Source of the DNA: Ferrimonas marina
GTDB taxonomy: Bacteria > Pseudomonadota > Gammaproteobacteria > Enterobacterales > Shewanellaceae
Assembly (NCBI RefSeq): GCF_900129905.1
Contig: NZ_FQXG01000006.1
Coordinates: 268,580-332,579 of the forward strand
Direction: 5' to 3'
Length of the DNA stretch: 64,000 bases
Shown here: one piece after another, positions 1 through 64,000 of the stretch
Numbering within the stretch: position 1 is the stretch's first letter
How the letters are laid out: each line of letters opens with the position of its first letter
The notes under the pieces: model-generated
The model's input: only the letters and a program-made list of their open reading frames with translations
Databases searched by the model: none
Told to the model about the DNA's origin: nothing
Translations under genes and position numbers: made by a program

Positions 1-1086
1 CCACAGCTCGCAGCCGTCCTTGTCGACCCGGGCCACGCAGTTCATCGGCTCCATGGTGGCGTGGCACAGGAAGGGGGTGGTGAACTCCAGCTCCACCGTC
101 TTGGCGGCGGAGGCCATCGCCTTGTCGCTGTCGCCCTTCTGTTCGGCGATCAGCCCCTGCTGCTGGGTTAACCCCTTGAGCTCGGCGAACATGGCGTCGG
201 TATCCAGCCGCTCTGCCTCGGCCTCATCCCAGCTGACCTTGACCTGGTCCAGTGCCTTCTTGGCCTGCCAGAAGCTGTCGGCCACCACCGCGACGCCATT
301 GAAGAAGGTGACGACCCCGGCCACCCCGGGCATGGACTTGGCCTTCTCGCTGTCGACCTCCTTGACCTTGGCGCCGAAGCGGGGCGGATGGATCACCAGG
401 GCGGTGAGCATCTCCGGCAGCTGCAGATCCATGGTGTAGACCGCAGCACCGGTGGTCTTGCCCAGGTCCAGCCGGCGCTGGGGCTTGCCGATGTAGATAA
501 AGTCCTTGGTATCCTTCAGTGCCAGGCTGGCGGTCTCCGGGATCGCCTGGGACTGCGCCGCCTCGGCCAGTTCACCGTAGCTGAGGCTCTGCTCGCCGTT
601 GTAGATCCGGCCCTGTTCGGTACGCAGGCTGCTGGCGGATACCCCCCAGCGCGCCGCGGCAGCGGCGAGCAGCATCTGCCGCATTGCGGCCCCCACCTGG
701 CGCATCTGCAGGTAGGAGGAGGACAGGCCGGTGCTGCCGCCGGTGCCCTGCATCGGCCCCCACATCAGGTTGTTGTAGAGGGCGGCGTTACCCGGTGCCG
801 GCTTGGCTTCAAGCTGATCCCAGGCGGCATCCAGCTCCTCCGCCACCAGCATGGCCAGGCCGGTGAAGGCCCCCTGGCCCATCTCCAGATGCTTGATCAG
901 GATCTCCACCCGGTTGTCCGGATAGAGGGTGATGAAGGCGTTGGGGTCCCAGTTTTGTGGCTGCTCGCCACTGGGGGTTTCGGCCCGTGCCAGGGGCAGC
1001 TGCAGGCCCAGGACCAGGGCACCGCCGGTACCTCCCATCACCTGCAGGAAGCGGCGTCGGCTCAGGCCGGTGCGTCTAAACATCAT
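1..1086 (-). CDS. iorB: Molybdenum hydroxylase large subunit (IorB/aldehyde oxidase type), 3' end beyond the left edge
   Basis: The frame is open from an ATG ATG pair at 1086 to the window edge (362 codons), so only the N-terminal half of a protein usually about 730 residues long is present. It starts with a Tat signal: a twin-arginine stretch SRRRFLQ followed by a Gly/Ala/Leu-rich hydrophobic segment ending near LARAE, which predicts export of a folded cofactor-loaded enzyme. The following residues match the molybdopterin-binding subunit of isoquinoline 1-oxidoreductase and related aldehyde oxidases (for example HLEMGQGAFTGLAML and GTGGSTGLSSSY). A GGGAGG ribosome site lies 5 nt before the first ATG, and the start overlaps the iorA stop by 11 nt, so the two subunits are coupled. 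The true substrate cannot be told; purine, aldehyde or N-heterocycle oxidation are all possible. Confidence 0.9.
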   Translation of the reverse strand, partial: MMFRRTGLSRRRFLQVMGGTGGALVLGLQLPLARAETPSGEQPQNWDPNAFITLYPDNRVEILIKHLEMGQGAFTGLAMLVAEELDAAWDQLEAKPAPGNAALYNNLMWGPMQGTGGSTGLSSSYLQMRQVGAAMRQMLLAAAAARWGVSASSLRTEQGRIYNGEQSLSYGELAEAAQSQAIPETASLALKDTKDFIYIGKPQRRLDLGKTTGAAVYTMDLQLPEMLTALVIHPPRFGAKVKEVDSEKAKSMPGVAGVVTFFNGVAVVADSFWQAKKALDQVKVSWDEAEAERLDTDAMFAELKGLTQQQGLIAEQKGDSDKAMASAAKTVELEFTTPFLCHATMEPMNCVARVDKDGCELW

Positions 1087-1573
1087 GGGAACCTCCCGGG
1101 GCGGCTTGGGCGTTGCGTTTGAGCTGCTCGGCAGCCTGCTTGATGCCGCGGCGAACCCGCTCATAGGTGCCACAGCGGCAGATCACCCCGGACATGGCCT
1201 GATCGATCGCCTTGTCGTCCGGGTTGGGGTTCTTCATCAGCAGCGCGGTGGCGGCCATCACCTGGCCGCTTTGGCAATAGCCACATTGATGCACATTGGT
1301 GGCGTCCCAGACCGCGGTAACCGCCTGGCCCTCGGCCGACTGGTTGGCCTCAATGGTGGTGATGGTTTTGCCCTGGGCCGATTTGGCTCTAACCATACAG
1401 GCTCGACTGGCCTTGCCATCGATCAACACGGTACAGGCACCGCACTGGGCGATGCCGCAGCCGTACTTGGTGCCGGTCAGCTGCAACTCATCCCTGAGCA
1501 GCCAGAGCAGGGGAATGTCCTCGGCCGCGTCGACGGAACGCTCGGTGCCGTTGATGTTGAGGGTCATCTTCAT
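1076..1573 (-). CDS. iorA: [2Fe-2S] subunit of a molybdenum hydroxylase (IorA type)
   Basis: This 165-residue protein has both iron-sulfur domains of the xanthine oxidase family. The plant-ferredoxin-type cluster uses C39, C44, C47 and C59 (KYGCGIAQCGAC). The helical domain uses C97, C100, C132 and C134 (QCGYC and ICRCGTY). It carries electrons from the molybdopterin centre of IorB to an external acceptor, probably a cytochrome since no FAD subunit is encoded nearby. The start at MKMTLNINGT is chosen because it has a GGAG site 7-8 nt upstream and because upstream in-frame codons overlap the previous gene. There is no signal peptide, so it is probably exported by hitch-hiking on the Tat signal of IorB. 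Gene order xdhC, nucleotidyltransferase, iorA, iorB is typical of such operons. Confidence 0.93.
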   Translation of the reverse strand: MKMTLNINGTERSVDAAEDIPLLWLLRDELQLTGTKYGCGIAQCGACTVLIDGKASRACMVRAKSAQGKTITTIEANQSAEGQAVTAVWDATNVHQCGYCQSGQVMAATALLMKNPNPDDKAIDQAMSGVICRCGTYERVRRGIKQAAEQLKRNAQAAPGGSHDV

Positions 1574-1595
1574 GGTGAAGCTCCGTGGTTTGCCG

Positions 1596-2165
1596 TTATT
1601 GCGCCAGGAAGCGCTGCAGATCGGCGGGTTCGTCAATGTCGATGGCGGCCTGGCCCAGCTCAATGACTTGGGAGCGGGGCACCGACCGCAGCAGCGCCTG
1701 GGCACCGCGGTCGCCCTCCAGCGCCTGCAGTTGCGCCAGGCAGTGGCGGGGAAACAGGGCGGGCGCACCTTTGATACCAGCATAGCCACTGGCGACGATT
1801 TCGCCGGTGGCCTGGAAGCGTTGAGTCAGACGGTCGAAATGAGAGAGGGGGACGGCGGGTTGGTCCGCCAGGGCGATCAACACCCCGTCCCAGGGTTGGT
1901 CCGCCAGTTGGCGCAGCGCCGCGGCGATGCTGTGGCCCAGGCCCAGCTGGCTTTGCGGGCAGTGCAGCCAGGCGGCACCGGCCAGGTGGGGCAACAGCGC
2001 GGCAGGGTTCTCCCCCAGCACCACCCACAGACGATTGCCGTAGCGTGACAATAGTGGGCTGAGGGCATGGTGCAGCAGCGGCTTGCCGTGACAGGGTTCC
2101 AGCAGCTTGGGGCGACCGAAGCGACGGCTTTGCCCCGCCGCCATCAGCAAGGCGATGGTGTTCAT
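1596..2165 (-). CDS. MobA/MocA-like molybdenum cofactor nucleotidyltransferase
   Basis: A 189-residue NTP-transferase. The N-terminus ALLMAAGQSRRFGRPK is the nucleotide-binding signature loop of MobA/MocA proteins, and LIALADQPAVP is the metal-binding region. In molybdenum hydroxylase operons such proteins (MocA type) attach CMP to Mo-molybdopterin to form the cytosine dinucleotide cofactor used by xanthine-oxidase-family enzymes; that specificity is inferred from context. The start at 2165 overlaps the xdhC stop as TAATG, which signals translational coupling. The iorA start follows 22 nt after its stop. Confidence 0.88.
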   Translation of the reverse strand: MNTIALLMAAGQSRRFGRPKLLEPCHGKPLLHHALSPLLSRYGNRLWVVLGENPAALLPHLAGAAWLHCPQSQLGLGHSIAAALRQLADQPWDGVLIALADQPAVPLSHFDRLTQRFQATGEIVASGYAGIKGAPALFPRHCLAQLQALEGDRGAQALLRSVPRSQVIELGQAAIDIDEPADLQRFLAQ

Positions 2166-3196
2166 TACTGGCGGCAAAGCACCTGACTAAGGGAGCCCCC
2201 TTTGCCACCAAACAGCGCGGCGTGGCACTCCGACAGGATCGCCAGGGCGATCCCTTCCGGTAGCTGGGCACCGATGGCCAGCCCCGCCGGACCCGCCAGT
2301 GGGCAGTGGCAGTGCCAGTGCTCGATCTTGGCCTTTGACAGCACCTGCTGTTTGCGGTGGCTGGGGCCGAGCAGGGCGCAGTAGCGCAGCGGCAGGTTGG
2401 CGATGGCATGGAGCGCCTCCGCGTCCAGTTCCAGCTGGTGATTCATCACCACCGCGGCGTCCACGGTCTGGCCCCATTGGCTGTCCAGCACCGATGAGGG
2501 GGCGGCACGAACCACCCGGTGCACGGTGGGGAACTGCTCCCGACGGGCGTGACTGGGGCGGGGATCGATCAGGGTGACCTGCCAGCCCAGTTGGGTCGCC
2601 AGGCCCGCCAGGGGGCGGGCGTCGGCACCGCCACCGAAGATCGCCAGGTGGGGGACAGGCTGGTAGCGGTTGACCAGCCACTCCTTGCCCAGTTGCAAGG
2701 TGAGGGTGTGGTCGCCGAACTTGGGCAGCTCCAGTGCGGTGGGGGTGGTGCCATCCAGATGCAGCCCCTGGCTGGGCAGGCCGCGCTCCGGCAGTGCCAA
2801 TGCCCAGACGGCGCTTTGATGTTGGCTCAGTTGCTTGTACAGGGCCACCAGGCCGAGGTAGTCGTTGCTGTGCTCCACTGGATGCAGCATCACCTCCACC
2901 ACGCCGCCACAGCCGATCCCCAGCTGGTAGCTGACGTCCTCCTCATCATCGCTGTCGTAGCGTACCTGAAGGGCCTCCCGAGTCTGCATCACCTGCATCG
3001 CCTTTCGCTGCAGGTCGCTCTCCAGACACCCACCGCTGAGCAATCCGAGCTGCTCGCCGTTATCGCCAAACAGCATCAGGGCTCCGGCCTTTCGATAGGC
3101 GGAGCCCTGCGTTCTGAAGACCGCACCGAGAACCCATTGCTGGCTGTCGCGCTTGGGCAGCCATTGTTCAATCAGGTGTTGCGGGTGGTAAGTCAT
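2165..3196 (-). CDS. xdhC: XdhC family molybdenum cofactor insertion/sulfuration protein
   Basis: A 343-residue XdhC/CoxI family protein. The N-terminal XdhC domain is recognised by GSAYRKAGALMLF, LLSGGCLESD and GIGCGGVVEV. The C-terminal Rossmann domain is seen in HLAIFGGGADARPLAGLA and the Asp in TLIDPRP. XdhC binds Mo-molybdopterin, protects its sulfurated form and delivers it to the molybdenum hydroxylase. The start at MTYHPQHL has an AAAGGA site about 8 nt upstream; in-frame codons further up lack one. It is the first gene of a four-gene minus-strand operon, and an inverted repeat (3269-3306) lies in its promoter region. Confidence 0.92.
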   Translation of the reverse strand: MTYHPQHLIEQWLPKRDSQQWVLGAVFRTQGSAYRKAGALMLFGDNGEQLGLLSGGCLESDLQRKAMQVMQTREALQVRYDSDDEEDVSYQLGIGCGGVVEVMLHPVEHSNDYLGLVALYKQLSQHQSAVWALALPERGLPSQGLHLDGTTPTALELPKFGDHTLTLQLGKEWLVNRYQPVPHLAIFGGGADARPLAGLATQLGWQVTLIDPRPSHARREQFPTVHRVVRAAPSSVLDSQWGQTVDAAVVMNHQLELDAEALHAIANLPLRYCALLGPSHRKQQVLSKAKIEHWHCHCPLAGPAGLAIGAQLPEGIALAILSECHAALFGGKGGSLSQVLCRQ

Positions 3197-3268
3197 GAGA
3201 TGTCCTTTCAAGTTACTCGGATCCACCCTGGGCCACCTTATTGGTTTGATGGTGGTTGCCCTAAGTGT

Positions 3269-3306
3269 CTCTAGTCGGCCTGATGGCTCTCATTCCCTGA
3301 CTAGAG
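3269..3306. promoter_or_regulatory. Inverted repeat upstream of xdhC, candidate operator
   Basis: Perfect 8-bp arms CTCTAGTC (3269-3276) and GACTAGAG (3299-3306), extending to 9 of 10 bp with the outer bases, separated by 22 bp. It sits about 75-110 bp upstream of the xdhC start in an AT-richer stretch that should contain the operon promoter. Which regulator might bind is unknown, and no regulator gene is visible in the window next to it. Confidence 0.4.
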
Positions 3307-3382
3307 TCTTGACTAAAAATCCGAGGAGCGCTGGAAAAATTTGGGGCCCCATTGTTAATAGTTGTTTTTCTGATATTTGTGC

Positions 3383-3410
3383 AAAAAAAAACCACCTCGC
3401 GGTGGTTTTA
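3383..3410 (-). terminator. Rho-independent terminator of the hslVU-DUF971 unit
   Basis: Stem AAACCACC/GGTGGTTT with a 4-nt loop (3389-3408). Read on the minus strand it is followed by a run of eight T residues. The hairpin begins within the stop codon of the DUF971 gene. Confidence 0.9.
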
Positions 3411-3803
3411 GTCATTGGATTTTGGGTCGTGAAACTGGACCTGTATCGGGATCATCGGCTCCCGTGACCCCTTCTCTGCGGCCAGCCGGGTCAGGTAATC
3501 CTCCCACAGACTGGCCTGGTTCAGCCCCATCTCGTAGAGGTACTTCCAGGAGTAGAGTCCGCTGTCGTGACCATCATCAAACACCAGCTTGACCGCATAG
3601 CCTCCCACCGGCTCAATCCTACTGATGTTGACCTCACGCTTGTTGGTCACCAGTTTAGGGTTGCCATGGCCATGCACCTCGGCGGAGGGGGAGCAGACCC
3701 GAAGCAGCTCACAGGACAGGGAGAAGGCCTTGCCATCGTCAAACTGCACCTCCAGCACACGGGAGGCCTGTTTGAGCTTGATGCCGGTCACCTTGGGGCT
3801 CAT
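3408..3803 (-). CDS. DUF971 family protein
   Basis: A 131-residue cytoplasmic protein of the DUF971 family, related to the N-terminal domain of gamma-butyrobetaine hydroxylase. The core reads VTGIKLKQASRVLEVQFDDG, then LSCELLRVCSPSAEVHGHG, and a C-terminal SWKYLYEMG helix. The start at MSPKVTGIKL is preceded by AAGGAG at 6 nt; the longer in-frame start has no ribosome site. It lies 66 nt after hslU on the same strand, a position I know for this family in related marine gammaproteobacteria. Its role is not known; the family has been linked to iron-sulfur or metal handling in other contexts, but nothing here proves it. Confidence 0.85.
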   Translation of the reverse strand: MSPKVTGIKLKQASRVLEVQFDDGKAFSLSCELLRVCSPSAEVHGHGNPKLVTNKREVNISRIEPVGGYAVKLVFDDGHDSGLYSWKYLYEMGLNQASLWEDYLTRLAAEKGSREPMIPIQVQFHDPKSND

Positions 3804-3829
3804 GACGACTCCTTGTTGGTTGAGATGGG

Positions 3830-3869
3830 CCAGGTGCCGGGCTTGCTGGCACCTGGCACCCAGCACTAA
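3830..3869. repeat. Hairpin with three degenerate heptamers after hslU
   Basis: An inverted repeat CCAGGTGCC (3830-3838) / GGCACCTGG (3848-3856) lies between hslU and the DUF971 gene. Its right part can be read as three 7-bp units, GCACCTG GCACCCA GCACTAA, directly abutting the hslU stop codon. It also contains GGCTTGCTG (3840-3848). The same nonamer precedes the perfect heptamer array at 11084-11254, where the unit is GCACCTA. There is no T-run, so this is not a classic terminator. Confidence 0.55.
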
Positions 3870-5197
<1,328 letters not shown>

Positions 5198-5198
<1 letters not shown>

Positions 5199-5734
5199 CA
5201 GTTGGCCTCCTTGGTGGGCAGTTCTTCGATGGTTTGATGGCTGTTGGTAAAGACGCAGATATCACCGGCGATGGTCAGCGCCTTTTCGCAGATGGTGCGG
5301 GCGTCCAGATCGGTGTTCTGCAGCAGCGCCAGGCCGGCAGCCTGGGCGTAGTTGCCACCGGAGCCGATGGCGATCAGGTCGTGCTCCGGCTCGACCACGT
5401 CGCCGTTACCGGAGATCAGCAGGCTGGTCTCGCTGTCGGCGACGATCAGCATCGCTTCCAGCTTCTGCAGCGAGCGCTCGGTGCGCCAGGCCTTGGCCAG
5501 TTCGACGGCAGCCCGGGTCAGTTGGCCCTGGTGAGCACTGAGCTTGGCCTCCAGCAGTTCAAACAGGGTGAAGGCGTCGGCGGTGGCGCCGGCGAAGCCC
5601 GCCAGTACCTTGCCACCGAGCAGTTGCCGCACCTTGCGGGCGTTGCCCTTCATTACGGTGTTGCCCAGGGAAACCTGGCCATCGCCGGCGATGACGACCT
5701 TGTCGCCCCGGCGCACAGACACAATCGTGGTCAT
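5198..5734 (-). CDS. hslV: ATP-dependent protease proteolytic subunit HslV
   Basis: A 178-residue proteasome-like peptidase. The sequence begins M-TTIVSVRR: the initiator Met is removed to expose the catalytic N-terminal Thr. The following GDGQVS and [16 protein letters not shown] stretches are diagnostic. It assembles as two hexameric rings capped by HslU. In enterics it is a heat-shock gene under sigma-32. Here 237 bp without a gene precede it, and only a weak ribosome site (AAGGGCAT) is visible. In related species it normally follows ftsN directly; here a 5.5-kb block lies between them. Confidence 0.98.
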
Positions 5735-5937
5735 GGATATGCCCTTAGTCTTTGGTGGGCGGCTCGGGCCGCCGTGATTCGGTGACGCCGGACGCAGCCG
5801 GCGCTTGGGATTAGTGTAGATGTGGGGATGGTGGCAGAGGGGATCAACCCTGGGGCGGCAAAATGGGCCAAACCGGGCCGGTTTGAACAGGCGGCGTTCA
5901 GACTCGGTGGGCGGGCCGGCGGGGCTGGGCAGGCCCT

Positions 5938-5966
5938 AAAAAAGAGGGCCGGCTTATGCCGACCCT
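5938..5966 (-). terminator. Terminator of the ion-channel gene
   Basis: Minus-strand hairpin AGGGTCGGC / GCCGGCCCT (one G-U pair, 4-nt loop) followed by CTTTTTT, lying 5 nt past the channel stop codon. Confidence 0.9.
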
Positions 5967-5971
5967 GGGGT

Positions 5972-6793
5972 TTAACGTTGCTGCAGCTGGGCTAGGCGCT
6001 GACTGAGACGGGCCATCTCCTGGCTGATCTGGGCCAGTTCCTGCTCCTTGCTGTCAGCGGTGGCGAGCGGCGTGGCCTCGGTGGCCTCCTGGGTCTCCTG
6101 GGTCATCACATCCAGGATCACCCCCACCATCATGTTGAGGAAGATGAAGGCGTTGAGAAAGATGAAGCTGATGAAGTAGATCCAGGCCAGCGGGTAGGCC
6201 TCCAGGGTCACGTACATCACGTTGTTCCAGTCGTCGAAGGTGGCGACCCGGAACAGGGTCAGCATCGCTACCGAGACGTCCTGCCACAGGCGGGGCTCCA
6301 GCTCGGCGAACAGGGTGCTGCCCAGGGCGGCGTAGATGTAGAAGAACACGAACATCAGCAGGGCGATGTAGCCCATCTTGGGGATCGACTTGATCAGGGC
6401 GTTGATCAGGTGACGCAGCTCCGGCACCAGCGAGACCAGTCGCAGTACCCGGAAGATCCGCAGCAGCCGGGCCAGCAGCACGGTATCGGCGCTGGACAGC
6501 GGCAGCAGGCTGACCAGGACGATGACGGTATCAAACAGGTTCCAGCCGTTCTTGAAGAAGCTCAGCCGGCCGCCGTGGGCCACCAGGCGCAGGGTCAGCT
6601 CCAGGGCGAAAAACACGGTGATGGCACCATCCAGCAGCGCCAGGGTCTGCTCCAGCCAGGCGGGCAGCTGATAGGTCTTGGCGCCGATGCTGAGGGCCGA
6701 CAGCACGATCACCGCGATGACGGCGCCTTGGAAGCCACGGCTGGCCACCCAGCGCTCCAGGGTTTGACTGAACTGTATCACTGCCGACTGCAT
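5972..6793 (-). CDS. Voltage-gated cation channel (NaChBac/Nav type), TFDDW filter
   Basis: A 273-residue single-repeat six-helix channel that would form tetramers. The S4 segment carries four arginines at every third position (R109, R112, R115, R118). S5 and S6 flank a pore helix with the filter TFDDWNN at 185-191. The C-terminal 25 residues (SKEQELAQISQEMARLSQRL and on) form a heptad coiled coil, the usual tetramerisation bundle. Sodium channels NaChBac and NavAb have TLESW; here the second acidic position is doubled (DD), resembling the calcium-selective CavAb design, so calcium or mixed permeation is plausible. Start at MQSAVIQFSQ, with GGAG 8 nt upstream. The gene is monocistronic with its own terminator. 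Confidence 0.9.
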   Translation of the reverse strand: MQSAVIQFSQTLERWVASRGFQGAVIAVIVLSALSIGAKTYQLPAWLEQTLALLDGAITVFFALELTLRLVAHGGRLSFFKNGWNLFDTVIVLVSLLPLSSADTVLLARLLRIFRVLRLVSLVPELRHLINALIKSIPKMGYIALLMFVFFYIYAALGSTLFAELEPRLWQDVSVAMLTLFRVATFDDWNNVMYVTLEAYPLAWIYFISFIFLNAFIFLNMMVGVILDVMTQETQEATEATPLATADSKEQELAQISQEMARLSQRLAQLQQR

Positions 6794-6933
6794 GGGGTAC
6801 TCCGATTCAAGGCGTGGAAAAGTCGCGAGATTGTACCGATGGGGAGGCAAAACACCAGCCGCTGGTGAGCCGGATCAGTGAAGGTTTGGCCAGCAGTTGC
6901 TGGCCAGTATCTTCAGGGCAAGCCAAAGGACAA

Positions 6934-6962
6934 GAAAAAGGGCGAGTCCGCCGGACTCGCCC
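6934..6962 (-). terminator. Terminator of the chemoreceptor gene
   Basis: Perfect 10-bp stem GGGCGAGTCC/GGACTCGCCC with a 3-nt loop, followed on the minus strand by TTTTTC. It lies just past the chemoreceptor stop codon. Confidence 0.93.
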
Positions 6963-6983
6963 CTGGGCATACTGGTGTCGTGC

Positions 6984-9014
6984 TCAGACCTGGAACTGGG
7001 CCAGCTTCTCCTGCTGCTCCCGGGCGATGCCCGCCACCTGGTCCGATTGCACCGACAGGTCGTCGATCTGGCCCTGGCGGGATTCCGCCTGCTCCGCCAG
7101 TTGGCGGATACCGGCGTTGATCTGGTGGCACTGCTCGGTCTGTTCGGTGGTGGCGGCGCTGATGCTGTCCGCCCGGCTCTGCACCATTACTACCGCTTGG
7201 TGGATCTGCTCGGTGGCGCTGTCCAGCTGCTGGCGCAGTTGCTCGGTGCGGCTCATCTCATCGCGACTGGCCTGGATCGAGTCGCGGGCGTTGGCAGCGG
7301 CGCTGTGCAGGGTCTGGATCATCGCCTCGATGGAGTCGGTCTGCTCGCGGGTCTGGGCCGCCAGCTTGCGCACCTCGTCCGCCACCACGGCAAAGCCGCG
7401 GCCCTGTTCTCCGGCCCGGGCCGCCTCAATGGCGGCGTTGAGCGCCAACAGGTTGGTGCGATCGGCGATGTTGTTGATCACCTCGGCAATCGCGCCAATC
7501 TGATCGACCTGTTCATCCAGCTCCGCCATGCGGCCATCGTTGTCCCCCAGGTGACGGGACAGCGCGTCCAGGTGTTGGCCGGTGGCATCCAGGGCTTGCT
7601 GTCCCTGTTGGGCCAGCTCGGCGCTGCGACGGCTGTCCTCCAGCGTCAGGGTGGTGGCCTCGGCGATCCCCTGCATGCTGGCGTCCAGCTCTGCCACGGC
7701 GGCGGCGATCTGGGTGGTCTGGGCCGCCTGAGCCGCCAGTGACTGTTGCTGCTGATGGCTGATCCGGGAGCTGGCACCGGCGGCCTGGCTCAGCTCTTCA
7801 CCGCCGCGGCGCAGCCGGGACATCACGTCGCGGTTACGGCTGTTGGCCTGGTTGAGCCATTTGGCCAGCTGGTTGAACTCCGCCGGGCTGTCGACCCGGC
7901 AGACGTGGGTGAAGTTGCCGGCGGCGGTGGCCTTGATGGCGCTTTTCAGCTCCGCCAGGCTGTGGCGCAACAGCACCACAATGCGCTGCACCAGCCAGGC
8001 GGTGAGCAGGGCACCGAGGGCGGTGAGGATCAGTAGCAGTTGGCGGCTCTGCTCCAGGGTGGTCTGGGTGTCGACCTGGCCTTGCTCCACCAGGGCGTTA
8101 CTGCGGTACAGAAGATCCTCCGACAGGGCGCCGAGCTGGGCCAGCTGAGGCAGCAGCTCAGTCAGTGCCTGCTGGCTCTGGTAGCTGAGGGTGACCCGTT
8201 CCACCTCCTGGCTGAACAGGCCGTCACGACTGGCGGCCTGCTCCAGCACCTCCAGCGCCGAGACCGCGGAGGGGAACTCATTCAGTTCGCTGTTCAGATC
8301 GGCCAGGCTGTCGTACTGGAACCGCATCCGGCTGACGTAGGCGCGCACCTCCCGGTACTGGGCCTGGGCCTGCTCCGGCGTGGTGGCGGTGGAGAGTTGG
8401 ATCAGGGCCCCCACCAGGCCGCCGGCGCCGCTGATAAAGCTGTCGTAGGCGTCGTTGGCGCCCGGGATTTGCTCAAACAGCAGGGGGTAAAGGCGGGCCA
8501 TCTCGTTGCGCACCGAGTTGACCGAAAACAGCAGGTAGCCGCGGCCCTCATTGAGGGTCTGCTCGATGGTCAGGCGCTGTTCGGTCTGCGCCATGATGAC
8601 ATCCATCTGCGCCATCACCTTGTGGCTGTCAGCGCTGATCGCCTCGAAGCCCTGGGTCAGCCAGTCGTGCGGGTACTGGGTAGCGGATTGCTCTAGGCGG
8701 GCCAGAGCGGTTTGCAGTTGTTGCTGCGCCTGCTGGTAGGGTTGGCGCCGCTGGTCGAAGTCGGTGTGATTGCCGCTGCCGATGGCATTGCGCAGAGACT
8801 GGTCCAGCTGCAGTACCGCCCGTTCGATCTCGCCCGCTTGATGGGCAATGGGCAGAGCCTCTTCACCCAGCTGATCGACGGTGGTGGAGAGGGCATTGAG
8901 GCCCCAAAGTGCAGAAAGCACCAGACCGAGAGCGATGGTGAACAGCGTGGCCATGGAGATGGACAATCGCTGCACCAGCGTAAGTGACGCGAGCTTTCGA
9001 GCAAAAAACGACAT
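6984..9014 (-). CDS. Methyl-accepting chemotaxis protein with periplasmic sensor
   Basis: A 676-residue transmembrane chemoreceptor. TM1 is near residues 17-37; a long mostly helical periplasmic domain of about 290 residues follows; TM2 ([18 protein letters not shown]) is near 335-355; then come a HAMP segment and a full signalling hairpin with the invariant tip around [20 protein letters not shown]. The periplasmic length suggests a double four-helix-bundle (helical bimodular type) sensor; the ligand is unknown. I chose [10 protein letters not shown] as start because it puts a short basic stretch directly before TM1, although its ribosome site is weak. It is transcribed divergently from phaB. 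No chemotaxis kinase genes are nearby, so it is an orphan receptor. Confidence 0.92.
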
Positions 9015-9190
9015 GACGGTATGGGTATCAGTGACTTGGCGGTGCCAACAAATACGACAGCCATGTGACACCTTTATGACCTCATTTGATTTCGCTCAAA
9101 AGGTGGTCAGGTTATGGTTTCATTTCATGCAATCGTCACACGAAGGGTTCTATATTAGTGCTGTCAAACTAGTCGAGAGGAGTACCCAGC

Positions 9191-9928
9191 ATGGAACGCA
9201 AAGTCGCTTTGATCACCGGTGGTCTTGGTGGAATCGGTCTGACCCTGACCAAGTCTCTGGCGGAGGCCGGATACCAAGTAGTGGCAGGATGCCAACCGAA
9301 TAGCAGTAACGCCCAACGACATGCCGGCGAGTTGGCTGAGAGCCATCCTACGGTCAAAGTGTTGCCGTTTAATGTGTCGGATTTCGACGAGTGCCAGCGC
9401 GTGGTGCTGGATATCGAAGAGACCGTCGGGCCCATCTCGGTGTTGGTGAACAACGCCGGTATCACCTGGGACGGTCAGCTCAAGAAGATGGCCAGTGAGC
9501 AGTGGCGCAAGGTGATGGAGACCAACCTGGACAGCGTGTTCAACCTGTCCCGCGCGGTGATCCCGGGGATGATCGAGCGCGGCTACGGCCGGGTGATCAG
9601 CATCTCCTCCATCAACGGTGAGAAGGGCCAGTTTGGCCAGACCAACTACGCCGCCGCCAAGGCGGGCATGTATGGCTTCACCAAGTCACTGGCCCAGGAA
9701 GTGGCCGCCAAAGGGGTCACGGTTAACACCATCTCCCCCGGTTACATCGAGACCGATATGATCCGCGCCATCAAGGAGGAGATCCGCGAGGGGATCCGCC
9801 AGCAGATCCCGGTGAAGCGCTTTGGCCAGCCGGAAGAGATCGCCCGGGCGGTATTGTTCCTGGCGGACGAGCAGTCCGGCTTCATTACCGGCTCCAACCT
9901 GTCCATCAACGGTGGTCAGTACATGTAA
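9191..9928 (+). CDS. phaB: Acetoacetyl-CoA reductase (SDR family)
   Basis: A 245-residue short-chain dehydrogenase. The NADPH-binding loop is TGGLGGIGLTL, NNAG marks the Rossmann core, Ser is in SISSINGEKGQFGQTNYAAAK and the catalytic pair is YAAAK. The INGEKGQFGQTNY stretch and the SLAQEVAAKGVTVNTISPGYI region are typical of PhaB/PhbB, which reduces acetoacetyl-CoA to (R)-3-hydroxybutyryl-CoA for polyhydroxyalkanoate synthesis. An AGGAG site lies 8-9 nt before the ATG. No PHA synthase or thiolase gene lies beside it, so it is either a stand-alone reductase or works with genes elsewhere. A related FabG activity is an alternative. Confidence 0.85.
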   Translation: MERKVALITGGLGGIGLTLTKSLAEAGYQVVAGCQPNSSNAQRHAGELAESHPTVKVLPFNVSDFDECQRVVLDIEETVGPISVLVNNAGITWDGQLKKMASEQWRKVMETNLDSVFNLSRAVIPGMIERGYGRVISISSINGEKGQFGQTNYAAAKAGMYGFTKSLAQEVAAKGVTVNTISPGYIETDMIRAIKEEIREGIRQQIPVKRFGQPEEIARAVLFLADEQSGFITGSNLSINGGQYM

Positions 9929-9952
9929 CACCGGCGTCTGACCGGATGAAAC

Positions 9953-9980
9953 AAGCCGCCCTAGGGGCGGCTTTGTTGTT
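9953..9980. terminator. Bidirectional terminator between phaB and the small Fur-linked gene
   Basis: Stem AAGCCGCCC/GGGCGGCTT with a 3-nt loop (9953-9973), followed on the plus strand by TTGTTGTT. It overlaps the stop codon of the opposing small gene. Confidence 0.8.
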
Positions 9981-10167
9981 GCCAGCTTGGGCAGATCACC
10001 TGCTCTTGCTGGTCACGCCGGTGGCCGGCGCAGCTTTCCAGGCATAGCTGCCACAGCATCGCCTTACTGGCCGGATCCAGCGCACGCAGCTGGGCCACAC
10101 ACAAGCTGCCCTGCTGCAGCAACCCCGCGATCACCGCACTGTCCACCTCGAACCTTACCTGCGCCAT
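9961..10167 (-). CDS. Small cysteine-containing protein behind a Fur box, function unknown
   Basis: A 68-residue ORF starting MAQVRFEV with GGGGAT 5 nt upstream; an in-frame ATG four codons earlier has no ribosome site. It has four cysteines (C23, C42, C46, C59), the middle two as a CLESC pair that could bind metal. There is no signal peptide or membrane segment. A near-consensus Fur box lies 25-43 nt upstream of the start, so it is probably made under iron limitation. I do not recognise the family with certainty; a role in iron sparing or iron sensing is only inference from the promoter. Confidence 0.65.
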   Translation of the reverse strand: MAQVRFEVDSAVIAGLLQQGSLCVAQLRALDPASKAMLWQLCLESCAGHRRDQQEQVICPSWQQQSRP

Positions 10168-10191
10168 GATTATCCCCATCGATTAAATGTT

Positions 10192-10210
10192 ATTGAGAAT
10201 TATTATCAAT
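10192..10210 (-). promoter_or_regulatory. Fur box
   Basis: The 19-bp stretch ATTGAGAATTATTATCAAT, read on the minus strand, resembles the consensus GATAATGATAATCATTATC and fits the 7-1-7 model (TGATAAT A ATTCTCA). It lies in the 64-bp gap between the DTW gene stop and the small cysteine protein start. Confidence 0.75.
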
Positions 10211-10231
10211 TGTGGTGTGGGGTGCAACCCT

Positions 10232-10831
10232 TTAATAGCGGGCGCGGACCTGGGCGGGCATATGGGCCAGCTGGCTCTGCTTCAGCGCGGTAAAGGCGTC
10301 GTGCAGTGGCGCAGGATCCAGCCCCTCCAACTGATGCAGGGCGTAGGCGGTAGCCTCCAGGGTCGACAGGCTGTCGCTGCGATGGGCCTTGCGGATCTGG
10401 TAGTCGCCCTGGGGCGGGTGGGCAAAGCTGAGGCAGGGCAGTTGCTGTAGCCAGGGGTTGAGTTGCAACAGCTTGTGGGTCTTGCGCCAGGTCCCGTCCA
10501 GCAACAGCAGGGCCCGATCGGGGTCTGGCGGGCACTGCTCCACCGCTTGGGCCTGGGGGCCCGGATAGAGCAGCTGGGGCTTGAAGCCCTTCAAGGCCTG
10601 TCGCAGGGGGGCGAAATCCTGTTCTGTTTCACCGACCCAAAGCTGGCCCTGGGTGAGGATCTGGCAGGTCAGTCTGGCGGTGCCCTTGGCGGCCTTCAGC
10701 TCACTGGGGTGCATCAGGATGTGCACTGGCGTGCGGTGAATCAGGGGGCGGATATGGGCGCACAGGCAGGTGCGCTGAGGTCGCCCACAGCGGGGACAAT
10801 AGCGGCGTTTGCCGTCTTCTGGGATGGTCAT
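10232..10831 (-). CDS. tapT: DTW-domain tRNA-uridine aminocarboxypropyltransferase
   Basis: A 199-residue DTW protein. The N-terminus has a zinc-ribbon-like CPRCGRPQRTCLC; the central motif reads LLLDGTWRKTHKL, and SDSLSTLEATAYAL follows. This family (TapT/YfiP in E. coli) transfers the 3-amino-3-carboxypropyl group from SAM to U47 of tRNAs to give acp3U. The DTW motif proper appears as DGTW, the usual bacterial form. It is followed 64 nt downstream by the Fur-linked small gene and preceded by the CTAG repeat field. Confidence 0.88.
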   Translation of the reverse strand: MTIPEDGKRRYCPRCGRPQRTCLCAHIRPLIHRTPVHILMHPSELKAAKGTARLTCQILTQGQLWVGETEQDFAPLRQALKGFKPQLLYPGPQAQAVEQCPPDPDRALLLLDGTWRKTHKLLQLNPWLQQLPCLSFAHPPQGDYQIRKAHRSDSLSTLEATAYALHQLEGLDPAPLHDAFTALKQSQLAHMPAQVRARY

Positions 10832-10870
10832 TTTTCGGTTTCGCTAAATGTCCGGGTTCAAGGCAGCTCC

Positions 10871-11050
10871 CAGGTCGAGCCAAGCCCTGCTGGATTACTA
10901 GGAAAGCCTAGGCGCTAGGTCGGGCTTCGCCCTGCTAGGAGTTAGGAACAGCAGGTACTAGGTCGGGCAAAGCCCTTCTAGGAGCTAGGAAAAGCTTAGG
11001 AAGAGCAGGTACTGGGCCGGGCCAAGCCCTTCTAGGTAAAAGGAAAAGCG
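10871..11050. repeat. Degenerate CTAG-rich tandem repeats, four copies
   Basis: Four imperfect copies start at about 10871, 10915, 10958 and 11012 (period 43-54 bp). Each has a core like CTAGGTCGGGC-N3-GCCC that can fold as a short hairpin, followed by a TAGG/AGGAA-rich tail. CTAG, normally rare in gammaproteobacterial DNA, recurs many times. The field separates the DTW gene from the heptamer array. No ORF or RNA family was recognised in it. Confidence 0.7.
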
Positions 11051-11083
11051 TTGACTGTCATGGCTAAGATTCTAGGCTTGCTG

Positions 11084-11254
11084 CCTAGCACCTAGCACCT
11101 AGCACCTAGCACCTAGCACCTAGCACCTAGCACCTAGCACCTAGCACCTAGCACCTAGCACCTAGCACCTAGCACCTAGCACCTAGCACCTAGCACCTAG
11201 CACCTAGCACCTAGCACCTAGCACCTAGCACCTAGCACCTAGCACCTAGCACCT
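11084..11254. repeat. Perfect heptamer tandem array, 24 copies of CCTAGCA
   Basis: Twenty-four uninterrupted identical 7-bp units (CCTAGCA, 11084-11251) plus a partial CCT. The array ends at the stop codon of the ftsN-like gene and begins after GGCTTGCTG (11076-11084). Each unit contains CTAG. A 7-bp perfect array is expected to change copy number by slippage. Confidence 0.97.
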
Positions 11255-11823
11255 TAATTCCAGTTCCAGATCTGGCAGCCGTTGATGCCGGCCCGCTGCA
11301 GGGCGTGGCGATGGGCTTCCGCCGCACGCTTACGTTCGTAGGGGCCCAGCACCACCCGGTACCAGACGCCATTGCTGCCCTCGGTGCGTCGCACCTGGGA
11401 CTCCATCCCCTGGAAGGCGATGGTGGCGCGCATGGTGTCGGCCTGGGCCTCGGTGCGGAACGAGCCACACTGCATCTGGTAGGGGCCGCCACTGGCTTGT
11501 ACCTCGGGCAGCTCCACCTCGACGCTGTTGTCGATCAGCCGATCGATGTAGCCCCACTCCTCCTTCGGCGGCTCCGGCAGCGCCGTCTCCGGCTTTGGCT
11601 CGGGCTTCGGGGTAGCGACCGGTGCAGTGGGCACCGGCTCCGGCTCATCGAAACGGCCTTCGCTGGCGCCCTTGATGCTGACCAGGACATAGCCAAACAG
11701 GCACAGCAGCGCCGTGGCCAATAGCGCCATCGGCCAGGGAAAGGGTTTCTTGGCCGGTGCCTTGCCGCGGCGCTGAGCCCCGCGGCGGCTGGAACGTCCC
11801 TTGCCAGCGTAGTCCCGGGTCAT
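11254..11823 (-). CDS. ftsN: Cell division SPOR-domain protein FtsN
   Basis: A 189-residue bitopic inner-membrane protein. A basic cytoplasmic N-terminus (residues 1-30) is followed by one TM (31-50), a Pro/Glu-rich linker, a short motif EEWGYIDRLIDN (88-99) resembling the essential FtsN segment that activates FtsWI, and a C-terminal SPOR domain (about 112-189) that binds denuded septal peptidoglycan. It starts 3 nt after the argS stop. Two cysteines (C119 and the one in INGCQIW) sit at the ends of the SPOR domain and could form the stabilising disulfide known in E. coli FtsN. Its stop codon touches the heptamer array. Confidence 0.88.
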   Translation of the reverse strand: MTRDYAGKGRSSRRGAQRRGKAPAKKPFPWPMALLATALLCLFGYVLVSIKGASEGRFDEPEPVPTAPVATPKPEPKPETALPEPPKEEWGYIDRLIDNSVEVELPEVQASGGPYQMQCGSFRTEAQADTMRATIAFQGMESQVRRTEGSNGVWYRVVLGPYERKRAAEAHRHALQRAGINGCQIWNWN

Positions 11824-11826
11824 TGC

Positions 11827-13575
11827 TTACATCCGCTCCAGCACGTCGATGCCCAGCAGGCTCAGGCCCACCTTGAGGGTGTTGGCGGTGGCCTGACACA
11901 GGCGCAGGCGACTGGCCTTGTCCTGCTCGCTGACGCCATCCTTGTTGATGGGGCAGGCCTCGTAGAAGCTCATAAAGGCACCGGCCAGCTCGTACAGGTA
12001 GGTGCACATCAGGTGCGGCATGCCCTTGTTGGCGACGCCGTTCACGGCATCGTTGAACTGGGCCAGTTTGTTGGCCAGGGCTTCCTCTTTCTCGTGGCTC
12101 AGGGTGATCTCACCATTGAGGCTGGCGGCATCGATCCCGGCCTTGCGGAAGATAGACTGGATCCGGCTGTAGGCGTAGAGCATGTAGGGCGCGGTGTTGC
12201 CCTCGAAGGTCAACATGTTGTCCCAGTCGAACACGTAATCGGTGGTGCGGTTCTTGTTCAGATCCGAGTACTTCACCGCCGCCATCGCCACGGTGTGGGC
12301 GATGCGCTCCAGCTCGTCACCCTGCAGATCCGGGTTCTTGTCGCCGATCAGCTTGACCGCGCGTTGGTGCGCTTCCTCCAGCAGATCCGCCAGCTTAACG
12401 GTGCCACCGCTGCGGGTCTTGAACGGCTTGCCGTCCTTGCCCAGCATCATGCCGAAGGCGCAGTGCTCGGTGGTGGTGCTCTCCGGCAGGTAGTTGGCCT
12501 TGCGGGCGATCAGCCAGGCTTGCTGCAGGTGTTGGGCCTGACGGGAATCGATGAAGTAGAGGATGCGGTCGGCCTGGTAGTTATCAACCCGGTACTTGGC
12601 TGCGGCGATGTCGGTGGTGGTGTACAGGTAGCCACCGTCGCGCTTACGGATGATCACCCCCATGGGGTTGCCGTCCTTGCCTTTGAACTCTTCCAGGAAC
12701 ACCACGGTGGCACCGTCGTCTTCCACCGCCAGGCCCTGGGCGGTCAGATCGGCGACGATCTCCGGCAGCATCGGGTTGTAGAGGCTTTCCCCGGCGATGT
12801 TGTCGTTGCTCAGGGAAACGCCTAGGCGGTCGTAGATCGCCTGGTTCTGCGCCATGGTGATGTCCACCAGCTTGCGCCACATGGTGTTGCAGTACTGGTC
12901 ACCGCCTTGCAGCTTAACCACGTAGTTACGGGCGCGCTCGGCGAAGGCCTCGTCGGTGTCGTAGTTCTTCTTCGCTTCCCGGTAGAAGGCTTCCAGGTCC
13001 GACAGGTCCATGTCGGCGGCGTTTTCGTTCTCCATCTTCTCCAGGTAGGCGATCAGCATGCCGAACTGGGTGCCCCAGTCGCCGATGTGGTTGGCGCGGA
13101 TCACCTTATGGCCCATGAACTCCAGGGTGCGGGTCACGGCATCACCGATCACGGTGGAGCGGATGTGGTGCACCGCCATCTCCTTGGCCACGTTGGGGGC
13201 GGAGTAGTCGGTGACGATGGTCTGGGGTGCGGCTACCGGGGCGATGTTGGCGCGGTCGCTGTCTGCCATCGCCTCGATCTGCTTGGCCAGGAAGCGCGGA
13301 TCCAGGAAGAAGTTGATAAAGCCGGGGCCGGCGATCTCGGTCTTGGCCACCAGCTCAGAGGCGGGCAGGTGATCGATGATCAATCCCGCCAGCTCGCGCG
13401 GGTTCTTCTTGGCGGGCTTGGCCAGCATCATCGCCAGGTTGGTGGCCAGGTCGCCGTGGCTCTTATCCTTGGTGCGATCTACCTGAACGCGGGGGGCGGC
13501 ATCGGCGGGGATGATCGCCTCCGCTTTCAAACGGGATACGGTTTGCTCAAGTAACTGCTGGATATGCTCTTTCAT
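11827..13575 (-). CDS. argS: Arginyl-tRNA synthetase
   Basis: A full-length (582 residues) class I synthetase with N-terminal additional domain, catalytic domain ([33 protein letters not shown]) and C-terminal DALR anticodon-binding domain. It charges tRNA-Arg and needs the tRNA for amino-acid activation. The HIGH-type signature that usually reads HVGH in PNVAKEMHVGHLRS is AVHH here ([10 protein letters not shown]); I believe this variant occurs in some relatives but cannot check. It has no KMSKS, as is common in ArgRS. Downstream ftsN is essentially contiguous. Confidence 0.98.
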
Positions 13576-13657
13576 CTGGACACCAAAAAGCGGGAAAAAC
13601 GGACCAAAGTCGATGGATTATCGAACCCGGTAGTTTAACTGGCCCAGAGGCTAAAAA

Positions 13658-15844
13658 CTACAGCAGATCTTGGGGATCGCGCTCCAGGTGCCAGCGAACC
13701 CGGCGATCCGGCTCCAGCGCCTGCAGCTGGGGCAGCCAGGCCTCCAACGCCTGCTGCAGCTGGGGCCGTTTGGGGGCCAGGATCAGCGCCTGGAAACGGA
13801 ACTTGCCCGCCTTGCGCTCCATCGGCGCCGGCATCGGACCGATCATCTGCACTCCCTCGCCCTGAAGCAGACCCTTGGCGTTGCGAATAAACTGCTGGGC
13901 CAGCGGGCCCTGACCGGACTCCGCCCGGAGGATGGCCAACTGCCAATAGGGCGGCAGCTGCGCCTGTTTGCGCTCGGTCAGGGCGTCACCGGCAAAGGCG
14001 CCGTAGCCCGCCCCCATCAGCTGGTGCAGCAACGGGTGTTCCGGCTGGTGGGTCTGCAACACCACCTCGCCGGCCTTGCTGGCCCGGCCGGCGCGGCCCG
14101 CCACCTGGACGTAGAGCTGGGCCAGCCGCTCGGCGGCGCGGAAATCGGCGGAGAACAGCGCTGAATCAACGTCCAGCATCGCCACCAGGGTGACGTCGGG
14201 GAAGTGGTGACCCTTGGCCAGCATCTGGGTGCCCACCAGTATCTTGGCCTGGCCCGAGCGGATCAGCTCCAGCTTGTCCTCCAGGCTGCCCTTGCGACTG
14301 GTGGAGTCGCGGTCGATGCGGACCGAGGGGTAGCCGGGGAACAACCGCTCCAGTGCCCCCTCCAGCTGTTCAGTGCCGACCCCGCGGGTGAACAGTTGGG
14401 TGGAGCCGCAGTCGGGACACTGCTTGGGCAGGTTACGCTGGCTGCCGCAGTGGTGGCACATCACCATGTTGGCGCCCTGGTGGACGGTGTAGAAGGCGTC
14501 GCAGCGCTGACACTCATGCAGGTGACCACACTCTTGGCACAGCAGCGCCGGGGCAAAGCCACGGCGATTAAGGAACAGCATCACCTGGTTGCCCGCCTCC
14601 AGGTGGGTGCGGATCCGCTCGATCAGCGGGGATGACAGGCCGGCGTCCAGGTTTTGATTGCGGATGTCCTGCAGGATTTGCTTTACCGGTCGGCCCAGGC
14701 CGGCGCGCTGACTCAGCTCCAGCTTGCGGTAGCGACCGGATTGCACGTTGTTGAGGGTCTCCAGCGACGGCGTGGCGCTGCCGAGGATGATTGGCACCTG
14801 TTGCAGCTGGGCCCGCATCACCGCAAGGTCACGGCCATGGTAGCGAAACCCCTCCTGCTGCTTGAAGCTGGCGTCGTGCTCTTCGTCGATGACGATCAGC
14901 CCCAGCTTGGGCAGGGGGGTGAACAGGGCAGATCGGGTACCCAGCACGATGGCCGCGGCACCGGCCCGGGCGCGCTGCCAGCTGGCCAGCCGCTCGCTGT
15001 CATTGACGTTGGAGTGCAGCACCTCCATCGGCAGCGGGAAGCGGCGCTGGAAGCGGGCGATGGTTTGCGGCGTCAGCCCGATCTCCGGCACCAGCACCAG
15101 CACGTTCTGGCCCCGGCGCAGCACCTGCTCCATCACTGTCAGGTAGACCTCGGTTTTACCGGAGCCGGTCACCCCATCCAGCAGGTAGGCGGCAAAACCG
15201 GTGTCGGCCTGGATCGCCGCCACCGCCACCGCCTGTTCGGCGTTGAGGGTGGGTGGGGTTTCCCCCAGCTCAAACTCGGTGGGCCAGTCGGCGCTCAGCT
15301 GTGGGGTTTGCCAGTCCAACTGCAGCAGCTCTTTCTGCTCCAGTCCCTTAAGGGCGGTGCGGCTGAACTCCAGCTCGCTGACCCTGTCATCCTCAAGCTG
15401 TCCCTGGCGCTGCAAAAAGGCCAGCAGCCGGGCCTGTTGCGGAGCCCGTTTGAGGCCGTTGGCGTCGGCCTGTTGACCCGCCTCGGTCAGTTGCCAGATC
15501 CCCCGGGCCTTGGGTTCGCTGTCTTCCCCCTTGCGCAGCTTGACCGGCAGCAGCTGGGGCAGCACCATCCCCAGCGGCGACAGGTAGTAGCGGCTGGCGG
15601 TATTGGCCAACTTCCACAGGCTGGGGGGCAGTAATGGCTCCGGGTCCAGCACCTCGGTGAGGGGCTTGAGCTTGCTGGCGGGTAGATCGCACTGCTCGGC
15701 GAGGGCCACCACAAAGCCGATCTGCTGGCGTTGGCCAAAGGGCACCCTGACCCGTGCGCCGATCTTGGGCAGGGGCTCGCCCTCGATGGGCAGGTAGCTG
15801 AACAGGCGGGGCAGAGGCACCGGCAGGGCGATCTGTATAAACAC
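13658..15844 (-). CDS. priA: Primosomal protein N' (replication restart helicase PriA)
   Basis: A 728-residue DEXH superfamily 2 helicase. An N-terminal fork-binding domain precedes Walker A GVTGSGKTEVY, the DEEH box, GSATPSLET and the zinc-binding insertion with paired cysteines (CQECGHLHECQRC, CHHCGSQ, CPDCGS). It reloads the replisome at stalled forks. It lies back to back with rpmE, the same neighbourhood as in enterics. An 82-bp gap separates it from argS. Confidence 0.98.
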   Translation of the reverse strand: MFIQIALPVPLPRLFSYLPIEGEPLPKIGARVRVPFGQRQQIGFVVALAEQCDLPASKLKPLTEVLDPEPLLPPSLWKLANTASRYYLSPLGMVLPQLLPVKLRKGEDSEPKARGIWQLTEAGQQADANGLKRAPQQARLLAFLQRQGQLEDDRVSELEFSRTALKGLEQKELLQLDWQTPQLSADWPTEFELGETPPTLNAEQAVAVAAIQADTGFAAYLLDGVTGSGKTEVYLTVMEQVLRRGQNVLVLVPEIGLTPQTIARFQRRFPLPMEVLHSNVNDSERLASWQRARAGAAAIVLGTRSALFTPLPKLGLIVIDEEHDASFKQQEGFRYHGRDLAVMRAQLQQVPIILGSATPSLETLNNVQSGRYRKLELSQRAGLGRPVKQILQDIRNQNLDAGLSSPLIERIRTHLEAGNQVMLFLNRRGFAPALLCQECGHLHECQRCDAFYTVHQGANMVMCHHCGSQRNLPKQCPDCGSTQLFTRGVGTEQLEGALERLFPGYPSVRIDRDSTSRKGSLEDKLELIRSGQAKILVGTQMLAKGHHFPDVTLVAMLDVDSALFSADFRAAERLAQLYVQVAGRAGRASKAGEVVLQTHQPEHPLLHQLMGAGYGAFAGDALTERKQAQLPPYWQLAILRAESGQGPLAQQFIRNAKGLLQGEGVQMIGPMPAPMERKAGKFRFQALILAPKRPQLQQALEAWLPQLQALEPDRRVRWHLERDPQDLL

Positions 15845-16072
15845 GGGCAGTTGGGATTGGACTGAGATTGGCTAAGTGCTTATTACCCTATCAGAGCCGC
15901 CCGGGTTTCTCAGAACAAAAGCGATAATTCACTGGGACTTCCGGAGAAAACGCGATCCAGGGCGAGCAGGGATAGGCCAGGCTGCCGGGCCGAAAGCTTG
16001 AGTCGGAACAAGGCTTTAATCCATTGAGGCGCAATGGGTTGGCAAAACGGTGCAGAAAATCACCAATGGCAG

Positions 16073-16184
16073 TTGCGGATGGGCCGTGGTTGCTATAGAA
16101 TTTCGCGCCCTAAACCTATGTGTAACTACGTGTGGTGTCCGGCTTAGAATCGGATAGCGACACGGCCTTTGATTGAGGTTTCCC
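16073..16184 (+). promoter_or_regulatory. rpmE promoter and leader
   Basis: The 340-bp priA-rpmE gap contains a plausible sigma-70 promoter, TTGCGG (16073) and TATAGA (16094) with a 15-bp spacer, followed by a leader of roughly 75-80 nt with a possible small hairpin (GTGTCCGGCTTAG and GATAGCGACAC). L31 leaders are known sites of autoregulation in gammaproteobacteria; I did not identify the defined RNA motif. Nothing else was seen between 15845 and 16072. Confidence 0.5.
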
Positions 16185-16400
16185 ATGAAACAAGGTATCC
16201 ACCCGAACTACGTAGAGATCACCGCCAACTGCTCCTGCGGTAACGTGATCAAGACCCGCTCCACCGTTGCCAAAGACATCCACCTGGATGTGTGCTCCGA
16301 GTGCCACCCGTTCTACACCGGTAAGCAGAAGGTTGTAGACACCGGCGGTCGTGTTGAGAAGTTCAAGAACCGTTTCGGCTCTCTGTCTTCCAAGAAGTAA
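16185..16400 (+). CDS. rpmE: 50S ribosomal protein L31, zinc-binding type
   Basis: A 71-residue L31 with the zinc-binding C+ form: CSCG at residues 16-19 and CSEC further on. The start MKQGIHPNY has GAGG 6-7 nt upstream; an in-frame ATG four codons earlier is not preceded by a site. It bridges the large and small subunits and acts as a zinc reserve. A strong terminator follows, so it is monocistronic. Confidence 0.98.
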
Positions 16401-16420
16401 GACAGCCATTAGGTTCGAAG

Positions 16421-16452
16421 AGGGGCGCCCAGTGTGGCGCCCCTTCTTTTTG
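16421..16452 (+). terminator. Terminator of rpmE
   Basis: Stem AGGGGCGCC/GGCGCCCCT with a 6-nt loop, followed by TCTTTTT. Confidence 0.92.
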
Positions 16453-16689
16453 CCTCGCGTTCCCGTTTTGCCATCGGACCCATCTGATCCTGCCTCTCTT
16501 CCTTCCTCGCTCTGCCCTGGCCGTCGACCCCTTTAAGTAACGCAAAGATCACACTTCATCTCTGATACATATGATTCAGGTGACAGTTTGTGAATTTTTG
16601 TGAGCTGTGCATTGATTTTGCCTGCCAACGGAGTATGTTTTGCGCGTTCCCTATGAATTTTCACCCTCAGTGACTGGGATAACAGCACA

Positions 16690-17943
16690 ATGACCGATCT
16701 GCGCGAACAAGCTCTGGAATACCACGCCCAACCCGTCCCCGGCAAAATCAGCATTGCCCTTACCAAACCCGCCGAGACTCAACACGACCTTGCCCTGGCC
16801 TACAGCCCGGGTGTGGCTGAACCGGTGCGGGAGATCGCCGCCAACCCGGACGAGGCGTTCCGTTACACCAACAAGGGCAACCTGGTGGCGGTGATCACCA
16901 ACGGCACCGCTATCCTCGGGCTGGGTAATTTGGGCCCGCTGGCCTCGAAGCCGGTGATGGAGGGCAAGGCCCTGCTGTTCAAGCGCTTTGCCAACATTGA
17001 TTCCATCGATATCGAGGTAAAGCACCGCACGCCCGAGGAGTTCATCGACACCGTGGCCAACATTGCCGACACCTTCGGTGGCATCAACCTGGAAGATATC
17101 CGCGCGCCGGAGTGCTTCGAGATTGAGAAGCAGCTGATTGAACGCTGCCAGGTGCCGGTGTTCCATGATGATCAGCACGGCACCGCCATCGTCACCGCCG
17201 CCGGCATGCTCAACGCGTTGGAGATCCAGGGAAAGGCGCTATGTGACAGCACCATCGTCTGCCTGGGGGCGGGTGCTGCCGCCATCGCCTGCATGGAACT
17301 GCTGATCAAATGCGGCGCGATGCGGGAGAAGATCTACATGCTCGACCGCAAGGGCGTGATCCATACCCGTCGGGAAGACCTCAACGAATACAAGAAGCTG
17401 TTCGCCAACAACACCGATAAGCGCACCCTGCAGGAGGTGATTGTCGATGCCGATGTCTTTGTCGGGGTCTCCGGTCCGGACCTGCTCTCTGCCGAGGACG
17501 TGCAGCTGATGGCGGACAAGCCGGTGATCTTTGCCTGCTCCAACCCGGATCCGGAGATAAAGCCGGAACTGGCCCGTCAGGCCCGCCCCGATGTGATCAT
17601 GGGCACCGGGCGCAGTGACTACCCCAACCAGGTCAACAATGTGCTCTGCTTCCCCTTTATCTTCCGTGGCGCACTGGATGTGCGCGCCCGGGCGATCAAC
17701 GACGCCATGAAGGTGGCGGCAGTGGAGGCGTTGCGTCAGCTGGCCAAGGAGCCGGTGCCTGAGGCGGTACTGCAGGCCTACGGCGCCACCGAGATGCGCT
17801 TTGGCCCGGACTATGTGCTGCCCAAGCCGGTGGACAGTCGACTACTGCCCCGCATCGCCAAGGCGGTAGCGCTGGCGGCAATCGAATCCGGGGTGGCGGG
17901 GATCGACACGCTGCCGGAGGATTACCTGGCGGACGCGGAATAG
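16690..17943 (+). CDS. Malic enzyme (oxaloacetate-decarboxylating), short form
   Basis: A 417-residue enzyme converting malate to pyruvate and CO2 with NAD(P) reduction. The malic N-terminal domain carries LAYSPGVAEPVREI and the metal/substrate region PVFHDDQHGTAIV; the NAD(P)-binding domain has CLGAGAAAIACMEL and CSNPDPEIKPELA. It lacks the C-terminal phosphotransacetylase-like domain present in E. coli MaeB (about 759 residues), so it is the compact form. The 290-bp gap upstream is AT-rich and probably holds the promoter; no clear operator was found. The ribosome site (GGGATAACAG) is weak. Confidence 0.93.
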   Translation: MTDLREQALEYHAQPVPGKISIALTKPAETQHDLALAYSPGVAEPVREIAANPDEAFRYTNKGNLVAVITNGTAILGLGNLGPLASKPVMEGKALLFKRFANIDSIDIEVKHRTPEEFIDTVANIADTFGGINLEDIRAPECFEIEKQLIERCQVPVFHDDQHGTAIVTAAGMLNALEIQGKALCDSTIVCLGAGAAAIACMELLIKCGAMREKIYMLDRKGVIHTRREDLNEYKKLFANNTDKRTLQEVIVDADVFVGVSGPDLLSAEDVQLMADKPVIFACSNPDPEIKPELARQARPDVIMGTGRSDYPNQVNNVLCFPFIFRGALDVRARAINDAMKVAAVEALRQLAKEPVPEAVLQAYGATEMRFGPDYVLPKPVDSRLLPRIAKAVALAAIESGVAGIDTLPEDYLADAE

Positions 17944-17995
17944 GACGGGATCCAAATTCGGTACAGATTCCAGTCAGTAATGGAGTTACACTAAT

Positions 17996-18022
17996 AGGGT
18001 TCGCCAAGGCGAGCCCTTTTTC
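17996..18022 (+). terminator. Terminator of the malic enzyme gene
   Basis: Stem AGGGTTCGCC/GGCGAGCCCT (one G-U pair), AA loop, followed by TTTTTC. Confidence 0.92.
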
Positions 18023-18049
18023 TTTGAACTGACCCACTGAACCGACTCG

Positions 18050-19345
18050 ATGCTGAGATTGATCCCCGCTCTGGCCCTGCTGGCCAGTTTTTCCCTGTAC
18101 GCCGTGCCCGGTGCGGAAGAGAAGCCGCAATGGGGGATCGCCATTGGCGCCCGCTATGCCGATATCCCCTACGACACCGACGTCGATCAGGTGATGGACA
18201 TGACGCCGCTGATGTACTTCCAGTCGGAGTACTTCTACCTGCACGGTTTGGAGGGGGGGATCCACCTGTGGAATGGCGAGCAGCATCAGGCCACCCTGTT
18301 TTCCCGCTATCGCTTCTTCGATATCCCCCGGGAGTTTCAGAACGAGGTGCAGGAAGACAGCTTCGATACTGGCCTGCGCTATCGCTTCCTGCCGGGTCAG
18401 CAAGACTTCATTGACGTCGAACTGCTCAGTGACGGCAGCGGCCGCAGCTATGGTCACCTGCGCTACGGCTTCTACCACCAGGAGGGGGGCCTGGAGCTGT
18501 GGCCAACCCTGTCACTGGACTGGCGCTCCAGTGCCTTTAATGATCGCTATTACGGCCTCAACATGTACGAGGCGGGCAGTGACGTCGGCGGCAGTGCCGG
18601 GCTGGAGATGCGCTACCACGTCGCCAGCAACCTCTACCTGCTGGGCAACGCCGAGGTGAATGTCCTCGGCGGGGACCTGGGCGATCTGCCCACCCTACAA
18701 AGTCGCTATAACCTGGAGACCTTCGTCGGTTTTGGCTTCTTTCCGGAGCCGGGCAAGCAGCGTGGCACCCCCTACGACTTCTCTTCCCTCGAGGGGCATT
18801 ACGTGCGGCTGGCCCACGGCTGGGCGACCGAGTCCAACATGGGGGATATCCTGGCGGGGGACTGGGTGGAGGATCCCTTTGGCAACCAGCTGACCTCGGT
18901 GTTCTGGGGGATCCCGCTGACCCAGTCGCTGTTCTCGCTGCCCATCGACGTCTACTTTAATCCGGGCTTTATCTACCACCACAGCTCCGAGGTGCAGGAC
19001 CCCACCTACGAGGGGGTGCTGTCGTTCAAGGCCTACTACACCTTCACCTGGCCGATCCGCTGGCGCATCGGTGCTGCGGAGGGTCTGTCCTACGTGAAGG
19101 ACATCACCTACATCGAGCAGATCGAGATGGACCGCAAGGGTTATCGTCCCTCTAACCTGATGAACTACCTCGATGTCTCACTGGATGCCAACCTGGGCGA
19201 CCTGTTTGGCACCTCCAAGCTGGATAACCTGTGGCTGGGCTACAGCCTGCACCACCGCAGCGCCATCTTCGAGACCTCCTCCCAGTTTGGTCGCATCAAA
19301 GGCGGCAGCAACTACAACACCATCACCCTGCAGTGGCACTTTTGA
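18050..19345 (+). CDS. Large outer-membrane beta-barrel protein, MipA/OmpV-like N-half
   Basis: A 431-residue exported protein with a signal peptide (cleavage near YAVPGA) and a C-terminal ...LQWHF ending, the aromatic signature of outer-membrane barrels. Residues 25-235 resemble the MipA/OmpV family (GARYADIPYDTDVDQV, GGIHLWNG, LRYGFYHQEGG). The family normally stops near 250-290 residues. Here another 190 residues of amphipathic strands follow, containing YHHSSEV and LHHRSAIFE, where an H-x-S pattern recalls PagL-type lipid A deacylases. A fusion or duplication of barrel modules is possible. The gene is monocistronic and convergent with the ACT gene. Confidence 0.75.
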   Translation: MLRLIPALALLASFSLYAVPGAEEKPQWGIAIGARYADIPYDTDVDQVMDMTPLMYFQSEYFYLHGLEGGIHLWNGEQHQATLFSRYRFFDIPREFQNEVQEDSFDTGLRYRFLPGQQDFIDVELLSDGSGRSYGHLRYGFYHQEGGLELWPTLSLDWRSSAFNDRYYGLNMYEAGSDVGGSAGLEMRYHVASNLYLLGNAEVNVLGGDLGDLPTLQSRYNLETFVGFGFFPEPGKQRGTPYDFSSLEGHYVRLAHGWATESNMGDILAGDWVEDPFGNQLTSVFWGIPLTQSLFSLPIDVYFNPGFIYHHSSEVQDPTYEGVLSFKAYYTFTWPIRWRIGAAEGLSYVKDITYIEQIEMDRKGYRPSNLMNYLDVSLDANLGDLFGTSKLDNLWLGYSLHHRSAIFETSSQFGRIKGGSNYNTITLQWHF

Positions 19346-19349
19346 GGCG

Positions 19350-19730
19350 CTAGCGGCGCCGGTCGATCTGATGGCCGGCCTGCTGCAGCGCGTCGATGGC
19401 ATCCTCCAACCGCTCAGCTTTCACCAACAGATAATCGGTATCGAAGGTGGAGAGGGCGAACAGCGACACCCCGGCGTCGGCCAGTACCTGGCTTAACTGA
19501 GCCAGGATCCCCACCAGGCTGAAGTCCAGCGGGCCGGCGACCTTGAGGGCCCGCCAGCCGGGCTCCATTTTTGCCCCTTCTACAGTGCAACTGGCCGGCA
19601 GCACCAGCGAGAGTTCCTCGTCGGTGCGGGTGAGGGAGAAAAAGGGCGCCGCCAGCCAGGCGGGGTCGATGGGGCTGTGCGGCGGCAGACGCAGGATCTG
19701 CAGCTCGGTGGGGAGCAGGGTCAGGTGCAT
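19350..19730 (-). CDS. ACT-domain protein
   Basis: A 126-residue cytoplasmic protein of the stand-alone ACT type. The C-terminal half (ALKVAGPLDFSLVGILAQL, then GVSLFALSTFDTDYLLVK) has the beta-alpha-beta pattern of ACT modules that bind amino acids. The target is unknown. It lies downstream of the TauE/SafE gene on the same strand, 71 nt apart, with a strong hairpin between. Confidence 0.8.
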   Translation of the reverse strand: MHLTLLPTELQILRLPPHSPIDPAWLAAPFFSLTRTDEELSLVLPASCTVEGAKMEPGWRALKVAGPLDFSLVGILAQLSQVLADAGVSLFALSTFDTDYLLVKAERLEDAIDALQQAGHQIDRRR

Positions 19731-19767
19731 CGGGCCTCCTTGGCGATTGCTGCCATCCTACTGCCCC

Positions 19768-19797
19768 CACTGTGCCAGCTTCGCCGCTGGCACAGTG
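19768..19797. other. 12-bp perfect hairpin between tauE-like and ACT genes
   Basis: Arms CACTGTGCCAGC (19768-19779) and GCTGGCACAGTG (19786-19797) with a 6-nt loop. There is no T-run on the transcribed minus strand, so it could be an mRNA-stability or partial termination element rather than a standard terminator. Confidence 0.6.
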
Positions 19798-19801
19798 AGG
19801 G

Positions 19802-20539
19802 CTAGGTGGTCAGCAGGTAGTAGAGTGAGCGCAGGATCAGCAGGCCACCGGCACTGGCGCACAGCAGCAGGGTGGCTTGCTTCAGTCGGTCGGGATTGAC
19901 GTGCTGCACCAGCCGGTCCCCCAGCACAAAGCCGATGAACACCGGCGGGATCAGCCACAGCCCCTTGAAGAAATCGTCCCAGCCGAAGGCCCCGGCCAGC
20001 AACAGCAACAGCAACGACAGGGCGGCGCTGAACACGAAAAAGCCCGCCAGGGTGTTGCGCATGGCGGCAGCGGACTGGTTGTTGTTGAGCAGCAGGGCCA
20101 GTGGCGGGCCCCCCATGGCGGAGATGGCGGCGAACACCCCGGAGATCACCCCGGCACCGAACAGGTTGCGGCCGGTCAGGGCCAGGCTGACCTTATGGTG
20201 GGTCAGCCACACCGCCATTAGCACGATGGCGCCAATGGCCAATCCCAGCCAGTGTACCGAGGCCACCAGCAACAGCCAGGTACCCAGCACCCCGCCGGGC
20301 AGTCGGCCCAACAGGGCGGGCTTGAGGATCCCCATCTGCAGGGTGAAGCCGGTGCGGGCCAGGGTGAACAGCGACACCAGCAGCCCCATCATGATGATGG
20401 GGCCGGGTACCCAGCTGGGATCGATCAGGTAGAGCAGCGGGGTGACCACCACCGCCAGGCCAAAGCCGATGGCGCTTTGCACCAGGGCACCGAGGCAGAC
20501 CACCAGCCAGATCAGGCTCAGCTCGGACAGGGGGATCAT
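19802..20539 (-). CDS. TauE/SafE family membrane permease
   Basis: A 245-residue integral membrane protein with about eight hydrophobic helices. The N-terminal AIGFGLAVVVTPLL and the internal AAISAMGGPPLALLLNN are the two halves of the TauE/SafE repeat. Members export sulfite, sulfoacetate or other small organic anions. Its position just after metJ suggests a sulfur link, but the metJ terminator separates them, so this is weak. Confidence 0.9.
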   Translation of the reverse strand: MIPLSELSLIWLVVCLGALVQSAIGFGLAVVVTPLLYLIDPSWVPGPIIMMGLLVSLFTLARTGFTLQMGILKPALLGRLPGGVLGTWLLLVASVHWLGLAIGAIVLMAVWLTHHKVSLALTGRNLFGAGVISGVFAAISAMGGPPLALLLNNNQSAAAMRNTLAGFFVFSAALSLLLLLLAGAFGWDDFFKGLWLIPPVFIGFVLGDRLVQHVNPDRLKQATLLLCASAGGLLILRSLYYLLTT

Positions 20540-20562
20540 CGGCGATGGCTCCGGTTGAGAAC

Positions 20563-20590
20563 AAAACGCCTGCTCGGAGGCAGGCGTTGG
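20563..20590 (-). terminator. Terminator of metJ
   Basis: Stem AACGCCTGC/GCAGGCGTT (20565-20588) with a 6-nt loop, followed on the minus strand by TTGTTC. Confidence 0.85.
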
Positions 20591-20605
20591 GTCAGGGGGA
20601 GGGGC

Positions 20606-20926
20606 TTATTCTTCGATCTGCTCGGGGTCCAGGCCCAGCTCCACCATCAGGGCGCGGGCTTCTGCCGGCAGGCCGTCGGGGCGGTCCTTGCGCAGGTCCT
20701 CATCCGCCGGCAGGGGCTGGCCGGTGTAGGCGTGCAGGAACGCCTCGCACAACAGCTCGCTGTTGGTGGCATGACGCAGGTTGTTAACCTGTCGGCGGGT
20801 ACGCTCATCGGTAAGAATCTTCAATACTTTCAGAGGAATAGAGACAGTAATCTTCTTTACTTGCTCATTCTTCTTACCGTGTTCCGCGTACGGGCTGATG
20901 TACTCGCCATTCCACTCGATACTCAT
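20606..20926 (-). CDS. metJ: Methionine repressor MetJ
   Basis: A 106-residue ribbon-helix-helix repressor. The beta strand [12 protein letters not shown] contacts DNA, and the [28 protein letters not shown] helices form the dimer and bind the corepressor S-adenosylmethionine. The start [13 protein letters not shown] is the standard N-terminus, with AGGTG 7 nt upstream; the extended in-frame ORF has no site. It is divergent from metB across the met boxes, so it probably represses itself and metBLF. Confidence 0.98.
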
Positions 20927-21007
20927 CGATGCACCTATAAGTCTTGATAACGATTGCAATTTTAAACTCATGGCCGGGAGAGTCAATGTATTGCCATCTG
21001 AACCCTT

Positions 21008-21039
21008 ACACGTTTAGACGGCTAAACGTCTTGACGCCC
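21008..21039 (+). promoter_or_regulatory. MetJ operator: four tandem met boxes
   Basis: Four contiguous 8-bp units ACACGTTT, AGACGGCT, AAACGTCT and TGACGCCC match the met box AGACGTCT to differing degrees; the central two are best. They sit 82 bp upstream of metJ and 71 bp upstream of metB, as expected for a shared operator. Confidence 0.88.
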
Positions 21040-21109
21040 AATAATCGCAACGTTACCTTAATCAATCATCGCAATCCAGTTTTGTGCGTCAGTTTGGAGG
21101 ATGCCACCG

Positions 21110-22255
21110 ATGAGCCAGCTCAAGTCCGCGACCATTGCCGCCCGTGAGGGGATCGAAAGCGATACCCAGCACGGGGCTGTGGTACCGCCCATCTACCTGT
21201 CCACCAACTACAGCTTCGAGGCCTACGGTCAGCCGCGTCAGTACGATTACGCCCGCAGCGGCAACCCCACCCGGGGCACCCTGTCCCAGGCCCTGGCCAA
21301 GCTGGAGGGCGGCGCCGGTGCGGTGGTAACCGCCACCGGCATGGCGGCGATCACCGCGGTGACTGCGCTGCTGGGCAAGGACGATCTGCTGGTGGTGCCC
21401 CACGACTGTTACGGTGGCAGCTACCGGCTGTTCACCTCGGTGGCGGCCAAGGGCGGCTACCGGGTGCTGGTGGTGGACCAGACCGATGAAGCGGCACTGG
21501 CCGAGGCGTTGGCGCAGAAGCCCAAGATGGTGTGGCTGGAGACCCCGTCCAATCCGCTGCTGCGGCTGGTGGACATCGAGGCGATTGCCGGCCAGGCCAA
21601 GGCGGTCGGCGCCCTGGTGGTGGTGGACAACACCTTCCTGTCGCCGGTACTGCAGCTGCCCCTGAGCCTGGGTGCCGACATCGTGGTGCACTCCACCACC
21701 AAGTACATCAATGGCCACTCCGATGTGGTTGGTGGCGCGGTGATCGCCAAGGATCCTGAGCTGGCGGAGCAACTGGACTGGTGGGCCAACTGCCTGGGCC
21801 TGACAGGTGGCGCCTTTGATGCCTATCTCACCCTGCGCGGGCTGCGCACCCTGCCACTGCGGATGAAGCAGCACCAGGCCAATGCCGAGGCGGTGGTGGC
21901 GCTGCTGCAGTCCCACCCGGCGGTGGGCAAGATCTACTACCCCGGCCTGCCGGATCACCCTCAACACCAGCTGGCCCAGCGTCAGCAAAGCGGCTTTGGT
22001 GCCATGCTCAGCTTCGAGCTGGCCGGCGGTGAAGCCGCGGTGCCCGCCTTCCTGGAGCGGCTACAGGTGTTCAGCGTGGCGGAGAGCCTGGGCGGGGTGG
22101 AGTCGCTGGCGGCACACCCGGGCACCATGACCCACCGTGGCATGGTGCCGGAGGCCCGGGCCAAGGCCGGGATCTCCGAAGCCCTGATCCGTATCTCGGT
22201 GGGGATCGAAGACCCCGCCGATCTGGTGGCGGATCTGCAGCAGGCATTGGGTTAA
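21110..22255 (+). CDS. metB: Cystathionine gamma-synthase
   Basis: A 381-residue PLP enzyme of the Cys/Met metabolism family. It joins O-succinyl-homoserine and cysteine to cystathionine. YDYARSGNPTRGTL near the N-terminus and the PLP lysine K198 in HSTTKYINGHSDV are clear. GGAGG lies 9 nt before MSQLKSATI; the upstream ATG three codons earlier is too close to that site. It is the first gene of metB-metL-metF. Confidence 0.96.
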   Translation: MSQLKSATIAAREGIESDTQHGAVVPPIYLSTNYSFEAYGQPRQYDYARSGNPTRGTLSQALAKLEGGAGAVVTATGMAAITAVTALLGKDDLLVVPHDCYGGSYRLFTSVAAKGGYRVLVVDQTDEAALAEALAQKPKMVWLETPSNPLLRLVDIEAIAGQAKAVGALVVVDNTFLSPVLQLPLSLGADIVVHSTTKYINGHSDVVGGAVIAKDPELAEQLDWWANCLGLTGGAFDAYLTLRGLRTLPLRMKQHQANAEAVVALLQSHPAVGKIYYPGLPDHPQHQLAQRQQSGFGAMLSFELAGGEAAVPAFLERLQVFSVAESLGGVESLAAHPGTMTHRGMVPEARAKAGISEALIRISVGIEDPADLVADLQQALG

Positions 22256-22270
22256 CAGGGAGGAACAGTC

Positions 22271-25520
<3,250 letters not shown>

Positions 25521-25523
25521 GCC

Positions 25524-26429
25524 TCAGTCCCTGTCGGGGTCGCTGAGTATCAGCCAGACCCCCTCGGTGATGCCGGTCATAAAGGGGTAATCCAGCCGCT
25601 CCGCCTTATCGGTGGTGCGGTGGTAATCCTTGTGAGCGGTGACCCCCAGGTAGTACCAGGGCAGACCGGCCCGGTGAAAGGGGTAGTGATCCGAGGCCTT
25701 GAGCGGGTCATAGCTGTCTTTGCTGCTGCCCCGGGCGCCCTTCATCCGTCGCGGCCCCTTACGCAGGCAGGCGGTCTGCTGCAGTTGGGCCAGGCCCGCC
25801 TCGCCCTGCTCCCAGCCCGGGCGCCACCACAATCGCCCATGGCCCTGCCGATCCGGTCGGCCCACCATATCCAGGTTCAACACCCACGCCAGTGGCACCT
25901 CGGCCAGTTGCTGTTGCAGCGCCTGGCTGCCGTGGAGGCCATTCTCTTCCGCATCCAGGGCGGCAAAGATCACCCCATGAGGCAGCGGTTGCTGGTGGGC
26001 CCGATGGGCCAGCGCCAGCAGCACCGCCACCCCGCTGGCGTTGTCATCGGCACCGGGATAGATCTGACCCTGGTGCCGGCCCAGGTGATCATAGTGCGCC
26101 ACCACCAGGCGATAGGGCGGTGGACCGGGGACCCAGGCCACCAGGTTGAGCCCCTGCCTGGGTGCCCAGCCCGGTCCGTACTGGAAGGGGTGGAGGTAGT
26201 CCTGCTGCCAGGGCGGCAGGGGACTTAGGCGCTGCTGCAGGTAGGTCGCGGCAAGAATGGCCCCCGGGGTGCCGGTGCGACGACCCGCCATCGCCGGGTC
26301 GGTCAGTGCCTGCACATCTTGCTGCAGCTGGCCGAGTAGCACCGGATCAGGGCTTAGCGCCGGGCAGGGGGCCTGGGGGCTTTGGCAGCCGCAGAGGAGC
26401 AGGAACAGGGCCGGAAAGAGGCGAACCAT
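25524..26429 (-). CDS. M28 family zinc aminopeptidase, lipoprotein
   Basis: A 301-residue exported peptidase. The N-terminus MVRLFPALFLLLCGCQS carries a hydrophobic signal and a lipobox-like LLCGC. The M28 di-zinc ligands are visible in order: HYDH, the Asp of GADDNASG, EEN (catalytic Glu plus ligand), the Asp of LNLDMVG and the His of KASDHYPF. It probably trims peptides in the periplasm. The start is chosen by AGGAG 5 nt upstream; the frame continues open far upstream, but only as the antisense of the chemoreceptor gene. Confidence 0.9.
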   Translation of the reverse strand: MVRLFPALFLLLCGCQSPQAPCPALSPDPVLLGQLQQDVQALTDPAMAGRRTGTPGAILAATYLQQRLSPLPPWQQDYLHPFQYGPGWAPRQGLNLVAWVPGPPPYRLVVAHYDHLGRHQGQIYPGADDNASGVAVLLALAHRAHQQPLPHGVIFAALDAEENGLHGSQALQQQLAEVPLAWVLNLDMVGRPDRQGHGRLWWRPGWEQGEAGLAQLQQTACLRKGPRRMKGARGSSKDSYDPLKASDHYPFHRAGLPWYYLGVTAHKDYHRTTDKAERLDYPFMTGITEGVWLILSDPDRD

Positions 26430-26543
26430 ATTTCTCCTATCAGTTTGAATAATAAAATTTTTCAACTGTGTGATCCGGCCCGGCGGCAGGGATCGGGCTT
26501 TTTGGCACCATAGCATGAATCTGCAGCCGAGGAGCGGACCGCC

Positions 26544-28118
26544 GTGCGCAATAATCAACCTATCACCGGGCAGGAAAAACGCTACCCTGCCGATACCATC
26601 CTGCTCTCCACCACCGACACCCGGGGCAACATCAAGTACGCCAATCCGGATTTTTCCGAGGTGAGTGAGTTCTCCATCGAGGAGTTGCAGGGCGCTCCGC
26701 ACAACCTGGTCCGCCATCCGGATATGCCGCCCCAGGCGTTCGAATCCCTGTGGCAGCGCATCCGCAGCGGTCGCCCCTGGTTCGGTATCGTCAAGAACCG
26801 CACCAAGTCTGGCGACCATTACTGGGTCAACGCCTACGTCACCCCGGTGTATGAGCACGGCGAGATCCACGAGTACCAGTCGGTGCGGCGTCAGCCCCAG
26901 GCCCAGCACGTGGCCCAGGCGGAGGCGATCTACGCCCAGCTCAATCGCGGTAAGACCCCCAAGGCGCTGCGCCCGGCCCGAATCGGTTTTGCCCAGCGCC
27001 TGGCCCTGGGGGGCGCCGCCATGGCCGCTATCACGGCGGCACTGGCCAGCTGGCAGCCGCTGCTGGGCGGCATCATCGGTGCGCTGCTGACCTTCCTGTT
27101 GCTGGCAAGACAGCTGGCGCCGCTGAAGCAGCTGGCACTGCGCTCCCGCGAGTTGGTGGACGATCCGGTGGCCCGTGGGGTGTTTGCCGGTCGCCAGGAT
27201 GAGATCGGCGACATCGGCCTGGCCATCGACTTTCTCGGTACCGAGCTGGGCGGCGTGGTTGGGCGGATGGCGGACTCCGCCGAATCGCTCTGCGGCATGG
27301 GCAAGCAGCTCAATGACACGGTCAAGGACACCGAGCGCCGCGCCACTCAGCAAAGCGAGCAGACCACCGCCGCGGCCACCGCGGTGGAGGAGATGAGTGT
27401 CAGCTTTAATGAGGTGGCGGACAATGCCGGCCAGGTGGCCCAGGCGTTGACCCAGAGCCTGGCCGACGCCGATGCCGGCAGCCAGGTGTTGGACCAGGTC
27501 TCTGGCGCGATCGAGGGGCTGAGTAATGAGGTGGCGCGGATCGCCGGTGAGGTGGCCACCATTGAGCAGGACAGCCAGGCGATTACCCAGGTACTGGATG
27601 TGATCCGCGGCATCGCCGAGCAGACCAACCTGCTGGCCCTGAACGCGGCCATTGAGGCGGCTCGGGCGGGCGAATCTGGTCGTGGCTTTGCCGTGGTGGC
27701 GGACGAGGTGCGCAGCCTGGCGCAGCGCACGGCGGAGTCAACCGGTCAGATCGAGAAGATCATCGACCAGTTCCAGCACTCCAGCCAGAACGCCAACCGC
27801 GCCATGCAGACCGGTCAGCAGGCGGCGGAGAGTGCGGTGGCGCTGGTGCGGGAGGCGGATCAGGCCTTTGATGCGCTGCGGGACGCGGTCTCCCGGGTGC
27901 ATGGCCGCAGCGACTCCATCGCCTCGGCGATGAGCCAGCAGCGGATCGTGACCCAGGATATCAGTGCCGCCATCCAGACCATCAGCGACCTGGCCCGTTG
28001 CAGTCAGCAACAGGCCCAGAACACCGCCAAGCGGGGCCGGGACATGTCGCGGCTGGCCTCCAAGCAGGCGGAGCTGTCCCGTCAGTTCTGGCAGCATGGC
28101 GTAGAGCGGGGACGCTAA
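26544..28118 (+). CDS. PAS-domain chemoreceptor (Aer-like)
   Basis: A 524-residue receptor. Residues 20-115 form a PAS domain of the Aer type ([41 protein letters not shown]). A membrane hairpin is near 155-187, a HAMP-like linker follows, and the signalling domain tip is [20 protein letters not shown]. In Aer the PAS domain binds FAD and senses redox state, guiding energy taxis. The start is GTG with GAGGAG about 9 nt upstream. It overlaps the convergent pilin-like gene by 4 bp. Confidence 0.92.
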
Positions 28119-28618
28119 CGACACTCCGTCAGGTGGGGCTGGAAGCCCTCACCAGGGCGGTATTCAAGAAAGCAGTTGCCGTGCTCCAGATCGCCAAAGC
28201 CGATCCGGCTCCACTGGGCGGTCTCCAGGCTGTGATAGGGGCCGTACTGGGCTCGTCGTTGCAGACTCGAGTGCTCGGTCGGTTCGGCAGCCCAGCCTGG
28301 ATTGAGTAACTCCAGCAAGTAATGGCGCTGGCGATCGCCGGAGCGGTTCTTCGGCCAGCTCGCCACCAGTTGCCAGGGCCCCAGTGAGGTGCTCAAGGTG
28401 GCGACGCGGTCCTCTATCCTGGCCAGCCCCGCCTCGGCGCGTGCCTGGCTCACCAGGGTCATCAATTGAGCATTGAGACCCGGTTGCAGCCGCTTCAGCT
28501 GCGCCGCCTGCCCGGCTCCCGATAGGCCTGCACCGGGCCAGCCGTAGTGCCAGAGCAGACCCAGGATCGCCAGCGCTGCCACCAGACTGAGCAGCGTCCC
28601 TCCTTGTTGTGATCGCAT
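28115..28618 (-). CDS. Pilin-like protein of unknown function
   Basis: A 167-residue protein. The N-terminus [22 protein letters not shown] has the look of a type IV prepilin signal (basic residues, Gly-Gly, then a long hydrophobic helix), but the glutamate expected five residues after the cleavage site is serine here. It could therefore be a degenerate minor pseudopilin, or simply a single-pass membrane protein. The periplasmic part is unremarkable, with one C-terminal pair of cysteines (NCFLEY, LTECR). No pilus genes are adjacent. Confidence 0.6.
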
Positions 28619-28786
28619 CGCATTCCCTCGCGGTGGGTGTTACCGGACTATAGTCCAGACTTCAGGAAAGCACAGAGTTCACCTGTAAATTCAGAGTCTT
28701 CCCATATTGGTTTTGGCCCGATGGCTTGGTGTTTATCCGTTCTGGGGCGTATCTTGGTGGCATCCAAAAGACCAGGAGGGTGTGTG

Positions 28787-29272
28787 ATGGGTCAGATCTA
28801 CGATTTCGAGGTGGAAAGCAACGGCGGTGAGGCACTGTCGATGAGCCAGTACCAGGGCAAGGTGCTGCTGATTGTGAACACCGCCAGCAAGTGCGGTTTC
28901 ACTCCCCAGTACGAGGGACTGGAGCAGCTCTACCAGAGCTACCAGGCGCAAGGCTTGGAGGTGCTGGGCTTTCCCTGCAACCAGTTTGGTAACCAGGAAC
29001 CGGGGGATGCGGCTCAGATCAGCGAATTCTGTCAGCTTAACTTCGGCGTCAGCTTTCCGCTGATGGCCAAGGTGGAGGTCAATGGCAGTGGTGCCCACCC
29101 GCTATTTGAGCACCTCAAGCGGCAGGCGCCGGGTCTGCTGGGCAGCAAGGGGATCAAATGGAACTTCACCAAGTTCCTGGTGGATCGTCAGGGTCGGGTG
29201 GTGAAGCGCTTCGCCCCCACCGATAAGCCGGAATCGCTTAAGGCGGAGATCGAAGCGCTGCTGGGCGCCTGA
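28787..29272 (+). CDS. Glutathione peroxidase (thiol type)
   Basis: A 161-residue thioredoxin-fold peroxidase. The peroxidatic Cys is in NTASKCGFTPQY, the second conserved segment is GFPCNQFGNQEPG, and the Trp/Asn pair is in KWNFTKFLVD. Cysteine replaces the selenocysteine of animal enzymes, as in BtuE, and it may use thioredoxin. AGGAGG lies 8-9 nt before MGQIYDF; the frame is open upstream but lacks signals. Confidence 0.93.
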   Translation: MGQIYDFEVESNGGEALSMSQYQGKVLLIVNTASKCGFTPQYEGLEQLYQSYQAQGLEVLGFPCNQFGNQEPGDAAQISEFCQLNFGVSFPLMAKVEVNGSGAHPLFEHLKRQAPGLLGSKGIKWNFTKFLVDRQGRVVKRFAPTDKPESLKAEIEALLGA

Positions 29273-29278
29273 GGCAGC

Positions 29279-29530
29279 TTAGTTGTTGGCGGCGCTGGAG
29301 ATCCCGCGGGTATTCATGATCCGCTCCGCCTCCTGCCGCTCCGCTTCGCGCTGTGACGCGGTGGTACAGCGACGGGTGGGCATGCGGGAACCCACCGCCA
29401 CCACCTTGTCGCAGCGATAGCCGTCGGTTCGTGCTTCACTGCTGGTGCTTTGGGCATCGGTGGTGTCGATGCTGCTGCAACCGCTGAGCAGCAGGGCGGT
29501 GGCCGCCATTGTCGTGGTCAATACCTTCAT
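29279..29530 (-). CDS. Small lipoprotein, unknown function
   Basis: An 83-residue protein with a type II signal peptide and lipobox LLSGC. The mature part is hydrophilic with a CDKVVAVGSRMPTRRC segment, where two cysteines could pair, and a charged helical REAERQEAERIM. It has a GGAG site upstream. Similar short lipoproteins with an RxxTRRCxT pattern are common in marine gammaproteobacteria; their role is unknown to me. Confidence 0.75.
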   Translation of the reverse strand: MKVLTTTMAATALLLSGCSSIDTTDAQSTSSEARTDGYRCDKVVAVGSRMPTRRCTTASQREAERQEAERIMNTRGISSAANN

Positions 29531-29761
29531 CCCGGGAGACTCCTTTCACTGTCGGATGGGGTCTCAACATAGCAATGGCGCGTTAACGCCAGCAAATGAC
29601 GGCGCCAGCCTGGCGTCAGGCAGGATGGGTTGAGCCGAGCCGGATCCCAGGCAGGATCCTTGGTGTGTATGCTTTTCACCAGCGACTTTAACCTGACTGA
29701 TGGCACTGGCCAGCCAATTACCCGCAGGGCCGTCGCAGCGGCGGACCGCGGCGGGATAGGG

Positions 29762-29785
29762 GGTTCGTGATCAGGATCACGAACC
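29762..29785. promoter_or_regulatory. Perfect 11-bp-arm palindrome over the kinase stop codon
   Basis: Arms GGTTCGTGATC and GATCACGAACC around a 2-bp centre. The core CGTGATCAGGATCACG also fits GTGA-N6-TCAC (CRP-like) and TGAT-N4-ATCA (FNR-like). It overlaps the sensor kinase stop codon. There is no T-run. It may be a protein-binding site or a 3' hairpin. The 29531-29761 gap shows nothing else. Confidence 0.45.
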
Positions 29786-31222
29786 GAGCGGCAGGATCAC
29801 CCGGACCTTAAGACCGGGATGGGTATTGTGCAGCTCGATGTCACCGCCGTGGGCACGCACCAGGTTGCGGGCGATGGACAGGCCCAGGCCAACCCCACCG
29901 GTGTGCCGATTGCGTGAGCCCTCCAGCCGCAGGAAGGGCTCAAACACCCGCTCCTGATCCGACTCACTCAGACCTGGCCCCTGGTCCTGGATCTCCACCC
30001 AGACGGCGTCGTCATGGCGTTGGTAGCGGACCTCCGCTTGTTCACCGTACTGGACCGCGTTCTCCACCAGGTTGCGCAATGCCCGTTTCAGTCCGCTGGG
30101 GCGGGCCAGGAGCACCAGTGGCTCGGCACTGTGGTAGTGCACTGGCTTGCCCAGCTGCTGCAGATCGTCGCACAGGCTCTCCAGCATGGCGTCCAGGTCC
30201 AGCTCCCGGCTGGCCTCCTGGTCGCTGCCCTCCCGCAAGAAGGCCAGGGTCGCCTCCGACATCTGTTGCATCTCCTCCAGGGTCGCCAGCAGGGCCTGTT
30301 GATCCGGCCCCGGCGGCATCATCTCCACCCGCAGTCGCATGCTGGTGATGGGGGTGCGCAGATCGTGGGATAGCGCCGCCAGCATCCGGGTACGGTCGGA
30401 CACGTAGCGCTGCAGCCGTTCGTTCATCTGGTTGAAGGCACGGATGGGGCTGCGCAGATCCTCAGGCCCGCGCTCCGCCAGGGGCGCGACCGGCTGGCCT
30501 CGGCCCAGTTGGTCGGCGGAGCGGGTCAGCGCCTGCAGCGGACGGGTTAACCGGCGCACCATCCAGACCAGCGCCACCATCAGGGCCGCGGCGGAGATCA
30601 GCAAAAAGATCAGGGTCTGCCGGGGCACCAGCGGTGGCGGCTCCGGCAGTTGGCTGTCCAGGTTGAGCCACTGGCCGTCGGCCAGTTGCACCGACAGGGA
30701 GAAGAACTCCAGCTTGGGGCGTTTGTCCGGGTGCTCAGACAGGCGCCGCTCCAGCAGGGCTCGGCGCTGATGCTCGGTCATCCGCTCGCCCCGATGCTCG
30801 CGCAGGCGGCGCAGTTCCCGCTCCGGCAGCTTGATCCTCAGCGCATGGCTGGCTCGGATACGGCCGGCATACTCCGGCCCCAGGTGCTCCACCAGGCGCT
30901 CAATCAGGTGGGCGTCCCGGGGTGTCGGTGGCTGGGCTGGCAGGGCACTGCTGCGATCCAGACTTACCTGGGTGGTGGCGCTGCGGGCGGCGCGCAAGAT
31001 AGTGGGATAGTAACTGGGGTCGCTGCTCTCCATCAGGCGGACGATGGAGAGGTACTGGCGGCTGATCTGGCCCTGGTTAAGGTTGCCAATGGACTCCTTA
31101 TGGGCTCCGGCCAACAGGCCGAGGCTGATGGCGAAGGCCAGTACCAGTACCAGCAGCACCAGGGCTACCATCTGGCTGGCCAGGCGCCGGGGCCAGAGCC
31201 GTTGTCGAAGCGTTTTCAGCAT
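29777..31222 (-). CDS. Two-component sensor histidine kinase
   Basis: A 481-residue inner-membrane kinase. TM1 spans about residues 18-40, a periplasmic sensor of roughly 160 residues rich in Arg and Glu follows, TM2 spans 203-222, then HAMP, the phospho-acceptor His286 in ALSHDLRTPITS, and an HATPase domain (NLVENAVQYG, DQGPGLSESD, GVGLGLSIARNLV). The start overlaps the response regulator stop by 7 nt. The periplasmic domain with several RERELRRLREHRGE-like charged helices is not one I recognise. Confidence 0.95.
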   Translation of the reverse strand: MLKTLRQRLWPRRLASQMVALVLLVLVLAFAISLGLLAGAHKESIGNLNQGQISRQYLSIVRLMESSDPSYYPTILRAARSATTQVSLDRSSALPAQPPTPRDAHLIERLVEHLGPEYAGRIRASHALRIKLPERELRRLREHRGERMTEHQRRALLERRLSEHPDKRPKLEFFSLSVQLADGQWLNLDSQLPEPPPLVPRQTLIFLLISAAALMVALVWMVRRLTRPLQALTRSADQLGRGQPVAPLAERGPEDLRSPIRAFNQMNERLQRYVSDRTRMLAALSHDLRTPITSMRLRVEMMPPGPDQQALLATLEEMQQMSEATLAFLREGSDQEASRELDLDAMLESLCDDLQQLGKPVHYHSAEPLVLLARPSGLKRALRNLVENAVQYGEQAEVRYQRHDDAVWVEIQDQGPGLSESDQERVFEPFLRLEGSRNRHTGGVGLGLSIARNLVRAHGGDIELHNTHPGLKVRVILPLGS

Positions 31223-31932
31223 TGGGTGGTCTCAGCGGTGAGCATGTAGCCACCGCCCCAGACGGTCTTGATCAGGGTCGGCTGTTTCGGGTCCTGCTCC
31301 ACCTTTTTGCGCAGGCGGCTGATCTGGTTGTCGATGCTGCGATCGAACGGCATCGCCTCACGGCCCTGGGTCAGGTCCATCAGCTGATCGCGGCTGAGCA
31401 CCTGGCGAGGGTGATCCAGCAGCACCCGCAGCAGGCGATACTCGGCGGTGCTGAGATCCACCACCAGGCCATCCTCCCGCTCCAGCTGGCGCTGATGCAG
31501 ATCCAGTGACCAGCGATCAAAGCGGATCCGCTCCGCGTCACTGCCGGCAGCGGCGGGCGTGCCCTGTTCTCGGCCGCGCAGCACCGCCTTGATGCGGGCC
31601 AGCAGCACCCGGGGATTGAACGGCTTGGTGACGTAATCGTCGGCCCCCACCTCCAGGCCGACGATGGTGTCGGTCTCTTCGCTGAGGGCGGTGAGCATGA
31701 TCACCGGGATACTGCTCTTCTCTCGTAGCTGGCGGCACAGGGTCAGGCCATCCTCACCGGGCATCATCAGGTCCAGGATCACCAGGTCGATGGCGTGCTG
31801 ATCCAGCACCGCCCGCATCTGTTCGCCACCATCGGCCAGGTGGGTCTGGTACCCGTGCTGGCTCAGGTAGCGACCGAGCAGGTCGCGGATCTCGTCATGG
31901 TCATCGACCACCAGTATCTGCTTTGGCTGCAT
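31216..31932 (-). CDS. OmpR-family response regulator
   Basis: A 238-residue regulator. The receiver domain has acidic pair D10 D11, phospho-acceptor D54 (VILDLMMPGEDG), and the T and K of MLTALS and YVTKPF. The C-terminal winged helix has SIDNQISRLRKKVEQDP and TVWGGGYML. The start MQPKQILVVDD follows GGGAAAC; upstream in-frame codons would add 49 residues without a ribosome site. It is divergent from the secreted GER-repeat protein, its likely target. Confidence 0.95.
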   Translation of the reverse strand: MQPKQILVVDDHDEIRDLLGRYLSQHGYQTHLADGGEQMRAVLDQHAIDLVILDLMMPGEDGLTLCRQLREKSSIPVIMLTALSEETDTIVGLEVGADDYVTKPFNPRVLLARIKAVLRGREQGTPAAAGSDAERIRFDRWSLDLHQRQLEREDGLVVDLSTAEYRLLRVLLDHPRQVLSRDQLMDLTQGREAMPFDRSIDNQISRLRKKVEQDPKQPTLIKTVWGGGYMLTAETTQC

Positions 31933-32128
31933 CTTGTTTCCCGGAGTCTGGAGTCTAGTTTCTGGAATATGGTGTCGATTATACGGCCAGTTGGCTGGCC
32001 AATCTGTATCAAAGTTTATCGCTGCCATTGGATACAGATTGCGACAAACTCCGAACGGCTTGGGATATTTGGGTGACATCCGGATGGTTAACTGGGCACC
32101 GTCAAATCACCACAGCGAGGAATTACCG

Positions 32129-32569
32129 ATGAAGATGAAAGCCACTGCCCTGTCCCTGATGCTGGCCATGACCACCTTGGCGGGTGCCCCGCTGCTGGCC
32201 CAGGCCCACGACGATGCCGGTCAGCCCTCCTACCACAGCGAACGCGGCGAGCGTGGAGAGCGCGGCGAACGCGGTAAGCACCGTGGCCACGGCAAGATGA
32301 TGAAGCAGATGGACCGGGAGTTCAGTGCCGATGAGATCCGCACCCTGACCGAAGCTCGTCTGATTCAACGGGGCAACGACAACATCATGGTGGGTGACGT
32401 GGAGCCTACTGCGGATGGCTACCAGATCACCATCGTGACCAAGGCGGAAGGTGCCTTGGTTGAACAGAAAGAGGTAGCTCGTAACGGCATGCCGCTAGAT
32501 CGCTACCAGAAGATGGAAGAGCGCAAGGCCCAGCGAGAGGCCAAGCGCGAGGCCCGCGAAGCGCAATAA
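32129..32569 (+). CDS. Secreted GER-repeat protein divergent from the two-component pair
   Basis: A 146-residue periplasmic protein with a signal peptide ending near LLAQA-HDD. The mature N-terminus is rich in His, Arg and Glu, with a three-fold GER tandem (ERGERGERG) followed by KHRGHGKMMKQM. The middle (EARLIQRGNDNIMVGDVEP, then GYQITIVTK) resembles small PepSY-like modules, and the C-terminus is a charged helix. The GAGG site is 8 nt upstream. The 196-bp divergent gap holds a GGCCAG/CTGGCC inverted repeat (31983-31998). By analogy with CpxP/Spy-type arrangements, it may modulate or be induced by the adjacent sensor; this is inference. Confidence 0.75.
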   Translation: MKMKATALSLMLAMTTLAGAPLLAQAHDDAGQPSYHSERGERGERGERGKHRGHGKMMKQMDREFSADEIRTLTEARLIQRGNDNIMVGDVEPTADGYQITIVTKAEGALVEQKEVARNGMPLDRYQKMEERKAQREAKREAREAQ

Positions 32570-32581
32570 GCGCCTCGCGGT

Positions 32582-33976
32582 TCAGCTGGCCCGACGTTGG
32601 GCCTGCTGACCGAACATCTGCGCCAGCAGGAAGCCCTTCACCTCGGTGGCGGCCAGGTCGCCATCAAGGCCGGGCTGGCTGGTCACATAACAGGCCCCCA
32701 GCTCCGGCGAGCTGGGGGCTCGGCCATGTGAGCCCTTGACCAGGTTGGCGTCGGTGGCGATCACGTCCATCAGGGTGCGCTGCCCCAGCCGCTTCTTCAG
32801 CAGCCGCCAGGCCACCGACAGCATGGGGAAGGGCAACCTGGGATCGACGAACAGCTCCACCGGGTCGTAGCCGGGTTTGCGGTGGATCTCCACGGTGCGG
32901 GCAAAATCCGGGGCCTGGGCCTCCTCCAGCCAGTAGTAGTAGGTAAACCAGGCCCCGGGGGCGGCGATCACCAGCAGATCGCCACTGCGTTCATGGTCGA
33001 TGCCTGCCTTGGCCTGATCCTCTTGGTCCAGCACCTGCTCCACCCCGGCCAGCCCCTCCAGGCAGGCCTTGACCGCCGGTCGCAGTTTGGCGTCCTCGAC
33101 GTAAACGTGGGCTACCTGATGATCTGCCACGGCGAAGGCCTGACTGGCCCCGGGATCAAGCAGCTCCCGGCCTAATTCCTCCCGCACCTGCAGCCAGCCC
33201 TGCTGACGCAGTATCCGGTTCAGATGCACCGGGGTGTCCACCGCCTCGATGCCGTACTCCGACAGCACCACCAAGCCGATATCCTCCTGCTCGGCCCGGG
33301 CCATCAGTCGGCCTACCTCGGCATCGATCAAGCCCAGCTCCCGCTCTATCTGAGGGTGACCGGGGCCAAATTTCTGCAGGCAGTAGTCCAGGTGGGGAAG
33401 GTAGACCAGGGTCAGGGTCGGGCTGTGTTGATCCAGGGTGCGCAGGGTGGCATCGACGATCCAGCGGGAGGAGCGGATGTCGGATTTGGGGCCCCAGAAA
33501 TGGAACAGCGGAAAGGCGCCCAGCTCGGCGTTGAGGCTGTCGCGCAGCTCGGCGGGGTGGGTATAGATGTCCGGGATTTTGCGGCCATCGGCGGGGTACA
33601 TCGGACGCACCGTGACCGACACGTCGACGCTGCTGTACATGTTGAACCACCAGAACAGGTTGGCACAGGTGGCGTTGGGATCCTGCTTGCGCATCGCCTC
33701 CCACAGTTTTTCGCCGGCCACCAGCTTGTTGGACTGATGCCAGAAGCGCACCTCACACAACGCCTTGTGGTACCAGCCGTTACCGACCACGCCATGGTCC
33801 TGGGGCAGGGTACCGGTGAGGTAGCTGGTTTGGGCGCTGCAGGTCACCGCCGGCATCACCGGGGCGATGGTACCGCTGCTGCCGCGCTGCTGCAGGGCCA
33901 GCAGGTTGGGGGTGGCGGGGCCGATCAGGTTCCGGCTCAGGCCCACCAGGTTGACCACCATCAGGCGCTGGGTCAT
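32582..33976 (-). CDS. eboF: EboF: alkaline phosphatase/nucleotide pyrophosphatase family protein
   Basis: A 464-residue protein of the phosphodiesterase/alkaline-phosphatase superfamily. The nucleophile region PAVTCSAQTSYLTGTLP and the metal-ligand stretches YLPHLDYCLQKFGP and SEYGIEAVDTPVHLNR match the type I nucleotide pyrophosphatase group found as the last gene of ebo clusters. It is joined to eboB by an ATGA overlap. There is no signal peptide. Expected chemistry is hydrolysis of a phosphodiester or diphosphate in the cluster product; the substrate is unknown. Confidence 0.88.
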   Translation of the reverse strand: MTQRLMVVNLVGLSRNLIGPATPNLLALQQRGSSGTIAPVMPAVTCSAQTSYLTGTLPQDHGVVGNGWYHKALCEVRFWHQSNKLVAGEKLWEAMRKQDPNATCANLFWWFNMYSSVDVSVTVRPMYPADGRKIPDIYTHPAELRDSLNAELGAFPLFHFWGPKSDIRSSRWIVDATLRTLDQHSPTLTLVYLPHLDYCLQKFGPGHPQIERELGLIDAEVGRLMARAEQEDIGLVVLSEYGIEAVDTPVHLNRILRQQGWLQVREELGRELLDPGASQAFAVADHQVAHVYVEDAKLRPAVKACLEGLAGVEQVLDQEDQAKAGIDHERSGDLLVIAAPGAWFTYYYWLEEAQAPDFARTVEIHRKPGYDPVELFVDPRLPFPMLSVAWRLLKKRLGQRTLMDVIATDANLVKGSHGRAPSSPELGACYVTSQPGLDGDLAATEVKGFLLAQMFGQQAQRRAS

Positions 33977-34872
33977 TGGATCCCCTCCACCGAGTCCGGG
34001 GTCAGCGGCGTTTGCCCCCTCAGCACCGAGTTGCCCTCGAACTGGCGGCGCTGGTCGATGGCCGCCGGCTGCAGCCAGTCCGCCTCGTTAAACTCACCAC
34101 TTTGGCCATAGGCGGCCAGCGCATTGGCGTAGGCGATGCGGTGGATGTCCGCCTCGGGGATGCCGCGCTGGCGCATCAGCTGGGCGGTCTTGGGCACCGC
34201 CAGGGGATCGGATACCCCCCAGTCGGCGCTGGAGTCGATGAAGATCCGCTCGCTGCCATAGCGCTGGGCGATGGCCACCATCCGCTCGCTGCCCATCTTG
34301 GTCTGGGGATACAGGGTAAAGGCGGTCCAGTAGCCACGCTCCAGCACCGCTTCCACCGTCAGTTCGTTGTTGTGGTCGATCACCACCCGCTGGGGATCCA
34401 GGCCATGTTCCTCGCACAGCGCCATGGTGCGCAGGGTGCCCTGCAGCTTGTCCCGATGCGGGGTGTGCACCATCACCAGCATCTGGTACTCCCGGGCCAG
34501 CTCCAGCTGGGCCCGCAGGTAGCGCTCCTCCAGCTCGGTGCCCTCGTCAAAGCCGATCTCGCCGATGGCCACCACTCCCTCCTTGGTCAGGAACAGCGGC
34601 AGCAGATCCATCACCGCCTCCGCCAGGGCGGGGTTGTTGGCCTCCTTGGAGTTGAGGCCGACGGTACAGCAGTGGTGGATACCAAACTGGGAGGCCCGAA
34701 ACCGCTCCCAGCCGACCAGGGTGGCGAGGTAGTCCCGGTAGCTGTCCGCCGAGGTGCGTGGCTGACCCAGCCAGAACGCCGGCTCGATCACCGCCACTAC
34801 CCCCGCTGCAGCCATCGCCTGGTAGTCGTCGGTGGTGCGGGCGTTCATGTGGATATGGGGGTCAATGTACAT
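33973..34872 (-). CDS. eboB: EboB: TatD-like metal-dependent hydrolase
   Basis: A 299-residue TIM-barrel amidohydrolase. DPHIHMN gives the first metal-binding histidines; GEIGFDEGTE, MVHTPHRDK, RVVIDHNNE and FIDSSADWG supply the others. The start at MYIDPHIH has AAGGAG 7 nt upstream and overlaps the end of eboA by 11 nt. This family is a constant part of ebo/edb clusters and its substrate has not been defined. Confidence 0.9.
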   Translation of the reverse strand: MYIDPHIHMNARTTDDYQAMAAAGVVAVIEPAFWLGQPRTSADSYRDYLATLVGWERFRASQFGIHHCCTVGLNSKEANNPALAEAVMDLLPLFLTKEGVVAIGEIGFDEGTELEERYLRAQLELAREYQMLVMVHTPHRDKLQGTLRTMALCEEHGLDPQRVVIDHNNELTVEAVLERGYWTAFTLYPQTKMGSERMVAIAQRYGSERIFIDSSADWGVSDPLAVPKTAQLMRQRGIPEADIHRIAYANALAAYGQSGEFNEADWLQPAAIDQRRQFEGNSVLRGQTPLTPDSVEGIQ

Positions 34873-35716
34873 GGGCACACTCCTTGTGGTGCTGAAACAG
34901 GGGCTCCCAGCCACCGAACTGGGGGCGGGTGGTGGTGTTGGCCATCAGCGCGGCGGCGGTGGGGGCTGGGTTCAATGACAGGGCCAGGGCCGCGGCCTGT
35001 TGATGGGCCGGCTGGGGGTGGGCCAGGGCCTGGGCCAGCAGCTCGGCCAGGCCGGGCTGGTCCGGGTGGGGGGCGATGCCGCGCCAGATCTCCCAGGGCA
35101 CCTCCCGTTGCGCCACCCAACGCTCACGCACGTAGCTGCCCAGCATGGCGGCCAGTTTCGGGTTATGGCGTCGGTCCAGCCCCAGGATCGGGTGCAGGGC
35201 GCATTGGTTGAATACCGCCTTCAACACCAGCTGGTTCCAGCCGGCCTCGTCAAAGTGATCGGCGGCAAAGGGGTTGTGATGGGCCACCGCCAGAAACACC
35301 GGGATCATGTTGCTGCGGGCCCCTTCCCGGGCCTGGGCCAGGTAGCGCTGGGGCTCTGCCAGCAGCGCCAGTGAACGGTACAGCAGCACCAGCTCCTGCT
35401 CGGTGCCGGTGGCAAACAGGGTGGCTAGCAGTGGGTCAAAGCGGTCGCTACCCAGTTGCTGCTGGGCGTTCAGCAGCAGCCACAGTTGGGCCTGGTGAAC
35501 CGGGGTGCAGTCAAGCAGTGACGGGGGCAGTCCTTGTTGCGTTTGCAGCTCCCAGGTCAGCGCCGGTGTGGTCGGAAAGCGACGATGGCAGAGGGAGAAC
35601 AGCTTATACAGCCCGGCAGGGTGTGCATTGAGCTGAGGCAGCTGCTGCTGCAGCCAACGAGTCGACTCCGGGGCCTGCCGTTGCAGCATCGCCTGCAGTT
35701 GGGTCGCCAGTCGCAA
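34862..35716 (-). CDS. eboA: EboA-domain protein
   Basis: A 284-residue mostly alpha-helical protein of the EboA family, specific to ebo clusters. Helical-repeat features are seen in LYRSLALLAEPQRYL and in NPFAADHFDEAGWNQLVLKA, followed by a conserved RRHNPKLAAMLGSYVRERW segment. There is no signal or membrane segment. Its function is unknown; a scaffold role is only a guess. It begins 10 nt after eboC. Confidence 0.87.
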   Translation of the reverse strand: MRLATQLQAMLQRQAPESTRWLQQQLPQLNAHPAGLYKLFSLCHRRFPTTPALTWELQTQQGLPPSLLDCTPVHQAQLWLLLNAQQQLGSDRFDPLLATLFATGTEQELVLLYRSLALLAEPQRYLAQAREGARSNMIPVFLAVAHHNPFAADHFDEAGWNQLVLKAVFNQCALHPILGLDRRHNPKLAAMLGSYVRERWVAQREVPWEIWRGIAPHPDQPGLAELLAQALAHPQPAHQQAAALALSLNPAPTAAALMANTTTRPQFGGWEPLFQHHKECAHVH

Positions 35717-35726
35717 GGCATCCTCC

Positions 35727-36581
35727 TCAGGTGGCGGCGAAGCGCCGCTGCAGTTGTAGGGTGGTGAGAAAGGCCAGCAGGGCCAGTGCGCCGGCCATCA
35801 CGTGACCGTGGGCCGCCAGCAGGGTGGCGTCCACCAGCGGAATGGCCGCCAGCAGGGCGCCGACACTGCTGGCCACCTGGCGGTGGGGGCCGGGCAACAG
35901 GGTGCGCAGCTGGCGGAACAGCCAGAAGCACAGCAGCAGTGCCACCGGGATCGCCATCGGTGCCTGGTCGATGCGGGTTAATACCAGCACCACCGGGGCG
36001 GCAAACAGCAGCAGGGGCCAGTAGCGATGCACCTGGTTGAGGTGCTCGGTTTGTGCCACGTAGGTGAGGCTGGCGATGTAACAGAGCATGGCGGTGCCCG
36101 CCCACAATACCGCCGGGGTAATACCGCCGACGAACAGGGCCGCCACCAGGTAGACCATCAGTCGGCAGCTGCCCATCAGCCAGGCGCTGTGACGAAACTG
36201 TTTGTGGGTCAGGTCGTAGGCCAGGATCACGCCGCTCAAACCGAGGGCGGCGATGGCAGCGGAGGGATCGCCGGGGCGCCCGAGCCAGAGCAGCACCGGC
36301 CCCAGGGTCAGCAGCGCCAGCCCGGTACGCCACACCTCCTGGGCACTGACCTGGCCGGAGGGGATCGGGCGCTCGGGCCGATGCAACAGATCCCAGCGGG
36401 CATCGCAGGCATCGTTGAGGAACATCCCGCCCAGGTAGAGGGCGGAAAGGGCGGTGGCCAGCAGCACAAACTCCATGGCGGTGGGGTCGCCGCCGGCCAG
36501 CATGACTCCCACCAGGGTGTTGGTCCAGACCGACGGCAGATTGGCGACACGTCCCAGTGTCAGTGCGGTGCTCCATCTCAT
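35727..36581 (-). CDS. eboC: EboC: UbiA-family prenyltransferase
   Basis: A 284-residue integral membrane protein with about eight or nine helices. The first aspartate-rich motif is NDACDARWD (56-64), followed by RPERPIPSG; the second motif is weakened to AYDLTHKQF. UbiA enzymes attach isoprenoid chains to aromatic or sugar acceptors. The start overlaps the eboE stop as ATGA. In known ebo clusters this gene is invariably present and is thought to make a membrane-bound intermediate. Confidence 0.9.
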   Translation of the reverse strand: MRWSTALTLGRVANLPSVWTNTLVGVMLAGGDPTAMEFVLLATALSALYLGGMFLNDACDARWDLLHRPERPIPSGQVSAQEVWRTGLALLTLGPVLLWLGRPGDPSAAIAALGLSGVILAYDLTHKQFRHSAWLMGSCRLMVYLVAALFVGGITPAVLWAGTAMLCYIASLTYVAQTEHLNQVHRYWPLLLFAAPVVLVLTRIDQAPMAIPVALLLCFWLFRQLRTLLPGPHRQVASSVGALLAAIPLVDATLLAAHGHVMAGALALLAFLTTLQLQRRFAAT

Positions 36582-37756
36582 CCTTGCAGCTGCTCCTTAG
36601 CCCAGCTCAGCTCCTGAAACAGGTGGGCTACCACCCCCTGGTCGCGGTACTGCTCGGGCAACAGGTCATAGGTATAGGTCTCCACCTCCAGGTGGGGGCA
36701 CAGCGGGTCGAGCCGGTGATGACTGAGCAGTTGCGCCACGCTTTTCTGGGTGGTGCGAAAGGGGCCCATCTGGCTGAGAAAGATCGGCACATGGTAGTGG
36801 CTGCGCCATTGCGCCGGGCTGTCACCCAGTGCCGCCAGCGCCTGGTCCAGGTCAAGGTAGCTGCGGGTCTCGCCCTCGCTGCGGACCGTGGTCTGGTGCA
36901 GGTAGATGGGATCCGACAAGGCCGCCAGGGCTGCCTGGGCGCCGTCGGCATGGGGGTCGATGCTCAGGGCGGCGGTCAGCTGTACCTTGGCGATGGGGAT
37001 CCCCATCCGCTGCAGCGCCAGGGCAGATTCCAGTGGGTCTTCAAACATCACCGCGCAGTGACAGCAGTCCAGGCAGACCCCCAGGTGCCGATGCAGTACC
37101 TGCTCCGCTTGGGTCATCGGGATCCCCAGGGTGCGGCACAGCGTCGGTAGCTGGCCACGCAGCTGCTGAAACAGCTTGAGCACATCGGCGGTGGTCTCCA
37201 GCACGCAGCTGGGTTCCGGCTCCAGTGCCAGCTGGACCCAGCGACCGGTATCCCGCTCCAGCTGGTACAGGGCGGCCACGGTGTGGATCAGGTTATCCAG
37301 CGCCGCACGATGCCGCGCCGCCGGGGCCAGGTCGGCGCGAAAGCCCAGCGGTACGGTGGAGATGCTGCCGTGGCCACCGGCGGGCATCAGTGCCGCCATG
37401 ATCTCGGCCAGCTGCAGGGTGTAGGCCCGGCGGCGAAGCTCAGACCAATCCGGTCGATACACCCCTTGCTTGACCGGGGTGCCGTGGAAGGGGCCGTAAG
37501 GAAAGCCGTTAAGGGTGAACAGGTAGCACTGTTCCGCTTCCAGCCAGTTGCGGAAGCGTTCGAGCTGGCTCGGCTGACTGAGGCTGTCAGCGGCCAGGGC
37601 TCCCAGTCTCAATCCGAGCCCCAACGGGGCATCCGGGCTGATCCGCCGCTTCAGGGCGGGCAGGTGCTGACGCAGATGGGCGAAGTGCTGTTGCCACTGC
37701 TCGCCGGCGAACAGGTTGGTGCAGAAGGTCAGGTGGGTCTGGTTGGCCAGCTGCAT
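36578..37756 (-). CDS. eboE: EboE: sugar phosphate isomerase/epimerase-like TIM barrel
   Basis: A 392-residue protein of the xylose-isomerase-like TIM-barrel class. Landmarks are FTLNGFPYGPFHGTPVKQGV near residues 79-98, LALEPEPSCVLET, the metal-binding LGVCLDCCHCAVMFED, and HYHVPIFLSQMGPF. It begins 6 nt after eboD. It would isomerise or open a sugar-like intermediate made by the EboD cyclase; that is inferred from family membership. Confidence 0.9.
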   Translation of the reverse strand: MQLANQTHLTFCTNLFAGEQWQQHFAHLRQHLPALKRRISPDAPLGLGLRLGALAADSLSQPSQLERFRNWLEAEQCYLFTLNGFPYGPFHGTPVKQGVYRPDWSELRRRAYTLQLAEIMAALMPAGGHGSISTVPLGFRADLAPAARHRAALDNLIHTVAALYQLERDTGRWVQLALEPEPSCVLETTADVLKLFQQLRGQLPTLCRTLGIPMTQAEQVLHRHLGVCLDCCHCAVMFEDPLESALALQRMGIPIAKVQLTAALSIDPHADGAQAALAALSDPIYLHQTTVRSEGETRSYLDLDQALAALGDSPAQWRSHYHVPIFLSQMGPFRTTQKSVAQLLSHHRLDPLCPHLEVETYTYDLLPEQYRDQGVVAHLFQELSWAKEQLQG

Positions 37757-37762
37757 AGTGTC

Positions 37763-38956
37763 TCAATCCAACCCTTGCAGCTGCTGTAGCGCCTGTCGCA
37801 GTGCGTCAAGATCCATCTCGTTGACCTCGACACCCTCGCCCAGGCGGGGCAGCAGGGTGACACAAAGCTGGCCGCCGAGGTGCTGGCGAAACGCCTCCAG
37901 CCCCGCCAGCAGGGCGGGTTGCCCCTGCTCGTCACACTGCCCCAGCACCGGGTCATTCAGGGTGAAACCGAGCCGCTGCAGCAGCTGGAGCAGGCGCTGG
38001 CAGGCGTCGCTCTCCAGCAGGCCAATGGTATGGGCATAGAGGGCATCCAGGGCCATGCCGATGGCCACTGCCTCGCCGTGGCGCAGTCGATGATTGGATT
38101 GCAGCTCCAGCTGGTGGGCACTCCAGTGGCCGTAGTCCAGTGGCCGGGCGCTGCCCAGTTCAAAGGGGTCGCCACCGTCGCGGATCTGGGCCAGGTGCAG
38201 TTCGGCGCAGCGCTGGATCAGGGTCTGCATCGCCGGGTGGTTGCGGTCGAGCAGTTCGCTGCTGTGCTGCTCAATCCAGTCGAAGAAATGGCTATCTCGA
38301 ATGCAGGCCACCTTGACCGCTTCGGCCATGCCGGCGCGCCAATCCCGGGGGCTCAGGGTGCGCAGCAGATCGCAGTCGTTGATCACCGCAAAGGGGGGAG
38401 CGAAACAGCCCAGCAGGTTCTTCTGGCCAAAGGCGTTAACGCCGTTCTTAACGCCGATGCCGGCGTCGTTCTGGGCCAGCACGGTGCTGGGCAGGCGGAC
38501 GATGCGCAGTCCCCGGTGGAAGGTGGCGGCGGCATAGCCGACGGTATCGAGTACCGCGCCGCCGCCGATGGCCAGCACCACGCTATGGCGGTCGGCCCCG
38601 GCCTGGTTCAGTTGCTGGTGCAGGTAGCCCACCATCGCCTCGGTTTTGCCGCTTTCGCCACCGGGCAGGGTTTGCGGCGGGGCCAGCCAGCGCAGGTGCT
38701 GACGGTGGGTGCCGACGTAATCCTGTAGCTGCGGCATCAGTTGTGGCTGATGCCGGGCCAGCTCTTCGTCGACGAAGGCGAGCACACCGTGTTGGCGCTG
38801 GGGTTCACGTCGACGGATGGCGTTGAGCAACACCGGGTTGCACACCGCCAGGGCATGGCGGGTAAAGCTGAGGCGATAGTCGAACTGGACCTGGATGCAA
38901 TGATCCTGAGTCGCTGCGCTGCCTTGGGCGGCGGAGAGGATTCGGTGCTGTTCCAT
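37763..38956 (-). CDS. eboD: EboD: 3-dehydroquinate synthase-like sugar phosphate cyclase
   Basis: A 397-residue NAD- and metal-dependent cyclase. AIGGGAVLDTVGYAAATFHRG is the NAD-binding loop, and metal ligands are expected in AEAVKVACIRD, HWSAHQLE and RHGEAVAIGM. It is distinct from housekeeping AroB and likely cyclises a heptulose or other sugar phosphate. I start it at MEQHRILSAA; MGHPP five codons upstream is an alternative. It is the first gene of the six-gene cluster and is preceded by a long structured leader. Confidence 0.88.
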   Translation of the reverse strand: MEQHRILSAAQGSAATQDHCIQVQFDYRLSFTRHALAVCNPVLLNAIRRREPQRQHGVLAFVDEELARHQPQLMPQLQDYVGTHRQHLRWLAPPQTLPGGESGKTEAMVGYLHQQLNQAGADRHSVVLAIGGGAVLDTVGYAAATFHRGLRIVRLPSTVLAQNDAGIGVKNGVNAFGQKNLLGCFAPPFAVINDCDLLRTLSPRDWRAGMAEAVKVACIRDSHFFDWIEQHSSELLDRNHPAMQTLIQRCAELHLAQIRDGGDPFELGSARPLDYGHWSAHQLELQSNHRLRHGEAVAIGMALDALYAHTIGLLESDACQRLLQLLQRLGFTLNDPVLGQCDEQGQPALLAGLEAFRQHLGGQLCVTLLPRLGEGVEVNEMDLDALRQALQQLQGLD

Positions 38957-38984
38957 AGGCGGGTGACCCATCCCTAGCAATCGG

Positions 38985-39135
38985 TTCTGCGTGGTGGCCC
39001 GGGGCCACGTGTCCCTGAAGGATCTGGCCGGGCAACCCCGGCTGCCCTGCTCGTCAGGCAGATTGGCACCTAGCAAAGATAGTTGCTTTCCCGGGGCTTC
39101 GCCTGCTCCGGTCGTGGCTTTTCCCCGTGCTGTTG
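38985..39135 (-). other. Hairpin-rich leader upstream of eboD
   Basis: About 150 bp hold consecutive GC-rich inverted repeats: CCGGG/CCCGG around CAAC (39028-39041), CTGCCCTG/CAGGCAG with a bulge (39042-39061), AGCAA/TTGCT (39072-39087) and CGGGG/CCCCG (39092-39126) enclosing GCC/GGC. There is no ORF with a ribosome site. It could be a structured 5' leader of the ebo operon on the minus strand, or of the divergent SDR gene on the plus strand. I compared it mentally with cobalamin, c-di-GMP, SAM, Moco and TPP riboswitch cores and found no full match. Confidence 0.4.
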
Positions 39136-39184
39136 CTGTCGTAGCATGGCCACATCAACGGCAAACTAATGAAGAATGAGATTC

Positions 39185-39862
39185 ATGAAGAACGTATTGA
39201 TCACCGGGGCGACCCGGGGCCTGGGTCGCGCCCTGACCGTGCAGCTGTGTGAGCAGGGCTACCGGGTGTATGCCAGTGGCCGGGACGCCGAGGCGCTGGC
39301 CCAGCTGCAGCAGCAGACCGGTTGTCTGGGCAGTTGTGCTGACCTGGCGGATGCGGAGCAGGTGACGGCACTGTATCAACGGGCCAGCGACGCGCTGGGG
39401 GGGATCGAGGTGCTGATCAACAACGCCGGGATGAATACCCGCAAGGCGGCGGTGGTGGACACCGAGCTGGCGGAGTTCGAGTGGCAGTATGCGGTGAACC
39501 TGCGGGCACCCTACCTGTTGTGTCGGGCAGCGATGAGCGAGATGCAGCCACGAGGGGCGGGCCAAATCATCAATGTGATCAGCACCGTGGCCAAGCGCAG
39601 CAGCCCCACCATGGGGGTCTATACCACCATGAAGCAGGGGCTGGCGGGGCTCAATAACGTGCTGATGAAGGAGGCACAACCGCTGGGGATCAAGGTCACA
39701 GCGGTCTACCCGGGGGGGATGGATACCGAGTTTCGCGACCAGGCCCGGCCTCAGTACATCCGACCGGAGCAGGCGGCGCAAAAGATTGTGCAGCTGATAC
39801 AGGACCCGCCGGAGCTGGTCACCCATGAGCTGCTGTTCCGCCCGCCGGCGGAGCTGGAATAG
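39185..39862 (+). CDS. Short-chain dehydrogenase divergent from the ebo cluster
   Basis: A 225-residue SDR enzyme. The NADP-binding loop is TGATRGLGRAL, then NNAG, Ser in NVISTVAKRSS and catalytic YTTMK. It is classical in length. The ribosome site before MKNVLITG is weak (ATGAG). Because it shares the divergent intergenic region with eboD it could supply a redox step for the same pathway, but it may equally be unrelated. Confidence 0.88.
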   Translation: MKNVLITGATRGLGRALTVQLCEQGYRVYASGRDAEALAQLQQQTGCLGSCADLADAEQVTALYQRASDALGGIEVLINNAGMNTRKAAVVDTELAEFEWQYAVNLRAPYLLCRAAMSEMQPRGAGQIINVISTVAKRSSPTMGVYTTMKQGLAGLNNVLMKEAQPLGIKVTAVYPGGMDTEFRDQARPQYIRPEQAAQKIVQLIQDPPELVTHELLFRPPAELE

Positions 39863-39865
39863 CCT

Positions 39866-40153
39866 CTAGCGGCCGACACCGGGGTTGATCACCTTCTCCC
39901 GCCGCGGGCCAGGACCGGGCTGGGTGTAACGGTGGGGCCGGCTGCCACGGAACAACAAGCCGATGCTGGCCAGCAGGAACAGGGTCAGTTGCACCACCAA
40001 AAGCACCAGAGCGATGGGCAGCAGCAGGACAAACAAACTCAGCAGCACCAGGCTGCCCATCACTGCTCGCAGCGGGCTCAGGGTGGCGCCAGGGGCGGGC
40101 TGCAGCGCTTGGCGGATGCGGCCCTGCCAAAGTTGAAAGCGGTAGGTGTTCAT
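39866..40153 (-). CDS. Small membrane protein, unknown
   Basis: A 95-residue protein with one long hydrophobic region (SLVLLSLFVLLLPIALVLLV and on to LLFRG, residues about 34-68) that could be one or two membrane spans, and basic proline-rich tails. It is convergent with the SDR gene. No family was recognised. Confidence 0.7.
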   Translation of the reverse strand: MNTYRFQLWQGRIRQALQPAPGATLSPLRAVMGSLVLLSLFVLLLPIALVLLVVQLTLFLLASIGLLFRGSRPHRYTQPGPGPRREKVINPGVGR

Positions 40154-40233
40154 AGTCAGCCTCCGGTTCCGATAAGGATCCGTTCACGCTAGCACGGCGA
40201 GCTTGAACCCAAGCTGACTAAAATTCATCCAGC

Positions 40234-40974
40234 CTATTCCAGCGGCTTGCGCAGCTTGATCGGCTTTTGCCGCCGTTTGCGCAGGCGCAGGTTGAGCATC
40301 TCAACGCTGACTGAGAACGCCATGGCGAAGTAGATATACCCTTTGGGGATGTGCACGTCGAAGCCCTCGACGATCAGGGTCATGCCCACCAGCACCAGGA
40401 AGGAGAGCGCCAGGATCTTCACCGTGGGGTGGTTGTCGACGAACTCGCCGATCGCCTTGGCGGAGACCAGCATCACCAGCACTGCGATGATGATGGCGAT
40501 CGCCATCACCGCCAGTTGATCCGCAAGGCCCACCGCGGTGATCACCGAGTCCAGCGAGAACACCACGTCCAGCAGCGCGATCTGCAGCAGCACCATACCG
40601 AAGCTGGCGGCGCTGCTGGTGCCGTGGCCCTGCTCCTCCCCCTCCAGGCTGTTGTGGATCTCCAGGGTGGCCTTGGCCAGCAGGAACAGGCCGCCGCCGA
40701 TCAGGATCAGGTCGCGACCGGAGATCCCCATGCCAAACAGGCTGAACAGCGGCTCGGTCAGGCCCATCACCCAGGTGAGCGAGAACAGCAGCGCCAGTCG
40801 GGTCACCATCGCTAGCATCAGGCCGATGCGGCGGGCCAGATCCCGCTGATGCTCTGGTAGTCGGCTGACCAGGATGGAGATAAAGATGATGTTGTCGATC
40901 CCCAGAACGATCTCCAGGGAGGTCAGGGTCGCCAGCGCGATCCAGGCTTCCGGGCTGCTAATCCAGTCGAACAC
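40234..40974 (-). CDS. TerC-family membrane protein
   Basis: A 246-residue multi-spanning protein with the TerC signatures LEIVLGIDNIIFISIL near the N-terminus and LLDVVFSLDSVITAVG in the middle. The conserved Asp residues in GIDN and SLDS probably coordinate metal ions. Relatives (YgdQ, YoaE, Alx) are linked to manganese export and tellurite resistance. It is monocistronic, with AAGGAG at about 6 nt. Confidence 0.92.
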   Translation of the reverse strand: MFDWISSPEAWIALATLTSLEIVLGIDNIIFISILVSRLPEHQRDLARRIGLMLAMVTRLALLFSLTWVMGLTEPLFSLFGMGISGRDLILIGGGLFLLAKATLEIHNSLEGEEQGHGTSSAASFGMVLLQIALLDVVFSLDSVITAVGLADQLAVMAIAIIIAVLVMLVSAKAIGEFVDNHPTVKILALSFLVLVGMTLIVEGFDVHIPKGYIYFAMAFSVSVEMLNLRLRKRRQKPIKLRKPLE

Positions 40975-41063
40975 GGCCGACTCCTTTCCAGTAGGGCGTG
41001 CACTTATGCTAGCCGCCCCAGTGGCTTAGGAGCAATGTTCTTGAGCGAACCCGGGCCTTTGGG

Positions 41064-41459
41064 TCAGCTTAGGGCGGCCCGAGCCAGCAGCGCGCGGTTG
41101 ATGCGGTGGATGGCGATGGTGTGGCTGGCCCGTTGCGGGTCCAGTTCACCTTCGCTGGGCAGGTAGAGCGCCGCCGGGCTGCGTGCCAGTGCTTGCTGCT
41201 CCTTGCACAAGGCCCGGTAGAAGCTGTTTTCACAGACAAAATGAACGGCACCCGGGTGCAGCTGGGCCTCCAGCCGTTCGATGCTGTCCAGTACGGTCTC
41301 GGTCAGGTCGTAGCCTTCGGCGCTGATCTCCAGGTAGCGCTGCTGACCCGCCTGGGCGGATTCGATCGACAACCCGGCTAAGGGTGCCAGCTCGGCGGGC
41401 AACTCGGTGCCCCGGGTGAGAAGCAGGGAGTAGTGAAAGGTCTGCTTTTGGGTGTTCAC
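41064..41459 (-). CDS. Hypothetical cytoplasmic protein
   Basis: A 131-residue protein starting with GTG (GGAG 6-7 nt upstream). It has no membrane segment or signal peptide and two cysteines (FVCENSFYRALCKEQQ). It is on the same strand as the double-glycine peptide gene and 126 nt downstream of it, beyond a hairpin. I do not recognise the family. Its soluble nature argues against a classical immunity protein, but the position makes it worth noting. Confidence 0.7.
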   Translation of the reverse strand: MNTQKQTFHYSLLLTRGTELPAELAPLAGLSIESAQAGQQRYLEISAEGYDLTETVLDSIERLEAQLHPGAVHFVCENSFYRALCKEQQALARSPAALYLPSEGELDPQRASHTIAIHRINRALLARAALS

Positions 41460-41542
41460 GGCGGCTCCGCTTATTTGTTGGTTTTCCTCACTATAACCAA
41501 GGTATTGCGGGCAGATCGTGAGCCAGATCCCCGGAACGGAAC

Positions 41543-41563
41543 GCGGCGCCCAGTGGGCGCCGC
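41543..41563 (-). terminator. Hairpin after the double-glycine peptide gene
   Basis: Stem GCGGCGCCC/GGGCGCCGC with a 3-nt loop, 23 nt past the peptide stop codon. On the minus strand it is followed by GTTCCGTTCC, so it is a weak-tail terminator candidate. Confidence 0.6.
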
Positions 41564-41585
41564 TTTGGGCATCAGTACTTTGCGA

Positions 41586-41744
41586 TCACTCCTTAATGAT
41601 CACCTCTGGCGGGATGCCGTTGTAGGTGCCGATGGGGGGCATGGTCGGGCCATCGCCACCGTCGCTGCCGTCGCCATTGCCGCCCACGATCTGCAGCAGT
41701 TCCTCTTCACTCAGGGTGTCCAGTTCCGGTTGTTGCTGTTGCAT
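41586..41744 (-). CDS. Double-glycine leader peptide (microcin/bacteriocin-type precursor)
   Basis: A 52-residue ORF with AAGGAG 9 nt before the ATG. The leader (1-22) ends with LSEEELLQIVGG, which fits the double-glycine consensus exactly: Leu at -12, Ser -11, Glu -8, Leu -7, Ile -4, Gly -2 and Gly -1. Cleavage after G22 would release a 30-residue core that is Gly/Asp-rich at first (NGDGSDGGDG) and then proline-containing (PTMPPIGTYN, GIPPEVIIKE). The core has no cysteine and a net charge near -4. It lies 28 nt after the C39 peptidase exporter gene on the same strand, so the exporter is its probable processing enzyme. No homologue is known to me. It could be a toxin, a signal or a surface peptide. 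Confidence 0.85.
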   Translation of the reverse strand: MQQQQPELDTLSEEELLQIVGGNGDGSDGGDGPTMPPIGTYNGIPPEVIIKE

Positions 41745-41772
41745 GGTGTTGCTCCTTGGGTTGGGGATAGAT

Positions 41773-43914
41773 TCAGGCAGGTTGCTGCCTGGCGACGCTA
41801 ACCTCGGTTAGCTGGCCCTGCTCCAGTCGGACGATGCGGTCCGCCTGTTTGAGGGATTCCTGACGGTGGGCGATCAACACCCGGGTCATCGACAGCTGGC
41901 GGATCTGTTCGCTGATCCTTGCTTCATTGCCGCTGTCGAGGTGGCTGGTAGCCTCATCCATAAACAGGATGGTGGGCTGGCGATAGAGCGCGCGGGCCAG
42001 CAGCAGCCGCTGGCTCTGGCCGCCGGAGAACTGGTTACCCATCTCCCCCACCAGGCTGTGGTAGCCCATGGGTAGCCGGTCGATCTCATCATCTATGGCG
42101 GCCCGATGGGCGCACTGTTGCATCCGCACCAGGCTGGGTTCGGCATCAAAGAAGGTGATGTTGTCCGCCACTGAGCCGGCCAGCAGGGTGTCGTTCTGCA
42201 TCACGGCGGCCACCCGCTGGCGGTAGTGACGCAGGCCCAGGGTGCTGATCTCCTGGCCATCCAGCAGCACCCGTCCCTGGCTGGGCTGAAGCAGGCCCAG
42301 CATCAGCTTCATCAGGGTGGTCTTGCCGCAGCCGGAGTCGCCGACGATGGCCAGGGACTGGCCGGCCTCGATGGTGAGGTTGACCCCTTTGAGGATCTCT
42401 GGCCCCTCCGGGTGGTAGCGAAAGTGAACCCCTTCCAGGGTCAGCTGGCCGCCGCCCTGGCGGCTCAGGCCAATGCCCTCACGGTGGGGCTCCGGCTTGG
42501 CCAGGGCGATGTCGGCGATCCGATCCAGGTGCAGTCGCAGCATGCGAAACTGCACCAGCTGCTCCACCAGACGGGTGAATCTGTGGGTCAACTGGGTCTT
42601 GTAGGCGATGAACGCCAGCACCATGCCGATGGTCAGCTGTCCCGCCATCACGGCGCCGGCAGCGAGGAAGATAACCAAGACATTTTCTAAGCTGAACAGC
42701 AGGTTATTTACCGATTCAATGCCGATCCTCAGCTTGCCAAAGCGGATATCGGCGTTGATCACCTCGGCGTAGCGGTTCTGCCACAGACCCTGGCGCTGCG
42801 GCTCGCTGCCGAACAGCTTGATCGCCTGCATCGCCCGCAGGTTCTCCAGGAACAGCGACTGCTCCTTGGCCTGGGCCTGGATCGACTCCTCGGTGACCCG
42901 GTGCAGCGGCGCGTAGAGGGCACAGCGCAGCAGGGCATAGCAGGCCATGGCCAGCAACACCACCGCGGTCAGGGCAGGGCTGTAGAGCATCATCATCGCC
43001 ACCATGGCGATCGCCATCAGGCCATCCACCAGGGTTTCGATCAGGCCGCTGGTGAGCCGTTCGCGGATCTTGTTGAGGGAGCCGAAGCGGGAGACCAGGT
43101 CCCCCAGCTGGCGCCGCTCAAAGAAGCCCATGGGCAGGCGCAGCAGGTGGTGCAGCAGGTTCACCCCCAACTGCAGGTTGGTCATGCTCGCCAGCCGCAG
43201 GATCACCCAGCTGCGCAAGCCGTTGGTTAATTCGTTGACCAGCACCAGCAGGGCAAAGCCAATGGCCAATACCGTCAACAGTGGCCGATCGGCACTGACC
43301 AGCACCTCGTCCACCACCCACTGCAGGTAGTAGGGGGTGGCCAGGGCAAAGGACTGCAACAACAGCGACAGCCCCAACAGGGTCAACAGGGCGGTCTTGA
43401 AACCGGTCAGCCGACTCCACAGTTGATTCAGTGCCAGCCGGGCACCCTGCTTTTGTGGCACAAAGCCCTGGGTCGGGGTCAGCTCCAACGCCACCCCGCT
43501 GTAGAGCCGTTCAAACTCCTCCGGACTCAACACCCGCTTGCCCAAGGCCGGGTCGTGGATCACCCGCTGGTTGGCACGGACCTTGGTCAGCACCACGTAG
43601 TGGTTGGCCTCCCAGTGCAGGATGCAGGGCAGCTGCAGCTGTCCCACCCGCTCGGCGGGACAGCGCAGTGGCCGGGCCGCCAGGTCAAAGCGATCCCCCA
43701 GCTGCACCATCTGCAGCAGGTTGAGACCACCAAGGCCAGCCGCCCCCTGCTGGCGCAGGGCACTCATGGTCAGCCGATGGCCATGGTAGTTGGCCACCAT
43801 GCCGATGCAGGCCAGGCCGCACTCGGCGATCTCCGCCTGCAGGATCAGGGGAACCCGGCGCAGGCCGGAGAATTCGAGCAGCTCCAAGGGTGAGCGAAGG
43901 GTTTCTCTGGTCAT
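41773..43914 (-). CDS. Peptidase-containing ABC transporter (C39 PCAT)
   Basis: A 713-residue exporter in three parts. The C39 peptidase domain is residues 1-130, with oxyanion Gln26, catalytic Cys32 (AEIAECGLACIGM), His105 (WEANHYVVL) and Asp121 (VIHDPALG), so it looks active. A six-helix membrane domain follows. The ATPase domain has Walker A GDSGCGKTT, signature FSGGQSQRLLLARAL and Walker B FMDEATSHLD. Such proteins cut double-glycine leaders while exporting the core peptide. Its ATG overlaps the adaptor stop by one base (TGATG). Confidence 0.96.
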   Translation of the reverse strand: MTRETLRSPLELLEFSGLRRVPLILQAEIAECGLACIGMVANYHGHRLTMSALRQQGAAGLGGLNLLQMVQLGDRFDLAARPLRCPAERVGQLQLPCILHWEANHYVVLTKVRANQRVIHDPALGKRVLSPEEFERLYSGVALELTPTQGFVPQKQGARLALNQLWSRLTGFKTALLTLLGLSLLLQSFALATPYYLQWVVDEVLVSADRPLLTVLAIGFALLVLVNELTNGLRSWVILRLASMTNLQLGVNLLHHLLRLPMGFFERRQLGDLVSRFGSLNKIRERLTSGLIETLVDGLMAIAMVAMMMLYSPALTAVVLLAMACYALLRCALYAPLHRVTEESIQAQAKEQSLFLENLRAMQAIKLFGSEPQRQGLWQNRYAEVINADIRFGKLRIGIESVNNLLFSLENVLVIFLAAGAVMAGQLTIGMVLAFIAYKTQLTHRFTRLVEQLVQFRMLRLHLDRIADIALAKPEPHREGIGLSRQGGGQLTLEGVHFRYHPEGPEILKGVNLTIEAGQSLAIVGDSGCGKTTLMKLMLGLLQPSQGRVLLDGQEISTLGLRHYRQRVAAVMQNDTLLAGSVADNITFFDAEPSLVRMQQCAHRAAIDDEIDRLPMGYHSLVGEMGNQFSGGQSQRLLLARALYRQPTILFMDEATSHLDSGNEARISEQIRQLSMTRVLIAHRQESLKQADRIVRLEQGQLTEVSVARQQPA

Positions 43915-45155
43915 CAGCCGATCCTCCGCTGCAGGCCATACAAGGGCGCCAGCAACCAGGCCATCAGGCTGCGTTGCTCCAACTGGATGTCCGCTTCCAG
44001 CAGCATGCCTGGCTTGAGCGGGAAGGGCTCTCCGTCGGCGCTGATCTGCTGCTGACTCAACCGGGCCTTGAGCCGATAGACCGGCCCGGACAGGGTGAAG
44101 GGCAGGCTACCCTGGCCCGGGCTGAGCAACGCCTTGTCCACCTGCACCACCTCGGCCTCGACAAAGCCGAAGCGCTGGTAGGGGAAGGCATCGAAGCGCA
44201 GCAGGGCACGGTCGCCGGGACGGACGAAGCCGGCACTGTGGCTAGGCAGCAGCAGCTCGGCGATCAACTCCGCCCCATCGGGGATCAGCTGCATCACGCT
44301 GTGATCCGCATCCAGCTGCTGGCCGGTCAGGTAGGCGATGGCAGTGACCTGGCCGGCGGCGGGGGCACGGAGCACGTAGCGATAGTGGTGTTCCGCCTCC
44401 GCTTGCTGGCGTTTGAGCTCGGATAGGCGCTGCAACAGGGCATTACGGGCAAGCGCATGTTCGGTGGGCAGGGCTGAGCGCTGATTGAGATTACGGTGCA
44501 CCTCCTCGATGGTCTTGGCGATCTCCACCTGGACATGCTCCTGCTCCTGGCGCAGCGCCAGGTGCTTGGCTTGCTCGGCCTGCAGCTCCAGCTGTGACAG
44601 GTGGCCACGCTGAAACAACCGCTCGAACTGGGCCAGCTGAGATTGGCTCAGCGCCAGCTTTTCCGTCATCAGCTCAGCCTGGCTATCGAGCGCCTGCTGA
44701 CGGCGGATCAGGTCCTGCTGCTGGGCCTCGAGTCGTTGCTTGCGGTGATCAAACAGGGCTTGCTGCTGGTTGAGCTCCTGTTGGATCAGCGTCGCCTGGC
44801 TGGCCAACTCCGCCATCACCCGTTCACTCAGCTCTTGCCCGCCACTGGTGCCTCGACGCAGCACCACGGTGGCCAGGGGCTGACCCGCTGTCACCTGTTC
44901 GCCCTCCTCGACGTGTAACTGCTCCAGGATCCCGGTACGGGGCGGGAACACCCGTAATAAGCCCAGCTCCGGATTTAAATACCCTCGGACTGTGGCTTTT
45001 CTGGTGTAATTGGCTTGGGAAAGAAACAGGGCGGCAATAGTGATAATGAGAATGATGCATGCGCAGGAAATATATATTGGCACAGGCTGAGCCAGGCTGA
45101 CCTCACCCAACAATCGATGTTCTCTTTTATTATTTTCTAGTGATTGTTCCGACAT
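43914..45155 (-). CDS. HlyD/CvaA-type membrane fusion protein
   Basis: A 413-residue periplasmic adaptor. It has a short cytoplasmic N-terminus, one TM (about 27-46), a biotinyl-lipoyl-like segment (GILEQLHVEEGEQVTAGQPL), a long alpha-helical coiled coil rich in Gln (about 110-255), the second lipoyl half (VLRAPAAGQVTAIAYLTGQQ) and a C-terminal beta domain. It links the PCAT to an outer-membrane TolC channel, which is not encoded in the window. It is the first gene of the operon; codon use near its N-terminus (AATAATAAAAGAG-like codons) is more AT-rich than its neighbours. Confidence 0.93.
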   Translation of the reverse strand: MSEQSLENNKREHRLLGEVSLAQPVPIYISCACIILIITIAALFLSQANYTRKATVRGYLNPELGLLRVFPPRTGILEQLHVEEGEQVTAGQPLATVVLRRGTSGGQELSERVMAELASQATLIQQELNQQQALFDHRKQRLEAQQQDLIRRQQALDSQAELMTEKLALSQSQLAQFERLFQRGHLSQLELQAEQAKHLALRQEQEHVQVEIAKTIEEVHRNLNQRSALPTEHALARNALLQRLSELKRQQAEAEHHYRYVLRAPAAGQVTAIAYLTGQQLDADHSVMQLIPDGAELIAELLLPSHSAGFVRPGDRALLRFDAFPYQRFGFVEAEVVQVDKALLSPGQGSLPFTLSGPVYRLKARLSQQQISADGEPFPLKPGMLLEADIQLEQRSLMAWLLAPLYGLQRRIG

Positions 45156-45571
45156 GGGGCTTCCTTTTTGTACGAGGTTAAGTGGAAGTGATTAGCCTAG
45201 GTTACCCCTGTAGGCTTCTGCCTGGCTGTTGCTTAAATGCTGGCTTAATGCTCTGATAGCAATTGGTTTGATGGGTCTGTTTGTTCCAACTGTTTTGAAC
45301 CGGAATACGGTCTTTCTGCGTTTTATTAATCAGACTTTATGGTTTATCCCACTGGCTCGTGGCAGGGATGGAGTGGATAGTTGATATATACAATATACGC
45401 TTCTATCTGGTGCAATAAATAACTGCCCAAAGCGACTTGTTAATGCCTTGTAAAAGTTGACCGTTTGGTTTGACTTGAAATTCGGCTTTACTCCATGCTG
45501 GTGAATACAACAGATATATGCATGGAGTTGTCGGTGCCGACCTGGCACCGCGCAGTGGCAAGGAGAGGCCG
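45156..45571. promoter_or_regulatory. AT-rich divergent promoter region
   Basis: A 416-bp gap between the adaptor operon (minus) and the LRR lipoprotein (plus). It is visibly richer in A and T than the rest of the window (for example TTGATATATACAATATACGC near 45381). Several -10-like TATAAT variants are present, but I cannot assign one start. No double-glycine leader or other credible small gene was found in it on either strand. Confidence 0.5.
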
Positions 45572-46528
45572 ATGAAACGATGGATCCTGAGCGGGTGTTT
45601 GCTGGTAGGGCTGTCCGCTTGTGGCGACAGCAGCAGTTCACTGGATAAAGTGCAGTTGCCCTCGGAGGGGCTGCAGGCCTGCTTTGAGCTCAAGCGTGAG
45701 CTCTTCAACTGGCAGACCCTGGCGGATGTGGAGGTGCTGGAGTGCAGCGGTAGCGATGTGGACAGCGCTGAAGGCCTGACCCAGTTGCCCCACCTGCGTT
45801 ACCTCAACCTGAGCAAAACCGGCATCGAGGTGGCGGAGCCGGATCTGGCCACACTCTACTCCCTGGGGCTGACGGAGAACGCCTATTTGGGAAAGGTGGA
45901 GCTGGGCAAGGCTAAGGACCTGGGCAAGCTGGTGTTGGATCACAACTGGTTGCTGTCGGAGCTGGATCTCAGCGCCAACCCATCACTGAACGCACTCTAT
46001 CTAACCGGCCAGGAGGTGATCAGCGAGCTGGATCTGAGCAACAATTTGGAGCTGCAGCTGCTCTCCATCACCGAGCACGGCCTGACAGAGCTGGATCTCA
46101 GCCCGTTGTATCGCTTATTTGGCATCACCATATTGAACGATGGCAAGCTGGAGCAGCTCACTCTGGGGACCCACCCTGACCTGGAAAATCTGACCGCCTG
46201 GAACAACCAGCTGACTGAGCTGATCTTCACTGCCCCTCAGCACATTCGAGAGCTGAACCTGAGGCAGAACCGGCTGACGACACTGGATACCGAGGCGCTG
46301 CCGGTGATCACCCGTCTCAACCTGTCTGATAATCCCCTACAGAGCCTGGATTTGAGCAGCAATACCCAGCTGGAGCAACTGATTGCCCGGGACACCGAGC
46401 TGACCGACATCCGCTTCGACAATAACAGCGCGTTGTGGCTGGTGGATCTGCGCGGTTCGCCACTGAGCGAGGAGACCCGGGCCTACCTCAGTAACCTGGA
46501 TTGGATCGCGGAACTGAGATACGACTGA
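45572..46528 (+). CDS. Leucine-rich-repeat lipoprotein
   Basis: A 318-residue lipoprotein (lipobox LSAC) with about ten leucine-rich repeats of 20-22 residues, for example LSELDLSANPSLNALYL, ISELDLSNNLELQLLSI and ITRLNLSDNPLQSLDLSSN. AAGGAGAGG precedes MKRWILSG by about 8 nt. LRR lipoproteins act in binding or adhesion at the cell surface. It is divergent from the peptide export operon, so a link (receptor, anchor or self-protection) is possible but untested. Confidence 0.88.
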   Translation: MKRWILSGCLLVGLSACGDSSSSLDKVQLPSEGLQACFELKRELFNWQTLADVEVLECSGSDVDSAEGLTQLPHLRYLNLSKTGIEVAEPDLATLYSLGLTENAYLGKVELGKAKDLGKLVLDHNWLLSELDLSANPSLNALYLTGQEVISELDLSNNLELQLLSITEHGLTELDLSPLYRLFGITILNDGKLEQLTLGTHPDLENLTAWNNQLTELIFTAPQHIRELNLRQNRLTTLDTEALPVITRLNLSDNPLQSLDLSSNTQLEQLIARDTELTDIRFDNNSALWLVDLRGSPLSEETRAYLSNLDWIAELRYD

Positions 46529-46581
46529 GGTCGACTCGTCACTGAGCCGGTACACTGGGGCCTTGCTGTAAGGAGTGCCCC

Positions 46582-47196
46582 ATGTCTGCTGATACCCTCG
46601 TTGTTCTGGATTTTGAAACCACCGGCCTCTCCCCTAACCGGGGCGACCGCGCCATTGAGATTGGGGCGGTCAAGCTGGTGGAGGGCGAGGTGGTGGACCG
46701 ATTCCAGCGCCTGATGAACCCGGGCTTTGCCGTCAGTCCCTTTATTGAGTCCTACTGCGGGATCAGCAATGCCATGCTGCGGGAGGCGCCGCCCTGCGAG
46801 ACGGTGATGGCGGAGTTCGCCGACTTCATCGGCGATCATAACCTGGTGGCCCATAACGCCAGCTTTGATCGTCGCTTTCTCGACGCTGAGCTGGATCGCA
46901 TCGGCCGCCACTACCCCGGCGAGTTTGCCTGTTCGCTGCTGCTGGCTCGGCGGATCTACCCGGAGGCACCGGATCATAAGCTGGGTACCCTGGTGGCCTA
47001 CAAGGGGATCGCCAACGATGGGGTGTTTCACCGGGCGTTGGCAGACACCGAGGTGACTGCCGGACTATGGCAGGCGATGATGCATGATCTGCAGCAGCGT
47101 TGCGGATTCCAGCCCAGCTTTGCCCAGCTGCAAACCCTCTGCCGCAAGCCCAAGGGGGCGGTGGCGGATTACCTGGCCAAGCTGGCGCGCTGCTGA
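46582..47196 (+). CDS. DEDDh 3'-5' exonuclease (DNA polymerase III epsilon-like)
   Basis: A 204-residue exonuclease with all catalytic motifs: Exo I DFETTGL, Exo II NLVAHNASFDRRFLD, Exo III HRALADTEVT. It lacks the C-terminal polymerase-binding tail of DnaQ, so it is a stand-alone relative. It follows the LRR gene by 53 nt. Confidence 0.93.
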   Translation: MSADTLVVLDFETTGLSPNRGDRAIEIGAVKLVEGEVVDRFQRLMNPGFAVSPFIESYCGISNAMLREAPPCETVMAEFADFIGDHNLVAHNASFDRRFLDAELDRIGRHYPGEFACSLLLARRIYPEAPDHKLGTLVAYKGIANDGVFHRALADTEVTAGLWQAMMHDLQQRCGFQPSFAQLQTLCRKPKGAVADYLAKLARC

Positions 47197-47197
47197 A

Positions 47198-47455
47198 TCA
47201 GGGCTGCGAGGCCAGCGAGTCACCACAGTAGGCGTCGAACGCCCCCTCTTCATTGGTAAACCCTTCCCGCTCCGCCAGTTCCCACGGGCGCTCACACTGC
47301 TCGGTTTTTGCACACCATAGGTAGCCGGCAGAGGCGCGACAGCCATGCTCGTCGGCATCCGCTCCCACCGACTGGGGGCCGGTTTCCGTGCAGGCCAGCA
47401 GGGTCATCGTCAGGGCAGCGAGCAGGGGGATACGCAGTGGGGTCTTCATCGCCAT
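47198..47455 (-). CDS. Small cysteine-rich lipoprotein (possible peptidase-inhibitor-like)
   Basis: An 85-residue lipoprotein with lipobox LLAC. The mature part has GCRASAGYLWCAKTEQCERPWELAEREGF and a later CG, with cysteines spaced as in small secreted proteins of marine bacteria that carry a YxWC...CxRPWEL signature. GGAG lies 7-8 nt before MAMKTPLR. Its stop is 2 nt from the exonuclease stop, convergent. Function unknown. Confidence 0.75.
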   Translation of the reverse strand: MAMKTPLRIPLLAALTMTLLACTETGPQSVGADADEHGCRASAGYLWCAKTEQCERPWELAEREGFTNEEGAFDAYCGDSLASQP

Positions 47456-47619
47456 GGGTGGGCTCCGTTCTCTCCGTGAGCCCAAACTGTAGTCGATGCC
47501 GGGCCGGGCGGTGTCAAGCTGGCGTCACGGTGGCATCGGGATGAGATCGCCGCTGGGCTTGGCAGCTCGCTCTGCCCGGGTATGATGCCGGCCATGCACT
47601 GATCGTCAGGGAGTGAACG

Positions 47620-48426
47620 ATGCGATCCTACCTTTGGGCCATTGGCCTGCTAATGATGGGCAATGCCCAGGCCCAGACCGACCCCTTCTATGCCAATGCC
47701 CCGCTGCAGCGAACGGCCCCCACAGCCTTTGCTTTGCAGCCGGAATCCCGTGACTGGGTGCGCCGGCAGACGGCGATGACCCAGGCCCAGGGGGAAGCCC
47801 TGGTAGAAGCGGTGCAGGCGGATGCCGAGCTGTATCACGCTATTGCCCAGTGGACCGAACTGGACCCAGAGGCCCAGCATCGGGCACTGCGCCGGCTGTT
47901 TGTGCTGGAGTGCCAGGTGCTGGGGATCACCCCGCCAACCTTGCTGATCGACAACCACAGCTACCCGGGCAAGACCGTTTACTTTGATTTCTCCCAGCCG
48001 GGTCCTGGCACCGTCTACCTCAACCCGGACAAGCTGGCGTCGATGCCGTCCCATGCCTCACTGGCCTTTCTGTTGCACGAGACCCGCCACTCCTACCAGT
48101 GGCAGCTGGCCCAATCCGGTGAGGGCCAGCAGGCCTCCGGCTACGACGCCGCCTTTGCCGCCCAGCAGGGGCTGGAGGGGTTCTCCTTCAGTGATTTTTT
48201 GATGTTGCTTAATGAGTACGAGGCGTTCCAGTTTGGCAACTACGTGCTGGGCCGGTTGACCGACTGGCGCATAAGCCTGGCCAACATGGGCACCTACGCC
48301 AGTCAGTACGATGACCAGGGTCAGTTGAAGCTGGATCTGAGTCGCTGGCCCGACGGTGAGGACTGGCTTAGCCGCTATAACCGGCTGGCCCAGCCCCACT
48401 GGCAGGCGCGTCAGGCCGGCAACTAG
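47620..48426 (+). CDS. Secreted putative zinc metallopeptidase (HETRH)
   Basis: A 268-residue exported protein, signal peptide ending near NAQA-QTD. An HExxH zinc motif is present as FLLHETRHSYQWQL (H153, E154, H157), and LLNEYEAFQFG about 40 residues later offers a glutamate third ligand (E199 or E201), the gluzincin pattern. I do not recognise a named family. It overlaps the convergent RDD gene by 4 bp. Confidence 0.8.
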   Translation: MRSYLWAIGLLMMGNAQAQTDPFYANAPLQRTAPTAFALQPESRDWVRRQTAMTQAQGEALVEAVQADAELYHAIAQWTELDPEAQHRALRRLFVLECQVLGITPPTLLIDNHSYPGKTVYFDFSQPGPGTVYLNPDKLASMPSHASLAFLLHETRHSYQWQLAQSGEGQQASGYDAAFAAQQGLEGFSFSDFLMLLNEYEAFQFGNYVLGRLTDWRISLANMGTYASQYDDQGQLKLDLSRWPDGEDWLSRYNRLAQPHWQARQAGN

Positions 48427-49580
48427 ACCTCACGGGGGCGGCGCAGGTTTTCCATCAGTGCCGCCCAGCGCCCCTTCTCCCCCTTGCGCCACTTTCGGGC
48501 GCGCAGCCGGGCCTGGGGACGTAGATCCTCCACCACCGTGGTGGAGATCTTGTCCTGGATCGCCTGACGGTTGGGATCCCAGTAGATCTGGGCAAAGCCC
48601 AGCAATCCCGTGGCGATACCGGCCCCGTAGCCGCCGTAGCGGCCAAAGGCGTCCCACAGCGACAGTGGCGTGCCATCCAGCTGGCGAACCCGGCAGCGGG
48701 TCAGCTTTTTGCCTACCGTCTGGCCGTCGAACCAGGCGACAAACACGGTGAAGTAAAACGCCGCCCAGCCAAAGCCCAGGCCCAGCTCCTTGAGGCTCTC
48801 CACCAAAAAGCCAAAGGCGCCCTTGCTGCGCTGCTGCTCCTGTTCCAGCTGTTCGCGCAAGCTCCGGTTTTGTCGCCGCTGTTTATCCAGTTTCTGCTGC
48901 AGTTCCTCCATCGCCTGCTCCGGCGTCTCTTCCGTTGCTGCTGCAATGTCCTGCTCCTCCCCGGGGGCGAGTCCCGCATCTGGGACCGCCTCTGACTCGA
49001 TGGCCTGTTCGGCGACCGGGGCATCCAGTCCAGTGGTGGCTGGCGCGGTCAGGCTGCCCGCACTCAGTCGCAGTGCCTTCTCCAGCGATTGCCGAGCCTC
49101 GGCCTGCTCTGCCTCGGGGAAGCGGTCGGTGATTTCCCGGGCCAATTCACCGCGCTCGGCTTGGGTGAGCAGGTCCCCCTCGGCCAAGGTGGCCAGGTCC
49201 GGCAGATGCCGCTCCAGACAGTCTACGTCCTGGCACAGGCCGGCTTTGGTCAGGGTCCAGACATCACCGACGTGGCCCTCGGACACCTCCTTGGTCGCCC
49301 AGAGCGTCAGAATGGTGGGGATGATGGCCAGCGCCAGCAGCAGGTAGAGCAGGTAGCTGAGCCACTTGCCCGCCTTCCATTGGCGCTTACGCATGCGCCA
49401 GGTCAGCAGCACCAGCAGGATGAACAGCACCCCGCCGGAGGCGGCCAGGGTGGAGACCACCAGCAGATCGATGGCCATGGCGACGCCGCGGCGGGTGGGG
49501 GAGGCCAGTGGCCGGTTAAGCAGCCGCTGGTCCAGCTCGAAGGCGTCCGGGGTGATGATGTCGCGGGGATCCTGGGGCAC
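48423..49580 (-). CDS. RDD-family membrane protein with coiled-coil insertion
   Basis: A 385-residue protein. An N-terminal part of the RDD domain (ASPTRRGVAMAIDLLVVS plus TM1 and TM2) and a C-terminal part (FVAWFDGQTVGKKLTRCRV, WDAFGRYGGY) are separated by about 190 residues. That insertion holds an acidic linker and a long Gln/Arg coiled coil (AMEELQQKLDKQRRQNRSLR). RDD proteins are small membrane proteins of uncertain, possibly transport, role. The large split insertion is unusual in the family as I know it. Confidence 0.85.
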   Translation of the reverse strand: MPQDPRDIITPDAFELDQRLLNRPLASPTRRGVAMAIDLLVVSTLAASGGVLFILLVLLTWRMRKRQWKAGKWLSYLLYLLLALAIIPTILTLWATKEVSEGHVGDVWTLTKAGLCQDVDCLERHLPDLATLAEGDLLTQAERGELAREITDRFPEAEQAEARQSLEKALRLSAGSLTAPATTGLDAPVAEQAIESEAVPDAGLAPGEEQDIAAATEETPEQAMEELQQKLDKQRRQNRSLREQLEQEQQRSKGAFGFLVESLKELGLGFGWAAFYFTVFVAWFDGQTVGKKLTRCRVRQLDGTPLSLWDAFGRYGGYGAGIATGLLGFAQIYWDPNRQAIQDKISTTVVEDLRPQARLRARKWRKGEKGRWAALMENLRRPREV

Positions 49581-49755
49581 GGGTCACTTCCTGTGAGCAC
49601 TCGCTGATTCGATGAAACTTATCTTAACCCATTGTTTGTATGAGGTTTAACCGTTTATTGGCGGGTTTGTGAGCCAGCGGGTCTGTGAGCAGGCACTTTA
49701 CCTCACCAAAGAGTTTGACTATAAATAAACAAAACACTTTATTTAATGGTTGCCC

Positions 49756-50958
49756 ATGTCCCCCTACCGCAGCTTGACCGCCATCCTCTGCGTCACCCTG
49801 ATCAGCGTCAGTGGCATCGCCCTGCCGTACCCCATCCTGGCCCCCCTGTTCATCGAGCTGGGCCACCCGGTCAGTGAGTTCGCCGGCCTGCCACCCAAGC
49901 TGTTGCTGGGGCTGGTACTGGCGATCTATCCGCTGGGGATCCTGCTGGGCAGCAACCGCATCGGTGCCTGGTCCGATCGGGTTGGCCGGCGCAAGGTGCT
50001 GCAGTGGACCATGGCAGGCTCGGCCCTGGGTTATGTGCTCTCTGCCTGGGCGATCCAACAGGGCAGCTTCCTGGGCTTTGCCCTCAGCCGACTGCTGACC
50101 GGGGTGTGTGAGGGCAACCTCAGCGTGGCCCGGGCCATTGCCGCGGATCTGCACCCCCACATTGACCGCACCCGGGCTTTCTCTTATCTCAACGCCACCG
50201 GCTATGCCGGCTACCTGGTGGGGCCGCTGCTGGGCGGCTTGATGCTGCCGCTGGGGGCCAGCATGGCGTTCTGGCTGGCGGCCCTGGCCTGCCTCGCCGC
50301 GCTGGTGCTGATTACGCTGTTGCTGCCGCAGGATCGCCCTACTGGACAGTTCCGGGGCCAGACCAGCCTGGGACTGCTTAAGGAGGCGCACCTGCGCCCC
50401 TTCTTTGTGCTCTATCTGCTGCTGATGCTGGGGCTCAACGGTTTCTACGAGTTCTACCCGGTGTGGTTGGTGGAGTTTCGCGGCTTTGACAGCCTCAACA
50501 TCGCCTACACCACGGTGCTGCTGACCAGCTCGATGATCCTGATGGCCATCCTGGGGGTGATGTCGGTGAAGCGTTGGCTTGGGGTGGCCGGCACGGCGCT
50601 GGTGGGGATGGCAGGTTTTGCCCTGGCGTTGTTGCTGCTGCCTCTGAGCGGTGACCTCTATCTGCTGCCCTTTGTGCTGATGGGCTTTGGTATAGCCCTG
50701 TTCAATGCCACCCTGGCCACCTACCTGGCGCAGCACGGTGGCGAGCAGTACGGCCAGGGCCGGCTGATGGGGCTGATGACCACCACCTTCTGCCTGGGCA
50801 ACGTGCTGATGGCGCTGATCGGCGGGGTGCTGATCCTGTTCGATACCCGCTGGGTATTGGCACTCTCGTCGCTGCTGGTGCTGCTGGCAGCGGGTCAGTT
50901 TGGCTACCACCACTTCCACCGGGACACCTGGGGGGCCCAGCGCAGCCTGGCAAGCTAA
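49756..50958 (+). CDS. Major facilitator superfamily transporter
   Basis: A 400-residue 12-helix transporter. The loop 2-3 motif appears as GAWSDRVGRRKVL. The central loop and second half (LGLLKEAHLRPFF and on) are conventional. I use the ATG at 49756; an in-frame TTG lies two codons earlier. No ribosome site is evident and the upstream 175 bp is AT-rich. Substrate unknown; drug or sugar efflux are options. Confidence 0.9.
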   Translation: MSPYRSLTAILCVTLISVSGIALPYPILAPLFIELGHPVSEFAGLPPKLLLGLVLAIYPLGILLGSNRIGAWSDRVGRRKVLQWTMAGSALGYVLSAWAIQQGSFLGFALSRLLTGVCEGNLSVARAIAADLHPHIDRTRAFSYLNATGYAGYLVGPLLGGLMLPLGASMAFWLAALACLAALVLITLLLPQDRPTGQFRGQTSLGLLKEAHLRPFFVLYLLLMLGLNGFYEFYPVWLVEFRGFDSLNIAYTTVLLTSSMILMAILGVMSVKRWLGVAGTALVGMAGFALALLLLPLSGDLYLLPFVLMGFGIALFNATLATYLAQHGGEQYGQGRLMGLMTTTFCLGNVLMALIGGVLILFDTRWVLALSSLLVLLAAGQFGYHHFHRDTWGAQRSLAS

Positions 50959-51000
50959 CGCTACAAAGCCGTTGCCCTGCGTTGCCGCTGCGTCCGCTGG

Positions 51001-51016
51001 TGTGATCCGGGTCACG
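51001..51016 (+). promoter_or_regulatory. CRP-like site upstream of the PrnB-like gene
   Basis: TGTGATCCGGGTCACG fits TGTGA-N6-TCACA with one mismatch in the right arm and lies 64 bp upstream of the start codon. Confidence 0.6.
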
Positions 51017-51079
51017 CCTTTCGGCGCTGAGTGGGCGTGTTAGGCTGCCTGAAGAGTGAAACCAGGCAAGGGGAGCCCG

Positions 51080-52258
51080 ATGAGCCATCATGTCGCCGAT
51101 TTTGACCACTGGATCCGCAACGATTTTATCCGTCTGAACGCTGAGCTGGAGGCGCTGTATTACGCCCAGCCGGACCGGGCGGAGGTCGAAGGCGTAGGGG
51201 GCGAGCTTAAGCGGGAGCTGGAGCAGCGTGGCCGCGGCTTCAGTGAGGCGCTGTTGGCGGAGGGCAATACCGATGAAGGCTTCGACGCCGCCTTCGATCT
51301 GCTGGGCAACGTCGGCCTCTACCTGGCCGCCTGCCGCCGTCATGGCCTGTCGGATCCGGACCGGGATCGCTGCTCACCCCAGGCCGAGGCGTCCGCCCTG
51401 GCGATGCACATCGCCGCCTCCATCGGTGTGGTACCCCGTTTCGCCACCGCCCATCTCTGTACCCATAACCGCGCCATCGACGGTCGCTACAAGTCCTTTA
51501 CCGAGCTGCCCGATGAGCTGTGTTTCATCGACTACAACAGCAAGGGGATCCTGGCGTTCAAACGCGCCGCCGAGGCGCTGATGAAGACCCAGTCGCTGGG
51601 GATCTCCCATCCCATCACCGCGGATCTGCTGGCGGCGGCGGAGCAGGCGTTGTTGGAGGTGCAGGCCAGCAACCAGGAGCTGTTCCAGCGACTGGATCCG
51701 GCCCGCTTCTTCTACAGCGTGCGGCCCTACTACAAGCCCCACCATGTGGGCAGCCAGGTTTACCGCGGTGCCAATGCCGGCGATTTTGCCGGGATCAACG
51801 TCATCGATATGCTGTTGGGGTTGTGCCAGGGCAACGACCCGGCCTACGGTCGGATGCTGGTAGAGAAGTTCCTCTACATGATGCCGGACGACCAGCGCAT
51901 CCTGCGGGACTGCATGCGTCGTCGCAGCCTGATGGACGACTTTCTGGCCGCCCGGGATCAGCACCGCAGCAGCTGGTACCAGACCAACCTGGCGGCGTTT
52001 CTGCGGCTGTGCGATCTGCACGGCGCCATCGCCGGCCAGCATCACGACCAGTTGGTGCACCAGTTTATCGTCCGGCCGTCTGAGCAGATGGCGGACAAAC
52101 ACATGGAGCAACTGACCGCCAGCGGACCCCAGCTGGCCCACCTGCTCAAGGCGCTGACCGACCTGCGCGACCGACGCTCGGCGGCGCCGCGGGAGGATAT
52201 CCTGACCCGTCATCGCGAGGTGGCGCTGCTGCGTCAGCTGCTGGGGGCGTCGGCATGA
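51080..52258 (+). CDS. PrnB/DUF1864 family protein (IDO superfamily)
   Basis: A 392-residue protein of the PrnB-like family (Pfam DUF1864), heme-fold relatives of indoleamine and tryptophan 2,3-dioxygenase. PrnB rearranges 7-chlorotryptophan in pyrrolnitrin synthesis; a Shewanella member of this family (SO4414) has a solved structure, as I recall. Candidate heme ligands are the His cluster GQHHDQLVHQF (H321, H322, H327); RGANAGDFAGINVIDMLLGL is strongly conserved-looking. AAGGGGAG lies 6 nt before MSHHVADFDHW. It is coupled by ATGA to a kynureninase-like gene, which suggests oxidation of an indole or tryptophan-like substrate. Confidence 0.82.
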   Translation: MSHHVADFDHWIRNDFIRLNAELEALYYAQPDRAEVEGVGGELKRELEQRGRGFSEALLAEGNTDEGFDAAFDLLGNVGLYLAACRRHGLSDPDRDRCSPQAEASALAMHIAASIGVVPRFATAHLCTHNRAIDGRYKSFTELPDELCFIDYNSKGILAFKRAAEALMKTQSLGISHPITADLLAAAEQALLEVQASNQELFQRLDPARFFYSVRPYYKPHHVGSQVYRGANAGDFAGINVIDMLLGLCQGNDPAYGRMLVEKFLYMMPDDQRILRDCMRRRSLMDDFLAARDQHRSSWYQTNLAAFLRLCDLHGAIAGQHHDQLVHQFIVRPSEQMADKHMEQLTASGPQLAHLLKALTDLRDRRSAAPREDILTRHREVALLRQLLGASA

Positions 52259-53373
52259 ACCTCCATCGCGACGATTTTCGGCTGGGGGCGGGCCCCTACC
52301 TGCTGAGCCACTCCATCGGCCGGCCGCTCAAGGACGCCGAAGCGGCGCTGAGTCAGAGCCTTTTTACCCCCTGGGGCGGACCGGGCAACGACACCTGGCC
52401 CCAGTGGCTGGCGCTGATTGATCAGTTTCGCGGCCAGCTGGGCCAGCTGTTCTCTGTGCCCGCCGAGGGCTTCTGTCCCCAGGGTAATGTCTCCAGCGGC
52501 CTGACCAAGCTGGCGATGGCGTTGCCGCGGCTACAGCGGGGCCAGAAGGTGCTGCTCAGTGAGCAGGACTTCCCCACCATCGGCTTTGTGCTGCGCCAGG
52601 CCCTGCCTGGCGGCGCCGATCAGCTGCGCTTTATCCCGGCCAGCCAGGATGTGACCGACGCCAACGTCTGGGCCGATGCGATGAGCCCGGATATTGGTTT
52701 GGTGTTTGTCAGCCACGCCTACTCCAACACCGGCCAGCAGGCGCCGGTGGCGGCGATCTGCGCCGAGGCGCGGCATCGGGGGATCCTGTCGCTGCTGGAT
52801 CTGGCCCAGTCCGCCGGGGTGCTGCCATTGAGCCTGGCGCAGAGCGCGCCGGACTTTGCCCTGGGCTCCTGCGTCAAATGGCTGTGCGGCGGCGCTGGCG
52901 CCGGTTACCTGTGGGTGGCACCACAGCGGCTTAGCGAGTGTGCGCCCAAGGACGTGGGCTGGTTCTCCCACCAGGACCCGTTCGAGATGGACATCCACGA
53001 TTTTCGCTACCATCCCGGCGCCAATCGTTTCTGGGGGGGCACCCCCTCGGTGGCGCCCTTTGCCATCGCCGCGCATAGCCTCAATTACCTTAATGGCGTC
53101 GGCGTCGAGGCGATCCGCGCCCACAACCTGGCGTTGCAGCAGGGGGTGATCGAGGCCCTGGGTGAGCGGATCGTCTCGCCCCACGGCGAGACTCAGCGCA
53201 GCGGTACCCTGGTTCTGCAGCTGGGCGAGCGCCAGCCGTTGCTGGTGCAGGCGCTGGCGGAGGCGGGCATCGAGGTGGACCAGCGCCCTACCGGCGTGCG
53301 CCTCTCGCCCCACCTCTACAACACTCCGGCGGAGATGGGCCAGTTGGTTAGCCTGGTGCAGTCGGTAAGCTGA
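52255..53373 (+). CDS. Kynureninase-like PLP enzyme (aminotransferase class V)
   Basis: A 372-residue fold-type I PLP enzyme. Asp182 (SLLDLAQSAG) should pair with the pyridine nitrogen, and K208 (FALGSCVKWLCGGAGAGYLWV) is the Schiff-base lysine in a context like kynureninase. FWGGTPSVAPFAIAAHSL also fits. Coupling to the PrnB-like gene supports a two-step route in which ring-opened indole product is cleaved to an anthranilate-like compound. A generic class V aminotransferase or desulfurase cannot be excluded. Confidence 0.8.
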   Translation: MNLHRDDFRLGAGPYLLSHSIGRPLKDAEAALSQSLFTPWGGPGNDTWPQWLALIDQFRGQLGQLFSVPAEGFCPQGNVSSGLTKLAMALPRLQRGQKVLLSEQDFPTIGFVLRQALPGGADQLRFIPASQDVTDANVWADAMSPDIGLVFVSHAYSNTGQQAPVAAICAEARHRGILSLLDLAQSAGVLPLSLAQSAPDFALGSCVKWLCGGAGAGYLWVAPQRLSECAPKDVGWFSHQDPFEMDIHDFRYHPGANRFWGGTPSVAPFAIAAHSLNYLNGVGVEAIRAHNLALQQGVIEALGERIVSPHGETQRSGTLVLQLGERQPLLVQALAEAGIEVDQRPTGVRLSPHLYNTPAEMGQLVSLVQSVS

Positions 53374-53495
53374 GTCGTATGGCCTCGCCTGCTGGCCTAT
53401 GGGTTTACCTTTGGGCTCGGGCGTCATAGGGTAGCTCTCTACGTCACGGTCGGTGGCCAACCGACCGAATGCACAACATCAGCAAGGAGCGCACC

Positions 53496-54719
53496 ATGGG
53501 CCCATTGAGCCGCCCGCTGTCCCTGGCCAATGGCCACGGCATCAAGAACCGTCTGTTCAAATCCGCCATGAGTGAGCAGCTGGGCGATCGCCAGCACAAC
53601 CCCACCCCAGAGCTGGCGCGGCTTTACCGCACCTGGGCCGAAGGGGGCATTGGCGTGTCGGTCACCGGCAACGTGATGGTGGATCGCACCGCCCTGGGCG
53701 AACCCAAGAACGTGGTGCTGGACCGGGACAGCGATCTCGGTGCCTTTCGTCGCTGGGCCCTGGCGGGCAAGGCTGCCGAGGGGCAGATCTGGATGCAGCT
53801 CAATCACCCGGGCAAGCAGATCCCGGCAATGTTGTGCAAAACCCCGCTGGCCCCCTCCGCTATTCCCCTGGGCCGAGGGCTGGAGAAATCCTTCAATCCT
53901 CCGGCGGCAATGACCGAGGCCCAGATCCAAAGCGCGATCCAGGCCTTTGCCACCGCCGCCGAGCTGGCCAAGCAAACCGGCTTTGATGGGGTGCAGATCC
54001 ACGGCGCCCACGGCTACCTGGTCAGCCAGTTCCTCTCACCGCGCCACAACCAGCGCGACGACGACTGGGGTGGCAGTGCCGACAAGCGGATGCGCTTCGT
54101 ACTGGCGGTGTTCCGCGCCATCCGCGAGCGGGTCGGTGCCGATTACCCGGTGGGGATCAAGCTTAACTCGGCGGATTTTATGAAGGACGGCTTCTCTGAG
54201 AACGAGTCGATGGCGGTGGTGGAGGCCCTGGCCGAGGCGGGGATCGATCTGATCGAGATCTCCGGCGGCACCTATGAATCCCCGGCGATGATGAGCGCCG
54301 GCAAGCGCGCCTCCACCTTGAAGCGTGAGGCTTACTTCCTCGACTACGCGGAGCAGGTGCGCCAGCGGGTCAAGGTGCCACTGGTGGTGACCGGTGGCTT
54401 CCGCTCCGCTGCCGGCATGTCCGAGGCACTGGAGAGTGGCGCGGTGGACATGGTGGGATTGGCACGGCCAATGTCACTGCTGCCGGATCTGCCCAAGCGG
54501 GTGATGGCGGAGCCGGATTTCGTGCTGACCATGGCCAACCCCAGCACCGGCTTCAAGGCGCTGGATAAGATGGGGATGCTGAGCATCACCTGGTACGAGT
54601 TTCAGCTGGAGCGGATGGGCCAGGGCAAGGCGCCTAAGCCAGGCTTGTCGGCCTGGGGGGCGCTGCTGGCCACCTTTGGCCGGTTGGGGGTCTACGCCTT
54701 TCGTCAGCGTCGGGCCTGA
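53496..54719 (+). CDS. NADH:flavin oxidoreductase / Old Yellow Enzyme family
   Basis: A 407-residue FMN TIM-barrel enzyme: KNRLFKSAMSE near the N-terminus, MQLNHPGKQIP, FDGVQIHGAHGYLVSQFLSP with the substrate-binding HGAH, GGSADKRMRF, and the FMN-phosphate region VTGGFRSAAGM. AAGGAG is 7 nt before MGPLSRPL. It lacks the C-terminal iron-sulfur/FAD extension of 2,4-dienoyl-CoA reductase. It lies 122 nt after the kynureninase-like gene on the same strand. Confidence 0.92.
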   Translation: MGPLSRPLSLANGHGIKNRLFKSAMSEQLGDRQHNPTPELARLYRTWAEGGIGVSVTGNVMVDRTALGEPKNVVLDRDSDLGAFRRWALAGKAAEGQIWMQLNHPGKQIPAMLCKTPLAPSAIPLGRGLEKSFNPPAAMTEAQIQSAIQAFATAAELAKQTGFDGVQIHGAHGYLVSQFLSPRHNQRDDDWGGSADKRMRFVLAVFRAIRERVGADYPVGIKLNSADFMKDGFSENESMAVVEALAEAGIDLIEISGGTYESPAMMSAGKRASTLKREAYFLDYAEQVRQRVKVPLVVTGGFRSAAGMSEALESGAVDMVGLARPMSLLPDLPKRVMAEPDFVLTMANPSTGFKALDKMGMLSITWYEFQLERMGQGKAPKPGLSAWGALLATFGRLGVYAFRQRRA

Positions 54720-54728
54720 GCCTCCGTT

Positions 54729-55547
54729 ATGGCGGCTTCGTCCCAAAAAGGGCGTGATGAGCTTGCCAACATGGGGCCGGCCTCGGTGTCGCGGGTTTCG
54801 TTTGCTGGTGGCCAGGCGATCCTTAAGCAGGGCGTCAGTGCCACCGAGATGGATTTCTACCGCGTCGTATTGCCGCAGTCGACCGCGCTTCAGGCGTTAG
54901 CGCCACGCCTGCTGGATGTACCTGATGAGCAAAGCCTGATCATCGAGTACCTGCCTACCCTGCTCGAGGCGGAGCAATGGCGCTCTCCGGCCCTGCTCGA
55001 GGGCTTGGCCGTGTTGCACAACAGCTCGCTGACACTGACAGACTGCCAACGCTACCCTCTGACCTGGTCAGAGCAGGCGACAGAAAGTGCCTTGGCTCGG
55101 CTGGACAAGGCTGTTCGGGTGCAAGCCGCCAGAGCGATCCAGCCCTTCTGGCAGCAGCGAGAGCGGATCTTTGCGCCGCTCTACCCGCTCTCCGGCGACA
55201 GCAACATCGGCAACTGGGGGCGGCGCGAGTCTGGGGACTGGGTGCTGTTTGACTGGGAGCGGTTCAGCCTGGGATCGCCGGCCATCGACCTAGCCCCGCT
55301 GCTACCGGGGATGTCGTCCCCTGAGCAGGCGACCGAGTTCGGCAGGGCCTATCTGGCGAAGAATCCCGCTTGCACAACCGCTCTGGCCCAGCTGACCTCG
55401 CAGATACTGGTCGCCAAGGCCTGGATCGCGGTAGAGGTGATTAATCTGCTGCATGAGCGAGACAATCCCCGCACATTGGAGTACATGGCCTGGTTTAACC
55501 GCGTGCTGCCCAGCTGGCTCGCAGAGAACAGCCGCAACCTGGACTGA
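54729..55547 (+). CDS. Aminoglycoside phosphotransferase-fold kinase
   Basis: A 272-residue protein with the C-terminal lobe of APH/choline-kinase-like phosphotransferases. The catalytic loop is LSGDSNIGNWG (residues 154-164), where the usual HGDxxxxN has Ser155 for His but keeps Asp157 and Asn162; the metal-binding motif is VLFDWERFSLGSPAIDLAPL with Asp175. The N-lobe is short. It begins 9 nt after the OYE gene, so probably in the same unit; the ribosome site is weak. Substrate unknown. Confidence 0.78.
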   Translation: MAASSQKGRDELANMGPASVSRVSFAGGQAILKQGVSATEMDFYRVVLPQSTALQALAPRLLDVPDEQSLIIEYLPTLLEAEQWRSPALLEGLAVLHNSSLTLTDCQRYPLTWSEQATESALARLDKAVRVQAARAIQPFWQQRERIFAPLYPLSGDSNIGNWGRRESGDWVLFDWERFSLGSPAIDLAPLLPGMSSPEQATEFGRAYLAKNPACTTALAQLTSQILVAKAWIAVEVINLLHERDNPRTLEYMAWFNRVLPSWLAENSRNLD

Positions 55548-55616
55548 AAGGCTGCTCCGTGAGGAAGAGTTGGTCTCGGGTAGGAACCTGTCACAAGTGC
55601 GACCGGTATAGGAGAG

Positions 55617-55651
55617 AAAAACGCCCCGCAGATGCGGGGCGTTGTGTTTTT
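55617..55651. terminator. Bidirectional terminator
   Basis: Stem AACGCCCCGC/GCGGGGCGTT with AGAT loop, A-run on the left and TGTTTTT on the right. It serves the phosphotransferase gene and ompW, which converge here. Confidence 0.92.
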
Positions 55652-55659
55652 AGCGCGGC

Positions 55660-56283
55660 TTAGAACTTGTAACCGAGGGAGACCATGTATACCCAGGGGT
55701 CGACATCGGTGCTGATGCTCACCGCATCCCCTGCCAGTTTGAAGTCCACGTCGGTACCGATGTCGATGTACCACACCGAGGCGTTCACCAGCCAGTTGCT
55801 GCCGAACTGGTAGTCCACCCCAACCTGGGCGGCCAAGCCTACCGAGGTGTCGACGGACAGGTCAGTCAGGGCACCATCGAGATCGTTAGTGAATTTCTCA
55901 TCGAAGAAGATGGTGGTGTTGACCCCAGCGCCGACGTAGGGGCGCAGGTTGCCGTTGCCGAAGTAGTACTGGGCCATCAGGGTCGGCGGCAGGTGTTTGA
56001 GCTTGGCGATGTCGCCCAGGCCCGGCAGGCTGACGGTGTGGCTGAAGGGGGTGGCGGCCAGCAGCTCAACACCGAAGTGATCGCTCACCATGTAGGCAAA
56101 GTTCAGCCCCAGCTGGGTGTTGCTGTCGATACCAAACTCACCGATGTCGGCGACCACATCGGAGCTCTCATTGGGGGCGACGGTGGCGGCACCGAAACGG
56201 AAGATAAAATCACCGGCATCATGGGCCATGGCAGGGGCGGCGAGGGCGGACAGCACGGCGGCGGTCAAAAGGGCGGTTCTCAT
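55660..56283 (-). CDS. ompW: OmpW-family outer-membrane protein
   Basis: A 207-residue eight-stranded barrel with signal peptide (ends APAMA-HDAG), the OmpW landmarks FIFRFGAATVAPNESS, FGVELLAATPFSH, LKHLPPTLMAQYYFG and PYVGAGVNTTIFFDE, and a C-terminal GYKF. It transports small hydrophobic compounds. In other species ompW is under FNR/ArcA control; an FNR-like box lies 85 bp upstream here. Confidence 0.95.
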   Translation of the reverse strand: MRTALLTAAVLSALAAPAMAHDAGDFIFRFGAATVAPNESSDVVADIGEFGIDSNTQLGLNFAYMVSDHFGVELLAATPFSHTVSLPGLGDIAKLKHLPPTLMAQYYFGNGNLRPYVGAGVNTTIFFDEKFTNDLDGALTDLSVDTSVGLAAQVGVDYQFGSNWLVNASVWYIDIGTDVDFKLAGDAVSISTDVDPWVYMVSLGYKF

Positions 56284-56367
56284 ACTGTAACTCCTTGTTC
56301 TGGCCTTGCGGCCTTATTGAGATCCTCTGTGATGGCTTCACCCTAGCCGACACTAAGGCGTTGAAAT

Positions 56368-56381
56368 CTGATCCGGATCAA
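56368..56381. promoter_or_regulatory. FNR-like box upstream of ompW
   Basis: CTGATCCGGATCAA matches TTGAT-N4-ATCAA with one mismatch. It is 85 bp from the ompW start. Confidence 0.65.
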
Positions 56382-56416
56382 ACTGGATTTAACAAGATGG
56401 CAACATTAGGCCTTGT

Positions 56417-56432
56417 TGTGATCCTGATCACG
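56417..56432. promoter_or_regulatory. CRP/FNR-like palindrome between ompW and the esterase gene
   Basis: TGTGATCCTGATCACG fits TGTGA-N6-TCACA with one mismatch, and its core TGAT-N4-ATCA also fits FNR. It lies 84 bp upstream of the esterase start and 134 bp from ompW. Confidence 0.55.
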
Positions 56433-56515
56433 CTAAGGTGATGGGGTACATACGTATTCAATTGCTGATGGCGGCGGGAGCTGGCTAGCTTAAGGCCTGC
56501 AAAAGGAGGGGGGCT

Positions 56516-57445
56516 ATGAATAGAGAGCGGGGCTGGAAACTGGCTATGGCAACGCTGCTGTGGGGGCTGGGTTGCTCGGCGTGGGCCGCTTTACCCGAAG
56601 TCAGCAGTGGCAATTTGGTGCGGTTGGAGTCGTTCCCCTCAGCGCGGATCCCGGCCCGCCACGTGGATGTGTGGGTCCCGGCGGGATTTGCTGAGGAGCA
56701 GCGCTTCGAGGTGCTCTATATGCACGACGGCCAGATGCTGTTTGACGCCGATACCACCTGGAACGGCCAGGAGTGGCAAGTGGACGAGGTGGCGAGTGCG
56801 CTGATGGCCAGCGGTGCCGTGCGCCCCTTTATCGTGGTGGGAGTCCACAACGGCGATCGTCAGCGCCACAACGAGTATTTTCCCCAGGCACCGTTCGAGG
56901 CGCTGCCCGAGTCAGTCCAGGCGGAGTTTCTCCAGCTCGAGCGCCAGCCGGGATTGCCGCTGTTTGGCGGACCGGTGAACTCCGACGCCTACCTGGATTT
57001 CCTGCTGACTGAGCTGGTGCCGCAGATCGAGGCCCGCTTCCCGGTCAAGCCCGGGCCGGAAAATCGCTACCTAATGGGCTCCAGCATGGGCGGGCTGATC
57101 TCCTGGTATGCTCTACTCAGCCATCCAGAGGCCTTTGCCGGTGCCGCCGCGCTGTCGACCCATTGGCCCGGGATCATGACCGCGGACAACCCAGCGCCGG
57201 CCGCTTTTAGGGCCTACATCGCCCAGCGACTGCCTTTGCTGGCTGGTCAAAAGCTCTATTTTGATTACGGCGACCAGACCCTGGACGCGCTCTACCCGCC
57301 GCTGCAGGCCCAGGTCGACCCGCTATTTGCCGACTACCCCAAGGATTTGTGGATCAGTCGCTTCTTTTCCGGCGCTGCCCATACCGAGTCCGACTGGGCC
57401 GAGCGGCTGGATCAGCCACTGCGCTTCCTGTTTGGCACGCAGTAG
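56516..57445 (+). CDS. Exported alpha/beta hydrolase, esterase D-like
   Basis: A 309-residue enzyme with signal peptide (ends WAA-LPEV). The nucleophile elbow is GSSMGG with Ser190, and the catalytic His is in SGAAHTESDWAERL near residue 290. The N-terminal VLYMHDGQMLFDADTTWNGQEW is typical of the Fes/IroE/esterase D group (PF00756). It could hydrolyse siderophore or carboxyl esters in the periplasm. AGGAGGGG precedes the ATG. Confidence 0.9.
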   Translation: MNRERGWKLAMATLLWGLGCSAWAALPEVSSGNLVRLESFPSARIPARHVDVWVPAGFAEEQRFEVLYMHDGQMLFDADTTWNGQEWQVDEVASALMASGAVRPFIVVGVHNGDRQRHNEYFPQAPFEALPESVQAEFLQLERQPGLPLFGGPVNSDAYLDFLLTELVPQIEARFPVKPGPENRYLMGSSMGGLISWYALLSHPEAFAGAAALSTHWPGIMTADNPAPAAFRAYIAQRLPLLAGQKLYFDYGDQTLDALYPPLQAQVDPLFADYPKDLWISRFFSGAAHTESDWAERLDQPLRFLFGTQ

Positions 57446-57461
57446 CAGCAATGGATAAACA

Positions 57462-57494
57462 AAAACGCCGCACTCAGGCAGAGTGCGGCGTTTT
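57462..57494. terminator. Bidirectional terminator after the esterase
   Basis: 14-bp perfect stem AAAACGCCGCACTC/GAGTGCGGCGTTTT with a 5-nt loop. Flanking A and T runs make it work for both converging genes. Confidence 0.93.
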
Positions 57495-57529
57495 CTTTGG
57501 CTAGCGGTGTTGCTTTTGGCTAGCGGCGC

Positions 57530-58705
57530 TTAGGCCATGTTGAACAGGGCCTTGAGGTCAATGGCTTGCCAGTCCTGGCCCAGGGCGGGCAGCTTGATCC
57601 ACATATTCATGGCAGTCAGATCGGTCACCACCTGGTAGTTGGTCAGGTCCACGTCCTGATTCGTGGGCTTGGTCACGCCACCGTTCTCCATAAAGCTGCC
57701 GTCGGCGTTGTACAGCGGCAGGTCAAAGATCGCCCGCATCGCTTGGGCGTCGATCTCGCCGCTGCGCTCCTCATGGCGGGCGGACAGGTTGTCAAAGCGC
57801 TTGAGGGAGAAGCTCATGGTCTCGCGCTTGCCCAAACCCCAGTCCGGGTTGAGGAAGGTGTTGACGGTAATAAAGGAGTCCGCGTCCTTATCCGCCACAC
57901 GCAGGCGGTTCTCCTGGATGGTGTTTTCGTAGGAGCAGGCCTTGCCCTGCTTGTCCGCCAGCATCCAGATGGCGGCTACGTCGGTGCGGGCCGCTTGGAA
58001 GCGGGCGCTCAGGGCCTCAATGTTGTCGCTCTCGGCGATGTAGTCGAATACCGAGTTGAGGAAGGAGGGCTTCTCGGCGGAGACGATGTTACCGCCCATG
58101 GAGGTACCGTCGTGCAGATCGGTGTAGACCCCCTTGTGGTTCAGACCAGTCACCAGCCACTGCCATCCCGGCCAGCTGACGTTGGCCACCTTGTTGGAGC
58201 CGTCGGTGGGGTTGTAGACGGTCAGGTAGATCGGGAACTCGAGGAAGTGCTCACTCCAGTCCATGTTGCGGCCCACCAGGGTGTGACCGTCGGCGGTGTT
58301 CTTGCCCCAGGTGGCGATGGAGGTACAACCGGAGAAGGAGTGCGCCTTGCCCTGGTAGATGGCCATGGCACCGCCCTGGTCCAGCACCAGCACGTTCTCT
58401 ACCGGCCAGCCTATGGCATCCGCCACCCCCTGGAAGTACTGCTTGCGGCGCAGGGAGAGGGCATCGAAGATCCGACGGCCAAACAGCTGGGCGGACTCAG
58501 CCTCGGTGGTGAAGCCGTTATCAAACAGCGGCTTGATGGTCTTGTCCCACATCAGCACCATGTCCTCTTTGGCCAGGGTGCCGTACTGCTGGCCCATCTC
58601 GTACCAGCTGCCGGACAGCTGCAGGACGAACAGCATCTCGTCGCCGGTGGTGAATTTCTTGCCTTGCTCAAACTGCTTGTGCAGGGTCAGGTTGGTTGCG
58701 GTCAT
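57530..58705 (-). CDS. C45-family Ntn hydrolase (acyltransferase/phospholipase B-like)
   Basis: A 391-residue protein with the C45 core: the autocatalytic nucleophile Cys127 in FSGCTSIATWGKNTADGHTL, then VGRNMDW (Asp149). Members are made as precursors cleaved just before the Cys and act as amidases or acyltransferases. NHKGVYTDLHDGTSMGG and the C-terminal RAIFDLPLYNADG fit. No signal peptide is obvious. Natural substrate unknown; N-acyl compounds are likely. Confidence 0.82.
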   Translation of the reverse strand: MTATNLTLHKQFEQGKKFTTGDEMLFVLQLSGSWYEMGQQYGTLAKEDMVLMWDKTIKPLFDNGFTTEAESAQLFGRRIFDALSLRRKQYFQGVADAIGWPVENVLVLDQGGAMAIYQGKAHSFSGCTSIATWGKNTADGHTLVGRNMDWSEHFLEFPIYLTVYNPTDGSNKVANVSWPGWQWLVTGLNHKGVYTDLHDGTSMGGNIVSAEKPSFLNSVFDYIAESDNIEALSARFQAARTDVAAIWMLADKQGKACSYENTIQENRLRVADKDADSFITVNTFLNPDWGLGKRETMSFSLKRFDNLSARHEERSGEIDAQAMRAIFDLPLYNADGSFMENGGVTKPTNQDVDLTNYQVVTDLTAMNMWIKLPALGQDWQAIDLKALFNMA

Positions 58706-59073
58706 GATGGCCTCTTCTGGTCAGTAGTGAATTGCGATGGCGCTAATCTAACCGCGAAGCCATTTTCGCCTAACTCGTGTCGCGATGGGTTGATCAATCA
58801 AATTGAGGATCTTGATGGACTTGGTCGCGCCAAATTGTTGCTGGTGCAGGAATTTTCTCAGCCAGGGAGTTGGGGATGAGCGTTGAGAAAATCATCATAT
58901 TTTATTTCTGTGCTGGGCCAATTGGGCACTGCAGGGCCGGAGAGCCGAAGGCAGCTATGAGGGAAACGGGAGGCACGGGGAGAGGCTAACGGAAAACGCC
59001 GCTCGCATTGACCTGTCTATAGCTTCATGGTTTAGGCTCTGCGCATTATCCAGTAGCGAAAAGAGAATCCAGT
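58706..59073. other. 368-bp intergenic region, no gene seen
   Basis: Between the divergent C45 and GNAT genes. A possible plus-strand promoter is TTGACC with TTTAGG after 17 bp, close to the GNAT gene. The palindrome TTGATCAATCAA lies near 58789 but does not have FNR spacing. No ORF with a ribosome site was recognised. Confidence 0.5.
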
Positions 59074-59625
59074 ATGCAGTACGCAGCGTTGTCATCTGCC
59101 AATATCGACGCCATCCAGGCGCTGTTCACCCACACCTTCACCGACTCGGAAGGGGCACAAGAGGGGGCCGCCATCGGTCAGCTGGCGGCGGCTCTGGCCA
59201 CGACCACGCCGGCCGAGGAGCTGCGGATCTTTGCCGCCCATGATGGTGACCAACTGGCGGCGTGCGTGCTGTTCACCCGGCTGCATTTTGCCGGCGCGGA
59301 GGGAGACAAAGGCCGTGAGGCCTGGCTGTTGTCGCCGATGGCGGTGGCCACGGCAATGCAGGGCAAGGGGATAGGGCAGGGCTTGATCCGTTACGGACTG
59401 GCGGCGCTGAAGGCGCAGGGGGCTGAGTTAGCAGTGACCTACGGCGATCCTAAGTTCTACGGCAAGCTGGGGTTCGAGGCGGTGACCATCGAGCAGGTCC
59501 CGGCGCCCCAACCGCTGAGCTTCCCCCACGGTTGGCTGGCACAAACGCTCGAAGGCGAGGCGATGCCGACACAAAAAGGGCCGGTACGATGCGCAGAGGC
59601 ATTGAACCGGCCCGAGTTCTGGTAA
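59074..59625 (+). CDS. GNAT-family N-acetyltransferase
   Basis: A 183-residue acetyltransferase. The acetyl-CoA loop is AMQGKGIGQGLIRYGLAAL (the Q/RxxGxG/A pattern), and AVTYGDPKFYGKLGFE is the usual GNAT C-terminal segment. YhbS-like proteins are the nearest match by eye. It is convergent with the TRIC gene. Confidence 0.9.
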   Translation: MQYAALSSANIDAIQALFTHTFTDSEGAQEGAAIGQLAAALATTTPAEELRIFAAHDGDQLAACVLFTRLHFAGAEGDKGREAWLLSPMAVATAMQGKGIGQGLIRYGLAALKAQGAELAVTYGDPKFYGKLGFEAVTIEQVPAPQPLSFPHGWLAQTLEGEAMPTQKGPVRCAEALNRPEFW

Positions 59626-59629
59626 AGGG

Positions 59630-60268
59630 CTATTTCATCTTCAGCACTGCCCATTGGGGCACAACCCAATGGCGCATTACGCTGAGGTAACGCAGCACCA
59701 GCACCAGGGCGATGGCCAGCAGGGCACCGAGCTGGGCGTGGTCCGGTGCCAGCGCCAGCACGGTGGCGTGCAGGGTGCAGCCCAGCGCCACCGGGACGAT
59801 GTAGAGCTCCTTGCCCAGCAGCATGGAGGGACGCTGCAGCAGGGTGTCACGGATAACGCCACCGCCGGTGGCGGTGATGACCCCCAGGATCACCGGGCCC
59901 AGTGGCAGGCCAAAGCCCAGCTCCCAGGCTTTGGTGGTACCTAGCACGCCAAACAGGGCGATGGCGACGCTGTCTACCGCCTGGTACAGCAGGTTGATGC
60001 CGTGGCGATCCAGCAGTGAGTAAAAGCAGAAACCCAGCAGGGCACTGACCGCGGCGATCCACAGGTAGGAGGTATCCTCCGCCCAGAAGATCGGCACATC
60101 CAGCAGGGTGTCACGGATGGTGCCGCCACCCACCGCGGTGACGGTGGCCAGCACCAGGATGGTGAACAGATCCACCTGCCGGCCCCGGGCTGCCAATACG
60201 GCAGAAAGGGCAAAGGCTACGGTGCCCAGTACGGAAAACAGATCCGACAGGAAAGCCATGGAGATCAT
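59630..60268 (-). CDS. TRIC/UPF0126-family cation channel protein
   Basis: A 212-residue membrane protein of two homologous three-helix repeats plus a seventh helix. The repeat motifs GGGTIRDTLL and GGGVIRDTLL are diagnostic (YicG/TRIC family). It forms trimers conducting potassium or other cations. AGGAG lies 7 nt before MISMAFL. Confidence 0.93.
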   Translation of the reverse strand: MISMAFLSDLFSVLGTVAFALSAVLAARGRQVDLFTILVLATVTAVGGGTIRDTLLDVPIFWAEDTSYLWIAAVSALLGFCFYSLLDRHGINLLYQAVDSVAIALFGVLGTTKAWELGFGLPLGPVILGVITATGGGVIRDTLLQRPSMLLGKELYIVPVALGCTLHATVLALAPDHAQLGALLAIALVLVLRYLSVMRHWVVPQWAVLKMK

Positions 60269-60329
60269 GGGGTGCTCCTATTGATTCAGGGTAACAGGCC
60301 CTACCGTCGAAGACGGTGGGGCCTGCCGC

Positions 60330-61766
60330 TTAGTGGTTGCAGCCATCCAGGTGCTCGAGGGCGCTGTGCAGGCAGCACTCGTAGTGAGCCAGCTGAGCAT
60401 CGGAATCATCGGCGCGCGGGTTGGTGGCGGAGTCGTTCAGGCTGACGTATTCGCGGCCACCCTTCTTCTGCTCAAAGTCCGCTTTCACCTCGGCCAACAG
60501 GGCCGGATCGGTCATCAGCTCCAGGCCCTGGGCTGCCAGCACGTTGGCGGCGCGCAGGCCGGCCTTGCGGCCGATGCTCATGCCGTTACAGGCGGTGCAG
60601 CCCCACTGGTGCGGCGGGATGTGCTGCGGCCAGGCGGCGAACATCACCCCCATGGTGGGCACGTTCCAGCTGATGTCCCCCACGTCGGTGGAGCCGCCCA
60701 CCTCGATACCGGTGGAGACCGGCATCACGCTGGTGGCCATACCGGATTCCGGCTTGCCCATCTCCCGCTGGATTGACTTGGCAAAGGCCTGCTCCTCTTC
60801 GGTCCAGTCGATGGGGAAGTAGCGCTGCATATGATCGGTGATGCGGGCGGCCAGCACGTCGTTGGGCAGGCAGTCGTAGATCCCACCCAGGTTGGTGACC
60901 TCGGTGCGGGTCTGGGTCGACAGCGCCGCGCCCTGGGCCATGTCTTCCAGCCAGGCCTTGTGCTCACGCACGTTGTCGGCGCTCTTACCGCGGTAGCGCA
61001 CCAGTACCTTGGCGTAGTCCGGCACCACGTTCACCGCAGCGCCACCTTCGAGGATCTGGTAGTGCAGACGGCCGGTGGGCTCCAGCTGCTCGCGCATCAT
61101 GTTGGCGGAGACCAGGAAGATCTCGGCGGCGTGCAGGGCGTTGCGGCCATCCCAGGGGGCGGTCCCGGCGTGGGCAGTGACGCCGTGCCACTCCACGATC
61201 AGATCGATGGAGGCGGTGGAGTGGAAGTTGATGGCGGAGTTCACCATCGCCGGGTGGTTGTGCAGGCACACATCCAGTTGCTCAAACACGCCGGTGGCGG
61301 CCATGTAGTTCTTGCCGTTCAGCGCCTCTTCCGCCGGGCAGCCAAACACCTTGATGGTGCCGGGGATGCCGTTTTTCTCCATGTGGTTCTTCAGGGCGAT
61401 AGCGGCGCCAATGGAGCTGGAGCCGATCAGGTTATGACCGCAGCCGTGACCATTGGGGTTGCCGTTCTTAGCGGGCTGCTTGTGGGGGACGGTGTCGTTG
61501 CCCAGATCCGGCAGGGCATCGAACTCCACCAGGTAGCCCAGCACCGGGGCACCGCTGCCCCAGGTGGCGATCCAGGAGGTGGGCAGGCCGGCAACATCGC
61601 GCTGCTCGATGGTGAAGCCGTGCTGCTCCAGCACGGCGCTCTCCAGGGCGGAGCTTTTGAACTCGTCGTAGCTCAGTTCGGCAAAGTCCCAAACGTTGGA
61701 AGCCATGTCCCAGATGACGTCGGACAGGGCGTTTACTTCTTGGTCGATGGCGTTGAAGTCGGTCAT
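60330..61766 (-). CDS. AbgB-like M20 amidohydrolase
   Basis: A 478-residue zinc hydrolase. Metal ligands are seen in NGHGCGHN, in GCPAEEALNGK (catalytic Glu pair) and in CLHNHPA. A dimerisation domain with WHGVTAHAGTAPWDGRNALHA follows, then the final STDVGDISWNVP and HIPPHQWGC. The closest well-known relative is p-aminobenzoyl-glutamate hydrolase subunit B. The start MTDFNAIDQ has GAGG 8 nt upstream. There is no AbgA partner beside it. Confidence 0.9.
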   Translation of the reverse strand: MTDFNAIDQEVNALSDVIWDMASNVWDFAELSYDEFKSSALESAVLEQHGFTIEQRDVAGLPTSWIATWGSGAPVLGYLVEFDALPDLGNDTVPHKQPAKNGNPNGHGCGHNLIGSSSIGAAIALKNHMEKNGIPGTIKVFGCPAEEALNGKNYMAATGVFEQLDVCLHNHPAMVNSAINFHSTASIDLIVEWHGVTAHAGTAPWDGRNALHAAEIFLVSANMMREQLEPTGRLHYQILEGGAAVNVVPDYAKVLVRYRGKSADNVREHKAWLEDMAQGAALSTQTRTEVTNLGGIYDCLPNDVLAARITDHMQRYFPIDWTEEEQAFAKSIQREMGKPESGMATSVMPVSTGIEVGGSTDVGDISWNVPTMGVMFAAWPQHIPPHQWGCTACNGMSIGRKAGLRAANVLAAQGLELMTDPALLAEVKADFEQKKGGREYVSLNDSATNPRADDSDAQLAHYECCLHSALEHLDGCNH

Positions 61767-62045
61767 GGTGAATACCTCGGTTGGCATGGTTAAGGTGAAC
61801 TCGCACCGGTGGCTCAACTCCTCACCAGCGCTTGACGACCGGCATCATAGGGGGTGTTTTTCGACATGCGAACTCATCAAGCGATGGTTTGATCCATCAT
61901 ATGAAGAGGTCTTAAGTCCAGCTGGTGGCTCTATTACCCTGATAAATCGGAAATGTCGTGCCATCACCCGTTTGCTCCGAACGGAGTGTGGTAGCCTCAC
62001 GACGACCAATCTATGGGCATTAATGAGCAGAGGAAGTGGGCGGGT

Positions 62046-62624
62046 ATGAGCAGTAGACCGCTGATGGTGTTGTTGTGTGGGGCGTTGCTGCTGGGTTGTG
62101 GCAGCGAAGATGAACATAAGTTCGAGGCGGGACGGATCGCCCACTACTTTGACCTGGATTTTTATTCGGTGCTGGCGCTGTGCCACGACGCCCCCTGCAA
62201 GCTGGAGGTGGAGTACCTCAGCGGTGACGTGGTGGCCCACTTTCGCTACGTCGACGAGTCCGCCATCCAGGGTCATCTGCACCTGAAGGACCACCAGGAA
62301 GCGGGGCGCATCGGGCTGTACGAATCGGTGCTGACCGAGCTGGCCTGCGCCCCCGAGGCGGTGGAGCTGCTGGCGATGGCAAGCGGTGAGATCCTGCCTC
62401 TGCAACTGGACAAGGACAACGGACTAGCCCTGTCCGAGCCCTATTGGGACGCCATCAGCGCCGAACAACTGGGTCATTACGACGCGGTGCAGATCCACTA
62501 TCTCAAGGACACAGAAGCCTGTCAGGCCGAATCGCCCCAGTACCGGGACGATCTCAATGGCGGGGTCCGGGCGGATCTGATCACCCTGCTCAGTGGTGGC
62601 CTGGCCGAGCCGGAGCCCTATTAA
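62046..62624 (+). CDS. Lipoprotein of unknown function
   Basis: A 192-residue lipoprotein (lipobox LLGC after MVLLCGALL). The mature part is acidic with three cysteine-containing segments (LALCHDAPCKLEV, ELACAPE, DTEACQAES) that could form disulfides. No family recognised. The 279-bp gap upstream shows no gene. Confidence 0.78.
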   Translation: MSSRPLMVLLCGALLLGCGSEDEHKFEAGRIAHYFDLDFYSVLALCHDAPCKLEVEYLSGDVVAHFRYVDESAIQGHLHLKDHQEAGRIGLYESVLTELACAPEAVELLAMASGEILPLQLDKDNGLALSEPYWDAISAEQLGHYDAVQIHYLKDTEACQAESPQYRDDLNGGVRADLITLLSGGLAEPEPY

Positions 62625-62644
62625 CCGGTCGGCTATTCGGTAAC

Positions 62645-62671
62645 AACGGCGTCCCTCGGGACGCCGTTTTT
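62645..62671 (+). terminator. Terminator of the lipoprotein gene
   Basis: Perfect 11-bp stem AACGGCGTCCC/GGGACGCCGTT with a 2-nt loop and TTT tail. Confidence 0.9.
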
Positions 62672-62699
62672 GCTGGGAGTCCAGGTATCGCCTGCCCTA

Positions 62700-63581
62700 T
62701 CAAAAGCGATAGGCCAGCTTGGCCATCGGCCCATAGAAACGGTGGGTCACGTTCAGGTCGGTGTGCTCTGGCTGGTAATCGACCCCCACCTGAAAGTAGC
62801 TGTACGCCGCGGTGACACTGAGGGCATCGGTGATCTGGTAGCGTGCGGCGATCTCCGCCTCCCCCATCCAACCGGAGATCTCTCCCGCGCTCAGGTAGAA
62901 GGCTTGGAGATGGCTTCTGATCTGCCACTTCTTGCCCAGCTGGTACTCCATCTGCAATCCCAGGCTTGGCAGCGGCGCAGTGACGCTGTTGGCCACCTCC
63001 AGCTCCAGTTCGCTGTCGGAGCTGGGTTGCCCAGTAGGGGCGGCGGTCATCTCCAGGTCACCACGGAAACCCAGCTTCAGATGGGTGATGTGGAGGCCGG
63101 TGAGCAGATCGGCGGCGATCTTGTCCGATTGATAGAAGCGGTAGCCATAGCCGAATCGAACGATGTCGATGTTCAGCTCGGTGGCCAGGTAGGAGCCGGC
63201 GTCCACCTGGTAGCGCTGGTTGTCCCAGGTGAACTGGAACGGGTCCATCACGCTGTGGTTTTCGCCAGAGCGGTGCAGGCGGCGCCAGTCCAGGTAGATC
63301 ATGTGGCGAGGCTGGAATCGATACTCCAGATCCAGGTAGGCCAGGGTCTGGTCGTGGGGCAGGTTCAGCTCGGATTCGAAGTTGAGCAGGCGGTTCTGCT
63401 CAAAGATGGGGTCGTACACTGTCAGATCGGTGCTGCTCAGCGCCCAGAAAGCGCCCAGTTCGATCTCGAAGCTCTGTGCCTGGGCCCGCATCGTGCACAG
63501 GGACAGGAGGACGGCAAGCCACCAAGGTAAGTGCCAAAGCGTGGTGCTGGGGCGAGAAGCTGGCGGCAAGCGGTTGGTCAT
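62700..63581 (-). CDS. Outer-membrane beta-barrel protein, unknown
   Basis: A 293-residue exported protein with signal peptide (ends RAQA-QSF), alternating amphipathic strands (YLDLEYRFQPRHMIYLDW, VRFGYGYRFYQSDKIAADLL) and a C-terminal LAYRF. It is a probable 10- to 12-stranded barrel. I start it at MTNRLPPA, with GGGGA 6 nt upstream; an ATG four codons earlier lacks a site. Function unknown. Confidence 0.82.
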   Translation of the reverse strand: MTNRLPPASRPSTTLWHLPWWLAVLLSLCTMRAQAQSFEIELGAFWALSSTDLTVYDPIFEQNRLLNFESELNLPHDQTLAYLDLEYRFQPRHMIYLDWRRLHRSGENHSVMDPFQFTWDNQRYQVDAGSYLATELNIDIVRFGYGYRFYQSDKIAADLLTGLHITHLKLGFRGDLEMTAAPTGQPSSDSELELEVANSVTAPLPSLGLQMEYQLGKKWQIRSHLQAFYLSAGEISGWMGEAEIAARYQITDALSVTAAYSYFQVGVDYQPEHTDLNVTHRFYGPMAKLAYRF

Positions 63582-63737
63582 GGTGGTCCCCATCTGAGTC
63601 TGTCATGTTGGTGGCATGACTCGCCCACGAAGGGCGATGGGGCGGCATCCTAGCGGGGAACACTCGGCGGGCTAACTCGGTTTTGATGGGTGGGATCCGT
63701 CACTTATCCATGGTTAACGCAATGACTGCGTGGGGGA

Positions 63738-63768
63738 GGACAAAAACGGCGCCCCTGGGGGCGCCGTT
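63738..63768 (-). terminator. Terminator of the right-edge TPR gene
   Basis: Stem AACGGCGCCCC/GGGGCGCCGTT (63745-63768), followed on the minus strand by TTTTTG. It is 80 bp past the TPR gene stop. The 63582-63737 stretch holds only the promoter side of the barrel gene. Confidence 0.8.
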
Positions 63769-63848
63769 GTGGTTTCCATTTGCCGCGTTACTTCAGCATC
63801 GGCTTAAGGAAACGGGCGGTTTGGGACGCCTTGCACTGAGTCAAGGAA

Positions 63849-63998
63849 CTAATCGAGCCCTCTTAGAACTGAGTTGATACGTTTAGTTTGTAAGAGCTTT
63901 TTCTTAATAAACTCGCCGCTGGGCCGAGCTTGATGAGCAAGTTGAAAGTAGTATTCCGCTTGGGCTAGATTTCCTGTCGACTCCATCAATAAACCAAC
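63849..63998 (-). CDS. TPR-repeat protein, C-terminal end only
   Basis: The last 49 codons of a gene entering from the right edge. The translation contains MESTGNLAQAEYYFQLAHQA, a tetratricopeptide-repeat helix pair, and a basic C-terminal helix (FIKKKLLQTKRINSVLRGLD). Codon use is distinctly more AT-rich than the rest of the window. The N-terminus and function are outside the window. Confidence 0.65.
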   Translation of the reverse strand, partial: VGLLMESTGNLAQAEYYFQLAHQARPSGEFIKKKLLQTKRINSVLRGLD

Positions 63999-64000
63999 AT

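Follow-up and report, generated by a model that had tools for sequence, protein, structure and literature searches.

The minus strand of the window (the whole stretch of 64,000 nt of Ferrimonas marina DNA analysed here) carries an operon encoding a HlyD-type adaptor, a C39-peptidase ABC exporter and a 52-codon double-glycine precursor, which likely secretes a peptide of 30 residues as judged from its gene anatomy. The predicted peptide ends in PPEVIIKE (41589-41612), a case of the pattern PPxxIIxx-stop that is common to two precursors of another genome of the genus (G011) and to p167, a 167-aa protein whose gene follows that of a Ser/Thr kinase in five of the genus genomes. Because of this shared tail, we propose that the peptide acts via tail binding, either by signalling or by competing with the p167 tail. 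We give about even chances to the peptide working in this way, more likely as such a signal or competitor than as a pore-forming bacteriocin. The kind of operon is known; the shared tail and the cargo look new.

Layout of the export operon and its precursor gene

All genes of the operon lie on the minus strand. The first encodes the periplasmic adaptor (membrane fusion protein) of 413 aa (43914-45155), which matches Pfam HlyD_3 (6.1e-17) and scores 155.3 bits against TIGR01843, under the cut-off of 208.65. It is followed by the exporter (PCAT) of 713 aa (41773-43914), in which Peptidase_C39 (3e-33), ABC_membrane (1.4e-37) and ABC_tran (3.2e-33) were all detected above the Pfam cut-offs; against the NHLM bacteriocin exporter family (TIGR03796) it scores 502.4 bits, under the curated cut-off of 853.3. 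The Peptidase C39 domain, delimited by Pfam and alignment, covers residues 21-148 (43471-43854). Its Q26, C32, H105 and D121, which the sequence-only reading had described as intact, are invariant in an alignment of four exporters, and the last three occupy the positions numbered C32/H105/D121 in CvaB in PMC9746304.

The precursor gene (41586-41744) begins 28 nt further (gap 41745-41772) and is preceded by an AAGGAG ribosome-binding-site motif (41752-41757) located 7 nt 5' of its ATG. The sequence-only reading was right in the coordinates of all three genes, in the motif and spacing, and in the fit of the leader. Double-glycine leaders follow the consensus LSxxELxxIxGG, and the 22-residue leader LSEEELLQIVGG (41679-41744), identified from the ORF and a leader profile, agrees with it at every specified position and ends in GG. 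A strict leader pattern has a single match in the six frames of the 64 kb, which is the precursor gene; a looser one (GG, GA or GS, in an ORF with ATG) retrieves six ORFs of the window, among which only the precursor has a ribosome-binding-site motif. In its own genome the precursor is also the only place found by the leader profile (20 rows, the window leader among them) at E<=10 (E 0.0102), with no orphan precursor elsewhere at this threshold. ORFs were listed with the earliest start codon that follows a stop, so the precursor has no start further upstream. Third-position G+C is 0.77 in the precursor, 0.76 in the HlyD gene and 0.86 in the exporter gene. The 52-codon gene is very probably real, and its supposed shortness for ordinary ORF calling was overstated, as usual gene callers manage 52 codons.

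A C39-ABC fusion with catalytic Cys/His/Asp, a GG precursor and a membrane fusion protein were thus all found, which places the locus among double-glycine/PCAT operons. Neither a TolC gene nor an evident immunity gene occurs in the operon, so that the earlier term "self-contained" went too far. A GC-rich hairpin 3' of the precursor gene (41540-41566, not assigned to a strand; 13-nt arms, 92% complementary) possibly marks the operon end; its minus strand has no T-run and it is absent from the predicted terminator list.

The anatomy gives good support to the earlier proposal that a 30-residue peptide is secreted, which is kept here as a prediction: the C39 domain would bind the leader and cut after GG, and the exporter and the adaptor, together with a TolC-type channel from elsewhere, would pass the peptide out of the cell. 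The predicted core (41589-41678) is acidic (net charge -4) and Pro/Gly-rich (5 Pro), with a mean hydropathy of -0.62 and no hydrophobic stretch (best 15-residue mean 0.40). Such a peptide would probably be flexible and lack a membrane-inserting stretch.

The cargo beside known exported peptides

The comparison with class II microcins and colicin V, made in the sequence-only reading, fits the export machinery and is doubtful for the cargo. As in the CvaAB-type systems described in PMC9746304, a C39 exporter with C32/H105/D121 and a membrane fusion protein accompany a short GG-leader precursor; the window operon differs in its core without hydrophobic stretch, in the lack of an evident immunity gene and in the PPxxIIxx tail, as judged from the published description of such systems. 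An antibacterial peptide of this type, with immunity conferred by an unrecognised gene, is unlikely yet deserves serious weight, since exporter, adaptor and leader are of the same type and 43 of the 79 precursors beside related exporters carry a strongly hydrophobic, microcin-like stretch in their cores. Against it stand the acidic and hydrophilic core and the tail common to p167. According to PMC9746304, immunity proteins of class II microcins are cognate, tend to have membrane helices and are encoded near the precursor. The possible candidate here is a 131-aa ORF (41064-41459) that adjoins the operon on the same strand and is found in 0/13 other genus genomes at E<=0.001; it lies beyond the hairpin, has neither a membrane-like stretch (best 19-residue mean 0.79) nor a family match, and is followed by a gene for a TerC-family protein of 246 aa.

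Gram-negative double-glycine peptides appear in the surveyed literature mainly as microcins, and a hydrophilic peptide whose end recurs on a protein encoded in a kinase-sigma cluster would suggest a further use of the machinery, probably signalling. RaxX of Xanthomonas is sulfated and carries a double-glycine leader. In PMC6637879 this Gram-negative peptide, which has a dedicated exporter cluster (raxSTAB), serves for recognition by a plant rather than for killing; the window operon differs in that no sulfotransferase occurs among its neighbours tested. The small GG-motif proteins controlling biofilm in Synechococcus (PMC4997328) are likewise secreted by a GG motif and have a non-bacteriocin role, in a cyanobacterium. 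In the literature searched (mostly non-subscription journals), no work on Ferrimonas double-glycine peptides was found by title or start of abstract, nor were PPGGII and PPEVII.

Relatives of the precursor and of the exporter

Conservation beside the exporter in related strains, whose absence would have refuted the sequence-only reading, holds narrowly: among the 13 other genomes of the genus, G011 is the sole one with a recognisable precursor relative beside the exporter (E 0.064). Directly behind the G011 exporter (L124), two tandem double-glycine precursor genes were found by reading. Over 44 aligned codons they differ by 6 synonymous and 6 non-synonymous changes (dN 0.09, dS 0.29), with ELTPEELAEIQGG and TFPPGGIIRI identical in both. 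The genus-wide search at E<=1 also yielded 8 weak places, spread over 6 genomes in addition to G011, or 7 once the window genome's own is set aside; three of the 7 were read (L025, L027, L030) and the remainder were assessed from the length of their open frames (296 to 944 aa). Aligned locally, the window and G011 cores show no significant likeness (shuffles reach the same score in 913 and 655 of 2000 cases), so the case for kinship of these peptides is made by their leaders, their tails, their location and the exporter tree.

The window exporter groups with that of G011 (support 100/99) in two trees, with 58 and 21 rows. A reservation is that in the larger tree the window, G011 and second-copy exporters are odd in letter make-up and the G011 branch is long, and that Shewanella exporters come equally near by identity (63%); in the 21-row tree, which is without the second copy, the composition and long-branch flags are not raised. 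This second copy (L002, C8) belongs to the window's own genome and is 64% identical to the window exporter. Joining the window exporter to the second copy was rejected (p-AU 0.0007), and the two stay apart when G011 is left out. No double-glycine ORF was found by pattern in the 19 kb surrounding the second copy. A credible double-glycine precursor lies within ca. 1.5 kb of 7 of the 9 genus exporters (retrieved at E<=1e-200); apart from those of the window and G011, genus exporters have double-glycine precursors whose cores are unlike.

At the level of the order, the precursor profile has a match at E<=0.5 in 40 of 394 genomes, a sample that does not include G011. Twelve of the 29 newly given loci were read; L059 resembles a double-glycine peptide and the other 11 do not. 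No convincing precursor relative outside the own genome was found in this sample, and a plasmid collection gave no precursor match. This scarcity would fit a short ORF that is untranslated or a decayed remnant, which we consider very improbable given the ribosome-binding-site motif, the intact leader, the third-position G+C, the unique place behind the exporter and the tandem relatives behind that of G011.

The PPxxIIxx tail and the p167 clusters

The G011 peptides end in PPGGIIRI, and 5/5 of the p167-family proteins found end in PPxxIIxx, the distance from motif to stop being the same in the window peptide, in both G011 peptides and in all five p167-family proteins. The sequence-only reading had not noted this tail, which becomes apparent with related genomes. 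We infer from the likeness that the tail is a recognition motif. In 14 genomes, PPxxIIxx followed by TAA or TGA has 24 matches, as compared to 7 in a backwards control, and 8 of them are the ends of the five p167-family genes and of the three double-glycine precursors. The other 16 include 4 that represent one frame without start codon; among the remaining 12, three (G001, 44 aa; G007, 28 aa; G003, 30 aa) have an ATG and a ribosome-binding-site motif, overlap ORFs of <=55 aa and may be small genes outside the PPxxIIxx story.

A chance likeness, the exported peptide having an unrelated function, is distinctly unlikely. It would account for the non-significant core alignment, for the presence of the pattern in unconnected frames and in the backwards control, and for a resemblance limited to P, P, I, I and one basic residue. 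The grouping of the window and G011 exporters and the constant stop distance argue against it, as does the observation that shuffled window cores end so in 68 of 200000 cases, a biased p-value since the pattern was framed with these peptides in view.

The fold of p167, predicted with five aligned sequences, has beta strands (mean pLDDT 74.2, against as little as 43.4 in other models); its tail falls within residues 147-167, an end that is modelled with low confidence and is probably disordered. Comparison with the PDB gave one match at E<=0.001 (query TM 0.29), then beta-sandwich domains with a highest TM of 0.47 by either length among the matches listed, and no usable relative. Searched in the 394 genomes of the order (the five p167 genomes not in the sample), p167 matched in 4 at E<=0.1, all partial and taken as chance. 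Among the points against the shared-tail reading are that p167 has no signal sequence by eye and that the window genome has no p167.

Genes for an ECF sigma factor and for a TPR-repeat Ser/Thr kinase belong to the p167 clusters. An ECF gene beside a Ser/Thr kinase gene also characterises the ECF43 pairs EcfP-PknT and EcfK-PknS in PMC8999054; the p167 clusters differ by the additional p167 and LytTR, and the Ferrimonas sigma factors are set beside ECF43 by gene context. The G011 genes run kinase, p167, HlyD, exporter, two precursors and LytTR. The window genome likewise encodes ECF, kinase and LytTR, with the peptide operon at a different place. A more specific proposal, which we hold to be improbable, is a pheromone-like signal in which the octapeptide copies the p167 tail and is read by the ECF sigma/TPR kinase/LytTR cluster. 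If so, a kinase-sigma pathway would be fed by a colicin V-type exporter. The full set (kinase, p167, export module, LytTR) would then be contiguous in G011 and divided in the window genome, where the peptide would take the place of the missing p167. The kinase cluster, searched for in 6 of the 14 genomes, occurs in 6/6 genomes with p167 or a tailed precursor; none was found in G007 and G012 in 400 kb each, taken near the place expected from G002. In three of the kinases, the best hydropathy stretches reach 1.52 to 1.64.

The double-glycine operon and its surroundings

When both strands were read, the three genes and the coordinates proposed by the sequence-only reading were recovered, all on the minus strand: an HlyD-type adaptor (45155-43914), a C39 ABC exporter (43914-41773) and a short gene (41744-41586) encoding a 52-codon precursor with a 22-residue leader and a predicted 30-residue core. 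Domain searches bore out the identities of the adaptor and exporter, and residues Q26, C32, H105 and D121 of the latter are invariant when aligned with three other exporters. The AAGGAG of the short ORF lies 7 nt upstream of its ATG, and its leader matches the double-glycine consensus. A strict leader pattern gave one match in the six frames of the window, and a looser one retrieved six ORFs with a ribosome-binding-site motif only at the short ORF. Third-position G+C is 0.77 in the short gene, 0.76 in the HlyD gene and 0.86 in the exporter gene. Given what is established for exporters of this type, the intact residues imply that the peptide would be exported by the double-glycine mechanism. 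A GC-rich hairpin (41540-41566) sits directly behind the short gene; it has no T-run on the minus strand and does not appear in the terminator-scan list, and the promoter scan found none.

The likeness to class II microcins that had been proposed holds for the export machinery and is doubtful for the cargo, which does not resemble a hydrophobic class II microcin. No immunity gene is evident: the neighbouring 131-aa ORF (41064-41459, GTG start) has no membrane-like stretch, no family match and no relative in the 13 other genomes of the genus (0/13 at E<=0.001). Upstream of the operon and on the opposite strand lies a gene for a 336-aa leucine-rich-repeat protein (45518-46528) with, by eye, a lipoprotein-like start; it was found in 0/13 other genus genomes at E<=1e-20. 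Further away, a dehydroquinate synthase-like protein adjoins a short-chain dehydrogenase (37763-39862).

Relatives of the exporter and their precursors

At E<=1e-200, the exporter occurs in 8 of the 14 genus genomes, F. marina (G000, 5.0 Mb) counted, for a total of nine exporters, two of them in G000. Seven of the nine have a credible double-glycine precursor within about 1.5 kb, namely the window copy and those of G001, G002, G005, G006, G008 and G011. No credible precursor was found by the G012 exporter, its single pattern match sitting inside the HlyD gene, and the second G000 copy (L002, G000:C8:80357-85453), which is accompanied by HlyD and is 64% identical to the window exporter, has no double-glycine ORF by pattern in the 19 kb scanned around it. 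Behind the L002 exporter lies an ORF of 43 aa that is preceded by AAGGAGG and contains a single strongly hydrophobic stretch.

In a 58-row tree (49 of 80 named loci, seven more exporters of the genus and both G000 copies; L130, which has no full ORF, 30 other named loci and L031-L057 were left out), the window exporter and that of G011 (L124) were joined at 100/99. This tree carried flags for a long G011 branch and for an odd letter composition in the rows of the window exporter, of G011 and of the second copy; in terms of identity to the window exporter, Shewanella exporters are equally near (63%). Constraining the window exporter to join the second copy was rejected (p-AU 0.0007), a 21-row tree lacking the second copy again gave 100/99 with the flags gone, and the window exporter still did not pair with the second copy when G011 was removed. 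The pairing with G011 is therefore not mere compositional pull, though the branches are long.

Order-wide, 45 of 394 sampled genomes have the exporter at E<=1e-180. In the named-genome scan, in which the best 80 of 457 relatives were kept, 63 of the 80 loci have at least one leader-like ORF, some surely false. When a stricter leader was required, together with an ATG start, a ribosome-binding-site motif and the same strand as the exporter, there remained 79 distinct precursors from these best 80 of 457 loci, a few perhaps false; 43 of them contain a 15-residue stretch of mean hydropathy >=1.6, 18 have no such stretch >=0.5 and 12 have proline >=10%. The window core (mean hydropathy -0.62, best stretch 0.40, net charge -4, 17% proline) is among the minority in this comparison. 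L123 and L125 lie on one Veronia nyctiphanis contig; their exporters are identical, and so are their three precursors. In a genome from a distant family, L059 (G121:C7:200499-200576) has a double-glycine leader followed by a Gly-rich hydrophilic core.

Two tandem precursors follow the G011 exporter. Across the 44 codons that were aligned, with the dissimilar first residues set aside, they differ by 6 synonymous and 6 non-synonymous changes (dN 0.09, dS 0.29), which suggests constraint on the protein, the numbers being small. They are 35 and 42% identical to the window precursor over their length, largely in the leader, and local alignment of the cores alone was no better than shuffles.

A C-terminal tail pattern shared with a protein encoded beside a kinase gene

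The last nine residues are IPPEVIIKE in the window peptide and FPPGGIIRI in both G011 peptides. In G011, a gene upstream of the export module encodes a 167-aa protein (p167) that ends YPPGGIIRT, and its relatives end PPGGIIRI (G002), PPGGIIRN (G003 and G004) and, for a distant one in G013 (E 0.00198), PPRVIITY. The P, P, I and I of this PPxxIIxx tail are invariant in the five p167 proteins, although these are as little as 25% identical to the first of them. Predicted secreted peptides and p167 alike have the tail at a fixed distance from the stop, which suggests that a free C-terminus may be recognised. TPR repeats are known to bind free C-terminal ends, and those of the kinase encoded next to p167 could, we infer, be tied to recognition of the tail.

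In G002, G003, G004 and G011 the gene order is ECF sigma, Ser/Thr kinase with TPR repeats, p167 and, further on, LytTR, with a response-regulator-like gene in the place of LytTR in G013 (L207); the clusters (L124:74-8344, L204-L207 and L242) also include an ABC transporter. G011 alone has the HlyD-exporter-precursor module between p167 and LytTR. Sigma, kinase (38% identical) and LytTR genes of the same kind lie on contig C6 of G000 with like flanking genes and no p167 (L242). The cluster is present in all six genomes with p167 or a tailed precursor, and none was found in the 400-kb stretches searched in G007 and G012; members from G000, G003, G011 and G013 were assigned by Pfam and the remainder are tblastn matches. 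By eye, p167 shows no signal sequence. One member gave no match in NCBIfam, and three gave none in Pfam at E<=0.01; the predicted p167 model has many beta strands, with the tail inside the low-confidence end.

Export of the colicin V type, class II microcins (PMC9746304) and ECF43-kinase pairs (PMC8999054) are all well documented. Among the papers listed in the literature searches, with most subscription journals outside their coverage, none dealt with the PPxxIIxx tail or with Ferrimonas peptides of the double-glycine kind.

In the set of 79 precursors (best 80 of 457 loci), the tail is confined to the L124 pair, even allowing I, V or L. When the 14 genus genomes were scanned (TAA or TGA stop, strict I I), 11 of them yielded 24 matches in total, against 7 in the backwards control: five p167-family gene ends, three double-glycine precursors, four matches to one 17-codon frame and 12 others. 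The 17-codon frame, ending PPEIIISC in four genomes (L220, L221, L222 and L232), has no start codon in the two checked and may be conserved non-coding DNA. Four of the 12 others have no start codon and eight have one. Three of these eight (L209, L224 and L230; 44, 28 and 30 aa in G001, G007 and G003, respectively) have no double-glycine leader; each starts with ATG behind a ribosome-binding-site motif and is overlapped by no long ORF, and they may be chance matches or real small genes.
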